Part shown: piece after piece, positions 1 through 41,671 of the stretch
Layout: each line of letters opens with the position of its first letter
Numbering within the stretch: the stretch's first letter is position 1
IMG/VR virus record: IMGVR_UViG_3300042554_000812
Coordinates: 1 to 41,671 of that record
DNA length: 41,671 bases
Source: a virus
Reading direction: 5' to 3' (one strand)
Program-made: the position numbers and the translations under genes
The notes under the pieces: generated by a model
Told to the model about the DNA's origin: nothing
Database searches by the model: none
What the model saw: the letters and a program-made list of their open reading frames with translations, nothing else

Positions 1-34
1 CACACTTTGGACATAAAGAATCCTGCTGGCTCAT
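1..34 (-). CDS. N-terminus of a gene leaving the window, possible zinc-ribbon protein (partial)
   Basis: Only 11 codons are visible, reading MSQQDSLCPKC. The ATG at 34-32 shares ATGA with the stop of the gene to its right, and AGAGG lies 8-9 bases upstream within that gene's last codons. The same junction layout occurs at 429-432. A CPxC pair this close to the N-terminus suggests a metal-binding ribbon, but the rest of the gene is outside the window, so the product is unknown. Confidence 0.5.
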   Translation of the reverse strand, partial: MSQQDSLCPKC

Positions 35-432
35 GTGTTTTTACCTCTTAATTTAAGTTCTATATGCCTTGCATAGTCATGCAAAGTCTCGTTAGGTTTC
101 CAATCCACTGCGCTGATCTCCTCATCCGTCAGACTGACCCATTGCTTTGGTGGTGCGGTGTAGAGGGGCACTGTGTGGTGCAGGTCAGGACCTGTCCGCA
201 CTTTCATGTCAAAGTTTTGCAGGTCGAATGAATTGGCCCACGCCACCGGCTCATGTTCATCTTTTACGATTTCATCAACACGTTCTTGTGATGTGTCGTC
301 GGCATCGACAAGTGCTTGGCGTAAAACGGCAATGGCTTCGATGTAGTAATTTTTATCGCCTGTTTCCATCAGCATCTCTGCGCTTGCATCCTCCAGCACC
401 TCTATCGCTTCTTCAATAGCTTCTCTGCTCAT
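31..432 (-). CDS. Modular early protein with EPVAW and WVSLTDEEI elements
   Basis: This 133-residue protein has an acidic helical N-terminus, a central HEPVAWANSF element leading to VPLYTAPPKQ, then WVSLTDEEI and a C-terminal ARHIELKLRGKNT. The last two elements recur in the genes at 652-852 and 845-1219, and the EPVA element recurs in 845-1219, so this is one member of a mix-and-match family inside the operon. It starts in an ATGA overlap with the gene at 429-662, with AAGGAGA upstream. Its last codons carry the ribosome site of the next gene leftward. The biochemical role is unknown. The size and place in a leftward operon fit a dispensable host-interaction gene, which is inference. Confidence 0.82.
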   Translation of the reverse strand: MSREAIEEAIEVLEDASAEMLMETGDKNYYIEAIAVLRQALVDADDTSQERVDEIVKDEHEPVAWANSFDLQNFDMKVRTGPDLHHTVPLYTAPPKQWVSLTDEEISAVDWKPNETLHDYARHIELKLRGKNT

Positions 433-662
433 GTGTTTTTCTCCTTAGCCGTTCTGACATTCCACTCGCAAGCAAGCTCTCCAGACCGAGAATTGCCGAC
501 AGGGATCAGGTACGGTTTAATGATCTCCATGAAGGCTTTTCTTTCATGTGCTGCGACAAGGGCGGCGAAGCGGGCAAAGCCCTCAAGCCCCATTATTTCT
601 GCCACGCCGTCAGCAAACCCAGCCTCCCGCGCCATGCGGATGATGTCGTCTCTATCCACCAT
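429..662 (-). CDS. Small early protein with the FAALVAAHER module
   Basis: The 77-residue product begins with a DDIIRMAREAG helix and continues to ARFAALVAAHERKAF. The same two-part module opens the protein at 8034-8486 on the other strand (EIIKMAKEAG, ERFAALVAAHEREAC), so the two share ancestry over about 50 residues. The C-terminus AKEKNT is encoded by the DNA that holds AAGGAGA, the ribosome site of the next gene. The start ATG at 662 lies inside the end of the gene at 652-852. No catalytic motif is visible and the function is unknown. Confidence 0.8.
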   Translation of the reverse strand: MVDRDDIIRMAREAGFADGVAEIMGLEGFARFAALVAAHERKAFMEIIKPYLIPVGNSRSGELACEWNVRTAKEKNT

Positions 663-852
663 TCTTCTCCTTCAGCTTCGCCTCAATCGCCCTTGCGAAA
701 GAAAAAGTTTCACTGTTTGCTGATGTCAATTCATCCGCTTCTATGTCGCAAATTTCTATCTCCGTCAGCCCAACCCATTCACGCCGCTGCGCCTCGTCCC
801 AGGCTTTTTCAAGCCAGTTCATCCATTCAGTTTTTGTCATCGGTTTAGCCAT
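652..852 (-). CDS. Small early protein with the WVGLTEIEI module
   Basis: I place the start at the ATG at 852 (MAKPMTKTEW), not at the upstream ATG at 954, because GGGAG lies 7 bases before it and it overlaps the previous stop as ATGGCTAA. The 66-residue protein has a Trp-rich N-terminus, then REWVGLTEIEI and FARAIEAKLKEKN. The latter two elements are shared with the neighbours at 31-432 and 845-1219. The last codons, AAGGAGAAGAAT, also hold the ribosome site and start of the next gene. Function unknown. Confidence 0.78.
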   Translation of the reverse strand: MAKPMTKTEWMNWLEKAWDEAQRREWVGLTEIEICDIEADELTSANSETFSFARAIEAKLKEKNGG

Positions 853-1219
853 GGTTTTTCTCCCGTAACTTGGCTTCAATCGCACGGGCAAAAAGTGTTT
901 TATCAAGCTCATCCAGAAACCAACACCCTGACTCAGCCTGATAAACCTCCTCATCAGTCAGCCCAACCCATTCTTTCGGCGAGCGGTACAAGGCCATACC
1001 AACGGGTAAAACAAGTGCAGGATCAGTTGGCTGTATGACGCAATGTCCGTTATGAAATCCTGTTACATACGCTACAGGTTCTTGATGCTCAATCATGGCT
1101 TCCAATTCTTTGATCGCCTGCCTACGCTCTTCAAGTTCCTCGTGATACACAAGACGTGTGCCGCGCTTTAAGACCTTTAGTGCTAGTTCTAAGCTTGGTC
1201 GTTGTCCAGTAGTTTCCAT
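845..1219 (-). CDS. Modular early protein with EPVAY and WVGLTDEEV elements
   Basis: This 124-residue product has a charged helix rich in Arg and Glu (residues about 20-45), an HQEPVAYVTGF element, a hydrophobic stretch ending in ALYRSPKE, then WVGLTDEEV and a C-terminal FARAIEAKLREKNHG. The order matches the protein at 31-432, so the two look like diverged copies. The start at 1219 is preceded by GGAGGTGAGG, the strongest ribosome site in this operon, and lies inside the end of the gene at 1189-1443. No enzyme motif is visible; function unknown. Confidence 0.83.
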   Translation of the reverse strand: METTGQRPSLELALKVLKRGTRLVYHEELEERRQAIKELEAMIEHQEPVAYVTGFHNGHCVIQPTDPALVLPVGMALYRSPKEWVGLTDEEVYQAESGCWFLDELDKTLFARAIEAKLREKNHG

Positions 1220-1443
1220 TCCTCACCTCCCCTCACAATCTCCTTGGCGTGTGCATACCCTGCATCCCATCCTGACCTGAATGCTTGGCCATGAGATGAA
1301 CGGGTGAACGTGAATCGATCAAATGAATAGCCTTCCCCTACAGAAGACTTAGCCCACTTAACCCAATTATCAAAAGCTGGATGGTTTTCGGCAGGGCATT
1401 TCTTTCCGATGCGGCATTCACCGTGGCATGGTGGGCAGCTCAT
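1189..1443 (-). CDS. Small cysteine-containing early protein
   Basis: The 84-residue protein starts MSCPPCHGECRIGKKCP, giving four Cys and one His within 17 residues. Such a cluster could bind a metal, but the spacing is not a standard zinc ribbon. The rest is polar, with an aromatic FDRFTFTRSS patch and a SGWDAGYAHAKEIV helix. It overlaps the genes on both sides (25 bases upstream, 31 bases downstream), so translation is probably coupled. I do not recognise the family. Confidence 0.75.
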   Translation of the reverse strand: MSCPPCHGECRIGKKCPAENHPAFDNWVKWAKSSVGEGYSFDRFTFTRSSHGQAFRSGWDAGYAHAKEIVRGGEEWKLLDNDQA

Positions 1444-1639
1444 TCTTCCAATCTCCTATGATTTGATCAGGGTCGTTGGTACTTACCATATGGTTGATTG
1501 CGTTGTAAGCCATCTTCATTTCAGCAGCAGCCAGAAGGCACTTCTCCATGGCTTCCATGTTCTTGTGGTTCTGACAATCCTCGTAGATTTCTCGTATAAG
1601 TTTCGTAGTGGTTAGCAAATGGATGGAGTAATCAATCAT
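1418..1639 (-). CDS. Small helical early protein, unknown
   Basis: I use the ATG at 1639 (MIDYSIHLL), because it makes an ATGA overlap with the previous stop and has AAGG 8 bases upstream. A longer form would need a TTG at 1645. The 73-residue product is predicted to be mostly helical, with a KCLLAAAEMKMAYNAINHM segment. No recognised domain. Its position between a ribbon-helix-helix-like gene and a Cys-containing gene says only that it belongs to the same transcript. Confidence 0.72.
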   Translation of the reverse strand: MIDYSIHLLTTTKLIREIYEDCQNHKNMEAMEKCLLAAAEMKMAYNAINHMVSTNDPDQIIGDWKNELPTMPR

Positions 1640-1929
1640 GGGCAAACCTTCAAATAGTCTTTGATATCACGGACGATCATATGGCCAAGCGTCTCGCCAC
1701 CAGGAAATGTAATTTGACCATGGCGGGACTTGTAAACAATCTCAACAGCCTTCTCCATGCCAAGCCTGAACCCTTCATCAAACTCCATGGGTCGATCATT
1801 CATGGTGTCGATTGCACGCCTGACGTAGTCCGATGCACTCCTTGTGGCGGACATGGCACGAAGCTTAGCAATCTGATCCTCACGCAAGTAAACCTGATAC
1901 GGAATTAGTTTTCGTCGGTAGCTTTCCAT
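1636..1929 (-). CDS. Ribbon-helix-helix-like small protein
   Basis: The first 45 of 97 residues fit a CopG/Arc-type ribbon-helix-helix fold: a short strand with alternating residues (LIPYQVYL), a helix (EDQIAKLRAMS), a turn, and a second helix (SASDYVRRAIDTM). Proteins with this fold dimerise and insert the strand into the major groove. The second half (EGFRLGMEKAVEIV onward) is not recognised and may be a partner-binding part. It overlaps the genes on both sides. It could regulate the leftward early operon, which is inference from fold and place. Confidence 0.72.
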   Translation of the reverse strand: MESYRRKLIPYQVYLREDQIAKLRAMSATRSASDYVRRAIDTMNDRPMEFDEGFRLGMEKAVEIVYKSRHGQITFPGGETLGHMIVRDIKDYLKVCP

Positions 1930-2324
1930 GTCTCGTATTCCTTGCGTAGTTCAATGAGGGTGTGCTGTGCTTCTTGGTTAGTCGCTAGCTCACTGCGTGA
2001 ATCAATATTGCAAGCTTCACAAATGGACCGGGCTGCATCTTCTTCTGATACACCAAAGCACCAACCCATGTGGACGCACCAGCGTTGAAACTCTGGATCT
2101 TTAGCCAGTATTCCGGCAGTCTGGATAAATGAATTGACCTTGGGTCTGACATAAGGTTGTTCATCGTCACCAATACGAACCATGGCCACGGCATACCGAG
2201 CACCAACAAAATCCCTGACCAAGTCCTGGCTCAGATCATCTGGGTGAATAGCAAGCGTAAGAAGAAACCCGTCCTTGTTTTGACGCAAGGACACCTTAAC
2301 GCATTCAAAGTTAATGGGATCCAC
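1905..2324 (-). CDS. Conserved-looking phage protein, unknown function
   Basis: The 139-residue protein has an N-terminal half of alternating strands (VKVSLRQNKDGFLLTLAIHPDD, then ARYAVAMVRIGDD) and a C-terminal half with WCVHMGWCFGVSEEDA and SICEACNI. The compact N-terminal beta part with an acidic loop is typical of a small phage domain I cannot name. It overlaps the next gene leftward by 25 bases and the previous gene by 14, so it is embedded in the operon. No catalytic residues can be assigned. Confidence 0.78.
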   Translation of the reverse strand: MDPINFECVKVSLRQNKDGFLLTLAIHPDDLSQDLVRDFVGARYAVAMVRIGDDEQPYVRPKVNSFIQTAGILAKDPEFQRWCVHMGWCFGVSEEDAARSICEACNIDSRSELATNQEAQHTLIELRKEYETWKATDEN

Positions 2325-2769
2325 CGAATAATCTCCTAAAGAAACTGCCTATGGATTCAAGCCATGTCTGCTTGGGTGGTGGAGAAAACATAATTGCACC
2401 GGGCTTCACATCAACAGGCGCACCCTCAATTGTTGCAATACCTGCTGGCCTTGGTCGCAACGTCCTGGCAATTACCCACATGGGGCGGCGGAACTGAGCA
2501 GCAATGTCTGCATCTTTAACACCTTTAAGTCCCATGGCCATGATGGCGTTTCCCTCTGACATGCTTGGGAAACCTCTAGCCCATCCGCCGTTGATCGGTG
2601 AGAACCTATCGGCGCAATACTTGTAGGCTGTCTTCTCAGATATCTTGAGATTCTCTGCCATCTCGGAAGGGTGTAACCCCTCCCAATACAGTTGAACCAA
2701 TCGAGCCTTATCTTCAGAAGACAGAAAGTAAGAAGACCGTTTTGTGCGGCGGCGACGTTTCTTTTGCAT
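2311..2769 (-). CDS. Helix-turn-helix DNA-binding protein
   Basis: I choose the ATG at 2769 (MQKKRRRRTKRSS), since GAGG lies just upstream and the longer reading to 2904 runs back through the gene at 2777-3058. The 152-residue product opens with a basic tail, followed by a helix-turn-helix of the kind used by resolvases and sigma-like factors (ARLVQLYWEGLHPSEMAENL, then ISEKTAYKYC). A second similar unit follows (MGLKGVKDADIAAQF, then RPMWVIARTLR). Two such units suggest binding to a two-part DNA site. The C-terminus SFFRRLFGG is amphipathic. It could be an early regulator, from domain content only. Confidence 0.8.
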   Translation of the reverse strand: MQKKRRRRTKRSSYFLSSEDKARLVQLYWEGLHPSEMAENLKISEKTAYKYCADRFSPINGGWARGFPSMSEGNAIMAMGLKGVKDADIAAQFRRPMWVIARTLRPRPAGIATIEGAPVDVKPGAIMFSPPPKQTWLESIGSFFRRLFGGSH

Positions 2770-2776
2770 GGCTACC

Positions 2777-3058
2777 TCAAAAAGGGATCGCGTCATCGTC
2801 AATAGGCTTGGGCGCCGGACGCTGTTCTTCATTACGCTCCCATGCCTGCTTAAGCTTGGCGCTGAAGTATTCACCGTACTGACCTTGCTTAGACCAAAGG
2901 GCAATGTTGATCTTTACTTCTTCACCACTCTTTGCCTTGCGTGAGATATACGCACAGAGTTCTGCTGATAACTCGATGTCGCCACGAAAGTCTGGTGCGT
3001 TCTCTGTCTTTACCCTTGGCGTAAACAAGGCGCCTGAGTCATAGTATTTTTTATTCAC
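2777..3058 (-). CDS. Small protein with an SSB-type C-terminal tail
   Basis: The 93-residue protein ends in KPIDDDAIPF. An acidic run closing in IPF is the tail by which bacterial single-strand DNA-binding proteins recruit repair and replication enzymes. The body has strands around ELSAELCAYISRKA and EEVKINIALWSKQ, enough for a small beta fold, but I cannot confirm an OB fold. The gene follows the ERF annealase in a 4-base ATGA overlap, so the two are co-translated. A single-strand binding or annealing accessory role is the natural reading; tail and context are seen, the role is inferred. Confidence 0.72.
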   Translation of the reverse strand: MNKKYYDSGALFTPRVKTENAPDFRGDIELSAELCAYISRKAKSGEEVKINIALWSKQGQYGEYFSAKLKQAWERNEEQRPAPKPIDDDAIPF

Positions 3059-3711
3059 TTTGCTGCTCCTTCTATTTCGTCCTTACGGTTCTTAAATGCG
3101 GCTAACAATTCAATGTATTTGTCAGGCGCGTGCTGCTCGATACGCTTTGCGTTCTCGGCGTTGTCCTTCCAGTACTGGTTCAAGCTTTTTACAGTAGTAG
3201 CTGAAGATAGGAACGTAACGTAATGATCCATAAGGAAATTTACGTTATCGTCATCTATAGGTTTGACCTGTGGCTTTGGTTCTTCTTGCTTGGGTTTCTC
3301 TGGTGGTGCAGAGTTAATTACGCCACGTGGCGTAATTACCTTGGTGGCTGCATTACCGTCATCGTCCTCTGGTGCAATGCCGCAAGCCGCCATAAGGCTG
3401 TACCGACGTGCATACGTTAATGCAGATCCGTAACCTTGTGGGTCATGTTTAGCAGCAGGCACATGAAGCTTGCCGGCCGATAACATTTCTCCAGAGTCAT
3501 GGACAAAGACGGTCTCCACTGTCACTCCATCTTGACACTCATGGGTCATTTGAATTAATGCGATACCGCTGTCATTCAGTGAGTCAATGACCGCCTCCAC
3601 GCAGGCCGCAAGATCGGCGTAGCGAGAACGAAAATGGCTATTTGTATTGGTCTTTAGTGCCGGGCTAAAACCCTTCTGCGCCTTAACTAAGGCTGCTGCT
3701 ATCTTCTGCAT
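3055..3711 (-). CDS. erf: ERF-family single-strand DNA annealing protein
   Basis: The 218-residue protein matches the ERF recombinase family: an N-terminal core (KIAAALVKAQKGF, then RSRYADLAACVEAV), and the signature GSALTYARRYSLMAACGI followed by an acidic EDDDGNA. ERF proteins form rings on single-stranded DNA and anneal complementary strands for recombination and genome circularisation. Residues about 125-150 form a Pro/Lys-rich linker holding the palindrome-coded peptide VITPRGVI, and a helical tail follows. It overlaps the exonuclease gene by 29 bases and the SSB-tailed gene by 4, giving the usual exonuclease-annealase pair. Reading the family from the TYARRYSL region is secure. Confidence 0.93.
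   Translation of the reverse strand: MQKIAAALVKAQKGFSPALKTNTNSHFRSRYADLAACVEAVIDSLNDSGIALIQMTHECQDGVTVETVFVHDSGEMLSAGKLHVPAAKHDPQGYGSALTYARRYSLMAACGIAPEDDDGNAATKVITPRGVINSAPPEKPKQEEPKPQVKPIDDDNVNFLMDHYVTFLSSATTVKSLNQYWKDNAENAKRIEQHAPDKYIELLAAFKNRKDEIEGAAK
3315..3338. repeat. Palindromic element copy 1, in the ERF gene
   Basis: A perfect 24-base palindrome with core ATTACGCCACGTGGCGTAAT. On the minus strand it is in frame with the ERF gene and codes VITPRGVI in the linker after the ERF core. Three more copies are at 10669, 17235 and 29584. Confidence 0.95.
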
Positions 3712-4552
3712 TTGTATCTCCTAGTTGCTTACCAAAATCACAGTACTGCCGTACATCACAAAAACTTACACAGCGCGTATTCACTCCAGGCCGGTGAATG
3801 ATTTCTAGTCCCGGCTTCAGTGCTGCATCTGCATCTTCTTTTAGATAAAAGATCTTCGTTGCACGCTTGGCGCCTACCTTTTGCAAGGCCCATGTCTCAG
3901 GCTTTGCCCATCGTTCATCAGGCGTACACAGCGGTGGATCTTCCATGACCGTGGCGGCGTGTAGTGCTATACGCTGCTTGATGAATTTGTCTTGCTCTTC
4001 AAACGTCCACAGGGGTACATCAATCTGAACGATAGGTGCCTCTGGGTAATCTTGCTGCCTGCCTACGTTGCGTCGAGCCCAGTCACGCACGATGGCGTTG
4101 ATCTTCAGTCCTGATACGTCATGGCCATGAGCGCGGACAAGGTAGGCATAAAGGTTAAGCTGGTATTCCCATTCAATCTTTCCTGACATCACGGCAAAGC
4201 TTGATGTGACCTTCCAGTCCTCGATGACCCGGCCATGTGGCGTGACTACTTGGCGGTCGATGGCGCCAGAGATCTTCCAGCCATTGATCTCTTTGAAGTA
4301 CCGCTGCTCTTTGATCACATCATCTTCAGAGTATTTCTCAAGGATGAAATGCACAGCCGTGCCAAAGAGGGAGAAAACCGTGTCGCTGATGTCTTGCTCC
4401 ATCTCGTCGAAGTGCTTGTGCTTCAGAGCAACGACCCTGGGGCTGTCGATCAACTCAGTGACTGATAGCTTGGCATCACCCTTGCTGTAGTTCTTGCCAC
4501 GTGCAAAGCGCATGAGCACATCAGGCAGGTTGTATTTGTTAGTGATGATCAT
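3683..4552 (-). CDS. RecB/Cas4-like PD-(D/E)XK exonuclease
   Basis: The 289-residue protein carries the RecB-type nuclease motifs in order: FGTAVH with His 68, GAIDR with Asp 99, EDWK with Glu 111 and Lys 114, and QLNLYAY with Gln 131. Four cysteines, C209 and then C261, C265 and C271 near the end, resemble the iron-sulfur cluster cysteines of Cas4 and AddB, though the spacing is not exact. Such enzymes resect DNA ends to give the single strands used by the ERF annealase encoded just downstream. The start is in an ATGA overlap with a 48-codon gene. Confidence 0.9.
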   Translation of the reverse strand: MIITNKYNLPDVLMRFARGKNYSKGDAKLSVTELIDSPRVVALKHKHFDEMEQDISDTVFSLFGTAVHFILEKYSEDDVIKEQRYFKEINGWKISGAIDRQVVTPHGRVIEDWKVTSSFAVMSGKIEWEYQLNLYAYLVRAHGHDVSGLKINAIVRDWARRNVGRQQDYPEAPIVQIDVPLWTFEEQDKFIKQRIALHAATVMEDPPLCTPDERWAKPETWALQKVGAKRATKIFYLKEDADAALKPGLEIIHRPGVNTRCVSFCDVRQYCDFGKQLGDTNAEDSSSLS

Positions 4553-4695
4553 GGCTTGGCCTTTTCAAACTCCGTAATGACCGACATAAGAACTTGGAGG
4601 ATCTCTGGCTCAGGCGTCTGAAGGTAACGTTTAATCCAGAAGACCATGTCCTCAGCAACCTGGATAGCTTCGTATAAAGCTTGCTCATCAGTCAT
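4549..4695 (-). CDS. Tiny acidic helical protein, unknown
   Basis: This 48-residue gene fills the space between the exonuclease and the gene at 4692-4901, with a 4-base ATGA overlap at both ends. That spacing is the best evidence that it is translated. The product (MTDEQALYEAIQVAED to ITEFEKAKP) looks like one or two acidic helices with no Cys and no known motif. Confidence 0.75.
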   Translation of the reverse strand: MTDEQALYEAIQVAEDMVFWIKRYLQTPEPEILQVLMSVITEFEKAKP

Positions 4696-4901
4696 CGATC
4701 CCTCCGCTTCATCATCTCGTCCGCCACAAGGTAGGCGATATCAGCAAAGGCAACCTCTGGTTTCTGGCTAGGCATCTGACCCCAGTTGCCTGCGAAGATG
4801 CCGGTGATAACCTGGCCTGCGAAGTAATCGCGCATGGTCATGCCAGCGGTATTAGGTTCATGAAGATGCCCAATGTCATGGGGGAATGCATACTTTCTCA
4901 T
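4692..4901 (-). CDS. Small phage protein with GMTMRDYFAGQ motif
   Basis: The 69-residue product contains GMTMRDYFAGQVITG and, near the end, FADIAYLVADEMMKRR. I recognise the pair 'GMT-RDYFA' plus 'A-A--AD-M' from many small conserved phage proteins whose function is not known. ATGA overlap downstream and a 4-base overlap upstream place it firmly in the operon. A helical protein that binds a host factor is possible but unsupported. Confidence 0.82.
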   Translation of the reverse strand: MRKYAFPHDIGHLHEPNTAGMTMRDYFAGQVITGIFAGNWGQMPSQKPEVAFADIAYLVADEMMKRRDR

Positions 4902-5122
4902 TTCCGTCTCCCGATATTGAAATAGGCCTGGAGTGCTTTCACGATCTGTATGAAATCGCCCAGGTTATGGGCGTTCTTCAGATGATCGGCATCGATGTCA
5001 TCCCATAGTTCTTCAACTTCATCTAAGGTCATGGGCTTTAGGTCATCACGTAATAACTCAAGCTTGGCCACAACCGCTTTTAGGGCGGCGATCTGCTGGT
5101 CAATGATTTCGTGGGTCAGCAT
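4898..5122 (-). CDS. Small acidic helical protein, unknown
   Basis: The 74-residue product has a heptad-like N-terminal helix (EIIDQQIAALKAVVAKLELLRDD) that could be a short coiled coil, then an acidic TLDEVEELWDDIDADH stretch and a KALQAYFNI helix. Its ATG at 5122 lies one base past the stop of the membrane protein gene at 5124-5423. Not recognised; the coiled coil suggests it works as an oligomer. Confidence 0.78.
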   Translation of the reverse strand: MLTHEIIDQQIAALKAVVAKLELLRDDLKPMTLDEVEELWDDIDADHLKNAHNLGDFIQIVKALQAYFNIGRRK

Positions 5123-5123
5123 G

Positions 5124-5423
5124 TCAGTAACCAGTGGGCATACCGGCCCGCACCCACATACCGAATTGATAGAAGATGGTCACGAGCGCAACGATTAGGA
5201 GTGCGTTCAACGCTCTTCCCCATCGTCCGTACCATGTCCAGCCAGACACTGGGCGATTGAGGTAAATGTCTTGGACCCAGAGCTGGTCTTGGGTGATGGT
5301 CGTTTGCCATGCCGGAGGTGGCTTAAGATAATTCGCTCCGATTCTTGGCCGCTCGGGACGCAGGGTGACGTTACCTGCTTTATGGGTAGCAGGGGCTTTT
5401 CGTCTTCGGGTGACATAGAGCAT
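5124..5423 (-). CDS. Small single-span membrane protein
   Basis: The 99-residue product has a basic N-terminal region (TRRRKAPATHKAG), a Pro-rich middle, and one hydrophobic segment near the C-terminus (ALNALLIVALVTIFYQFG) that should span the inner membrane. AAGGA lies upstream of the ATG at 5423. The first 217 bases overlap the end of the reading frame of 5207-5770. The hydrophobic segment lies in the overlap's far part and beyond, and its quality argues that this frame is real. It might be a membrane-acting early protein; family unknown. Confidence 0.68.
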   Translation of the reverse strand: MLYVTRRRKAPATHKAGNVTLRPERPRIGANYLKPPPAWQTTITQDQLWVQDIYLNRPVSGWTWYGRWGRALNALLIVALVTIFYQFGMWVRAGMPTGY

Positions 5424-5770
5424 GTTTTGTCCTTATTCCAGAGTGAATAATTCAATCGATAAATGCGGCGCTGTTCTTCGCTGATACGCAGAGGTTCTTT
5501 GCTGCTAACCGCCATCCTGACGCGACCGTCATGCATAAAGGTCGAAAGCTTGTTACGCAGCCAGCCCGGATCTAAGTCCAGCCAGTTACAGTAGCTCTCA
5601 AGGTCTTTGCCAAACAGGAAATGAAACGCACTGCGAGCATGTTCATCAAGACGGTAATCTTCGACATCACGCTTGCGCTTGGACGGCGAGCCTATGTAAA
5701 TAGGCATACGACACGTATCAAGAATGGCACAGTTAACAACAGCTAATAAGACTCTTTGTTCGGGGATCAT
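5207..5770 (-). CDS. First gene of the left operon, phage protein of unknown function
   Basis: The first 115 or so of 187 residues look well constrained: EQRVLLAVVNCAILDTC, then HARSAFHFLFGKDLESYCNWLDLDPGWLRNKL, a pattern I know from short phage proteins of the 'AR-FL---L---C---GLDP--vR--L' kind. The remaining 70 residues overlap the membrane protein gene in another frame and are low-complexity and polar, so this tail may simply have no stop rather than a function. GGAG stands 5 bases before the ATG. It sits next to the operator-like repeat at 5774-5788. Confidence 0.75.
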   Translation of the reverse strand: MIPEQRVLLAVVNCAILDTCRMPIYIGSPSKRKRDVEDYRLDEHARSAFHFLFGKDLESYCNWLDLDPGWLRNKLSTFMHDGRVRMAVSSKEPLRISEEQRRIYRLNYSLWNKDKTCSMSPEDEKPLLPIKQVTSPCVPSGQESERIILSHLRHGKRPSPKTSSGSKTFTSIAQCLAGHGTDDGEER

Positions 5771-5773
5771 TGT

Positions 5774-5788
5774 GTTCTCCAGTAGAAC
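5774..5788. promoter_or_regulatory. Operator-like inverted repeat in the 5771-5842 divergent region
   Basis: GTTCT, five bases, AGAAC forms a clean inverted repeat just upstream of the leftward gene start at 5770. A candidate rightward promoter overlaps it (TTGTGT at 5770-5775, 18 bases, TACATT at 5794-5799, with an extended TGG). Further right lies a 12-base palindrome, GTATTGCAATAC (5811-5822), and the string GCAATACATCAGAGG (5816-5830), which nearly repeats at 16444-16458. A regulator that binds here could control both directions; the binding protein is not known. Confidence 0.5.
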
Positions 5789-5842
5789 AATGGTACATTA
5801 TGTTCACATCGTATTGCAATACATCAGAGGGGTATCCGACAA

Positions 5843-6298
5843 ATGGCAATCAATAGCCGACAGAAGGGAAGACGTGGCGAGTTAGAGGTGGCTAAGTTAA
5901 TTTCGACCGCCTTGGAAATGGAAGTGAAATTGAATTATGACCAAGCTGCGGCCGGTGGTTATGATATGAAAGTATGGGGTTGGGCGGTGGAAGTGAAGCG
6001 AGCCGAGAACCCTGACTGGCGGGCGTGGCAGCGACAGGCCCTGACATCAGCATGGAAGGATGGTCTGATGCCTATCCTTTTTCACCGTAGGAATCACGCA
6101 AGGTATTGGGATGTGTATTTACCGATCAGTGTGTTCCTGGTGGTGTGGGGCGGGCAAGGTCCATTTGATGAGAATGATTGGATGCAGGTATCGTTTGATG
6201 TAGCGATAGCAACAATGAGGATGACCCATGGATCCACGTATACGCAAGATGATCGTCAACGACATGATCGAATCCATACCTCAGCACCTCAAGCTTGA
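5843..6298 (+). CDS. Hjc-like PD-(D/E)XK nuclease
   Basis: The 151-residue protein shows the layout of archaeal-type Holliday junction resolvases and related phage nucleases: QKGRRGELEVAKLI (Glu of motif I), GGYDMKVWG (catalytic Asp), and WAVEVKRAE (E-x-K). These bind Mg and cut branched or flap DNA. Residues 60-110 alternate strands and helices as expected. The last 24 residues overlap the next gene and look like unconstrained readthrough. AGAGGGG lies 11 bases before the ATG. It is the first rightward gene after the divergent region, and would resolve branches left by ERF recombination before packaging. Confidence 0.85.
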   Translation: MAINSRQKGRRGELEVAKLISTALEMEVKLNYDQAAAGGYDMKVWGWAVEVKRAENPDWRAWQRQALTSAWKDGLMPILFHRRNHARYWDVYLPISVFLVVWGGQGPFDENDWMQVSFDVAIATMRMTHGSTYTQDDRQRHDRIHTSAPQA

Positions 6299-6440
6299 GG
6301 TAGCTACAGAGGTGGCCGAGCGCCGAGCCATGGAGTTGCAGATCCGATCAATCAAGTTATTGGCTGACACCAAAGCCTTTGCCGCATGGCTCAGGCAGAC
6401 TGGTTTGGACAAAAAAAATCCCGGTGAGGGGCCGGGATAA
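6228..6440 (+). CDS. Small helical protein overlapping the nuclease gene
   Basis: The 70-residue product (MDPRIRKMIVNDMIESIPQ, EVATEVAERRAMELQ, FAAWLRQTGL) is helical and charged. GAGG lies 7 bases before the ATG, and the frame starts 71 bases inside the nuclease gene. Its last codons run through the leftward terminator hairpin at 6411-6437, so the C-terminal NPGEGPG is probably a by-product of that structure. Function unknown. Confidence 0.65.
   Translation: MDPRIRKMIVNDMIESIPQHLKLEVATEVAERRAMELQIRSIKLLADTKAFAAWLRQTGLDKKNPGEGPG
6411..6437 (-). terminator. Rho-independent terminator for leftward transcripts
   Basis: On the minus strand TCCCGG and CCGGGA pair across a 7-base loop and are followed at once by eight T. 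That is a strong terminator for RNA coming from the right. On the plus strand no T run follows, so it does not end the genes at 5843-6440. No leftward gene is visible between here and 13452, so it may end a leftward RNA made from the 6441-7077 block. Confidence 0.75.
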
Positions 6441-6500
6441 ATCTTACGGGGTGGTAAGACAAGGAGACACACACGAACTTCAGGGATTAATGTAGCACAG

Positions 6501-6528
6501 TTGACAGCCCCTGCAAATAGTGTATGAT
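6501..6528 (+). promoter_or_regulatory. Near-consensus sigma-70 promoter into the non-coding block
   Basis: TTGACA at 6501-6506, a 16-base spacer and TATGAT at 6523-6528 make one of the best promoters in the window. It points into 550 bases without a convincing gene. The nearest rightward gene, the HNH at 7078, is far downstream, so this promoter would first make the structured RNA region. Confidence 0.72.
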
Positions 6529-6560
6529 TCAAACCGTTGTCGTCGCAGACAATGTAATTG

Positions 6561-6640
6561 AAGGCCGTTTACTCATGCTTCCTACTCTTGTCGAAAGGCA
6601 GGGGTTCTGCGACAGGAAGCAGCAGTAAGCGGCCTTTTTG
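6561..6640 (+). terminator. Long hairpin followed by T run
   Basis: Bases 6561-6583 and 6614-6636 are reverse complements with three mismatches, and an inner TTGTCG/CGACAG extends the stem. The stem ends in GGCCTT with T at 6635-6639. This is a plausible intrinsic terminator for RNA from the promoter at 6501. It could equally be a functional stem in a longer RNA. Confidence 0.5.
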
Positions 6641-6918
6641 CATTGACGCACGGACCACAGACCGAAGTTCGCTGTGGACCAAGTGGGACTCCGAACCCAG
6701 CCGAAACCGATAACTTTGCGCAGCATAGACCGCTCAAGTTGCCGCCGTAACTGCGCGAGAGGGCCACGGGGAACTGTCAAAAGCCCAACTGATATGAGTG
6801 ACCTCGAAAGAGGGATGGTAGACCAGGACAGGGGTGCGCGACACCGTAACTGCCATAGTTGGGATAACACGTAAAGCCCAATGCATTGATTCCGAAGGCT
6901 CGTCCGAACGCATCTTTG

Positions 6919-6953
6919 CTCACACTAAACCCATTCATCTGGGTTTAGGTGAG
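6919..6953. other. Long hairpin in the non-coding block
   Basis: CTCAC pairs with GTGAG and CTAAACCCA pairs with TGGGTTTAG, with one bulged A and a 6-base loop. No T run follows on either strand, so it is not a terminator. It may be an RNA structural element or a protein-binding cruciform. Confidence 0.6.
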
Positions 6954-7077
6954 TATTTGCAGAATCAAACCGAGGCTGAACCGACTGCATAACATAAGAA
7001 ATAAGAACAGATGTTATAAATATACACACGGAACACGGAACACGGATCTTTTTTTAAACTGTTCTAAAGGTTGAAAC

Positions 7078-7653
7078 ATGGGGAAAAGGGCTAACGTATT
7101 TGTTGGAGCGTTGTGGACACGTTATCTGAAGAGCCGTATTGGATACGCCACGAAAACCGGTAAAAGCCCTTATGACCTGATCGTTCTTGCCGCCGCCAAG
7201 GATGGCATGGTCAAGCCGCCATCGATGCCGCCTAAGCAATGGGTAAGGCTCAACCAAGACAAGCTTCGTGCGCTTGCCAATGCAGTGAAACGCGAACAGC
7301 TAGCTGCAACGCCCAATGAGCTTTCTGCCCTATGGCAGTCACGCAAAATAAACCCTGCTACCAACGCATTCCTCGAAACTTATGAATGGCGCCGGGTTCG
7401 CATGGAAGCGCTGAAGAAATACGGGTCTCGATGCCAGTGCTGTGGTGCCACGCCCGCTGACGGGGTCAAGATGAACGTGGACCACATCAAACCTCGCAAG
7501 CTATTCCCTCATTTAGCTTTGAACCTTGACAATCTTCAAGTGCTTTGCGAGCCATGCAACCATGGCAAAGGGAATTGGGACATGACCGATTGGCGTGAAG
7601 CGGAACCTACGCCCATGCTTCACCTGAAGGACGCCACGCTCAAGATCTTCTGA
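7078..7653 (+). CDS. HNH endonuclease
   Basis: The 191-residue protein has an HNH nuclease domain in its second half: CQCCG (first Cys pair), VDHIKPRKLFP (the Asp-His of the active site), ALNLDNLQVLCEPCNHGKG (Asn, second Cys pair and final His). The first half, a basic helical region with KSRIGYATKTGKSPYDLI, probably binds DNA. HNH proteins nick or cut double-stranded DNA; in phages they are homing enzymes or packaging helpers. The gene is far from the terminase and lies just after the structured non-coding block, so a selfish standalone role is likelier. No RuvC domain is present, so it is not an IscB-type enzyme. AAAGG stands before the ATG. Confidence 0.9.
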   Translation: MGKRANVFVGALWTRYLKSRIGYATKTGKSPYDLIVLAAAKDGMVKPPSMPPKQWVRLNQDKLRALANAVKREQLAATPNELSALWQSRKINPATNAFLETYEWRRVRMEALKKYGSRCQCCGATPADGVKMNVDHIKPRKLFPHLALNLDNLQVLCEPCNHGKGNWDMTDWREAEPTPMLHLKDATLKIF

Positions 7654-7677
7654 CCGTTCATCAGCCGACAAACGGTC
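7652..7677. terminator. Hairpin at the end of the HNH gene, first of two related copies
   Basis: GACCGTT (7652-7658) pairs with AACGGTC (7671-7677) and is followed by ATTGATTTTTA. A related hairpin, CCGTTC with GAACGG, lies at the end of the gene at 8034-8486. Both overlap the stop codon of the gene they follow. They may be weak terminators or mRNA 3' stabilisers. Confidence 0.45.
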
Positions 7678-7729
7678 ATTGATTTTTACGCCACGGTGAA
7701 ATGACAATAAGACTTTTACGGAGATCACC

Positions 7730-7858
7730 ATGGATGAACTGATTGAAACGCTCATGGCACAGAACAAATGGCCATTCAAATTCCACTACACAGAAGACGG
7801 TAAGGAACTGACTGCACCGCCTGTTGAAGAGCCACCAATTGAAGAGGCGTTGTTCTGA
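7730..7858 (+). CDS. Small acidic protein, unknown
   Basis: This 42-residue gene has ACGGAGATC before its ATG at a good distance, and its stop shares TGATG with the start of the next gene. The product (MDELIETLMAQNKWPF to PPVEEPPIEEALF) is acidic, with a Pro/Glu-rich end. The tight coupling to the NrdR-like gene is the main evidence that it is real. Confidence 0.65.
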   Translation: MDELIETLMAQNKWPFKFHYTEDGKELTAPPVEEPPIEEALF

Positions 7859-8037
7859 TGTTCTGCCCGTACTGCACAAAAGGAGATGGTGAGGGTAGCA
7901 AGACCAAGGTTCTTGAAACCAGGATGTACTGGGACGAGACTGGCAAATACTTTTACATCGAGCGTAGGCGTGAATGCTTGCGATGTGATGAGCGATTCAC
8001 CACGAAAGAACGATCACCAAGAGTGAGGGATAAATGA
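7858..8037 (+). CDS. Stand-alone NrdR-type zinc ribbon protein
   Basis: The 59-residue product matches the N-terminal zinc ribbon of the ribonucleotide reductase repressor NrdR: MFCPYC, TKVLETR (NrdR has T-V-DSR), IERRRECLRCDERFTT (NrdR has RRR-C--C--RFTT). The ATP-cone domain that senses nucleotides in NrdR is missing, and the protein ends soon after the ribbon. It could bind NrdR boxes or mimic the host repressor to change deoxynucleotide supply, which is inference. Start and stop overlap both neighbours (TGATG upstream, ATGA downstream), so the unit is translationally coupled. Confidence 0.8.
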   Translation: MFCPYCTKGDGEGSKTKVLETRMYWDETGKYFYIERRRECLRCDERFTTKERSPRVRDK

Positions 8038-8486
8038 CACCAGACGAAATAATCAAGATGGCGAAAGAGGCTGGACTTGATCCTGACCTTTGGAATTACA
8101 CCGATGCGTTTGAACGCTTTGCTGCACTTGTCGCAGCACATGAAAGAGAGGCGTGTGCGAAGGTGTGCGATGGTTGGACACACGCCGATGGGGATAGATG
8201 CGCCGAAGCCAACAGGATGTATGACCTGTTACGCCAACGTGCAGCCCTGCCACGTGAGGATCTGGAGTACGTGGTGGATGCTGTTGCCAGGCTCAAGGAT
8301 GAACGACTGAAGGCTTGCGTGGCGGACCTCATTGGATGGGGTGATGAGGAGCGTGCTGAGATCGAAACGTTTGTAGCTATTGCTATTGAACTCATGAAGC
8401 GCACCAGCGTATCGACGTTACGGTCATGCGCTCGTACCGTTGAACTCCGTCATCTGGCCAAGGAAATCGACCGTTCATCGACCTGA
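8034..8486 (+). CDS. Protein with the FAALVAAHERE module, unknown function
   Basis: The 150-residue protein begins with EIIKMAKEAG and ERFAALVAAHEREACAKVCDGW, the module also found at 429-662 on the other strand. The middle (RCAEANRMYDLLRQRAA) continues a known pattern in small phage proteins. The C-terminal half (EYVVDAVARLKDERLKACVADLIGWGDEE) is helical and not found in the paralog, so this looks like a fusion of two small cassettes. Function unknown. Confidence 0.8.
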   Translation: MTPDEIIKMAKEAGLDPDLWNYTDAFERFAALVAAHEREACAKVCDGWTHADGDRCAEANRMYDLLRQRAALPREDLEYVVDAVARLKDERLKACVADLIGWGDEERAEIETFVAIAIELMKRTSVSTLRSCARTVELRHLAKEIDRSST

Positions 8487-8493
8487 CGAACGG
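8471..8493. other. Hairpin at the end of the gene, second related copy
   Basis: CCGTTC (8471-8476) pairs with GAACGG (8488-8493) and spans the stop codon at 8484-8486. The surrounding CCGTTCATC and the later GAC/AACGG resemble 7654-7675. No T run follows, so termination is doubtful. Confidence 0.4.
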
Positions 8494-8548
8494 CTATTGT
8501 CACAACGATAAAACCAGCAGCACAATTAAGTTTTACAGGAGAAAACAC

Positions 8549-9343
8549 ATGCAACTAGAATCAGTTTACAAACTTGGCAGGGACCTTCGCACCGCTGCCC
8601 GCACCATGTCCGATGATGAAGCAAGGTTCCTTGTTGATTACTACTACATTGCCCAAGAAGATCGTAAGCGCAGCACCAATCAAGTCCGTGCATTGGATCA
8701 ATCACAAGAGCCGAATGGCGTGATCAACTGGCTTGCTGATCAAACAGGTAGCCTTGAGAGCGAGATCAAGAAGGCACTAGATTCCTATACCGAGAACCAC
8801 CCCATGGGCGCGTGGATGCGTCAGATCTACGGCATTGGCCCTGTTATTTCTGCCGGTCTGTTAGCGCACATCGACATTACCAAAGCGCCTACGGTTGGTC
8901 ACATCTGGCGTTATGCTGGCTTAGATCCCACAAGCAAATGGGAGAAAGGACAGAAGCGCCCATGGAATGCAGGACTGAAATCACTGTGCTGGAAGGCTGG
9001 CCAGTCATTCATGAAGTTCAGCAACAGGGAAGAGTGCTACTACGGCCACGTGTACAAAGAACGTAAGGCCTATGAAATTGCACGCAATGATCGTGGCGAT
9101 AACAAAGATCTAGCCGAGCAGTTGAAAGAGAAGGTTGGCAAGACTACGGATGCTTACAAACATCTGTCCAGTGGCGTGCTGCCACCCGGTCAGATCGATG
9201 CACGGTCACGGCGTTATGCTGTTAAATTATTCCTTTCACACCTGCATGGCGCATGGTATGAAACGCATTTTGGAACGAAGCCACCATTACCCTATCCGAT
9301 AGCACACCTGGGTCATGCACACTTCACTCCTTCACCTGTTTAA
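8549..9343 (+). CDS. IS110 transposase C-terminal-domain-like protein
   Basis: The 264-residue protein has in its middle WMRQIYGIGPVISAGLLAHID followed by IWRYAGLDPTSKWEKG and WKAGQSFMK. This order (a helix-hairpin-helix around GIGP, then YAGLDP, then a basic Leu-rich helix) is that of the C-terminal Transposase_20 domain of IS110/IS116 elements. The N-terminal RuvC-like DEDD domain is not visible, so it should not transpose by itself. It is likely a domesticated DNA-binding part. ACAGGAGA precedes the ATG. It lies directly beside the motif array at 9356, which starts 13 bases after its stop. A role in binding or shaping that array is possible. Confidence 0.72.
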   Translation: MQLESVYKLGRDLRTAARTMSDDEARFLVDYYYIAQEDRKRSTNQVRALDQSQEPNGVINWLADQTGSLESEIKKALDSYTENHPMGAWMRQIYGIGPVISAGLLAHIDITKAPTVGHIWRYAGLDPTSKWEKGQKRPWNAGLKSLCWKAGQSFMKFSNREECYYGHVYKERKAYEIARNDRGDNKDLAEQLKEKVGKTTDAYKHLSSGVLPPGQIDARSRRYAVKLFLSHLHGAWYETHFGTKPPLPYPIAHLGHAHFTPSPV

Positions 9344-9355
9344 CCGTAGCAAATG

Positions 9356-10341
9356 AGAGAACCACACCGCTGAAGTGAGTCAATCGATAAGAGAGAACCA
9401 GCAAGCCCAAACGAGTCATCAATTCAGAGAGATCCAAAAACTTGGAACGAGTCAAAGTGGCGAAGAGAACCAATGCGTCAGAACGAACCATTTGCATGCA
9501 GAGAACCAGGTTTGGTAAGTGAGTCAAAGAGGACGAGAGATCCAGTCATTCAGAGCGAGTCAAAAAAAACGAGAGAACCATGTCATTTGAACGAGTCATA
9601 GACAACGAGAGAACCTGTAGGTAAGAACGAGTCACCCATGAAGAGAGAACCACTAACGAAGAACGAGTCACTACAGAAGAGAGAGCCATGAAGTCAGAAC
9701 GAGTCATACCACGAGAGAGAACCAGGAAGCCCGAACGAGCCAAGGTCAGTAAGAGCACCAGGGGTTAAGAGCGAGTCATGATGCTGAAGAGCACCAAAAA
9801 CGATTGAACGAACCATACCTAAGGAGAGAGCCATTTATGGGAAGTGAGTCAATTACCTGGAGAGAACCACCCGCATGGAACGAACCACCCTTTGCGAGAG
9901 AACCACATAGGGAAAGTGAATCAAGAAGGAGCGGCTGAAACAAGAAGGGCCGCAAAGAGAACCAGACGGAGTAAATGAGTCAACTTCTGCGAGAGAACCA
10001 AGAAGAGAGAACGAACCACAAACCTGAGAGCACCAGGGGTGAACAGTGAGTCATTGAACACGAGAGCGCCATAAGACAAGAACGAGTCACCAAAATCGAG
10101 AGAACCATAACTCTGGAACGAGTCAATTTTTTTGAGAGATCCATAAATAAGGAACGAGTCAGTCTAAAAGAGAGAACCACTCGCAAGGAACGAACCAAGC
10201 AAGACGAGGGAACCAAGCTGTTAGAGTGAGTCAGAGGAATTAAGAGCACCAATAAACATGAACGAGTCACAGCTTCAGAGAGATCCGCACCACAAGAACG
10301 AACCACGCTTGAAGAGAGCACCATATAAATAGAGTGAAACC
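9356..10341. repeat. Alternating two-motif array, 18-base pitch, 27 A-B pairs
   Basis: Two 9-base motifs alternate: A, mainly AGAGAACCA (13 of 27 exact), and B, mainly AACGAGTCA (10 of 27 exact, with AACGAACCA six times and AGTGAGTCA five times). Each is followed by 9 bases of unique sequence, so motif starts are 18 bases apart and A-A is 36. Of 53 intervals, 50 are exactly 18; exceptions are 19 (before 9807), 41 (9915 to 9956) and 17 (before 10027). The base before each motif is usually G. The last B (10333) is degenerate. No gene, long inverted repeat or terminator explains it. It fills the 1015 bases between the IS110-like and ParB-like genes. Confidence 0.95.
9931..9953. other. Hairpin interrupting the motif array
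   Basis: GCGGC (9931-9935) pairs with GCCGC (9949-9953) in the only place where the array loses its rhythm. The 32 bases between B at 9915-9923 and A at 9956-9964 replace one spacer and add 23 bases. It may be a decayed unit, an inserted element, or a functional divider. Confidence 0.5.
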
Positions 10342-10358
10342 CCCCAACTGAGATCATT

Positions 10359-11192
10359 ATGGAAAGACACCCACTATCAGCAGCATTCCCAGACATGGAC
10401 GAGGAAGACTTTCAAGAGCTTCTGTCCAGCATCAAGGCCCATGGTCAACGTGAACCCATCACCCTCTTTGAGGGCCAAGTACTGGATGGATGGCACCGAT
10501 ACCGCGCCTGCCAGCAGCTTGAGATAGGACCCATGACCACGGAGTTTGATGGCGACGACCCTGTGGCGTTCGTGATCGACCTGAACCTTCAGCGTAGGCA
10601 CCTTTCGCCCAGCCAAAAGGCGCTTGCTGTGGTGTCATGTAACACATGGCGGGGTGTGGGCAAGCCTGTAATTACGCCACGTGGCGTAATTAAAAGTCAT
10701 CGTGACGACAATTCAACAAGCGCAAAAGACATGGCCAAGCGTGCCGGTGTCGGTGAGCGTACTGTACAACGCGCCAAGGAGGTTGTGACCAAGGGCGACA
10801 AGGACACGGTGGAGAAGGTCAAGAAGGGCGCCATAACCCTGTCACAGGCACTTAAAGCCATCGACAAGGCAGATCCATCAAACGCCCCGCCAAAGCCCAT
10901 AGAACCGCGCCTGCCGGCCGCTGTAAGCCTTGAGAAGTATCAGGAGCTATTCAAACAGCATGAGGCCCTGAAGGCCCTGTATCAAGAGCAACAAGACAAC
11001 GCAGCAGAACTGGCCAAGGAGGTCGAGATCCTTGAGGCACTCAGGGATAACGAGCACTACCCCAAGATGCGAGAGCTACAGGCAACGATTAACAACCTGA
11101 CGCAGTCACGGGACAAATGGCAGAACGAATGCGCCGAGATGAAGAAGCAAGTCATGTACTGGAAGAAACATGCTGATCGAAAGTCTGCGTGA
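10359..11192 (+). CDS. ParB-like DNA-binding protein
   Basis: The 277-residue protein has a ParB/Srx-type N-terminal domain: EDFQELLSSIKAHGQREPITLFEGQVLDGWHRYRAC, broken here as ELLSSIKAHGQ, REPITLF and VLDGWHRYRAC, then LNLQRRHLSPSQKALAVV. A helix-turn-helix follows (KDMAKRAGVGERTVQRAKEV) and then a long coiled coil (residues about 195-275). Between them, at about residues 105-112, sits the palindrome-coded VITPRGVI. ParB relatives bind centromere-like sites, and this gene follows a repeat array directly, so the array is a candidate target (inference). The ATG at 10359 has only a weak site upstream. The end overlaps the helicase gene by 23 bases. Confidence 0.85.
   Translation: MERHPLSAAFPDMDEEDFQELLSSIKAHGQREPITLFEGQVLDGWHRYRACQQLEIGPMTTEFDGDDPVAFVIDLNLQRRHLSPSQKALAVVSCNTWRGVGKPVITPRGVIKSHRDDNSTSAKDMAKRAGVGERTVQRAKEVVTKGDKDTVEKVKKGAITLSQALKAIDKADPSNAPPKPIEPRLPAAVSLEKYQELFKQHEALKALYQEQQDNAAELAKEVEILEALRDNEHYPKMRELQATINNLTQSRDKWQNECAEMKKQVMYWKKHADRKSA
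10669..10692. repeat. Palindromic element copy 2, in the ParB-like gene
   Basis: A perfect 24-base palindrome identical to copy 1. In the plus-strand gene it again codes VITPRGVI, between the ParB-like domain and the helix-turn-helix. Confidence 0.95.
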
Positions 11193-12693
11193 TTACCAAG
11201 TCAAGGCACTCGAAGAGCTAAGGAATGGCGTACGCCTGGGTAACCGCTGCCAGATCCTGGTGGCGCCCACTGGCGCAGGCAAGACAGTAAGCGCGTCTTA
11301 CTTACTCAACGAGGCAAGGTCCAAGGGTAGCGTGGCATGGTTTATCTGTGACCGGGTGTCACTGGTTGATCAAACCTCCGCTACGTTAGATCGATACGGT
11401 GTGCCACATGGCGTGATTCAGGCGGATCACTGGCGCTGGAGACCATACGAATATGTGCAGGTTATATCAGCACAAACATTATCTCGCCGGAAAATAGATA
11501 ATCCACCAAAGTTAATAGTTATTGATGAATGTCATACGGTATTTAAATCTGTAGCGGATGCAATTAATAGATTTCCAGATGCCATTGTTGTTGGATTAAC
11601 TGCGACGCCATTTACTAAAGGGCTCGGAAAGATATTTTCTAATATCGTTAATTCAACCACCACAGATAATCTAATTAAAGACGGTTGGTTAGTGCCCGTT
11701 AAAATGTATGTAGCGAAAAACTCCATGGATATGCGCGACGCCGAGATTAAGTTCGATGGCGAGTGGGCAGAAAAAGACATGGAAAATCAAGGGATTAAGA
11801 TCGTTGGTGATGTCGTTTCTGAGTGGAAAGAGAAAACAAATAAACATTTTAATGGCCCGGCTAAAACGATTGTATTTAGCGCGACCGTTGCACACGGCGA
11901 TGAATTATGCAGGGAATTTCAGAAGGAAGGTTATAACTTCCAACAGATAAGTTATAAAGATGGTAATAATGAAAGACGCAGGGAATTAATCGAGGAATTC
12001 AGAAAACCAGACAGCGAGATAATCGGATTAATATCTTGCGAGGCACTGGCAAAAGGTTTTGATGTTACAGATATTAAAATCGGTGTGTGTGCAAGGCCGT
12101 ACAGAAAATCATTGTCGAGCCACATCCAGCAGATGGGTCGCGTCATGCGTCCGCACGCCGGTAAAGAGTTCGCCATTTGGCTAGATCATGCAGGGAATCT
12201 ATCCCGATTCTGGGAGGATCAGGTTGATGTATTCCAGCATGGTGTTGAGTCATTGGATGATGGCAAGCTGGATGCGAAGGTAAGGAAGGAGAAGACCGAG
12301 AAAGAGAAGGCAGAGATTGCTTGTTCATCATGTGGCTACATGTTCAAGGGGCGTGTGTGTCCAGCGTGCGGGACAGAGCGGCGCAGCAAGATGAGCGAAG
12401 TGCTCAACATAAGCGGCGTCATGGAGGAGTTCGGAACGGTCAAGCCCAAGGACTGGATGTCGGACAAGCGGCTGGTGTGGTGGGAGATTGTTCAGATATC
12501 CAAGGACCGCAAGCGTGGTGATCTGGCGGCGGCCGAGCGATTTGCCAAGGCGCAATACAAAAACCTGACAGGGTCATGGCCTAACTGGAAGTTTCATGAC
12601 GCTATGCCTGTTGAGCCAAGGCTAGTGACGGTCAACAAGATCAAGAGCCAAGTGATTAAGTATGCGAAGAGCAAGTTTAGGAGGCTGGTATGA
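11170..12693 (+). CDS. RadD-like SF2 helicase
   Basis: The 507-residue protein has the SF2 motifs in order: a Q-type LRDYQ near the start, Walker A APTGAGKT (32-39), DECH (119-122), GLTATPF (142-148), and the C-terminal QMGRVMR with its arginine finger. Near residue 384 begins a zinc ribbon, CSSCG and CPACG. DEAD-like helicase plus a late zinc ribbon is the plan of RadD (YejH), which works with SSB in recombination repair. Here an SSB-tailed protein is encoded at 2777-3058. Base composition changes sharply inside the gene: bases 11521-11580 hold 19 G+C of 60, bases 12361-12420 hold 38 of 60. Confidence 0.88.
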   Translation: MLIESLRDYQVKALEELRNGVRLGNRCQILVAPTGAGKTVSASYLLNEARSKGSVAWFICDRVSLVDQTSATLDRYGVPHGVIQADHWRWRPYEYVQVISAQTLSRRKIDNPPKLIVIDECHTVFKSVADAINRFPDAIVVGLTATPFTKGLGKIFSNIVNSTTTDNLIKDGWLVPVKMYVAKNSMDMRDAEIKFDGEWAEKDMENQGIKIVGDVVSEWKEKTNKHFNGPAKTIVFSATVAHGDELCREFQKEGYNFQQISYKDGNNERRRELIEEFRKPDSEIIGLISCEALAKGFDVTDIKIGVCARPYRKSLSSHIQQMGRVMRPHAGKEFAIWLDHAGNLSRFWEDQVDVFQHGVESLDDGKLDAKVRKEKTEKEKAEIACSSCGYMFKGRVCPACGTERRSKMSEVLNISGVMEEFGTVKPKDWMSDKRLVWWEIVQISKDRKRGDLAAAERFAKAQYKNLTGSWPNWKFHDAMPVEPRLVTVNKIKSQVIKYAKSKFRRLV

Positions 12694-13496
12694 GTTTTGT
12701 GGCGCACGCACAGGCCCATGGGTTGATGATTAACTACGCGATCCCGGATGGGAAGTGGCACCGGGTACCCACTACTGACAAACCAAGGAAGCGCAACGGT
12801 GCGTATCTGTTTGATGGCAACAGCGGAGTGGTGAAGAACTGGGCGACCATGGATACGTTTGCCCGGTACGGTGAGAAGGTCAACCAGATCATCAAATACT
12901 TTGACGATTCTGAAGAGCGGATCAAGCACGCACGGGCGGCTAAGCAGGCGATGGCGTTGATAAAGAGCGCAGTGGTGATGAACCACCCGTACTTGACGGC
13001 CAAAGGATTTCCCAAGGCGACTGGCTTGGTCGTTGGTGAAGAGCTCATCATCCCGATGAGGGACTATAAAACGCAGGTGATCACGGGGGCGCAAAGGATC
13101 AAGGGCGGTGGTGAAAAGCTGTTTATCCCTGGCAGCCGGGCCAAGGGGGCCGTGTTCGTGATTGGCAGGGGGTCGGAGTCATGGCTGGTCGAGGGCTACG
13201 CTACGGGGCTCAGCGTGGCGGCGGCCTTAAAGCTCATGTATCGGCCGGCTCAGGTGGTCGTGTGCTTCAGCGCGGGTAATCTCGGCCATGTGGCGGAGCG
13301 TATAGGCGGCCGGCGGTTCGTGGTGGCGGATCATGATGGGAGCGGCACGGGCGAGCGGGTTGCGGTGTCGAGCGGGTTGCCTTGGGTTATGCCTGAGATG
13401 GTGGGAGATGCTAACGATTTGCACCAAGCGCAAGGGCTGTTAGCGGTTCGGTCAATGCTTGCGGGTCTGGTACTCGGCAAAGCTGGCAGCCAGTAA
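12690..13496 (+). CDS. TOPRIM-domain primase-like protein
   Basis: The 268-residue protein has a polar N-terminal region and a TOPRIM domain in its second half: SWLVEGYATGLSVAAAL (catalytic Glu) and FVVADHDGSGTG (Asp-x-Asp), with NDLHQAQG near the end. This arrangement is that of phage and plasmid DnaG-like primases. The usual N-terminal zinc ribbon is missing, since no Cys cluster is visible before residue 230. It would lay primers for the replication fork together with the helicase whose gene overlaps it by 4 bases. Its end overlaps the convergent gene at 13452 by 45 bases. Confidence 0.85.
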   Translation: MSFVAHAQAHGLMINYAIPDGKWHRVPTTDKPRKRNGAYLFDGNSGVVKNWATMDTFARYGEKVNQIIKYFDDSEERIKHARAAKQAMALIKSAVVMNHPYLTAKGFPKATGLVVGEELIIPMRDYKTQVITGAQRIKGGGEKLFIPGSRAKGAVFVIGRGSESWLVEGYATGLSVAAALKLMYRPAQVVVCFSAGNLGHVAERIGGRRFVVADHDGSGTGERVAVSSGLPWVMPEMVGDANDLHQAQGLLAVRSMLAGLVLGKAGSQ

Positions 13497-13658
13497 GTCG
13501 GCGGCGGTGTGCTCGGGTATGCCCCACAAGCGGCAGTGCATGGCCATTGCCTGCGCCAGTGCGGCGGCAGCGTGCGCGGGGTGGTCAAACAATTCGGGCA
13601 AGGCCTCCATAATGTCGGCTATGCCCGTTTGCATGTCCATGTATTCCGATGGCTTCAT
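13452..13658 (-). CDS. Small Ala-rich helical protein, last gene of the second left operon
   Basis: I place the start at the ATG at 13658 (MKPSEYMDMQTG), with GGA six bases upstream. A longer reading from 13685 would begin inside the previous gene. The 68-residue product is helical (IADIMEALPELF, AAAALAQAMAMHCRLWG, TAADLLAASFAEY). Its 3' end overlaps the primase-like gene tail to tail. Function unknown. Confidence 0.7.
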   Translation of the reverse strand: MKPSEYMDMQTGIADIMEALPELFDHPAHAAAALAQAMAMHCRLWGIPEHTAADLLAASFAEYQTRKH

Positions 13659-13665
13659 GCGTCCA

Positions 13666-13911
13666 TCATATACGACTAAGCCCAAAAAAAACTAGGTAGT
13701 CCGGGCCATAGACTAAACCGGCCGGCCCGTCCGGGGTTATCCGTTGGGCTTGGGCCGTTAGCATGGCGGCGTGTTGCAAGGGGTGGCGGTTTCGTGGCGG
13801 GTTGAAAACTTCAAAGGCTTGCTTGTTGCTAATGCTTTGCCATTGTCGCTTGGCCCGGTCAAATTCCTGGTAAGGGTTGCCATCGGGGGCAATGATAAAA
13901 AACGGCTTCAT
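13666..13911 (-). CDS. Small protein of the second left operon, unknown
   Basis: The start at 13911 (MKPFFIIAPDGNPYQEF) makes an ATGA overlap with the stop of the larger Cys-rich gene. The 81-residue product has a strand-like opening, then DRAKRQWQSISNKQAFEVF and a C-terminal GPDYLVFFGLSRI. A much longer open frame to 14484 exists, but its upstream part is the shadow of the neighbour and looks random. Not recognised. Confidence 0.72.
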   Translation of the reverse strand: MKPFFIIAPDGNPYQEFDRAKRQWQSISNKQAFEVFNPPRNRHPLQHAAMLTAQAQRITPDGPAGLVYGPDYLVFFGLSRI

Positions 13912-14594
13912 GCAAAGGCCTTTGCGCGGGGGCCGTGGAAAATAATTGCCACTGAAGCGGCTTGCGGTTTGAGGGCTCCATCGCAAGCTACACAATCGAT
14001 ACACTGCCGGCCGGTGGTATCTGATGGGCAAGCGATTTCGTTGCGTGCCAGCGGTTCGCCTTGTCGGCGTATGCGGTAGGTTCTCCAGCCCATGGCACGC
14101 GCTAGGTCTTGATCCTCTAAGCTCTCCACTGATGCCATGCAAAGCTCGCGCATTGGTTGCGCCCATGTTTGGCGCCATTGGTGCGTGTACCCGGTCCAGC
14201 CCTCTGCGCCTTCCAACACTCGCGCCCAGTGCTGAAGCGGGATCATTGCAGGATCGCCGGCTGCGCCCATTCTGACAACTCGGCCGGATACTATGCGGCG
14301 CATTAACGCAGGCTTTCGGCGCAAGTCGATATATCCTCCACGGTGGTAGGTGTTCCATATATTCAGCGGCGCATGCCCCCAGTTCACATAGCAGGGGCCG
14401 CGCACTGGACAATCCCCACAATGCGAGCGGTCGGCACCGGTGCGGCGTGCCATGGTGGGCGATATATCTTCGCGCAAAATCCATGTTTGGATAAGGTTCC
14501 CGGTCTTGCGGTTGTCTGACGCAAGCGTGGCGATTCCTACCAATGGGGCGTTATCGATGGGGCTCTTGCCTCGGTAAAATATAAAGCCGTTCAT
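13908..14594 (-). CDS. Cys-rich plasmid/phage-type protein, unknown, possibly redox or radical-SAM-like
   Basis: Start chosen at 14594 (MNGFIFYRG) for the ATGA overlap. The 228-residue protein has RSHCGDCPVRGPCYVNWG (three Cys), RMGAAGDPAMIP, GWTGYTHQWR, MGWRTYRIRR, and near the end CPSDTTGRQCIDCVACDG (four Cys). I recall this motif set from hypothetical proteins of plasmids and phages. The C--C----C cluster and 'GDPA-IP' hint at an iron-sulfur enzyme, but the classical C-x3-C-x2-C is absent, so I make no claim. It is the largest gene of this GC-rich operon. Confidence 0.82.
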   Translation of the reverse strand: MNGFIFYRGKSPIDNAPLVGIATLASDNRKTGNLIQTWILREDISPTMARRTGADRSHCGDCPVRGPCYVNWGHAPLNIWNTYHRGGYIDLRRKPALMRRIVSGRVVRMGAAGDPAMIPLQHWARVLEGAEGWTGYTHQWRQTWAQPMRELCMASVESLEDQDLARAMGWRTYRIRRQGEPLARNEIACPSDTTGRQCIDCVACDGALKPQAASVAIIFHGPRAKAFA

Positions 14595-14854
14595 TGTTTG
14601 CCCCCCACTAATGCGCGGACCAATTCCACCAAGCGGGGCAGTTCGCACTCGTAGGCTTGGAATACAATTCCACCACCATATGCGCGGTTATGGTACTTGC
14701 GCCCCCCTAGTTTGTTTGCGGCTTTGATTACGCGCTGATAGCGTTCGGATATGGTCAGTGCGCCATGGTCGGCGCCTTCGGGCTCCAATGTCAAAAAATG
14801 GATTACGTGGCGCGGGTTGCCGTTGATGTCTGATTTGATTCTCTGAAAGTCCAT
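14591..14854 (-). CDS. Small basic protein, unknown
   Basis: The 87-residue product (HVIHFLTLEP, ISERYQRVIKAANKLGGRKY, GGIVFQAYECELPRLVELV) alternates strands and helices and could be a compact alpha/beta fold. It overlaps the Cys-rich gene by ATGA, so the two are co-translated and may act together. Unrecognised. Confidence 0.78.
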   Translation of the reverse strand: MDFQRIKSDINGNPRHVIHFLTLEPEGADHGALTISERYQRVIKAANKLGGRKYHNRAYGGGIVFQAYECELPRLVELVRALVGGKQ

Positions 14855-14856
14855 GA

Positions 14857-15054
14857 TTACCCCATGATTTGATAAATAAAGTTGCCCAAGTTAGTTACGC
14901 GCTCGCCATGCTCGAGCATCCATTCAAAGTGTCGGCGGTCGTACTCGTCTATGTCGTCGAGCGTTTCATAGTGTCGGACAAAAGCGCCGGTCCTGGTGCT
15001 GCTGCTGTCGGTGCTTTCAATGTCGCCCAGGTAGTGCAAAACAAAGCGGCTCAT
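14857..15054 (-). CDS. Small acidic protein, unknown
   Basis: The 65-residue product has a strand-like start (RFVLHYLGDI), a Ser/Thr linker, then acidic helices (LDDIDEYDRRHFEWMLEHG). Two bases separate it from the next gene. A GGGGGAAAA-type site precedes the ATG. No known domain. Confidence 0.72.
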   Translation of the reverse strand: MSRFVLHYLGDIESTDSSSTRTGAFVRHYETLDDIDEYDRRHFEWMLEHGERVTNLGNFIYQIMG

Positions 15055-15063
15055 GTTTTCCCC

Positions 15064-15276
15064 CTAATAGCAAAGGCCCATAAGGGCTAGTTCTTGTGCG
15101 CCGTACACCTTGTGCGCGTTGCAGGCGTGGCACTGGTAACGGCGTGCATCGGGCTCGGCGCGTTGTGTGCTGCCACAGGCTAAACAAAACCCTTCGCCGT
15201 CGTCGTCCATGGCTTCTATTTCCTCCATGCTCGGCTTGTATTGGGTGTTTCCGTTTTTTGCGGTGTAGGTTTTCAT
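15064..15276 (-). CDS. Zinc-ribbon small protein
   Basis: The 70-residue product ends in a two-pair ribbon: CLACGSTQ and YQCHACNAHKVYGAQELALMG. The distance and the residues around the pairs fit a rubredoxin-like zinc ribbon. The N-terminus is KNGNTQYKPSMEEIEAMDDDG. I recall 'C-aCN---VYGAqE-l' from small phage and plasmid proteins of unknown role. ATGA overlap with the gene at 15273. Confidence 0.8.
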   Translation of the reverse strand: MKTYTAKNGNTQYKPSMEEIEAMDDDGEGFCLACGSTQRAEPDARRYQCHACNAHKVYGAQELALMGLCY

Positions 15277-15713
15277 GCTATCCCCTTAAATTGAAAGCGG
15301 GCCAGTGTGCGAAAGCTGGCGCGGTATCTGGTCGGAAGGTTTAAGTCGGCGCGTATACATTCCCAACCGAGGCGCGGTCCACGTGGGGCTATAAGCTGAA
15401 TCAATGCGCCGGTTGCCGGGTGTTGCCATTGTTGGCCGGCTTGGTACGGTGGTCGGGTTGGTGCTGGTTTGTAAGGTTCATAACCCCGGATTGCTTCCGA
15501 TTCTTGGTCGATTATTTTCGGTTCGCACTGGTAACGCTGGCGGAAAGCGGCAAGAAAGGTGCTCAGGTCGCAATCTTCTTCCAGGTAAGCATGGCGGCCG
15601 TGGGTATAACTGTAGGGCGTGATTTTGTCGGCTATGCCCAGCGCGTGTAATTCGGCATGGGTTACCCTGAGCCAGCCATGGCCGGGGTCATGAAAAAAAG
15701 TATAGGTTTTCAT
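15273..15713 (-). CDS. Protein of the second left operon, unknown
   Basis: The 146-residue product opens with DPGHGWLRVTHAELHALGI, a pattern I have seen in small plasmid and phage proteins, continues with YLEEDCDLSTFLAAF, and has a second half with Pro-rich linker and AGQQWQHPATGALIQLIAP, which looks like a small beta domain. It is one of the better-constrained genes of this operon. Function unknown. Confidence 0.78.
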   Translation of the reverse strand: MKTYTFFHDPGHGWLRVTHAELHALGIADKITPYSYTHGRHAYLEEDCDLSTFLAAFRQRYQCEPKIIDQESEAIRGYEPYKPAPTRPPYQAGQQWQHPATGALIQLIAPRGPRLGWECIRADLNLPTRYRASFRTLARFQFKGIA

Positions 15714-15717
15714 GGTT

Positions 15718-16020
15718 TTACCTTGTTTTGTGGGCTGAAAGTTTCACGGTGTGGAAGGGGTCGCCAATGCTCGTGTGCGCGGTTATGAGTTGGCGCGATG
15801 GTTTGAAGTGGCGAGCGATCGTCTGCCAGTCGATACACTGGCGGCCGGCCGAATAGGTAACGGCGGCGCGGTGCTGGGTTCCTTCGATAACGGGCAGGCC
15901 AGCATCTATCAGCGCATCCCTAAGCGCGTTTTCTTCGTGTTTGAGTTCTGCAAGCTGCGCCTTGATGAAAGCTAAGCGGTCCACAGTTGCAGCAAGTAGG
16001 CGTTCGGTTGCGTTGTCCAT
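15718..16020 (-). CDS. Coiled-coil small protein, unknown
   Basis: Start at 16020 (MDNATERLLAATVDRLAF), because AAGGA lies 8 bases upstream; the longer frame to 16143 is a shadow of the next gene. The 100-residue product has an N-terminal coiled coil (RLAFIKAQLAELKHEENALRD) and a C-terminal GRQCIDWQTIARHFKPS segment. The GRQCID stretch is coded by nearly the same DNA as the GRQCID of the Cys-rich protein at 13908-14594. Confidence 0.78.
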   Translation of the reverse strand: MDNATERLLAATVDRLAFIKAQLAELKHEENALRDALIDAGLPVIEGTQHRAAVTYSAGRQCIDWQTIARHFKPSRQLITAHTSIGDPFHTVKLSAHKTR

Positions 16021-16030
16021 GTGTTTTCCT

Positions 16031-16210
16031 TTATAGGTCGAGTGGCATTTGGCCGCGGTTGCGGGGCTGGCGCACTTCGTAATATTCGAGTAGTTCTTGA
16101 TCGATGATGGCCGGATGGTCGAATGAGTAATCAAGCCCTTCAATCACGGCGTCCGGGTCGGCGTCATCCTCGATATAAATCGATACGCTGACAATTAAAA
16201 GGCGGCTCAT
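16031..16210 (-). CDS. Small acidic protein, unknown
   Basis: The ATG at 16210 makes an ATGA overlap with the previous gene. The 59-residue product has a strand (RLLIVSVSIYI), an acidic turn (EDDADPDAVIEGLDYSFDHP) and a helix. No known family. Confidence 0.72.
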   Translation of the reverse strand: MSRLLIVSVSIYIEDDADPDAVIEGLDYSFDHPAIIDQELLEYYEVRQPRNRGQMPLDL

Positions 16211-16407
16211 GCTTGCCCCCTCTCTGCCATGAGTCGGCCAAAGCGGCCTGTAATGACTACGCGCCCCCAGTCTTGGGGATAGCATCGCGCCCAGGCAAGC
16301 GCATCGGCGAAGGTATGCGCCTTGTGGCAGATAGTCCGATCATCGGATAGCACTCTGACGGTAAAGGGTGCTAAGCGCAGGGCTAAGCGGTTTAATAGTC
16401 GTTTCAT
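16207..16407 (-). CDS. First gene of the second left operon, small basic protein
   Basis: The 66-residue product has an amphipathic basic helix (MKRLLNRLALRLAPF) and an alpha/beta rest with HTFADALAWARCYPQ and WGRVVITGRFGR. Its leader has no classic GGAG; instead AAGAGAACCACACT precedes the ATG, which contains an exact copy of array motif A (16420-16412). Transcription should come from the promoter at 16479-16451. Confidence 0.72.
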   Translation of the reverse strand: MKRLLNRLALRLAPFTVRVLSDDRTICHKAHTFADALAWARCYPQDWGRVVITGRFGRLMAERGQA

Positions 16408-16428
16408 AGTGTGGTTCTCTTATAAAGT

Positions 16429-16444
16429 CGTGCAACGTTGCACG
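16429..16444. promoter_or_regulatory. 16-base perfect palindrome between divergent promoters
   Basis: CGTGCAACGTTGCACG is perfectly symmetric. It covers the -35 box of the rightward promoter and the expected start site of the leftward promoter, so one bound dimer could shut both. It is a strong operator candidate for the switch between the left operon and the terminase-headed right operon. Confidence 0.75.
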
Positions 16445-16466
16445 CAATACATCATAGGCTTGTTAT
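16438..16466 (+). promoter_or_regulatory. Rightward promoter toward the terminase operon
   Basis: TTGCAC at 16438-16443, 17 bases, TGTTAT at 16461-16466. Spacing is ideal and the -35 is the same as in the promoter at 26224. The expected start leaves a leader of about 115 bases before the small terminase gene. The -10 match is only moderate. Confidence 0.55.
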
Positions 16467-16479
16467 GTATGGCATGCAA
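16451..16479 (-). promoter_or_regulatory. Leftward promoter for the second left operon
   Basis: On the minus strand TTGCAT (16479-16474), 17 bases, TATGAT (16456-16451). The start site should fall at about 16444-16440, inside the palindrome. Together with the rightward promoter the two overlap almost completely, so they compete for polymerase. Confidence 0.65.
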
Positions 16480-16586
16480 TACCCTAAGGGGTCATAACTG
16501 ACCAATGGCAGGCATAAGCTGACGTACGGTTGACTACAGCAGATAAACGGTCATAATGCGTTCTTATTTCGTTCACATAGGCAAGC

Positions 16587-17459
16587 ATGGCAGCAGAGTT
16601 ACCAGCGGCAGCACTGAAGGCAATCGAGCGGGGCGTTCCGGCGGATCGGGTACTGATGCCGGATGTGGACCTTACACCTAAGCAAAGGCAGTTCGTCCGA
16701 GGGTTAGCCGATGGCATGAGCAAGCGGGATGCATACGTGAGCGCATATGACGCAAAGGCGGATAGCCGATCGGTTGGGATAACGGCGTGCACCATGGCGG
16801 CCAGTCCAAAAATACAGTTAGCCCTTCAGCAGCAAAGGGCGGTCGAGCGGTTGCGGTATTCGCAAAACCCCCTTCAGATACGCTCTTTTGTGGTCGATTC
16901 CCTACAGCATGAGGCCCGAACCGCCCAAAAACCAGCCGACAGACTGCGTGCGTTGGAGCTACTTGGCAAGCTGGCGGACGTTGGAGCTTTCGAGACTCGG
17001 TCCGTTGTCGAACACCGATCGGCCAATGATACCAAAGCCAAGCTCGCAGCCAAGTTACAGCGGCTCGTGATCGACGTGGAGGCTCACGATCCGGGGGCGG
17101 AGGCGGACCCCACCCAGGGGGAGGGGGCACAAAGTGGCGGGGTGTCTGGGGGCGGCGCTAGGTCTAATAATCCACACGAACAATTTCCCAACTCTACCGA
17201 TGACCAAGAGGGTACCCCCTACGAAAGTTCTAATATCACGCCACGTGGCGTAATTACAGGGGAAGAGGCCCCCTATGAAGAGGAAGTGGGTTCCCATGAG
17301 GGGGTAGGTAAAAAAAAGAAGGAGAGGCCTATATGGGAAGATCCGAAGAGATGGTATGCGGAGACGATGGGGGAGGTGCCGAAGATTGAGTGGGCGCCGA
17401 GGGAGGATGCTAGGGAGGAGGTACAGAAGAGGTTGAAAGATGACGAAGGCGGAGGCTAA
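16587..17459 (+). CDS. terS: Terminase small subunit-like protein
   Basis: Residues 28-75 carry the small terminase DNA-binding pattern: LTPKQRQFVRGLADGMSKRDAY, then SAYDAKADSRSVGITACTMAASPKIQLAL. The helix that follows resembles the oligomerisation part. This subunit recognises the packaging site and loads the large terminase encoded two genes later. The second half, from about residue 170, is low-complexity (Gly, Glu, Pro rich) and holds the palindrome-coded NITPRGVIT at about 217-225, near a basic KKKKERP. At 290 residues it is longer than many family members because of that tail. Base composition is very GC-rich (45 of 60 at 17101-17160). Confidence 0.85.
   Translation: MAAELPAAALKAIERGVPADRVLMPDVDLTPKQRQFVRGLADGMSKRDAYVSAYDAKADSRSVGITACTMAASPKIQLALQQQRAVERLRYSQNPLQIRSFVVDSLQHEARTAQKPADRLRALELLGKLADVGAFETRSVVEHRSANDTKAKLAAKLQRLVIDVEAHDPGAEADPTQGEGAQSGGVSGGGARSNNPHEQFPNSTDDQEGTPYESSNITPRGVITGEEAPYEEEVGSHEGVGKKKKERPIWEDPKRWYAETMGEVPKIEWAPREDAREEVQKRLKDDEGGG
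17235..17254. repeat. Palindromic element copy 3, in the small terminase gene
   Basis: Matches the core with one change (ATC for ATT in the left arm); the right arm is perfect. It is read as NITPRGVIT in the low-complexity tail. The frame is the same as in the other two genes. Confidence 0.92.
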
Positions 17460-17658
17460 GGTATTTTTGGCGGTGAAGACTTGGTGGGAGCTATATCATT
17501 TTTCGCCGACGTATGACGATATACGGTTTGTGTTATTGCAGGAGAGTAAGAGTAACGTGCATAGGCTTGTAAGGAGTTTATGTAAACAGGGGTATTTGAA
17601 GCGGATACCTGGGAAGTCCAGGAGTATTAGGGTGATTAAGAAGAAAGATGGATCTTAG
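17440..17658 (+). CDS. Stand-alone LexA-type winged-helix protein
   Basis: The 72-residue product matches the DNA-binding domain of LexA alone: FSPTYDDIRFVL (LexA has SPT--EIA--LG), then SKSNVHRLVRSLCKQGYLKRIPGKSRSIRV (LexA has S---VHR-L--L--KGYL-R-P---R-I-V). No cleavage or dimerisation domain follows, so RecA-triggered cleavage is not expected. It overlaps the terminase genes by 20 and 11 bases on its two sides. It may regulate late genes or mask host SOS boxes; both are inference. Confidence 0.82.
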   Translation: MTKAEAKVFLAVKTWWELYHFSPTYDDIRFVLLQESKSNVHRLVRSLCKQGYLKRIPGKSRSIRVIKKKDGS

Positions 17659-20164
17659 GGCGTTAGCTAAAGCGGCGGCAGGAAAGCTTCATTTATTGAC
17701 GAGTGAAGAGCAGGAGCTATTGCTTAGGGAATTAGAAGAATTAGAGAAGGAGGAAGAGAAGAATAAGGCGCAGCATGAGTTCATGGGGTTTGTGAAACAG
17801 ATGTGGCCGGGGTTTATACCGGGCCGGCACCATGAAATTGTGGCTAGGGCGTTTGAGGATGTGGTGAATGGGAAGAATAAGCGGTTGATTATTAACATGG
17901 CACCGAGGCACACGAAGTCTGAGTTTGCTTCTTATTTGTTGCCGGCTTGGTTCTTGGGGAAGTATCCAGGCAAGAAGGTGATTCAGACATCGCATACAGC
18001 GGAATTGGCCGTTGGGTTTGGTAGGAAGGTAAGGAACCTTATTGATTCAGATACCTATCACAAGGTATTTGATGATGTGAAGCTAAAAGTTGATAACAAG
18101 AGTGCTGGTCGGTGGGCCACGAATAAGGGCGGTGAGTATTTTTCAATTGGTGTGGGTGGATCGGTGACAGGTAAGGGTGCGGATCTATTGATTATTGATG
18201 ATCCACATTCTGAACAAGAAGCTAAGTTGGCTGCTCATAAGCCTGATGTGTTTGATTCAGTGTATGACTGGTATACGTCAGGTCCACGGCAGCGTCTACA
18301 GCCGGGTGGGGCCATTATCATAGTTATGACAAGATGGTCGCTCAGAGACCTGACCGGGCAAGTGATTAAAGCAAGTCAGACCAGGGGTGGTGATGAGTGG
18401 GAGGTGATAGAACTTCCAGCGATATTGCCATCTGGTAGGCCGATGTGGCCGGAGTTTTGGAAGTTAGAAGAATTACTGGCGTTGAAAGATGAATTGCCGG
18501 TAGGTAAATGGAATGCTCAGTATCAGCAACAGCCGACTGCTGAAGAAGGTGCGATTGTAAAGCGGGAGTGGTGGAAGATTTGGAAGCATGACAGGCCGCC
18601 GGCATGTGATTTTGTGATTCAGAGCTGGGATACGGCGTTTTTAAAGCACAACCGGGCGGATTTTTCTGCTTGTACGACCTGGGGGGTGTGGACAAATGAG
18701 GATGGAGAGACCAATATCATCCTTTTAGACGCCTTTAAGGACCGCTATGAGTTTCCAGAACTTAAGCAAAAGGCTTATGAGACCTACACCGAATGGCAAC
18801 CGGACGTATTTTTGGTTGAAGCAAAGGCAGCAGGAAGCCCGTTGGTCTTTGAACTCCGCCGGATGGGTATACCAGTCAGTGAATACAGCCCCACCAAAGG
18901 TAACGACAAGATCGTAAGGATGAATGCGGTTGCAGATTTGTTTGCATCAGGACGAATCTGGGCGCCGGAACGTAAGTTTGCTGATGAAGTGATCGAGGAA
19001 GTAGCGGCTTTTCCTGCCGGTGAACATGATGACCTTTGCCTTGTGGCGGACACCATGATTCTTATGGCGGACGGCATGGAAAAGCGCATCGATCAAGTTA
19101 AAGACGGTGATTTGGTTGCCACACCGGATGGACCAAGGAAGGTTTTAGCTGCTGGATGTACGGGGTATAAAGAAACCATGACGCTTAAAGCCGGTCAATA
19201 TGCTATCCAAGGAACGGGCAATCACCCGGTTGCAACCAAAAGGGGCTGGGTATGCATACAGGATATTGATCCAAATGATGCTATACTTGTCGAATCAAGA
19301 CAGGAGCAGTCATCATGGTATTTGCAAGTCAAGGCATTACGTCAGAGGTTGTTGTATTTAATGGCCGCAGGTACAGGCGCTATCCAAACGCTAAGCAAGC
19401 CACACACCGCAAGTATTTTTCAAGGTCTGGGGCACTATTACACAGGGATATTTGGGAGTTTCACAACGGGACCATACCGGCAGGACATCAAATACACCAC
19501 AAGAATGGCGATCCATCAGACAATCGATTGGAAAACTTGGAGTGCGTCAGCGTATCTGATCACAAAGAAAGGCACAAAGAAGAAATTATCCAGCGAGGGC
19601 AAAGCGAACAATCTATTAAGCACCTTGAAGCTATTCGACGCTTGGCGGCTGTTTGGCACGCAAGCCCAGAGGGTATTGAATGGCACAAAAAACATGCTGC
19701 AAACTCTATTGCAAAACGTGATCCCAAATGGAGAGACAAAAAGCCTTGGCTCACGGTTGCTTGTAAGGTATGCAAAAAGATTTTTGAAACAAAAAACACT
19801 CGCAAGTCTATTTGCTCAACAGCCTGTACATCAAAAAAACGAAACGATAAGCAGCGAGAAGAGCAGCTTTCAAAGCCATACACATGCTTGCAGTGCAACA
19901 AAATTTATTTCACCGTCCAAAAAAGAAAAAAGTTTTGTGGCCGTGTGTGCGGACAAGCCTTCAATCGAGCAAGCAGGAAGGCAAGCCGTTTATAACTTGG
20001 CCGTTGAAGGTTCGCATTGTTATTTTGCCAACAAAGTTCTTGTTCATAACTGCGATTCCATGACACAGGCCCTACTTAGGTTTAGGCAAGGCGGGTTCTT
20101 GAGCCTACAATCCGACGACGAAGACCGTGAGTCTATTTACCGCCGCAAGGTTGCATATTATTAG
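17648..20164 (+). CDS. terL: Terminase large subunit interrupted by an intein
   Basis: The 838-residue frame codes a 500-residue terminase split by a 338-residue intein. The ATPase part has a deviant Walker A, APRHTKS (85-91), and Walker B, LLIIDD (to 185). The RNase H-like nuclease has QSWDTAF with Asp 328, VEAKAAG, and HDDL joined after splicing to CDSMTQALLRF. The intein lies at Cys 464, in the last nuclease motif, so the unspliced protein should be unable to cut DNA. The enzyme drives DNA into the prohead. An HNH gene overlaps the intein part in another frame. The ATG at 17648 overlaps the LexA-like gene. Confidence 0.95.
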   Translation: MDLRALAKAAAGKLHLLTSEEQELLLRELEELEKEEEKNKAQHEFMGFVKQMWPGFIPGRHHEIVARAFEDVVNGKNKRLIINMAPRHTKSEFASYLLPAWFLGKYPGKKVIQTSHTAELAVGFGRKVRNLIDSDTYHKVFDDVKLKVDNKSAGRWATNKGGEYFSIGVGGSVTGKGADLLIIDDPHSEQEAKLAAHKPDVFDSVYDWYTSGPRQRLQPGGAIIIVMTRWSLRDLTGQVIKASQTRGGDEWEVIELPAILPSGRPMWPEFWKLEELLALKDELPVGKWNAQYQQQPTAEEGAIVKREWWKIWKHDRPPACDFVIQSWDTAFLKHNRADFSACTTWGVWTNEDGETNIILLDAFKDRYEFPELKQKAYETYTEWQPDVFLVEAKAAGSPLVFELRRMGIPVSEYSPTKGNDKIVRMNAVADLFASGRIWAPERKFADEVIEEVAAFPAGEHDDLCLVADTMILMADGMEKRIDQVKDGDLVATPDGPRKVLAAGCTGYKETMTLKAGQYAIQGTGNHPVATKRGWVCIQDIDPNDAILVESRQEQSSWYLQVKALRQRLLYLMAAGTGAIQTLSKPHTASIFQGLGHYYTGIFGSFTTGPYRQDIKYTTRMAIHQTIDWKTWSASAYLITKKGTKKKLSSEGKANNLLSTLKLFDAWRLFGTQAQRVLNGTKNMLQTLLQNVIPNGETKSLGSRLLVRYAKRFLKQKTLASLFAQQPVHQKNETISSEKSSFQSHTHACSATKFISPSKKEKSFVAVCADKPSIEQAGRQAVYNLAVEGSHCYFANKVLVHNCDSMTQALLRFRQGGFLSLQSDDEDRESIYRRKVAYY
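19037..20050 (+). other. Intein coding region within terL
   Basis: The intein runs from Cys 1 (CLVADTMILMADG) to Asn before Cys +1 (VLVHN-C). Block B is seen in GTGNHPVATKRGW with the conserved His, and blocks F and G in VYNLAVEGSHCYFANKVLVHN. The middle, about 220 residues, has no in-frame endonuclease motifs; instead the DNA codes an HNH protein in the +2-shifted frame (19315-19995). The splicing frame has no stop across that whole overlap. Splicing activity is inferred from the intact end residues. Confidence 0.92.
19315..19995 (+). CDS. HNH homing endonuclease nested out of frame in the intein
   Basis: The 226-residue product has an HNH_3-type core: NGRRYRRYP, HRDIWEFHNGTIPAGHQIHHKNG, then SDNRLENLECVS (quoted in parts), giving the His-Asn-His set. 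After a Lys-rich helical linker come two treble-clef-like fingers, CKVCKKIFE with CSTAC, and CLQCNKIYF with CGRVC. AGGAG stands at 19302-19306, 8 bases before the ATG, so it has its own ribosome site within the intein. It should cut intein-less terL and so spread the element. The coding quality of this frame is clearly higher than the intein frame over the same bases. Confidence 0.88.
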   Translation: MVFASQGITSEVVVFNGRRYRRYPNAKQATHRKYFSRSGALLHRDIWEFHNGTIPAGHQIHHKNGDPSDNRLENLECVSVSDHKERHKEEIIQRGQSEQSIKHLEAIRRLAAVWHASPEGIEWHKKHAANSIAKRDPKWRDKKPWLTVACKVCKKIFETKNTRKSICSTACTSKKRNDKQREEQLSKPYTCLQCNKIYFTVQKRKKFCGRVCGQAFNRASRKASRL

Positions 20165-20172
20165 GAGCCCTT

Positions 20173-22575
20173 ATGGCTATTGAGCCTGCACTCTACCCAG
20201 CACCACTTGGCCTTGATGCCGCCATGGAAGAGCCCATGGACGTGGAAATTGAAATCGAAGAGCCAGAGATTATTTCATCAGAAGGCGTTGAGATCACACT
20301 TGAGTTAGAGCGAGATCAGCCAGAAGATCATGATGCAAACCTTGCTGAGTACATCGATGACAGGGACTTGGCGACGATTGCTTCGGATTTACTAGAGGAT
20401 TTTGAGACGGATAAGTCTTCTAGGAAGGAATGGGTAGAGACCTATGCAGATGGCTTGAAGCTTTTAGGTTTGAAATACGAAGAGCGAACAGAGCCATGGC
20501 CAGGGGCGTGCGGTGTGTTTTATCCATTGCTATCTGAAGCGGCAGTTAGGTTCCAAGCAGAAAGCATTATGGAGACGTTTCCTGCTTCCGGCCCGGTGAA
20601 GACACAGATTGTTGGTAGTCTTACCAAGGAGAAGGAAGATGCAGCCGAGCGTGTCAAAGATGACATGAATTATCGGTTGACAGAAGAAATGCCAGAGTAC
20701 CGGCCAGAGCATGAGAAGATGCTTTGGTCCCTGGCATTAGCAGGATCAGCATTTAAGAAGGTGTACTACGACCCGTCATTAGGCCGGCCGGTATCTATGT
20801 TCATACCTGCTGAAGATATTGTGGTGCCATTTGGCGCAAGTGATTTGAGAAGCTCACCGCGAATCACACACATCATGCGTAAGACACCTAATGAGGTGAA
20901 GAAGCTTCAGCACGCAGGATTCTGGCGGGATGTTGATCTTGGCGAGCCATCAGTTGCGTTAAGCGATGTAGAAAAACGCAAGGCTGAAGAAGAAGGTATG
21001 ACAGCCACGATGGATGACCGGTACAGGATACTGGAGATCCATGCTGAATTAGATATACCGGGTTTTGAAGATACGGACAAAGACGGCCCCACGGGTATTG
21101 CATTACCGTATGTCGTTACGATTGATGAGGGTACCAATAAAGTATTGGCTATTCGCAGAAATTGGTATCAAGAAGATCCATTAAAACTTAAGCGAATGCA
21201 TTTTGTTCATTATCCATATATTCCAGGATTTGGATTTTATGGATTCGGATTAATTCATTTAGTTGGTGCATTTGCTAAATCAGGTACATCATTAATTCGC
21301 CAATTAGTTGACGCAGGAACATTATCTAATTTACCGGGCGGATTAAAATCACGTGGATTAAGAGTTAAGGGCGATGACACGCCAATTGCACCGGGTGAAT
21401 TCAGAGATGTAGACGTTCCATCCGGTTCAATTAGAGATAATATTTTGCCGCTTCCTTATAAAGAACCGAGCCAAGTATTATTTGAATTATTAAAAACAAT
21501 TGTTGCAGAAGGTAGACGATTTGCTGCAACAGCCGATATGCAAATTTCTGATTTATCGGCAAATACACCGGTCGGTACAACGCTTGCTGTATTAGAGCGC
21601 ACGTTAAAAGTTATGTCAGCAGTTCAGGCGCGTTTGCATTATTCAATGCGCCAGGAATTTAAATTACTTGCTGCGATTATTCGTGACTACACACCGACCG
21701 AATATAGCTATGACGTAGATGCTGCAACGGGCAGGATGGTTAAGCAGGCCGATTACGATACGGTCGATGTAATACCGGTATCTGATCCTAATGCAACAAC
21801 GCTTGCTCAAAGGGTTACGCAATACCAGGCTGTACTTCAGTTAGCCGCTCAGTCGCCACAGATCTATGACATGCCAGAGCTTCATAAGCGCATGTTGGAA
21901 GTTCTGGGCATTAAGAATATTGACAAGCTCATACCCGCTGCCAAAGCAGAGCAGCCACGGGATCCGGTATCGGAGAACATGGCTATTCTTAATATGCAGC
22001 CGGTTAAGGCATTTATCTATCAGGACCATGAGGCTCACCTCGCAGTCCATATGGCGGCGATTCAAGATCCGATGTTGCGTCAGCAGGTGCAGCAAAACCC
22101 GATGGGCGGTCAGATGATGGCAGCAGCCATGGCTCACATTAACGAGCACTTGGCGTTCTTGTACCGCAAACAGCTTGAACAGCAAATTGGCGTACCACTT
22201 CCACCACCTGATACACCGTTGCCTGAAGACTTTGAGGTTGAGATCTCTAGGTTGGCAGCACGTGGTGCTCAGCAATTATTGCAACAGCACACGGCAGAAG
22301 CGCAGCAGCAACAGGCACAGCAGCAGATGCAGGATCCGTTGGTGCAGATGCAGCAGGCGGAGTTGGCATTGAAGCAAGCCAAGGAGCAGCGTGAGGCGCA
22401 GAAGGACCAGGCTGATATTGCACTGAAAGCACAGGCTCAACAAGACAAGGTACGCCTTGAAGAAGAGCGCATTAGAAGTATGCAGCAGATTGCTGAGCAG
22501 AATATTGCGGCCAAGATGATTGATAAGGCGGCAGATATTCAGCGTGACAAGTATTTAGTTCGTAAGGAGCGGTGA
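20173..22575 (+). CDS. Portal protein
   Basis: The 800-residue protein follows terL directly and fits a podovirus-type portal: acidic N-terminus, EPWPGACGVFYPLLSEAAVRFQAE (cited as EPWPGACGVFYPLLSEA), the clip/stem region with IPGFGFYGFGLIHLVG and TPVGTTLAVLERTLKVM, and a long Gln-rich coiled C-terminus (residues about 690-800). Portals form the dodecameric ring for DNA entry. I rely on place, length and these helices, not on a catalytic motif. Codon use between about 21130 and 21690 is much more AT-rich (21 G+C of 60 at 21241-21300) than in the flanks (31 of 60 at 20461-20520). Confidence 0.88.
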   Translation: MAIEPALYPAPLGLDAAMEEPMDVEIEIEEPEIISSEGVEITLELERDQPEDHDANLAEYIDDRDLATIASDLLEDFETDKSSRKEWVETYADGLKLLGLKYEERTEPWPGACGVFYPLLSEAAVRFQAESIMETFPASGPVKTQIVGSLTKEKEDAAERVKDDMNYRLTEEMPEYRPEHEKMLWSLALAGSAFKKVYYDPSLGRPVSMFIPAEDIVVPFGASDLRSSPRITHIMRKTPNEVKKLQHAGFWRDVDLGEPSVALSDVEKRKAEEEGMTATMDDRYRILEIHAELDIPGFEDTDKDGPTGIALPYVVTIDEGTNKVLAIRRNWYQEDPLKLKRMHFVHYPYIPGFGFYGFGLIHLVGAFAKSGTSLIRQLVDAGTLSNLPGGLKSRGLRVKGDDTPIAPGEFRDVDVPSGSIRDNILPLPYKEPSQVLFELLKTIVAEGRRFAATADMQISDLSANTPVGTTLAVLERTLKVMSAVQARLHYSMRQEFKLLAAIIRDYTPTEYSYDVDAATGRMVKQADYDTVDVIPVSDPNATTLAQRVTQYQAVLQLAAQSPQIYDMPELHKRMLEVLGIKNIDKLIPAAKAEQPRDPVSENMAILNMQPVKAFIYQDHEAHLAVHMAAIQDPMLRQQVQQNPMGGQMMAAAMAHINEHLAFLYRKQLEQQIGVPLPPPDTPLPEDFEVEISRLAARGAQQLLQQHTAEAQQQQAQQQMQDPLVQMQQAELALKQAKEQREAQKDQADIALKAQAQQDKVRLEEERIRSMQQIAEQNIAAKMIDKAADIQRDKYLVRKER

Positions 22576-22763
22576 TGGATTTTTCAGAAGCCGTTTCACT
22601 GGAAATAAACAAGCAGATCCGCTATGCGGAGGAACAGCTTGCACAAGGAAGTATGAAGTCCTTTGAGGACTACAAGTTCGTCTGCGGTCAGATTCAAGGT
22701 CTCCTGATCGCAAGACGCATAAACGAAGACCTTGCCAATCGTATGAAGGACCATGATGACTGA
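22575..22763 (+). CDS. Small helical protein between portal and GroES-like gene
   Basis: The ATG at 22575 shares TGATG with the portal stop and has AAGGAG six bases upstream. The 62-residue product (AVSLEINKQIRYAEEQLAQG, DYKFVCGQIQGLLIARRI) is a helical hairpin in appearance. Proteins of this size and pattern often follow portal genes in podovirus-like genomes. Function unknown. Confidence 0.78.
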   Translation: MDFSEAVSLEINKQIRYAEEQLAQGSMKSFEDYKFVCGQIQGLLIARRINEDLANRMKDHDD

Positions 22764-23127
22764 TTTATCTGAGGTATCTCAGCAGGAAGAAACAGCAACA
22801 CAATTACCAAATCCTACGGGTTACAGGATGTTGTGTGCGCTGCCAGAAGTAGAGGACAAGTTTTCCAACGGCATTTTGAAGCCGGATGCATTGGCAAAGC
22901 TTGAGGAGTTCAGCACGGTTGTTTTGTTTGTTATCAAACAAGGACCCGATTGCTACAAAGATCAGTCAAAGTTTCCAACAGGCCCATGGTGTAAAGAGGG
23001 CGACTTTGTTTTGGTACGGGCGTATTCCGGTACGCGATTCAAAATCCACGGACGAGAGTTCCGCCTTATCAACGATGACACGGTAGAAGGTGTTGTTGAA
23101 GATCCACGCGGTTATAGCCGCGCATAA
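22756..23127 (+). CDS. GroES-like co-chaperonin or related beta-barrel protein
   Basis: The 123-residue protein resembles phage proteins annotated as GroES-like: TGYRMLCALPEVEDKFSNGI at the start, VVLFVIKQGPDCYKD, PWCKEGDFVLVRAYSGTRFKI and FRLINDDTVEGVVEDP. GroES relatives show the same order (a strand with 'iLvkP', a mobile loop, 'Gd-Vl---y-G' and a final 'r--dilav'). It could help the host chaperonin fold the capsid protein. ATGs stand at 22753 and 22756; AAGGA fits the second better. The assignment is from pattern memory and place among head genes. Confidence 0.7.
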   Translation: MTDLSEVSQQEETATQLPNPTGYRMLCALPEVEDKFSNGILKPDALAKLEEFSTVVLFVIKQGPDCYKDQSKFPTGPWCKEGDFVLVRAYSGTRFKIHGREFRLINDDTVEGVVEDPRGYSRA

Positions 23128-23138
23128 GGGAGTTAACA

Positions 23139-24074
23139 ATGGCAGCAGAAGAAGAGAAGATTGAATTTGAAGTAGAGGGTGAATCCACAGAAGTTGAGAT
23201 TGTGGATGACAGGCCTGAACAAGATAGGAATGCGGTTGCTCTTAAGAGTGATCCGTCAGACATACCAGACGACGAGGTTAAGCAGTATTCTGAAAACGTC
23301 AAAAAGCGGATTCAGCATCTAAAGCATGGGTATCACGACGAACGCCGGGCTAAGGAAGAGGCCCAACGGGAGCGTGAAGCAGCTATTGCTTATGCAAAAC
23401 AGATTGCTGATGAAAACGCCAAGTTAAAAGAGAAGCTAACGACTGGCGAATCGACGTTAATAAAGACGATGCAATTTGCCACGGAAAAAGAATTATCCGA
23501 GGCAGAGCGTCATTTCAAAGAAGCGCTTGAGAGCCAAGATTCTGAAAAGATATTAGAGGCTCAAAAAGCATTAAATGTTGCGATGTTAAAAGCCGACAGG
23601 GTTAAGAGTTTTAAACCCCAGGCACAGGAGCAGTTGCCAACACAACAGGTCCCTGCATATAATCAACAACAGAATACTTTTCACGACAAAAAGGCTGATA
23701 AATGGAAATCTGATAACCCGTGGTTTGGGCAATCAGGCGAGCCTGGAGTTGACGATGAGATGACATTTTTTGCCATGGGCCTGCATAAAAAGCTTACCCG
23801 GGAACATGGCGATCAATATGCACTTACGGATGAGTATTACGAGAAAATAAATTCTCGCATAAGGGAGAAATTCCCTGAGTACTTTGGCGTACAGGATGAG
23901 CCAGAGGAAAAACCTAAACGTCCTGCTTCGGTGGTTGCCCCGGCAACGCGTAGCTCGCCACCTAAAAAACTGAAGCTAACAGCATCTGAGGCCAACACGG
24001 CACGGAGACTGGGTGTTCCGCTTGAAGAATATGCCAAACAAGTGGCAAAACTACGTATGGAAGGAAAAATATGA
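23139..24074 (+). CDS. Scaffold-like protein
   Basis: The 311-residue protein has what is expected of a capsid scaffold: a very acidic N-terminus (EEEKIEFEVEGES), a long coiled coil (RIQHLKHGYHDERRAKEE onward to about residue 130), a Gln/Pro-rich middle, and a basic C-terminus (RSSPPKKLKLTAS, then AKQVAKLRMEGKI) that could dock on the capsid protein. It lies between the portal and capsid genes, the usual place. No protease motif is visible. Start has GGGAG upstream. Confidence 0.82.
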   Translation: MAAEEEKIEFEVEGESTEVEIVDDRPEQDRNAVALKSDPSDIPDDEVKQYSENVKKRIQHLKHGYHDERRAKEEAQREREAAIAYAKQIADENAKLKEKLTTGESTLIKTMQFATEKELSEAERHFKEALESQDSEKILEAQKALNVAMLKADRVKSFKPQAQEQLPTQQVPAYNQQQNTFHDKKADKWKSDNPWFGQSGEPGVDDEMTFFAMGLHKKLTREHGDQYALTDEYYEKINSRIREKFPEYFGVQDEPEEKPKRPASVVAPATRSSPPKKLKLTASEANTARRLGVPLEEYAKQVAKLRMEGKI

Positions 24075-24511
24075 GCCGCGAATCCCGTGAAGCAGTGACC
24101 CGTGACAACACGGAACGTCCCAAGCAGTGGAAGCCGCCCAGCTCATTGCCCGACCCTATGCCGCGTGATGGTTGGAGACATCGTTGGGTTCGGACCTCGA
24201 TCATGGGGCAGACCGACGCACGCAATGTAGCCACCCGTTATCAGGATGGATTTGAACCATGTAAGTGGGAAGACTATCCAGAAGTAGCCCGAGCCCTGCT
24301 CGCAACCGGACCTCAAACCGGAAACATTGAGATTGGCGGATTGATGTTGTGCCGCGCCCCTGCGGAAATGGCAGATCAGCGTAATAACCATTACCTGAAA
24401 CAAGCCAATGATTGGATGCAGAGTGTGGACAGCAACTTTATGCGAGAGAACGATCCAAGGATGCCGCTCTTTAATGAAAAGCGCACCGAAGTTCGTTTTG
24501 GTAAAAGATAA
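24071..24511 (+). CDS. Conserved-looking head-region protein, unknown
   Basis: The 146-residue product begins with a charged, Arg-rich segment and has RHRWVRTSIMGQTDARNV, EPCKWEDYPEVA, GGLMLCRAPAEMADQRN and a helix to FMRENDPRMP. It overlaps the scaffold gene by ATGA. I recall similar proteins next to capsid genes of uncultured phages, without known role. It may be a minor virion protein. Confidence 0.75.
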   Translation: MSRESREAVTRDNTERPKQWKPPSSLPDPMPRDGWRHRWVRTSIMGQTDARNVATRYQDGFEPCKWEDYPEVARALLATGPQTGNIEIGGLMLCRAPAEMADQRNNHYLKQANDWMQSVDSNFMRENDPRMPLFNEKRTEVRFGKR

Positions 24512-24529
24512 ACCTTTTAGGAGTTAAGC

Positions 24530-25198
24530 ATGGCTTACCCGACGATTTCAGGCCCTTATGGTCTGCGTCCGATCAATCTGATCGGCGGTCAGGTATTTGC
24601 CGGAGCCACTCGCCAGCGTCGGATTTATTCGTCCAGCGCAAGCTCAATTGGCTTTGGTGATCCTGTTAAGTTTGACAGCAACGGTTGCGTGGTTGTCTGC
24701 ACGGAAACGACTGCTGCCCCGGCCACCGGTTTTGCTGGTGTGTTCATGGGCTGCCAGTTTGTTTCGTCAGTAACTGGCCAACCCACATTCTCACAGGCAT
24801 GGATTGCTAACACTTCGGTGGCAAGCAATACCGACATCATTGCGTATATCTGCGAAGATCCAGACCAGTTGTTCCAGGTCTGCGGTGTTAGCGGAACCAC
24901 GGTTGTTTCGACGACCTCTGGCTTTACGTATACCGATGTTGGCCTGAACGTATCCTTGGTGGCTAACACCCTGAATACGACAACCAAAGATTCGCGTTAT
25001 GCAGTGGATATTGCTTCGGGCGCAGTAACGGCCACACTGCCCATGCGAGTCATCGACGTGGTGCCTGACACGGCATTTACCTATAGCGGTACGGTTTACT
25101 ACCCTGAAATCATCGTCAAGTTCAATGCAGCCCATGTGGTGCAGGCAACTGGCGTGGTGACTGGTGGTCATGCGTACAACAACCCAGTCGGACTGTAA
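24530..25198 (+). CDS. Head decoration-type structural protein
   Basis: The 222-residue product is beta-rich with Thr, Val and Gly repeats (SSSASSIGFGDPVKFDSNG, ATGFAGVFMGCQF, SRYAVDIASGAVTA). It starts MAYPTISGPYGLRPINLIGG, a form seen often for proteins encoded just before the capsid gene. It has a strong AGGAG site. Capsid decoration or a minor head part is likely from place and composition. Confidence 0.72.
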   Translation: MAYPTISGPYGLRPINLIGGQVFAGATRQRRIYSSSASSIGFGDPVKFDSNGCVVVCTETTAAPATGFAGVFMGCQFVSSVTGQPTFSQAWIANTSVASNTDIIAYICEDPDQLFQVCGVSGTTVVSTTSGFTYTDVGLNVSLVANTLNTTTKDSRYAVDIASGAVTATLPMRVIDVVPDTAFTYSGTVYYPEIIVKFNAAHVVQATGVVTGGHAYNNPVGL

Positions 25199-25210
25199 GG
25201 GGAAACTTAA

Positions 25211-26119
25211 ATGGCTATTTCACGCGCACAACTACTGAAAGAGCTGCTCCCCGGCCTGAACGCCCTGTTCGGTCTTGAGTACGCTCGTTATGGCGAAGAA
25301 CACAAAGAGATCTACGAAACCGAGACCTCTGAGCGTTCGTTTGAAGAGGAAACCAAGCTGTCTGGCTTCTCGGCTGCACCCGTTAAGAACGAAGGTTCTG
25401 CGATTGCATACGACAACGCACAGGAAGCTTGGACGGCTCGCTACACCCACGAGACCATCGCTATGGGATTCTCGATCACCGAAGAGGCGATTGAAGATAA
25501 CCTGTACGATAGCCTCAGCTCACGTTATACCAAGGCACTTGCACGCGCCATGGCATACACCAAGCAGGTGAAAGCAGCAGCCGTGTTGAACAACGGATGG
25601 GCATCTACCGTTACTTACGGTGATGGACAGCCCCTGTTCTCCACTTCACATCCGCTGGTCTCTGGCGGCACCAACAGCAACACGCCTTCCACCCAGGCTG
25701 ACTTGAATGAAACTTCGTTGGAAAACGCAGTCATTCAGATCGCAGCATGGACGGATGAACGTGGTCTGTTGATCGCAGCTCGTCCCCGCAAGTTGATCGT
25801 TCCTCCCAACCTCCAGTTCGTGGCAACGCGTCTGTTGGAAACCGAACTCCGTGTCGGCACCAACAACAACGACATCAACGCCATCAAGAACAACGGAAGT
25901 ATTCCCGAGGGCTACACGATCAACCACTTCTTGACTGACACGAACGGTTGGTTCCTTACAACCGACGTTCCTAACGGTTTGAAGCACTTCGTGCGGACAC
26001 CGATGCAGACTGGAATGGACGGTGACTTTGATACGGGCAATGTCAGATACAAAGCTCGTGAGCGTTACTCATTCGGAGTGTCGGACCCGCTCGGTATCTT
26101 TGGATCACAGGGGGCATGA
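25211..26119 (+). CDS. Major capsid protein
   Basis: The 302-residue protein resembles the Mu gpT-type head subunit family: N-terminal KELLPGLNALFGLEYARY, then ETKLSGFSAAPVKNEG, IAYDNAQEAWTARYTHETIAMG and FSITEEAIEDN, followed by ALARAMAYTKQVKAAAVLNN (quoted in pieces). Length and order fit an HK97-type fold. Its late place in the head module, strong GGGGAAAC-type leader and the terminator right after it suit a very highly expressed gene. Confidence 0.92.
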   Translation: MAISRAQLLKELLPGLNALFGLEYARYGEEHKEIYETETSERSFEEETKLSGFSAAPVKNEGSAIAYDNAQEAWTARYTHETIAMGFSITEEAIEDNLYDSLSSRYTKALARAMAYTKQVKAAAVLNNGWASTVTYGDGQPLFSTSHPLVSGGTNSNTPSTQADLNETSLENAVIQIAAWTDERGLLIAARPRKLIVPPNLQFVATRLLETELRVGTNNNDINAIKNNGSIPEGYTINHFLTDTNGWFLTTDVPNGLKHFVRTPMQTGMDGDFDTGNVRYKARERYSFGVSDPLGIFGSQGA

Positions 26120-26166
26120 CGTAAGTCATTGATTTCAATACAGAAATCATTCCCTAGCCTTGTATC

Positions 26167-26198
26167 ACAGAACCCCGCTCCGGCGGGGTTTCTGTTTT
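26167..26198 (+). terminator. Rho-independent terminator after the capsid gene
   Basis: AACCCCGC and GCGGGGTT pair across a TCCG loop, and ACAG/CTGT extends the stem past one bulged T. TTTT follows. It stands 47 bases past the capsid stop and should end the head operon. Confidence 0.9.
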
Positions 26199-26223
26199 GT
26201 AGAGTATGCAGCAGTACATACAG

Positions 26224-26252
26224 TTGCACATCGCCATCCATACATGTATACT
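26224..26252 (+). promoter_or_regulatory. Promoter before the GIY-YIG gene
   Basis: TTGCAC at 26224-26229, 17 bases, TATACT at 26247-26252. It lies between the capsid terminator and the endonuclease gene, with the ATG 28 bases after the -10. It would drive the endonuclease and perhaps the tail genes behind it. Confidence 0.72.
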
Positions 26253-26279
26253 ACAGACTCCACCACTAAGGAGTCACAG

Positions 26280-27218
26280 ATGTACTACGTATACGTTTAT
26301 AAAGATCCACGCCCCACCAAGAACCAGCAGGCGGTCTATGTTGGAAAAGGTATTGGCGACAGAGCCTGGTATCACTGGAAAGTAAAGGTTAGCCACAACC
26401 GTGGCTTTGGTGCCTTCTTGGCTCTTTTAAGGCGCGAAAAGCTAGAGCCAATCATCCAGTTAGTTAAAGAAGGCTTAGAAGAAGCAGAAGCCTTTTATGA
26501 AGAAATGATGTTGATTGACTTATATGGAAGAAGGGACCTTGGGACCGGCACGTTGTTTAACTTGACCAATGGTGGCGAGGGAACTTCAGGGGCTATTAGA
26601 ACGGAAGAATGGCGAAAAAATATTAGCGATGCAAATAGCACGCCAGAAAAAATAGCTTTGTATAGCGAAGGTCAAAAGCGTAGATGGGCCAATCCATTAT
26701 TCCGCGAACAAACCATTGCAGCCATTCGCAAGGCTCTCCAAGATCCAGAGGTCATAGCTAGACGTGAAGCTGGCAAGGCTGCATTTATTCATACTGAAGC
26801 GTTCCGGCAAACCATGAGCGAAGCTACATCAAAGATGTGGCAAGACCCTGCGTATGTGGAAAAGGTTACCCAAGCACAAAAAGAGGTCCAAGGTACTGAC
26901 GAGGCGCGAAGCCGCAAATCAGAAGCAAGCGTTGCTACATGGGCCAATTCAACCGTCCGTGATAAACGAACCGAGAGTATTAAACGTAGTCGTACGACAG
27001 CCGTGTCCCGCCAAAAGACGAGCGAGCAATCCAAAGCCCAATGGGCCGATCCAGAATATGCGGCAAAGCAAACTGCCAATAACAAAGAAATTGCCAACCG
27101 TGATGAAGTTAAAGCTGCCAAGAAAGCTGCTGCTAAAGCTCTTTGGGCAGATCCTGAATGGCGAGCAAAAATGCTTGCTGCACGTAAGAAACGAATTGAC
27201 ACCCAACCCACAAACTGA
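26280..27218 (+). CDS. GIY-YIG homing endonuclease
   Basis: Start at 26280, with AAGGAG six bases upstream. The 312-residue protein opens with the nuclease domain: MYYVYVYKD, AVYVGKGIGDRAW (GIY-YIG strands), a helix with EEAEAFYEEMMLIDLYGR holding the metal-binding Glu, and LFNLTNGGEG. The rest is a string of DNA-binding repeats of the NUMOD type, each with a Trp-Ala/Asp-Pro or Asn-Pro centre: RRWANPLF, KMWQDPAY, AQWADPEY, ALWADPEW. Such proteins cut at one long site and spread by repair. It sits between capsid and next structural gene, with its own promoter. Confidence 0.92.
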   Translation: MYYVYVYKDPRPTKNQQAVYVGKGIGDRAWYHWKVKVSHNRGFGAFLALLRREKLEPIIQLVKEGLEEAEAFYEEMMLIDLYGRRDLGTGTLFNLTNGGEGTSGAIRTEEWRKNISDANSTPEKIALYSEGQKRRWANPLFREQTIAAIRKALQDPEVIARREAGKAAFIHTEAFRQTMSEATSKMWQDPAYVEKVTQAQKEVQGTDEARSRKSEASVATWANSTVRDKRTESIKRSRTTAVSRQKTSEQSKAQWADPEYAAKQTANNKEIANRDEVKAAKKAAAKALWADPEWRAKMLAARKKRIDTQPTN

Positions 27219-27309
27219 TACAAACAACATACTAGGATTTAACCCATATCGACTGGCCTAGCAGACTTAGTAGAGACGGTATGGGGATGCGCTACTACGC
27301 GGAGTTAAC

Positions 27310-27849
27310 ATGGCAATCACTACCTTTGACGGTCCTATCCGTTCACTGGGCGGCATTTATCAACAAGGCCCGTCCACTATTGTAGAAATCACAGCAAGCA
27401 CTACACTGAATCCAGTGGCCCATGGCGGCAGGATTATTTCTGTTGGTGGCTCGCTTGCAGCTAACGTGGTTCTTACGCTTCCTGCGATTAATACCTCAGC
27501 TAACGTATCTTCGTCAGGTCCTGGCAATGATCCCAATACGGCCAATAACGAAGGTGTTACCTACACCATCTGGGTCCCAACCACGATCTCCACATCGTCT
27601 TTGAAGATTGGAACTAACGGCACAGACCGGTTTGTCGGTTCTATTATGAGCGTTGATACGGATTCGTCAGGCGCCATGGCTGGATTTACGGCTGGTGCAA
27701 ACGATGACTTTATCAACATGAATGGCACGACCACTGGTGGCGTTGCTGGTTCATGGGTACAGATCGTTGCGATTGCAGCTCTTAAGTACATGGTGACGGG
27801 CGTCATCAACTGTACAAGCTCACCCGCTACACCGTTTGCAACGTCTTAA
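27310..27849 (+). CDS. Beta-rich virion protein
   Basis: The 179-residue product is rich in Thr, Ser, Val and Gly (STIVEITASTTLNP, GGSLAANVVLTLPAI, GTNGTDRFVGSIMS) with no Cys except near the end. It resembles short surface or decoration proteins. GGAG lies 6-7 bases before the ATG. It is the first structural gene after the endonuclease insertion. Confidence 0.75.
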   Translation: MAITTFDGPIRSLGGIYQQGPSTIVEITASTTLNPVAHGGRIISVGGSLAANVVLTLPAINTSANVSSSGPGNDPNTANNEGVTYTIWVPTTISTSSLKIGTNGTDRFVGSIMSVDTDSSGAMAGFTAGANDDFINMNGTTTGGVAGSWVQIVAIAALKYMVTGVINCTSSPATPFATS

Positions 27850-27861
27850 TAGGGGCGCATC

Positions 27862-28347
27862 ATGGGGATGCAAACCGATGTTAGGTCATATCACAATTCC
27901 GTATCAGGCATTGCGGTAGCAAGCCGTACGAGACTTAAAGGCGTAGTGATTTCTCCCTCTACGTCTGTAACGTACAACACATCGTTTTGTGATGCTGCTT
28001 CAAAGACGGGTACGTATGATGTGCCGGGAAGTACAACATGCACCGTAACCATTACAAATCACGGGTTGACAACTGGGGATAGAGTTTATTTGGACTTTAC
28101 AACCGGAACAGCCCAAGATGAGGCTTATGTTGTTACAGTGCTTACGGCAAATACATTTACGGTAACGGTTACTTCTGCAACAACTAGCGGTAATGTGACC
28201 ATGTACTCAAAAATTTTGGCGGAATTTGATTGCTCTAACGGTACGGCGTTTTATACATTAATTCCTGGCGAGGGTATTTTGGCCCCGACGGGAATCTATG
28301 TAGGTATACCTAACGTGGCAATCACAACTACCATTTTTTACGGGTAG
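27862..28347 (+). CDS. Beta-rich virion protein, first of a tandem pair
   Basis: The 161-residue product shares layout and motifs with the next gene: QTDVRSYHN against QYDVKSYIA, TRLKGVVIS against VRLKGIMVS, CTVTITNHGLTTGDRVYLD against VTVTINNNGLTNGQRVFLD, and PGEGILAPTGIYVG against PGEGIYCPNGIYVG. The two are clear tandem copies. The central part looks like an Ig-like repeat. A second ATG at 27868 would match the paralog's start better. Role in virion surface inferred. Confidence 0.78.
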   Translation: MGMQTDVRSYHNSVSGIAVASRTRLKGVVISPSTSVTYNTSFCDAASKTGTYDVPGSTTCTVTITNHGLTTGDRVYLDFTTGTAQDEAYVVTVLTANTFTVTVTSATTSGNVTMYSKILAEFDCSNGTAFYTLIPGEGILAPTGIYVGIPNVAITTTIFYG

Positions 28348-28353
28348 ACCGCC

Positions 28354-28839
28354 ATGATGCAATATGACGTTAAATCATATATCGCTAAGGCATCTGGTAC
28401 CGTAACGACATCTGCTGTGCGTTTGAAAGGGATTATGGTTTCATCTGCTACCGTGTCGGCTAGAAACATAGCGGTTACGAACCCGTCGGTTGTTAAGTCA
28501 GGAACATGGAGCCGTTCAGGTACGACTGTGACGGTAACAATTAATAATAACGGATTGACCAATGGGCAGCGCGTATTCCTAGATGTTTCAACGGGAACGA
28601 CGATGCGAGATGGCGTATACGAAGTATCAAATGTGACTACAAACACATTTACGGTAACGTCAGCCACATCAGGAACGGCATCGGGTACAGTAGATATGTA
28701 CACTGATATTTATGTAGAGCTAGACACATTTAATACAGTTGGATTGCCTATATTGGTTCCAGGTGAAGGTATTTATTGCCCAAATGGTATTTATGTTGGT
28801 CTTGGTTCTAGCGTAACGGCGACGGTGTTTTATGGCTAA
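28354..28839 (+). CDS. Beta-rich virion protein, second of a tandem pair
   Basis: This 161-residue paralog of the preceding gene differs over residues 35-60 but keeps the same C-terminal PGEGIY--NGIYVGL. Two adjacent ATGs (28354, 28357) precede QYDVKSY. Only six bases separate the genes. Duplication followed by divergence of the outer part would suit a surface protein; that is inference. Confidence 0.78.
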   Translation: MMQYDVKSYIAKASGTVTTSAVRLKGIMVSSATVSARNIAVTNPSVVKSGTWSRSGTTVTVTINNNGLTNGQRVFLDVSTGTTMRDGVYEVSNVTTNTFTVTSATSGTASGTVDMYTDIYVELDTFNTVGLPILVPGEGIYCPNGIYVGLGSSVTATVFYG

Positions 28840-29086
28840 GACGCCTGCTTGGCAGCGTAAAGAAGGAAAAAACCCGGAAGGCGGCTTAAACGCCAAGGGC
28901 CGGGCTTCTTACAACAAAGCCAATCCAGGTAAGCCGGGTCTTAAAGCTCCTCAGCCAGAGGGCGGTGCGCGTAAGAAATCATTCTGTGCCAGGATGGAAG
29001 GGCACAAAAAAAAGAACACCTCGGCCAAAACAGCTAGCGACCCAGATAGCCGCATTAACAAATCCTTAAGGAAATGGAAGTGTTGA
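28832..29086 (+). CDS. Small basic conserved phage protein
   Basis: The 84-residue product has TPAWQRKEGKNPEGGLNAKG and, after KPGLKAPQPEGGARKK, SFCARMEGHKKK. I recall this set of motifs as a widespread small protein of unknown function in marine and freshwater phages. It is strongly basic and may bind DNA or RNA or sit in the capsid. It overlaps the previous gene by 8 bases. Confidence 0.85.
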   Translation: MAKTPAWQRKEGKNPEGGLNAKGRASYNKANPGKPGLKAPQPEGGARKKSFCARMEGHKKKNTSAKTASDPDSRINKSLRKWKC

Positions 29087-29338
29087 ATGGAAACGGGTGC
29101 TCTGGTTTGGAATCTAATCACATCTTTCTTCGTGGCATTGGTCATGTTCATGATTAAGATGAACCATGATGAGCAAAAGCGCATTCAAATTTTGCTCAAC
29201 AGAACTCGGGAGGAAATAGCCCGTGATCACATCACTCGCGCAGAAGTTAGGCAAGATCTTGAAAAACTTATGGAACGCTTTGACTCAGGCATTGGAAGGC
29301 TTGAAGCAAAAATTGATGCCCTCGCTGAAAGGAAATGA
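29087..29338 (+). CDS. Small membrane protein with coiled coil, holin- or spanin-like in layout
   Basis: The 83-residue product has one N-terminal membrane segment (LVWNLITSFFVALVMFMI) and then a cytoplasmic-type coiled coil (QKRIQILLNRTREEIARD, EKLMERFDSGIGRLEAKIDALAE). This plan is common in tail-region proteins of unknown role and also in some holins. No lysis enzyme gene is recognised nearby, so I do not call it a holin. It follows the previous stop directly. Confidence 0.75.
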   Translation: METGALVWNLITSFFVALVMFMIKMNHDEQKRIQILLNRTREEIARDHITRAEVRQDLEKLMERFDSGIGRLEAKIDALAERK

Positions 29339-29586
29339 TGATGCAAAATGATCCCCGTAAAGGCCGTGGGCGCCATGGCGACACGAACTACAATCCTAAC
29401 TATGACATGGTACCCACCCAAAAAGAACGTGGTGCAATGCAGCAGGAAGTAGAAGACGAGAAGCTACGCAAGATGGACAAGCGCCCTAACCTTGGCCGCA
29501 TGTTCAAAGAAGGCGGGTACGTCAAAGCTGCTGATGGTTGTGCCATGCGTGGCAAGACCAAAGGCAAGATGATCAAAATGGGTTAA
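29335..29586 (+). CDS. Small basic protein with a C-terminal GKTKGKMI tag
   Basis: Three in-frame ATGs (29335, 29338, 29341) follow AAAGGA; the last has the best spacing. The product has HGDTNYNPNYDMVP, a charged middle, and ends KEGGYVKAADGCAMRGKTKGKMIKMG. A like ending is found in the next two proteins. The stop codon TAA is the first three bases of the palindromic element at 29584. Confidence 0.78.
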   Translation: MMMQNDPRKGRGRHGDTNYNPNYDMVPTQKERGAMQQEVEDEKLRKMDKRPNLGRMFKEGGYVKAADGCAMRGKTKGKMIKMG

Positions 29587-29606
29587 TTACGCCACGTGGC
29601 GTAATA
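29584..29606. repeat. Palindromic element copy 4, at a stop codon
   Basis: The core 29586-29605 is perfect. Its leading TAA is the stop of the gene at 29335-29586, and the rest fills most of the 42-base gap to the next gene. This is the only copy not read as peptide. Confidence 0.93.
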
Positions 29607-29628
29607 TAATACTTTAGTAGGGGCGAGC

Positions 29629-30201
29629 ATGAAGCGCAAAGTAAAACGCTACGAAGTCGGTGGAGAGGTTGATTCTTACTCCGAGTACCAAGGTTTTGGG
29701 CAGGTAGGACCAAGGACTATCCAAGAAGACATCAACGCGGCTGCTGAAGAAGAGCGCAAAAAGCCCAAGATCAAAGAAAGTATCAGCGTTTCTGAGTTTG
29801 CAGAGCCTGGTGGCGCTGGATTTTCCAGAACGACGGTTAGCAAAACACCTGCTAAAGCACCGATAGTTACCAAAGAGCAAATGAAGAAAGCCGGGTTTGA
29901 TAACCTGCGTGACTACATGAATGCTCAGCAAGGTCTGACACGTCGCAAAGAAACGCCTAAAGCGGCAAAGCCTGCAAAGTCTGAAGGTCCGGCTATGTCG
30001 TCCTTTGCGCCAGATGAGCGTGCAGCCCGATCAACTAACGTAAGTTATTTACGTAAAGACAGGCTTGGCATGGAGCCAGATATGTATATTGCACGCAGAC
30101 GCATGAAGGAAGGATTTAAGTCAGGCGGCAAGGTTGGATCTGCATCTAAACGAGCTGATGGTATTGCAACCAAAGGCAAGACACGTGGGAAGTACATATG
30201 A
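29629..30201 (+). CDS. Virion-region protein with a C-terminal GKTRGKYI tag
   Basis: The 190-residue product is basic and Pro/Lys/Glu-rich, without clear globular domains until SYLRKDRLGMEPDMYIARRRMKEGF. It ends RADGIATKGKTRGKYI. The tag, preceded by a GGKV turn, is shared with the proteins on either side. It may be an assembly or DNA-contact peptide. It overlaps the next gene by ATGA. Not recognised as a known family. Confidence 0.75.
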   Translation: MKRKVKRYEVGGEVDSYSEYQGFGQVGPRTIQEDINAAAEEERKKPKIKESISVSEFAEPGGAGFSRTTVSKTPAKAPIVTKEQMKKAGFDNLRDYMNAQQGLTRRKETPKAAKPAKSEGPAMSSFAPDERAARSTNVSYLRKDRLGMEPDMYIARRRMKEGFKSGGKVGSASKRADGIATKGKTRGKYI

Positions 30202-30494
30202 TGGATAAGGTCGGACGTGTTATGCGTGAGTTTAAGGAAGGCAAGTTAAAGTCTTCCTCTGGGCAAAAAGTTACCAACCCCAAGCAAGCAATTGCAATTG
30301 GATTATCGGAGCAAAGAGCTATGAAGAAAGAACCTGCAAAGAAGATGGCTGCTGGTGGTTATAAGGCCGGCGGTTCTGTAATGCCAAAGAAAATGGGCGC
30401 GGTTAAAACTGCTGCTCCTTCGATCAATGGCGTTGCAACCAAGGGTAAAACCAAGGGCACCATGATCAAGATGCGTAAAGGTGGTTGCGCTTAA
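30198..30494 (+). CDS. DUF6496-like small basic protein with tag
   Basis: The 98-residue product opens with VGRVMREFKEGKLKSSSGQ and VTNPKQAIAIGLSEQRAM, which I know as the signature of small phage and bacterial proteins labelled DUF6496. It goes on with GGYKAGGSV and ends INGVATKGKTKGTMIKMRKGG. Function unknown; strong positive charge suggests nucleic acid or capsid contact. Confidence 0.82.
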   Translation: MMDKVGRVMREFKEGKLKSSSGQKVTNPKQAIAIGLSEQRAMKKEPAKKMAAGGYKAGGSVMPKKMGAVKTAAPSINGVATKGKTKGTMIKMRKGGCA

Positions 30495-30500
30495 GCTTCC

Positions 30501-33500
30501 ATGGCAACAAGCCAAGATGCATCCGCAGCACAGATAACAGAGCTTTATAGATCCATCCTTGGCAGAAACCCTGACCAAGGTGGTTTTGAGTACTGGGATT
30601 CAACCGGCAAGAGTGCGGATGAGATAGCCTTCATATTGCGCGAAGCAAGGGATAAGGCCGGGTCTGCGGAAAATGCTTTATTTGCTAAGAGCCAAGGTAT
30701 TCTTAAAGATATCAGCGGGCTAGCAAAGAACAATGAGCTGTCAATTACAGACATTGTTAAGTACGCCAAAGACAATAACGTATCGTACCAAGACGTTGTT
30801 CAAGCGGTAGAAGCGTTTATACCTAACGTTACCGTTGATAGCTTGCAATATGAGCAGGCAAGGCAAAACCTGTCTAAGTATGCAGACAGTAAAAATCAAG
30901 TAAGTCTGGTGGATGCTATTAAGGCGGCATCAGAGTTTGGGGTAGACACAAAAAACCTGGCGAAGTTCTTTTCGATGACGCCAGAGGTATTGGCTAATAC
31001 GATCAATACCAATGCTAAGTATCTTGCTGATTCAAAGTTATTTGATACGGTAGCTATTGACCAAGTTGCTGCACTGACAGGGGCCGATTTGTCGGCGCTT
31101 AATGGTGGGAAAAGGTCGTCAGAAATAGGCGCTGCATTAGACGCAGCAAAAGACAGCAAGGGCCAGATTACCTATGCAGATGCGATAGGCGTTGGATCAA
31201 AGCTTGGTTTATCCGACGATGAGTTAGCCGGGTATATAGGTGTCAAACCAGAAGACCTTGCTAACTACAGAACGACGACGGACATTCAGGCAAAGATTAC
31301 TGATGCCAAATCGGATGGCAAGCTGACGCTAGATGAAATTATTGGCATCCAAAGTGATACCGATAAAGACTTTACGCAGTTTGTGCAGGACTACTTTGCT
31401 GGCTCCGCAGAAGAAAAATCTGCGCTGGTATCGCAACTCAATGCAAGAAATAGTTTGACGCCGGAGTTACGTGCCGCACAGGATGCGATTGCCGGCATGG
31501 CAGACCCCAAGACAAACCAGATTGATCTTGGAAAGTTGTATGACTATGCCAAAGCTAATAACTTAAATCCGGCAGACATTGCGGGATTTGTTAACCAGCA
31601 GCCAGATGCGCTAGCTCAGTCATTTGCGGATATACCTGTTAATCGACGATTGCAAGAAGCGTCAGCAGACGGCCTGAGTGTTGATGAGATATTAGGTGAA
31701 GTCGGCACATCAAAGATGTCGATTGAAGATTTTGTTAACCGATACTTGGCGCCGGAAAACAAGCAGCAGCTTATAGAAGCACTTAATACAGAAAGTGCAT
31801 TTACGCCAGAAGAGCGGGCGCTAAGGCGAGACTTTGTATCTCTTGGCCAGCAGACGGGCATGGACAAGGCGCTTGAGTTTGCAAGTCAAAAGGGTCTTTC
31901 TGACGAAGATGCCAGCCGGATATTGGGTATTAATGCGTCAGATATAGGTTCATACCGTAGAAGCGAGTTTATTTCTCAAGGTCTAAATCAAGCCATGGGA
32001 GGTGACAACCAGCTTGGTTATGACGAGATTTACAGGTTCTCAAAAGATAACAACGTACCGCTTGATGAGCTAATTAATTACCTCGGAAACCCTGATGAAC
32101 GAAACACGTTAAAGACAGGCATTCAGAGTTACATTGATGCAGCCGAAGCGGATGCAAAGATGGCGCCAGCAGAAAGGCTTACGCAGCAGCTTACTGATGT
32201 GACTGGTGGCGGTAAGCAATCAGGCGTTTGGGATAAAAACAATGGATGGGATCATCACTTGCAAAAGATGGTGAACTATCTTGAGGGTTATGGCATATCG
32301 GATCTGCGTCAGATTGGAACCAAGGTAGAAAACCGCATGGTTCAAGACTTGGCGCCAGCCATTCAGTCTGGGAATGACTTCAGGCAGACTGATGAGATTG
32401 TCGAAAGCGAAGCGCCGTTTGTTGTGTATTACGACAAATCAACGGGCAAAGAATTACACGCAGTTCCACAGTCGCAAAATGGCGGCTACTGGGAGTTTGG
32501 ATCAGAGGGCCAAGGCAAAGGAAGTACGGGATACTTTATTGGTCCGTCAAGCGGCGGATCAGTTGGCGTAACAAGCTCTTGGCGTGAGAAGTATGGAGCA
32601 CAAGAATACGCACTGCCATTAATGTTTGTTGCGGCTATAGCGGCTCCTTACCTGTTACCTGAGGTTATAGGAACGGCTACTGGCATGACAGCGGCAGAGG
32701 CTGCGTCATTAGGCTTATCAGCTAATAGTGGGCTAGCGGGCATTCTGGTTGAGGCAGGGATGTCCATACCGGCTGCACAAGCGGCTGCAACGGTTATTGC
32801 GAATGGGGTTTACAAAGGCGTCTCAGCAGAGATGGCTGGTGGCGACTTTAACCAAGGGTTTATTGCTGGTGGTATAGCACCGTGGATGGCTCAGTACGCA
32901 ACGAATTGGGCGGCAGATAATTTGCCAACCGGTACAAATCCTGCGGTGGCAAGGACAGTTGGGCTTGCAGTTGGCCAATTAATGTCAACAGGCGAGATTG
33001 ATCCGAAGCAATTAGCTGCTAGTGCTTTGGCGCCACAGGCGGTTGAGAAGTTGGTGAAAGCCACGAATGGTGCTATCACGCCCAATCAAGCTAAGTTGTT
33101 GTTTACAACGCTGGCCACGGGCGGTGAAAACATCACGGCGATGGCATCAAATCCCATGGCTGTATTGAACTTTGTGCAGCAAAACAAGGGATTGTTTGAT
33201 GAGATCCTGACAAACAAACCTATCTCTGAAATTGGCAAGAAACTTAATATCAGTGCGCTTGATAATTCTCAGCAAAAGTTCTTTACTGAAGATGGTGCAT
33301 TGCAATACCCAGGGTCTCGATACGAAGGTACGGAGTTTCCTGAAGTTGCAGGCGAACTTGTGCCAGGCATTCAGCGGGTTAATGAAGACGGATCTATTAG
33401 CGTAGGGCGCGACAAAGAGACGGGGCTAGAGGTTCGCCTAAACCCAGAGACCAATGAGCTTTACACCACACAGAATGTCTGGAACGAACCTGGCACACAG

Positions 33501-34589
33501 GTGTTGATGTATTCATCACGCTACAAGCCTTACGATCCATTTGATATTCAAGACGAAGTGCCTGCTGGTTTAATTACACAGGCCAAAGAGATTAAAGCGC
33601 AGCAACCCATAGGACTTGCAGCAGCACTTTCACCATCAACGTCGTTAAATCAATCGCAAGCGGCTAACGTTAGCACTTCAAACGCGCAGGCTGGACAAAC
33701 CAATCAGCAGGTTGGTGTAACACCAGGAGCAACATCAACAACGCTCGGTAGCCAGCCAGGGGCGGATATGTCGGTGGCTGCTAATGCTGGTAAGTTTGCG
33801 ACGGCCAATGTTCTTTCTGTCAGTCCCGGTACGGCTCAAGCTATTGTCACGGGTCCAGATGGTAAACCGGTTCTTGTAAATGCATCCAATCTTTCGGGGG
33901 CGCAAATCAATGCATTGCAGCCCGGCCAGAATGTTGTGGTGGATACGGCAACAGGAACGATTATTGGCGGCACGCCCGGAACAACCGGCACAGACCTTTC
34001 GCAAAATACTACGGGCACTCCCGCCGGTGGTCTTGGTTCGCTAACGAATGTAAGCGGTGTTCCGTCTGGTGTAACAACAGGCACGCCATTAGGCATAACG
34101 GGCGGTGTGAATGTAATAAACGGCCCTGGTTCAAGCCTAACGACCACAGGTACAAACAATAATGTTTCGGTTAATAATCAAGATGTCAAAACTGATTTGA
34201 CAGATGTTGTGATCGATCAGGATGACAAAGTAGATGTCACAACGACTGGTGGCCAAACGACTGTGCTAGGCGGACAGACAACGGTAACCGGTGGGCAAAC
34301 AACGGGTCCTGGCGCAAAGGTAACGGTTCCTGGTGGGCAGACGACAACCACGGGCGGATTTGATTTCTTCTTCCCTGTTGCAGGCCAACAGCAAACCGAT
34401 TACATTACCTACGATATGCCAACGGTTGGAGCCCCGGAGCTACCGGCGTATAACGCACTTAGTGCGCCAAATTATTTACGTGCAATAGGACCTTACCTAC
34501 CACTTGGTATAGGCGCACTGATGGAGGCTATGAATGCTAGCAAGCAGGGGAATGGGAATAATCAATCCGTCCAAAATGCCCAAGGGTAA
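30501..34589 (+). CDS. Giant multi-module virion protein with DUF4214-like start
   Basis: The 1362-residue protein begins with ITELYRSILGRNPDQGGFEYW, a DUF4214-type repeat start, then many helical units with acidic turns (DAKSDGKLTLDEIIG, SADGLSVDEILG, GGDNQLGYDEIYRFS), some of EF-hand-like look. Near residues 700-820 lie hydrophobic Ala/Gly-rich segments (ALPLMFVAAIAAPYLLPEV, AAQAAATVIANGVYKGV). The C-terminal 350 residues are Thr/Gly/Asn/Gln-rich low complexity with TTGGQTT-type repeats. Size, place and hydrophobic core fit an internal or ejected virion protein, or a tail hub, rather than an enzyme. No lysozyme or transglycosylase motif was seen. Confidence 0.78.
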   Translation: MATSQDASAAQITELYRSILGRNPDQGGFEYWDSTGKSADEIAFILREARDKAGSAENALFAKSQGILKDISGLAKNNELSITDIVKYAKDNNVSYQDVVQAVEAFIPNVTVDSLQYEQARQNLSKYADSKNQVSLVDAIKAASEFGVDTKNLAKFFSMTPEVLANTINTNAKYLADSKLFDTVAIDQVAALTGADLSALNGGKRSSEIGAALDAAKDSKGQITYADAIGVGSKLGLSDDELAGYIGVKPEDLANYRTTTDIQAKITDAKSDGKLTLDEIIGIQSDTDKDFTQFVQDYFAGSAEEKSALVSQLNARNSLTPELRAAQDAIAGMADPKTNQIDLGKLYDYAKANNLNPADIAGFVNQQPDALAQSFADIPVNRRLQEASADGLSVDEILGEVGTSKMSIEDFVNRYLAPENKQQLIEALNTESAFTPEERALRRDFVSLGQQTGMDKALEFASQKGLSDEDASRILGINASDIGSYRRSEFISQGLNQAMGGDNQLGYDEIYRFSKDNNVPLDELINYLGNPDERNTLKTGIQSYIDAAEADAKMAPAERLTQQLTDVTGGGKQSGVWDKNNGWDHHLQKMVNYLEGYGISDLRQIGTKVENRMVQDLAPAIQSGNDFRQTDEIVESEAPFVVYYDKSTGKELHAVPQSQNGGYWEFGSEGQGKGSTGYFIGPSSGGSVGVTSSWREKYGAQEYALPLMFVAAIAAPYLLPEVIGTATGMTAAEAASLGLSANSGLAGILVEAGMSIPAAQAAATVIANGVYKGVSAEMAGGDFNQGFIAGGIAPWMAQYATNWAADNLPTGTNPAVARTVGLAVGQLMSTGEIDPKQLAASALAPQAVEKLVKATNGAITPNQAKLLFTTLATGGENITAMASNPMAVLNFVQQNKGLFDEILTNKPISEIGKKLNISALDNSQQKFFTEDGALQYPGSRYEGTEFPEVAGELVPGIQRVNEDGSISVGRDKETGLEVRLNPETNELYTTQNVWNEPGTQVLMYSSRYKPYDPFDIQDEVPAGLITQAKEIKAQQPIGLAAALSPSTSLNQSQAANVSTSNAQAGQTNQQVGVTPGATSTTLGSQPGADMSVAANAGKFATANVLSVSPGTAQAIVTGPDGKPVLVNASNLSGAQINALQPGQNVVVDTATGTIIGGTPGTTGTDLSQNTTGTPAGGLGSLTNVSGVPSGVTTGTPLGITGGVNVINGPGSSLTTTGTNNNVSVNNQDVKTDLTDVVIDQDDKVDVTTTGGQTTVLGGQTTVTGGQTTGPGAKVTVPGGQTTTTGGFDFFFPVAGQQQTDYITYDMPTVGAPELPAYNALSAPNYLRAIGPYLPLGIGALMEAMNASKQGNGNNQSVQNAQG

Positions 34590-34782
34590 GCTCAAGGCAC
34601 GCCGTGATGACACAGACTTCACAGAGTTCGCTAAAGGTGGACCTGTTGGTTTGTATGCGAACATACACGCCAAGCGCAAGCGTATTGCATCAGGATCTGG
34701 TGAAAAGATGCGTAAGCCAGGATCTAAAGGGGCACCCACGGCAGAGGCGTTTCGCAAGTCAGCATTGACTGCCAAAGGATAA
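34552..34782 (+). CDS. Small basic conserved phage protein
   Basis: I prefer the ATG at 34552 (MGIINPSKMPKGK), as AGGGGA lies just upstream; another ATG stands at 34534. The 76-residue product has KAPRRDD-like charge, GLYANIHAKRKRIASGSG and EKMRKPGSKGAPTAEAF. I recall these motifs from many phages as a small protein near head-tail connector genes. It overlaps the giant gene by 38 bases. Function unknown. Confidence 0.83.
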   Translation: MGIINPSKMPKGKLKARRDDTDFTEFAKGGPVGLYANIHAKRKRIASGSGEKMRKPGSKGAPTAEAFRKSALTAKG

Positions 34783-34784
34783 TC

Positions 34785-35762
34785 ATGGCGTACACGACCG
34801 GCGTTACTAACTTTGATCCCAATCTAAATGAGATTGTGGAAGAGGCATTTGAGCGATGCGGTAGGGAGCTTCGGTCGGGCTATGATTTGCGTACAGCAAG
34901 ACGGTCTTTAAATCTTTTGTTATCAGAGTGGTCCAATCGCGGTATTAATTTATGGACCATGGAGCAGGGAGCCATACAGCTCTACGCTAATCAGATTACC
35001 TATCCCATTCCCATCAACACGGTGGATCTGGTAGAGACGATTATCCGCACTGGCACGGGCACGAATCAAGTTGATATCAATATCAGCCGGATTTCGGTGA
35101 GTACGTATTCAACGATTCCAAATAAGCTTGCTACTGGCAGACCGATTCAGATTTACATCGACAGACAAGGCGGTCAAACATATGTTTTCACAGGCACCCT
35201 GGCCGCAAGTATCAGCTCAACGGCTACGTCAATACCAATGTCTTCTCTCGCAGGGGTGCCATATGCAGGATATGCAAACATTGGATCGGAGACGGTTTAT
35301 TACTACGGAACTAGCACCCAAGCCGAGAATGTGGCAACGGGCGCATCAGCTTATGCAACGCTGGATAATGTAATCCGAGCGCAGAACAATACGACGGCTG
35401 CCAGTCATTCATCGGGGTCCACGGTAAGTAATACCAAGTTTCCTAATGTAACGGTATGGCCGGCACCCGATCAGGGATCTATCAGTGATCCGTATTACAC
35501 GTTGATTTACTGGCGCATGAGAAGGTTACAAGACGCTGGTAACGGTGTTAACGTTGAAGATATTCCGTATCGTTTCCAAGAGGCTTTGATTGCCGGCTTG
35601 GCGTACAAGCTATCGATGAAAGTGGAAGGTGGTTTGGATAGGATGGGGATGTTAAAGGCCCAATACGATGAGGCATGGCAGTTAGCTGCTGATGAAGATC
35701 GTGAAAAGGCTCCTCTGAGGTTGGTCCCCAGGCAGGGATTCCTTGGGAGCGGAGGCTTCTAA
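34785..35762 (+). CDS. Head-tail connector or tail-accessory protein
   Basis: The 325-residue product has FDPNLNEIVEEAFERCG, RTARRSLNLLLSEWSNRGINLW and TYPIPINTVDLVETIIR at the start and ends in YRFQEALIAGLAYKLSMKV. This plan is like the P22 gp4-type and related adaptor proteins, which have helical ends around a beta insertion. Residues 140-215 form a Thr/Ser-rich beta part. Place in the connector region agrees. Assignment is moderate. Confidence 0.72.
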   Translation: MAYTTGVTNFDPNLNEIVEEAFERCGRELRSGYDLRTARRSLNLLLSEWSNRGINLWTMEQGAIQLYANQITYPIPINTVDLVETIIRTGTGTNQVDINISRISVSTYSTIPNKLATGRPIQIYIDRQGGQTYVFTGTLAASISSTATSIPMSSLAGVPYAGYANIGSETVYYYGTSTQAENVATGASAYATLDNVIRAQNNTTAASHSSGSTVSNTKFPNVTVWPAPDQGSISDPYYTLIYWRMRRLQDAGNGVNVEDIPYRFQEALIAGLAYKLSMKVEGGLDRMGMLKAQYDEAWQLAADEDREKAPLRLVPRQGFLGSGGF

Positions 35763-36188
35763 ATGCCTAATCAGTTTGCATCAGGCAAGTTTGCGATTGC
35801 TCAGTGTGATCGCTGTAACTTCCGTTATAAACTAAAACAGTTAAAACCGCTGACAATCAAGACAAAAAATGTCAATATACTGGTATGCCCAGAGTGCTGG
35901 GAACCCGATCAACCGCAGTTGCAATTAGGAATGTATCCTGTGGACGACCCACAGGCGGTTAGGAATCCTCGTCCCGATTCCAATTCGTATTACCAATCAG
36001 GCTATAACGGGATGCAGACCAACAATACAGTAGGAACCAACCCTTTATATACGGGTGTGCCATTAGAAGGCAGCCGTGTGATTGAGTGGGGATGGAATCC
36101 GGTAGGTGGCGCACGGTATTTTGATTCTGGCATGACGCCAAATCATTTGATTGGTCAAGCAAGGCTTGGAACGGTAACGGTATCTTAG
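35763..36188 (+). CDS. Zinc-ribbon virion-region protein
   Basis: The 141-residue product begins with a zinc ribbon, CDRCNFRYKLKQL and CPECWEPDQP, then QLQLGMYPVDDPQAVRNPRPD and a Gly/Asn-rich tail. I recall this protein as conserved among podovirus-like phages next to connector genes. It starts directly after the previous stop. The ribbon suggests a small structural knot rather than catalysis. Confidence 0.85.
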   Translation: MPNQFASGKFAIAQCDRCNFRYKLKQLKPLTIKTKNVNILVCPECWEPDQPQLQLGMYPVDDPQAVRNPRPDSNSYYQSGYNGMQTNNTVGTNPLYTGVPLEGSRVIEWGWNPVGGARYFDSGMTPNHLIGQARLGTVTVS

Positions 36189-36196
36189 GAGTCGAT

Positions 36197-36367
36197 ATGA
36201 AAGACGATATTAAGCAAGACAAAAAAACCGCTGCTGCTGCGGTTCATAAGCATGAGAAGGCTATGCATCCTGGCAAGCCTTTAACCAAAATGCGTAAAGG
36301 TGGCCCCACTTCAGAGATGATGAAGAAGATGGGCAGGAACCTCGCACGCGCACGCAACCAGGGATAA
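36197..36367 (+). CDS. Small basic His/Lys-rich conserved protein
   Basis: This 56-residue gene has AGGAG 7-8 bases before its ATG and fits exactly between its neighbours (8 bases and 3 bases apart). The product (KTAAAAVHKHEKAMHPG, PLTKMRKGGPTSEMMKK, MGRNLARARNQG) matches a small protein I have seen repeated in phage structural clusters. It is strongly basic. Function unknown. Confidence 0.85.
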   Translation: MKDDIKQDKKTAAAAVHKHEKAMHPGKPLTKMRKGGPTSEMMKKMGRNLARARNQG

Positions 36368-36370
36368 GCC

Positions 36371-36631
36371 ATGGCCAAATACTCCATGAAAGTAAAAGGC
36401 AAGGAAGTCGGTCCGGCGTCTGTTTATGCAGAGCCGCATACGATGACTGGAGCCAAGGTAGTAGCCTCGCCCAATCCTGGCAAAGACATGCCTTACCACA
36501 TGGTTCCAGACTGGAAGCCCACGGCTGGTGTGGCTATGAATCCTAATGTTGAAGTTAAGACTTCTGGGATTAAAATGCGTGGTACGGGTGCTGCTACGAA
36601 AGGCTTGATGAGCCGGGGGCCGATGGCGTGA
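36371..36631 (+). CDS. Small conserved virion-region protein
   Basis: The 86-residue product has KYSMKVKGKEVGPASVYAEP, TGAKVVASPNPGKDM and a C-terminal GIKMRGTGAATKGLMSRGP. The ending is again of the 'RG-GAATKG' type seen in tagged small basic proteins of this cluster. It overlaps the next gene by GTGA. Function unknown. Confidence 0.82.
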   Translation: MAKYSMKVKGKEVGPASVYAEPHTMTGAKVVASPNPGKDMPYHMVPDWKPTAGVAMNPNVEVKTSGIKMRGTGAATKGLMSRGPMA

Positions 36632-37299
36632 ACTGGGGCGAGCTGAAGGACAATATTAACAACTACTGCGAAAACATCTTTGCTGATTCGCAGTTGGCTG
36701 TCTTTGCCCAGCAGGCAGAGCAGCGTGTTTTTAATACGGTCCAATTTCCTTCATTGCGCCGCAATGTAACGGGAACGGCTACAGCAAACAATCGGTATCT
36801 CCAGTGCCCAACGGACTTTTTGGCGCCCTATTCCATGGCGGTTATTGATACGGATGGTTCGTATCATTACTTGCTTAACAAGGACGTTAACTTTATTCGT
36901 GAATCGTTTCCCATTCCAACGGGGTCAGGGAACACAGGGCGTCCTTACTGCTATGCATTATTTGGCCCTGATTACTCGTTACCCAAAGAGCTGACATTCT
37001 TGTTGGGTCCAACGCCTGACTACGCGTATTCAATTGAGTTGCATTATTTCTATTACCCCACATCCATTACAGATGGGAATGTGGATGCAACGACCACGTG
37101 GCTTAGTGAGAACTTTGATTCGGTGCTTTTGTACGGATCCTTGGTAGAGGCTTACACGTTCTTGAAGGGTGAGCCTGACATGATTGCTCAGGTGACGAAT
37201 CGGTACAAAGAGGCACTGGCACTTGCTAAACGTCTTGGTGATGGCATGGAGCGCATGGACGCTTACAGATCGGGCCAGGTTCGGGATAAGGTTGTGTAA
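36628..37299 (+). CDS. Tail-tube or connector-type protein (GTG start)
   Basis: The GTG at 36628 shares GTGA with the previous stop. The 223-residue product has INNYCENIFADSQLAVFAQQAEQRVFNTV (seen as AQQAEQRVFNTV), CPTDFLAP, YYPTSIT, and the helix YGSLVEAYTFLKGEPDM, a plan I associate with podovirus tail-completion proteins ('AE-ri-----p--r', 'LP-dfl', 'l----L-eA--flk-e'). It likely joins portal ring and tail. Confidence 0.8.
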   Translation: MNWGELKDNINNYCENIFADSQLAVFAQQAEQRVFNTVQFPSLRRNVTGTATANNRYLQCPTDFLAPYSMAVIDTDGSYHYLLNKDVNFIRESFPIPTGSGNTGRPYCYALFGPDYSLPKELTFLLGPTPDYAYSIELHYFYYPTSITDGNVDATTTWLSENFDSVLLYGSLVEAYTFLKGEPDMIAQVTNRYKEALALAKRLGDGMERMDAYRSGQVRDKVV

Positions 37300-37727
37300 T
37301 GGCCATCATCCAGACACTGACGACCAGCTTCAAGGTAGAACTTGCCCAAGGTCTTCATAACTTTACAGCGAGCACTGGTGATGTCTTTAAGATTGCCTTA
37401 TACACCGCCAATGCGGATCTCGGTGCCTCAACGACTGCTTACACAACGGTCGGTGAAGTCAGTGGAACCAATTACACCGCCGGCGGCATCATACTCACAA
37501 ACATCACGCCAACCTTTTCTGGAACTGTTGCGTACTGGTCTTTTGACAATGCAACGTTCTCAAACGTAACACTGACGACCAATGGTGCTTTGATTTACAA
37601 CAGTACCAATAGCAATCGTTCGGTGTGTGTTTTAAACTTCGGTCAGAACATTACGAAGACAGCATCGGACCTTATTGTGTATTTCCCGCCGGTTTCATCA
37701 ACCGACGCCATTTTACGGATTGAATAA
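37299..37727 (+). CDS. Beta-rich tail or fibre-associated protein, first paralog
   Basis: The 142-residue product (MAIIQTLTTSFKVELAQGLHNF, here given as QTLTTSFKVELAQGLHNF, then TGDVFKIALYTANADLGASTTAY, VGEVSGTNYTAGG, NGALIYNSTNSNRSV) is a conserved phage structural type. The protein at 38426-38902 is its paralog. TAATG overlap with the previous gene and the next one. Confidence 0.8.
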   Translation: MAIIQTLTTSFKVELAQGLHNFTASTGDVFKIALYTANADLGASTTAYTTVGEVSGTNYTAGGIILTNITPTFSGTVAYWSFDNATFSNVTLTTNGALIYNSTNSNRSVCVLNFGQNITKTASDLIVYFPPVSSTDAILRIE

Positions 37728-37918
37728 TGATTAACACCACTAAGGGCGAGATGGACGAATCCCTTCTTGAGAAGCGCGAGGGAGTGGTTGATAATGAGCA
37801 TGAATACACTACGTGGGTAGAGTATTGGCATGAAGGCGAGCTTGTTCACAGGTCTGTCCATGTAACCTTAAAGCAAGCGGCAGTATTTTCAGTACCTGAA
37901 CTAGCAACGTTTGGTTAA
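37727..37918 (+). CDS. Small acidic protein linked to the structural paralogs
   Basis: The 63-residue product (MINTTKGEMDESLLEKREG, EHEYTTWVEYWHEGELVHRSVHV) is a compact beta-type protein I recall next to fibre-associated genes in other phages. It overlaps the previous stop by TAATG. Function unknown. Confidence 0.8.
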   Translation: MINTTKGEMDESLLEKREGVVDNEHEYTTWVEYWHEGELVHRSVHVTLKQAAVFSVPELATFG

Positions 37919-37935
37919 TTTAAAAGGAGCCTGAA

Positions 37936-38412
37936 ATGGCGGGTCGGCCAAGAATACCGGAACCAGAACGTTTTATGTCGCATGTCGATAAAAACGAAAA
38001 CGGTTGCTGGCTTTGGAAGGCATACCGTATGAAAAACGGCTATGGTTTGTTTAGAACACCGAGTCGCCATGAGCTAGCTCATCGTGCATCATATCGCCTG
38101 TTTACGGGTCCATTAGACAAACGAGATGTAATGCATTTGTGCGACACCCCTGCCTGCGTAAACCCAGAACATTTAAAATTGGGTACTAGAGCAGAAAATA
38201 TGCAAGATGCGAGGAATAAGAACCGTATAGCAGTTGGCGAAAATCACGGCCGAGCTAAATTAAGTGATGAGCAGTACGAGTTTGCAAAAACAGCTCCTGG
38301 GTTGCAAAGAGAAGTCGCCGAAATTCTTGGGATTACACAATCTCATGTAAGTTTTATAAGAAGCGGGAATAGAAATCATTTTTCAATCAAGCGTGAGTTA
38401 GGCGTAGCCTAA
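37936..38412 (+). CDS. HNH homing endonuclease with C-terminal helix-turn-helix
   Basis: The 158-residue product has NGCWLWKAYRMKNGYG, HRASYRLF, then the HNH core VMHLCDTPACVNPEHLKLG with His, Asn and His plus a Cys pair, and TRAENMQDARNKNR. The end has a helix-turn-helix (QREVAEILGITQSHVSFIRSG) for site choice. It is a typical free-standing homing gene, inserted between a structural gene pair, and has AAAAGGAG before its ATG. Confidence 0.92.
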   Translation: MAGRPRIPEPERFMSHVDKNENGCWLWKAYRMKNGYGLFRTPSRHELAHRASYRLFTGPLDKRDVMHLCDTPACVNPEHLKLGTRAENMQDARNKNRIAVGENHGRAKLSDEQYEFAKTAPGLQREVAEILGITQSHVSFIRSGNRNHFSIKRELGVA

Positions 38413-38425
38413 GAAAGGAACTATC

Positions 38426-38902
38426 ATCGCTAATACCCAGTCTATGTGTACTTCGTTTATGAGCGAGCTGATGACGGCTACTCATAACTTTGGTACAGCA
38501 CCCACCCGTGGAACTAGCACTGCCGATACGTTTAAAGCGGCTTTGTATTTGGCTTCTGCAACGATCAATGCAAGCACCACGGCTTATAGCTCAACCGGTG
38601 AAGTCACTGGCACAAACTATACGGCTGGTGGTGTATCGGTAACGAATGCAACAGCGCCAACATCTACTAATGCTTCGGCAACGGCAGGTACGGCTTACTG
38701 GACGCCTTCGGCTTCTATCACGTACACCAACGTAACGTTAAGCACGGCGTTTGATGCGGTGTTGATTTATAACAGCACACAGTCAAACAAAGCGGTCAGT
38801 GTTCATACGTTTGGATCGCAGACGATCACGGCGGGTAACTTCACGCTGACGATGCCTTCTAATACGACATCTACTGCATTGCTCCGCCTAGCGACGACCT
38901 AA
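38426..38902 (+). CDS. Beta-rich tail or fibre-associated protein, second paralog (probable AUC start)
   Basis: The frame first meets an ATG at 38444, giving 152 residues. But codons from 38426 read (I)ANTQSMCTSF, which aligns residue for residue with MAIIQTLTTSF of the paralog at 37299. AAAGGA stands at 38414-38419, six bases before ATC at 38426, and too far from 38444. So either AUC starts translation or the start was lost when the HNH gene arrived. The rest matches: ALYLASATINASTTAYSSTG, GEVTGTNYTAGG, AVLIYNSTQSNKAV. Confidence 0.75.
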   Translation: MANTQSMCTSFMSELMTATHNFGTAPTRGTSTADTFKAALYLASATINASTTAYSSTGEVTGTNYTAGGVSVTNATAPTSTNASATAGTAYWTPSASITYTNVTLSTAFDAVLIYNSTQSNKAVSVHTFGSQTITAGNFTLTMPSNTTSTALLRLATT

Positions 38903-38903
38903 C

Positions 38904-39722
38904 ATGGCATTCGTTGTTGCAGACCGTGTACAAGAAACCACCACAACCACAGGCACCGGCACAGTAACATTAGCTGGTGCGGTTACGGGGTTTCAATCGT
39001 TTTCCGCCATAGGGAACGGAAACTCCACGTTTTACACCATTGCCGACCAGTCAGGGTCTAACTGGGAAGTAGGCATAGGAACGTACACCTCGTCTGGAAC
39101 AACGCTATCTAGGACGACGGTTTTATCTTCCAGTAATTCTGGGAGCTTGGTGAACTTTGGCGCGGGGACAAAGAATGTCTTTGTAACTTACCCCGCAGGT
39201 AGATCGGCCTACGCAGCAACAGTGCCTAGTAACGGCCAGCTACTGATTGGTAACGGCACGGACTTTACGCTCTCCACATTAACCGGTGGTGGCGGGATAA
39301 GTATTGTTAACGGCGCAGGTACTATCACGATCAGTAGTGGTGGTGGCGGTCCTAGCTATGCAACGTATACCTTTACAGGTAATGGTTCTACAACATCCTT
39401 TGACACGACCGTCAGCGGACTGACTGTAAATAATGTCTTAGTCCTTGAAAACGGTATCACGCAAGTACCGACTACCGACTATACGATCTCAGGCACAAGC
39501 GTTGTCTTTACGACTGCGCCTGCTAGCGGGGTTGAGATTCAGATCCGCGTACTCGGCGGTGGTGGCGGCGGTGGATCTGGTGTCATCACAGAGAATCAAC
39601 GCACGATCTCTAGTAATTACACCATCACCGACGGCTATAACGGACTATCAGTTGGCCCTGTTACGATCAACGCAAGTGTTGGCGTTACGGTTGGTACTGG
39701 CGAAAAATGGATGATTCTGTAA
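38904..39722 (+). CDS. Fibre-like structural protein
   Basis: The 272-residue product begins AFVVADRVQETTTTTGTGTV and FQSFSAIGNGNSTFYTI, a start I recall from many phage fibre or baseplate-edge proteins, followed by TTLSRTTVLSSSN. Gly-rich hinges (GGGGP, GGGGGGGSG) part the chain into three beta domains. Just one base lies between its start and the previous stop. It may be a tail fibre adaptor. Confidence 0.8.
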   Translation: MAFVVADRVQETTTTTGTGTVTLAGAVTGFQSFSAIGNGNSTFYTIADQSGSNWEVGIGTYTSSGTTLSRTTVLSSSNSGSLVNFGAGTKNVFVTYPAGRSAYAATVPSNGQLLIGNGTDFTLSTLTGGGGISIVNGAGTITISSGGGGPSYATYTFTGNGSTTSFDTTVSGLTVNNVLVLENGITQVPTTDYTISGTSVVFTTAPASGVEIQIRVLGGGGGGGSGVITENQRTISSNYTITDGYNGLSVGPVTINASVGVTVGTGEKWMIL

Positions 39723-39732
39723 GGAAAGAAAA

Positions 39733-40173
39733 ATGGCTTCTATCGTCGTTCAAGGTAACTCTAGCGGTACTGGCGCTCACACCATTCAGTCGTCGGCAAC
39801 CAATAGCTCCATCACACAAACCCTGCCTACGGTTGCAAGCACTACACTGGGTTATCTGAATGCGCCGTTAGACAGTAAGACGGCCAACTATCCGATAGTG
39901 GATGGCGATCAGGGCAAGACCATTTATCTTGCTTCTGGCTCTGGTGTGACGTTCACGATCCCTGCCAATGCTTCTGTAGCGTTTGAGAATGGAACGGTAC
40001 TGACGTTCATTAACATGAGTTCTAGCAGCCTGTCGATTGCAATCACGACCGACACGATGTATCTCGCAGGAACGGGTAGCACAGGCACAAGGACGCTGGC
40101 TCAGTACGGGATTGCAACAGCGATCAAGATGACATCAACAACGTGGCTGATCTCTGGCAACGGGTTGACCTAA
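39733..40173 (+). CDS. Beta-rich fibre-associated protein
   Basis: The 146-residue product (VQGNSSGTGAHTIQSSATN, LPTVASTTLGYLNAP, VTFTIPANASVAFENGTVL, AITTDTMYLAGTGSTGTR) shows the 'vdgdqGk-i-l-sg--vtfTIPANasVaf--Gt' pattern common in phage tail fibre genes. AAGGA is upstream. It should be part of the fibre or its base. Confidence 0.8.
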   Translation: MASIVVQGNSSGTGAHTIQSSATNSSITQTLPTVASTTLGYLNAPLDSKTANYPIVDGDQGKTIYLASGSGVTFTIPANASVAFENGTVLTFINMSSSSLSIAITTDTMYLAGTGSTGTRTLAQYGIATAIKMTSTTWLISGNGLT

Positions 40174-40174
40174 C

Positions 40175-41671
40175 ATGACCGGCATTCTCAACGCCCTGAT
40201 TGCGGGTGTATCTGGCGCAGTCAAAGACACCTACTTCAACCTTGTCTCCCTGCTGCTCCCCGGCAACGGCACCAACGGCGCTACCAACAATTCCTTCGTT
40301 GATTCCAGCACGGCAAACAGCGGCACTGGATGGCCTATCACCCGCAACGGTGACACTACGCAGGGAACCTTTAGCCCGTTCTCACAGACGGGGTGGGGTG
40401 CTTACTTTGATGGTGCAAGCGATTACCTTCAATATACCAACTCGGATTTTTCTGTATCAACAGGAGATTTCACGGCTGAGTGGTGGATGTATGTGACATC
40501 CGATAAGTCACAAGTTGGAATAATGACAGCATCCTCAAATTCCAATTTAACAATTGGATACGGCGGCGGTTCGGCTAATGCAAGAAGGCCTTATGTTGAA
40601 TGGGGCGGCGCTGGTTCTTTTATAGGTACGATGTCCAACTACATGAACTCATGGGTTCATATTTGCATTATGAGAAGTAGCGGTACGGTATACACATTCC
40701 AGAATGGTGCGTTACTTGACTCATTGTCTAAGACTGCTGCGGTTGGTGCAACAACAAATATGGTCATTGGAACAAACTCTGGAGACATCGCAGCCCAGTC
40801 TTTCCCTGGTTACTTAAGCAATGTTAGATTCTCAAAGGCTGCTATTTACAGCACGTCAGGATTTACACCGAGCACAACACCGCTTACAAGAACCAGTCAG
40901 GGTGCCACTAACGTACAGTTTCTAACGCTTCAATCAAACAGATTACTTGATAGCAATGGCGTAAATACTCCAGCAACAAGTCCGTTAGCTATTACCAGAA
41001 ACGGTGATGTGTCAGTCACCCCCTTCTCCCCCTTCGCACCAACGTCCTCCTACAGTGCTGCCGCAGTGGGTGGTAGCGGGTACTTTGATGGGAGTGGGGA
41101 TAGTTTGACTCTAGCGTCAAACGCTGCGCTAACGCTTTCTGGAGACCTTACCGTTCAGTTTTGGGTTTATCTAACAACCGTATCCGGCTCTCAAACTGTT
41201 TGGTCATCGTCAGCTGGAGGGCAAACGATACAAATCAATGCAGGGAATTGGGTTTTTTATGATGGAACGGCTACTCAAACCATAGGGACAGCGGTTGCAA
41301 ATATGTGGCAACACATTGCTTTTTCAAGAACAGGAACAACGCTAGAGATTTACTTAGATGGTGTCAGGGGTGTTTCTTATAGCTATTCAACAACTTTGGA
41401 CTTCAGCGGGACATCCATCGGCTACAGATCAATCTCTCCTGCTGGTTTCAACATCACGGGGTATTTGTCAGGTTTCAGGTTAATCAAAGGCACTGGCATT
41501 TACACCGGAACAACGATGACTGTTCCCACGGCACCTCTCACCAACATCACAAACACCTCCCTCCTCCTCAACTTCACCAACGCTGGTGTCGTCGATGCCA
41601 CTGCGAAGAACGTGCTGGAGACAGAGGGCAATGCACAGATCAGCACTGCACAGAGCAAGTGGGGTGGTGGG
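40175..41671 (+). CDS. LamG-domain tail or adhesin protein (3' partial)
   Basis: The open frame runs from the ATG at 40175 through the last base, 499 codons without a stop. It has at least two concanavalin/LamG-like domains: AYFDGASDYLQYTN, FTAEWWMYV, WVHICIMRSSG, FPGYLSNVRFSKAAIY; and GYFDGSGDSLTLAS, LTVQFWVYLT, WQHIAFSRTGTTLEIYLDG, LSGFRLIKGTGIY. Such domains bind sugars, so this is probably the receptor-binding or capsid-surface adhesin. The first one shows PITRNGDTTQGTFSPFSQTG and the second PLAITRNGDVSVTPFSPF, linkers of the same repeat unit. Confidence 0.88.
   Translation, partial: MTGILNALIAGVSGAVKDTYFNLVSLLLPGNGTNGATNNSFVDSSTANSGTGWPITRNGDTTQGTFSPFSQTGWGAYFDGASDYLQYTNSDFSVSTGDFTAEWWMYVTSDKSQVGIMTASSNSNLTIGYGGGSANARRPYVEWGGAGSFIGTMSNYMNSWVHICIMRSSGTVYTFQNGALLDSLSKTAAVGATTNMVIGTNSGDIAAQSFPGYLSNVRFSKAAIYSTSGFTPSTTPLTRTSQGATNVQFLTLQSNRLLDSNGVNTPATSPLAITRNGDVSVTPFSPFAPTSSYSAAAVGGSGYFDGSGDSLTLASNAALTLSGDLTVQFWVYLTTVSGSQTVWSSSAGGQTIQINAGNWVFYDGTATQTIGTAVANMWQHIAFSRTGTTLEIYLDGVRGVSYSYSTTLDFSGTSIGYRSISPAGFNITGYLSGFRLIKGTGIYTGTTMTVPTAPLTNITNTSLLLNFTNAGVVDATAKNVLETEGNAQISTAQSKWGGG

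Follow-up and report, generated by a model that had tools for sequence, protein, structure and literature searches.

The question raised by this locus is how two operons that diverge from a short intergenic stretch, at positions 16408-16586, are controlled, and through which DNA elements and which protein. The window is the whole stretch of DNA that was analysed, 41,671 nucleotides of the IMG/VR virus record IMGVR_UViG_3300042554_000812. A sequence-only reading had placed two back-to-back, almost fully overlapping promoters here, over a 16-bp palindrome, an arrangement that could act as a two-way switch between a left accessory operon and the packaging operon. The genes on either side are:

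16207-16407, minus strand: first leftward gene, 66 aa, of unknown function, a swap site among relatives
16587-17459, plus strand: terminase small subunit (terS), first gene of the packaging operon (phrog_51, E 7e-11)
17440-17658, plus strand: 72-aa protein consisting of a LexA DNA-binding domain only, overlapping terS and terL (TIGR00498, AlphaFold2, PDB matches)
17648-20164, plus strand: terminase large subunit (terL) with an intein (phrog_38, E 5.4e-98; PF14890, TIGR01443)

The packaging operon runs in the order terS, 72-aa gene and terL, with overlapping genes, and is followed by the gene for the portal protein. The intein in TerL spans approximately residues 464-802, directly after HDDL in the nuclease part; its match to Pfam Intein_splicing (35.1 bits) is just under the cut-off, and the Hint-domain model PF14623 and TIGR01443 are matched above the cut-off. 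Elsewhere in the window, a GroES-like co-chaperonin is encoded in the structural module (22753-23127, plus strand; phrog_3188, with Pfam Cpn10 at the cut-off) and an IS110-type transposase-like gene was identified at 8549-9343 on the plus strand (phrog_4285, PF02371).

Close DNA relatives were not found among phage records. Related loci were collected with a scan of viral contigs for the small terminase subunit, which yielded 51 loci, and a scan for the 72-aa family, which yielded 61. The set of 42 loci used below consists of the window, 36 of the 51 terS-scan loci and 5 loci from the second scan, all with sufficient sequence upstream of terS. The remaining 15 of the 51 (L033, L036, L037, L039, L040, L042 and L044-L052), whose contigs begin within terS or too close to it, were left out of the box counts. 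Eleven further loci were examined, of which L126, L131, L134 and L135 have no upstream sequence, two lie on the same contigs as L035 and L038, and five were added. The alignment of the upstream region included 32 sequences, the grouping of first leftward genes 36 loci, and the inverted-repeat test 17 of the 42.

Two elements of the intergenic stretch stand out in these comparisons:

16530-16557, plus strand: rightward promoter of the packaging operon, TTGACT-16-CATAAT (promoter scan, 10 of 12 consensus matches; alignment)
16560-16574, plus strand: GTTC-N7-GTTC direct repeat GTTCTTATTTCGTTC, an alphaproteobacterial-type LexA operator (conservation)

The promoter at 16530-16557 was the sole match in the intergenic stretch in a scan that required at least 4 of 6 consensus bases per hexamer and at least 9 of 12 overall. 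It is located about 90 bp to the right of the rightward promoter proposed earlier, and its expected start lies at about 16563-16565. The GTTC box begins two bases past the -10 hexamer and covers the expected start together with the initial bases of the transcript. In the alignment, no part of the intergenic region is better conserved than TTGAC.-16-CATAAT (or TTGTAA-16-TATCAT) with the next 18 bases. The general pattern, TTGNNN-16-NATNAT with the box behind it, was matched in 33 of the 42 loci and not in the other 9. As judged from these patterns, TTGACT-16-CATAAT is a better predicted rightward promoter than the pair claimed earlier.

The strict box occurs only once in the window. Within 160 bp upstream of terS, it was found in 36 of the 42 loci, and the relaxed form GTTY-N7-GTTY in 41, in 11 sequence versions, although many of these loci are close relatives and the counts do not represent independent events. 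With control spacings of 3-6 and 8-13 in the same 42 loci, there were no strict matches and at most 3 relaxed ones. All 32 plus-strand strict copies in L002-L052 (51 loci, 376 kb) are found in the 80 bp ahead of terS; on the minus strand, the same sequences have a single copy. When 10 larger records were searched in full, a strict match was present in 9, and the few copies away from terS were no commoner than matches to a reversed control pattern. In one locus (L019), 4 bases are inserted between the -10 hexamer and the box, with the box spacing kept and a different spacer sequence. The 25 loci of TerL relatives in which no 72-aa gene was detected (197 kb) contain 2 strict copies in all. One locus (L043) encodes a protein of the 72-aa type and lacks a box throughout its 163 bp of upstream DNA.

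Caulobacter and other alphaproteobacteria have GTTC-N7-GTTC as their LexA operator, according to PMC12700426, PMC3091678, PMC9578287 and PMC8565304. As a positive control, we used 80 of 576 confirmed alphaproteobacterial lexA loci, of which 78 have the box, on either strand, within 200 bp upstream of the gene; other spacings were seen in at most 3 of the 80. The window likewise has GTTC-N7-GTTC at a predicted promoter, in an arrangement that defines an alphaproteobacterial-type LexA operator on either strand, and the operator type hints at an alphaproteobacterial host.

The protein encoded at 17440-17658 resembles the DNA-binding part of LexA in sequence and in predicted fold. TIGR00498 (LexA) matches residues 1-68 with an E-value of 9.5e-7, far from the full-length cut-off, and Pfam LexA_DNA_bind, with 21.9 bits, narrowly misses its cut-off of 23.7; the first match in PHROGs is to a family of unknown function. 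The AlphaFold2 model has a mean pLDDT of 89.1, and LexA chains make up all of the top 8 Foldseek matches in the PDB (E up to 0.001), among them 1lea, a LexA domain of 72 residues on its own, and 3jsp and 3jso, complexes of LexA with DNA, with TMq of about 0.87. Thus, of the parts of a full LexA, the N-terminal winged-helix DNA-binding domain is present by TIGR00498 and by fold, with Pfam just under the cut-off. The C-terminal S24 peptidase/dimerisation domain is absent, the frame stopping after 72 aa with terL following directly, so RecA-stimulated cleavage would not be expected.

The recognition helix reads SKSNVHRL, as compared to SKSGIHRL in 80 of the 80 alphaproteobacterial LexA proteins of the control set, a helix count that is partly due to selection, since the control query was a consensus containing SKSGIHRL and one of the peptide patterns was taken from it; the box count is free of this effect. 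The alignment score of the 72-aa protein to the same 80 proteins has a mean of 106, as compared to 22 (sd 4) for shuffled sequences and to 56 and 55 for the LexA domains of E. coli and B. subtilis. In the most distant relatives, the helices are SKSSVWKT, TRSAVWKT and SKAAVWKT, yet the half-sites of the box are still GTTC or GTTT, and helix and box therefore do not show simple covariation.

Relatives of the 72-aa protein were not found in a bacterial collection with one genome per species, where 20 stretches matched a peptide pattern and none was related. Among isolated phages there were only two weak matches, both to Synechococcus phages, at 34.6% identity, and neither of them is GIL01. A LexA-like protein of 103 aa (L220, 1595-1906), whose helix LKSKSDIKRLV is similar, is encoded by Synechococcus phage Ssp-JY39. 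In 4.9 kb of this phage, as in the terL stretches of the three best-ranked annotated phages, the strict box is absent.

The leftward operon runs from 16407 down to 13666, and no function could be recognised among its scanned members except for a small TreK-like protein (14591-14854, minus strand; Staphylococcus phage TreK family, Pfam E 1e-16). The first leftward genes of 36 loci fall into 13 groups without detectable mutual similarity, with start codons chosen by a script, and are mostly preceded by a similar ribosome-binding stretch. Because the first genes are so dissimilar, the intergenic region looks like a fixed divergent control region beside a gene-exchange site. Two elements on this side are at issue:

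16479-16474 (TTGCAT), 17-base spacer, 16456-16451 (TATGAT), minus strand: candidate leftward promoter, exact in 7 of 42 loci
16474-16511, no strand: degenerate counterpart of the inverted repeat GACAATAGGT-N13-ACCTATTGTC, seen by eye on the alignment

No clear leftward promoter common to all loci was found; the best minus-strand match varies by group, and TTGACA-17-GATACT, for example, has an exact minus-strand match in 8 loci. Within the window's own group, TTGCAT-17-TATGAT is a plausible and fair candidate for this role. The inverted repeat GACAATAGGT-N13-ACCTATTGTC has perfect 10-base arms upstream of terS in 3 of 17 loci (L027, L125 and L127), a quality reached in 0 of 60 shuffles for each. 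In the window, the best inverted repeat was reached by 15 of 60 shuffles and is too degenerate to call, and the repeat at 16474-16511 is at most a possible second operator over the leftward -35, and a weak one in the window itself.

Our preferred reading of the locus, which we hold with moderate confidence, is that of a divergent region in which the packaging promoter is repressed by a LexA-type protein on the box over its start. The sequences of the promoter and the box and the conservation of both are computed, as are the LexA domain, the similarity of its helix and the gene order of the operon; binding, repression and feedback we infer. TTGACT-16-CATAAT would drive rightward transcription of terS, the 72-aa gene, terL and onward, and a LexA-type winged-helix protein bound to GTTC-N7-GTTC over the start site would block RNA polymerase. 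The packaging operon is most likely repressed through the box by the 72-aa protein, by host LexA or by both. Two 72-aa monomers may bind side by side on the box; the half-sites are 11 bp apart, about one helical turn, and both face one direction, which would make dimer symmetry unnecessary. Since the 72-aa gene is the second in the operon, its binding at the box would create a negative feedback loop on packaging. Host LexA, if the host is alphaproteobacterial, could occupy this box as well and so couple packaging to DNA damage. With the box and a cut-down LexA of its own, the phage probably borrows the alphaproteobacterial DNA-damage switch for timing its packaging genes. On the other side, the leftward promoter would drive the swappable accessory operon, maybe with an operator of its own. 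It is conceivable, but doubtful, that the 72-aa protein is an uncleavable LexA mimic, which would regulate its own operon and also hold the GTTC-N7-GTTC operators of the host during infection, thereby keeping the SOS response off even when damage inactivates host LexA.

The most serious rival, which we consider somewhat unlikely, is that the box is mainly a host-LexA operator that links packaging to the SOS response, and that the 72-aa protein binds elsewhere or activates in the manner of GIL01 gp6. The box is identical to a host-type LexA site, and the second inverted repeat seen upstream in distant relatives would be an obvious alternative site for an activating protein. Such a division of labour is described for GIL01 in passages of PMC6182141, where a truncated LexA homologue activates the late genes from a separate site and host LexA represses through boxes of its own. 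However, the helix of the 72-aa protein resembles that of the LexA proteins that read this very box, and the class of the host is one that we infer. As for gp6-like activation, the conserved box is located past the -10 and over the expected start, from where a bound protein would not activate, but the 72-aa protein may bind elsewhere, and a second, unassigned repeat is present upstream in some relatives.

The small subunits of terminases are able to recognise DNA within or close to the gene that encodes them, and the GTTC repeat lies immediately before terS. Conservation by itself does not tell which protein binds, and the repeat might be a pac- or cos-like packaging site for TerS instead of an element that controls transcription. 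However, the motif is a known LexA operator whose position behind a conserved promoter hardly varies, and this explanation appears very unlikely to us.

The elements of the switch proposed in the sequence-only reading, in addition to the leftward hexamers, are:

16429-16444, no strand: 16-bp palindrome CGTGCAACGTTGCACG, in 2 of 42 loci, most likely no conserved operator
16438-16443 (TTGCAC), 17-base spacer, 16461-16466 (TGTTAT), plus strand: claimed rightward promoter, found in two of the 42 loci and not supported

The palindrome and all of the named hexamers do exist in the window where they were said to be, the palindrome in one copy in the whole 41.7 kb. By hand count, the claimed rightward promoter matches the sigma-70 consensus at 7 of 12 bases and the leftward one at 8 of 12, and neither reaches the promoter-scan threshold. 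Chance alone should give about 0.6 perfect palindromes of 16 bp, whatever their sequence, in 41.7 kb (41656/4^8), and 21 of 100 shuffles matched the palindrome pattern with up to 3 mismatches; neither the palindrome nor the claimed hexamer pairs were shown to exceed chance. Both the palindrome and the claimed rightward promoter are confined to the same two loci, the window and its near relative L004. Across the viral collection the palindrome was present in four records, one of which is the contig of L004; in L086 it forms part of a longer hairpin in an otherwise different locus. The palindrome was rejected as an operator on the count of 2 in 42 loci, and so was the claimed rightward promoter, in place of which a far better rightward promoter is conserved.

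Two supported, overlapping divergent promoters with a shared operator were thus not found in the window, and the near-complete overlap does not hold either: the expected starts would be about 120 bp apart if 16530-16557 is the true rightward promoter. Although every named element is present in the window, the model of back-to-back promoters switched by the palindrome is extremely improbable, given the restriction of the palindrome and the claimed rightward promoter to 2 of 42 loci and the much better rightward promoter that is conserved. Of the two-way switch, a lineage-conserved divergent regulatory region between the left accessory operon and the packaging operon stood, and the palindrome, limited to the window and L004, did not. 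The naming of the LexA-like protein at 17440 as a regulator was a good suggestion; it is probably a binder at a site other than the palindrome, and the best-fitting site is GTTC-N7-GTTC at 16560-16574. The other suggested binder, the helix-turn-helix protein at 2311, was covered by the domain scans, and no result connects it with the intergenic stretch. The original observation was real as text, and mostly not meaningful as it was read.

With regard to known systems, the closest precedent is, by analogy, gp6 of GIL01 with the host LexA boxes at promoter P3. As passages of PMC6182141 describe it, gp6 is likewise a phage protein with little beyond a LexA DNA-binding domain, and it is tied to a late (structural) promoter with LexA-type boxes. 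The differences are that GIL01 is a Bacillus tectivirus with the LexA boxes of a Gram-positive host, and that gp6 activates from a palindrome that overlaps the -35 and is centred at -43.5, according to the same passages. Here, in contrast, the virus is a tailed phage, with terminase and portal genes, the site is an alphaproteobacterial direct repeat over the expected start, and the gene lies inside the operon that it would control. The alphaproteobacterial LexA proteins share with this system the operator sequence, the helix SKSxxHRL and the winged-helix fold, but have a C-terminal S24 peptidase/dimerisation domain that the 72-aa protein is without.

Host LexA also controls antirepressor, co-repressor or lytic genes in phages described in PMC9437464, and these resemble the present locus in having a LexA-type site in a phage promoter. 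Here, however, the first gene encodes the small terminase subunit, and no integrase was found among the proteins scanned. A pairing of a LexA-type box with a LexA-domain protein in a tailed phage did not appear in the titles and abstract openings of the literature searched.

What deserves to be kept from this locus is the adjacent LexA-type operator with its partner protein. They connect a cis-element conserved across a lineage of uncultured tailed phages with one particular small regulator, and they provide a sharp, testable prediction of a DNA sequence and of a helix in the protein. Taken together with GIL01, they suggest that a stripped-down LexA has been recruited for the control of late or packaging genes in both tectiviruses and tailed phages.
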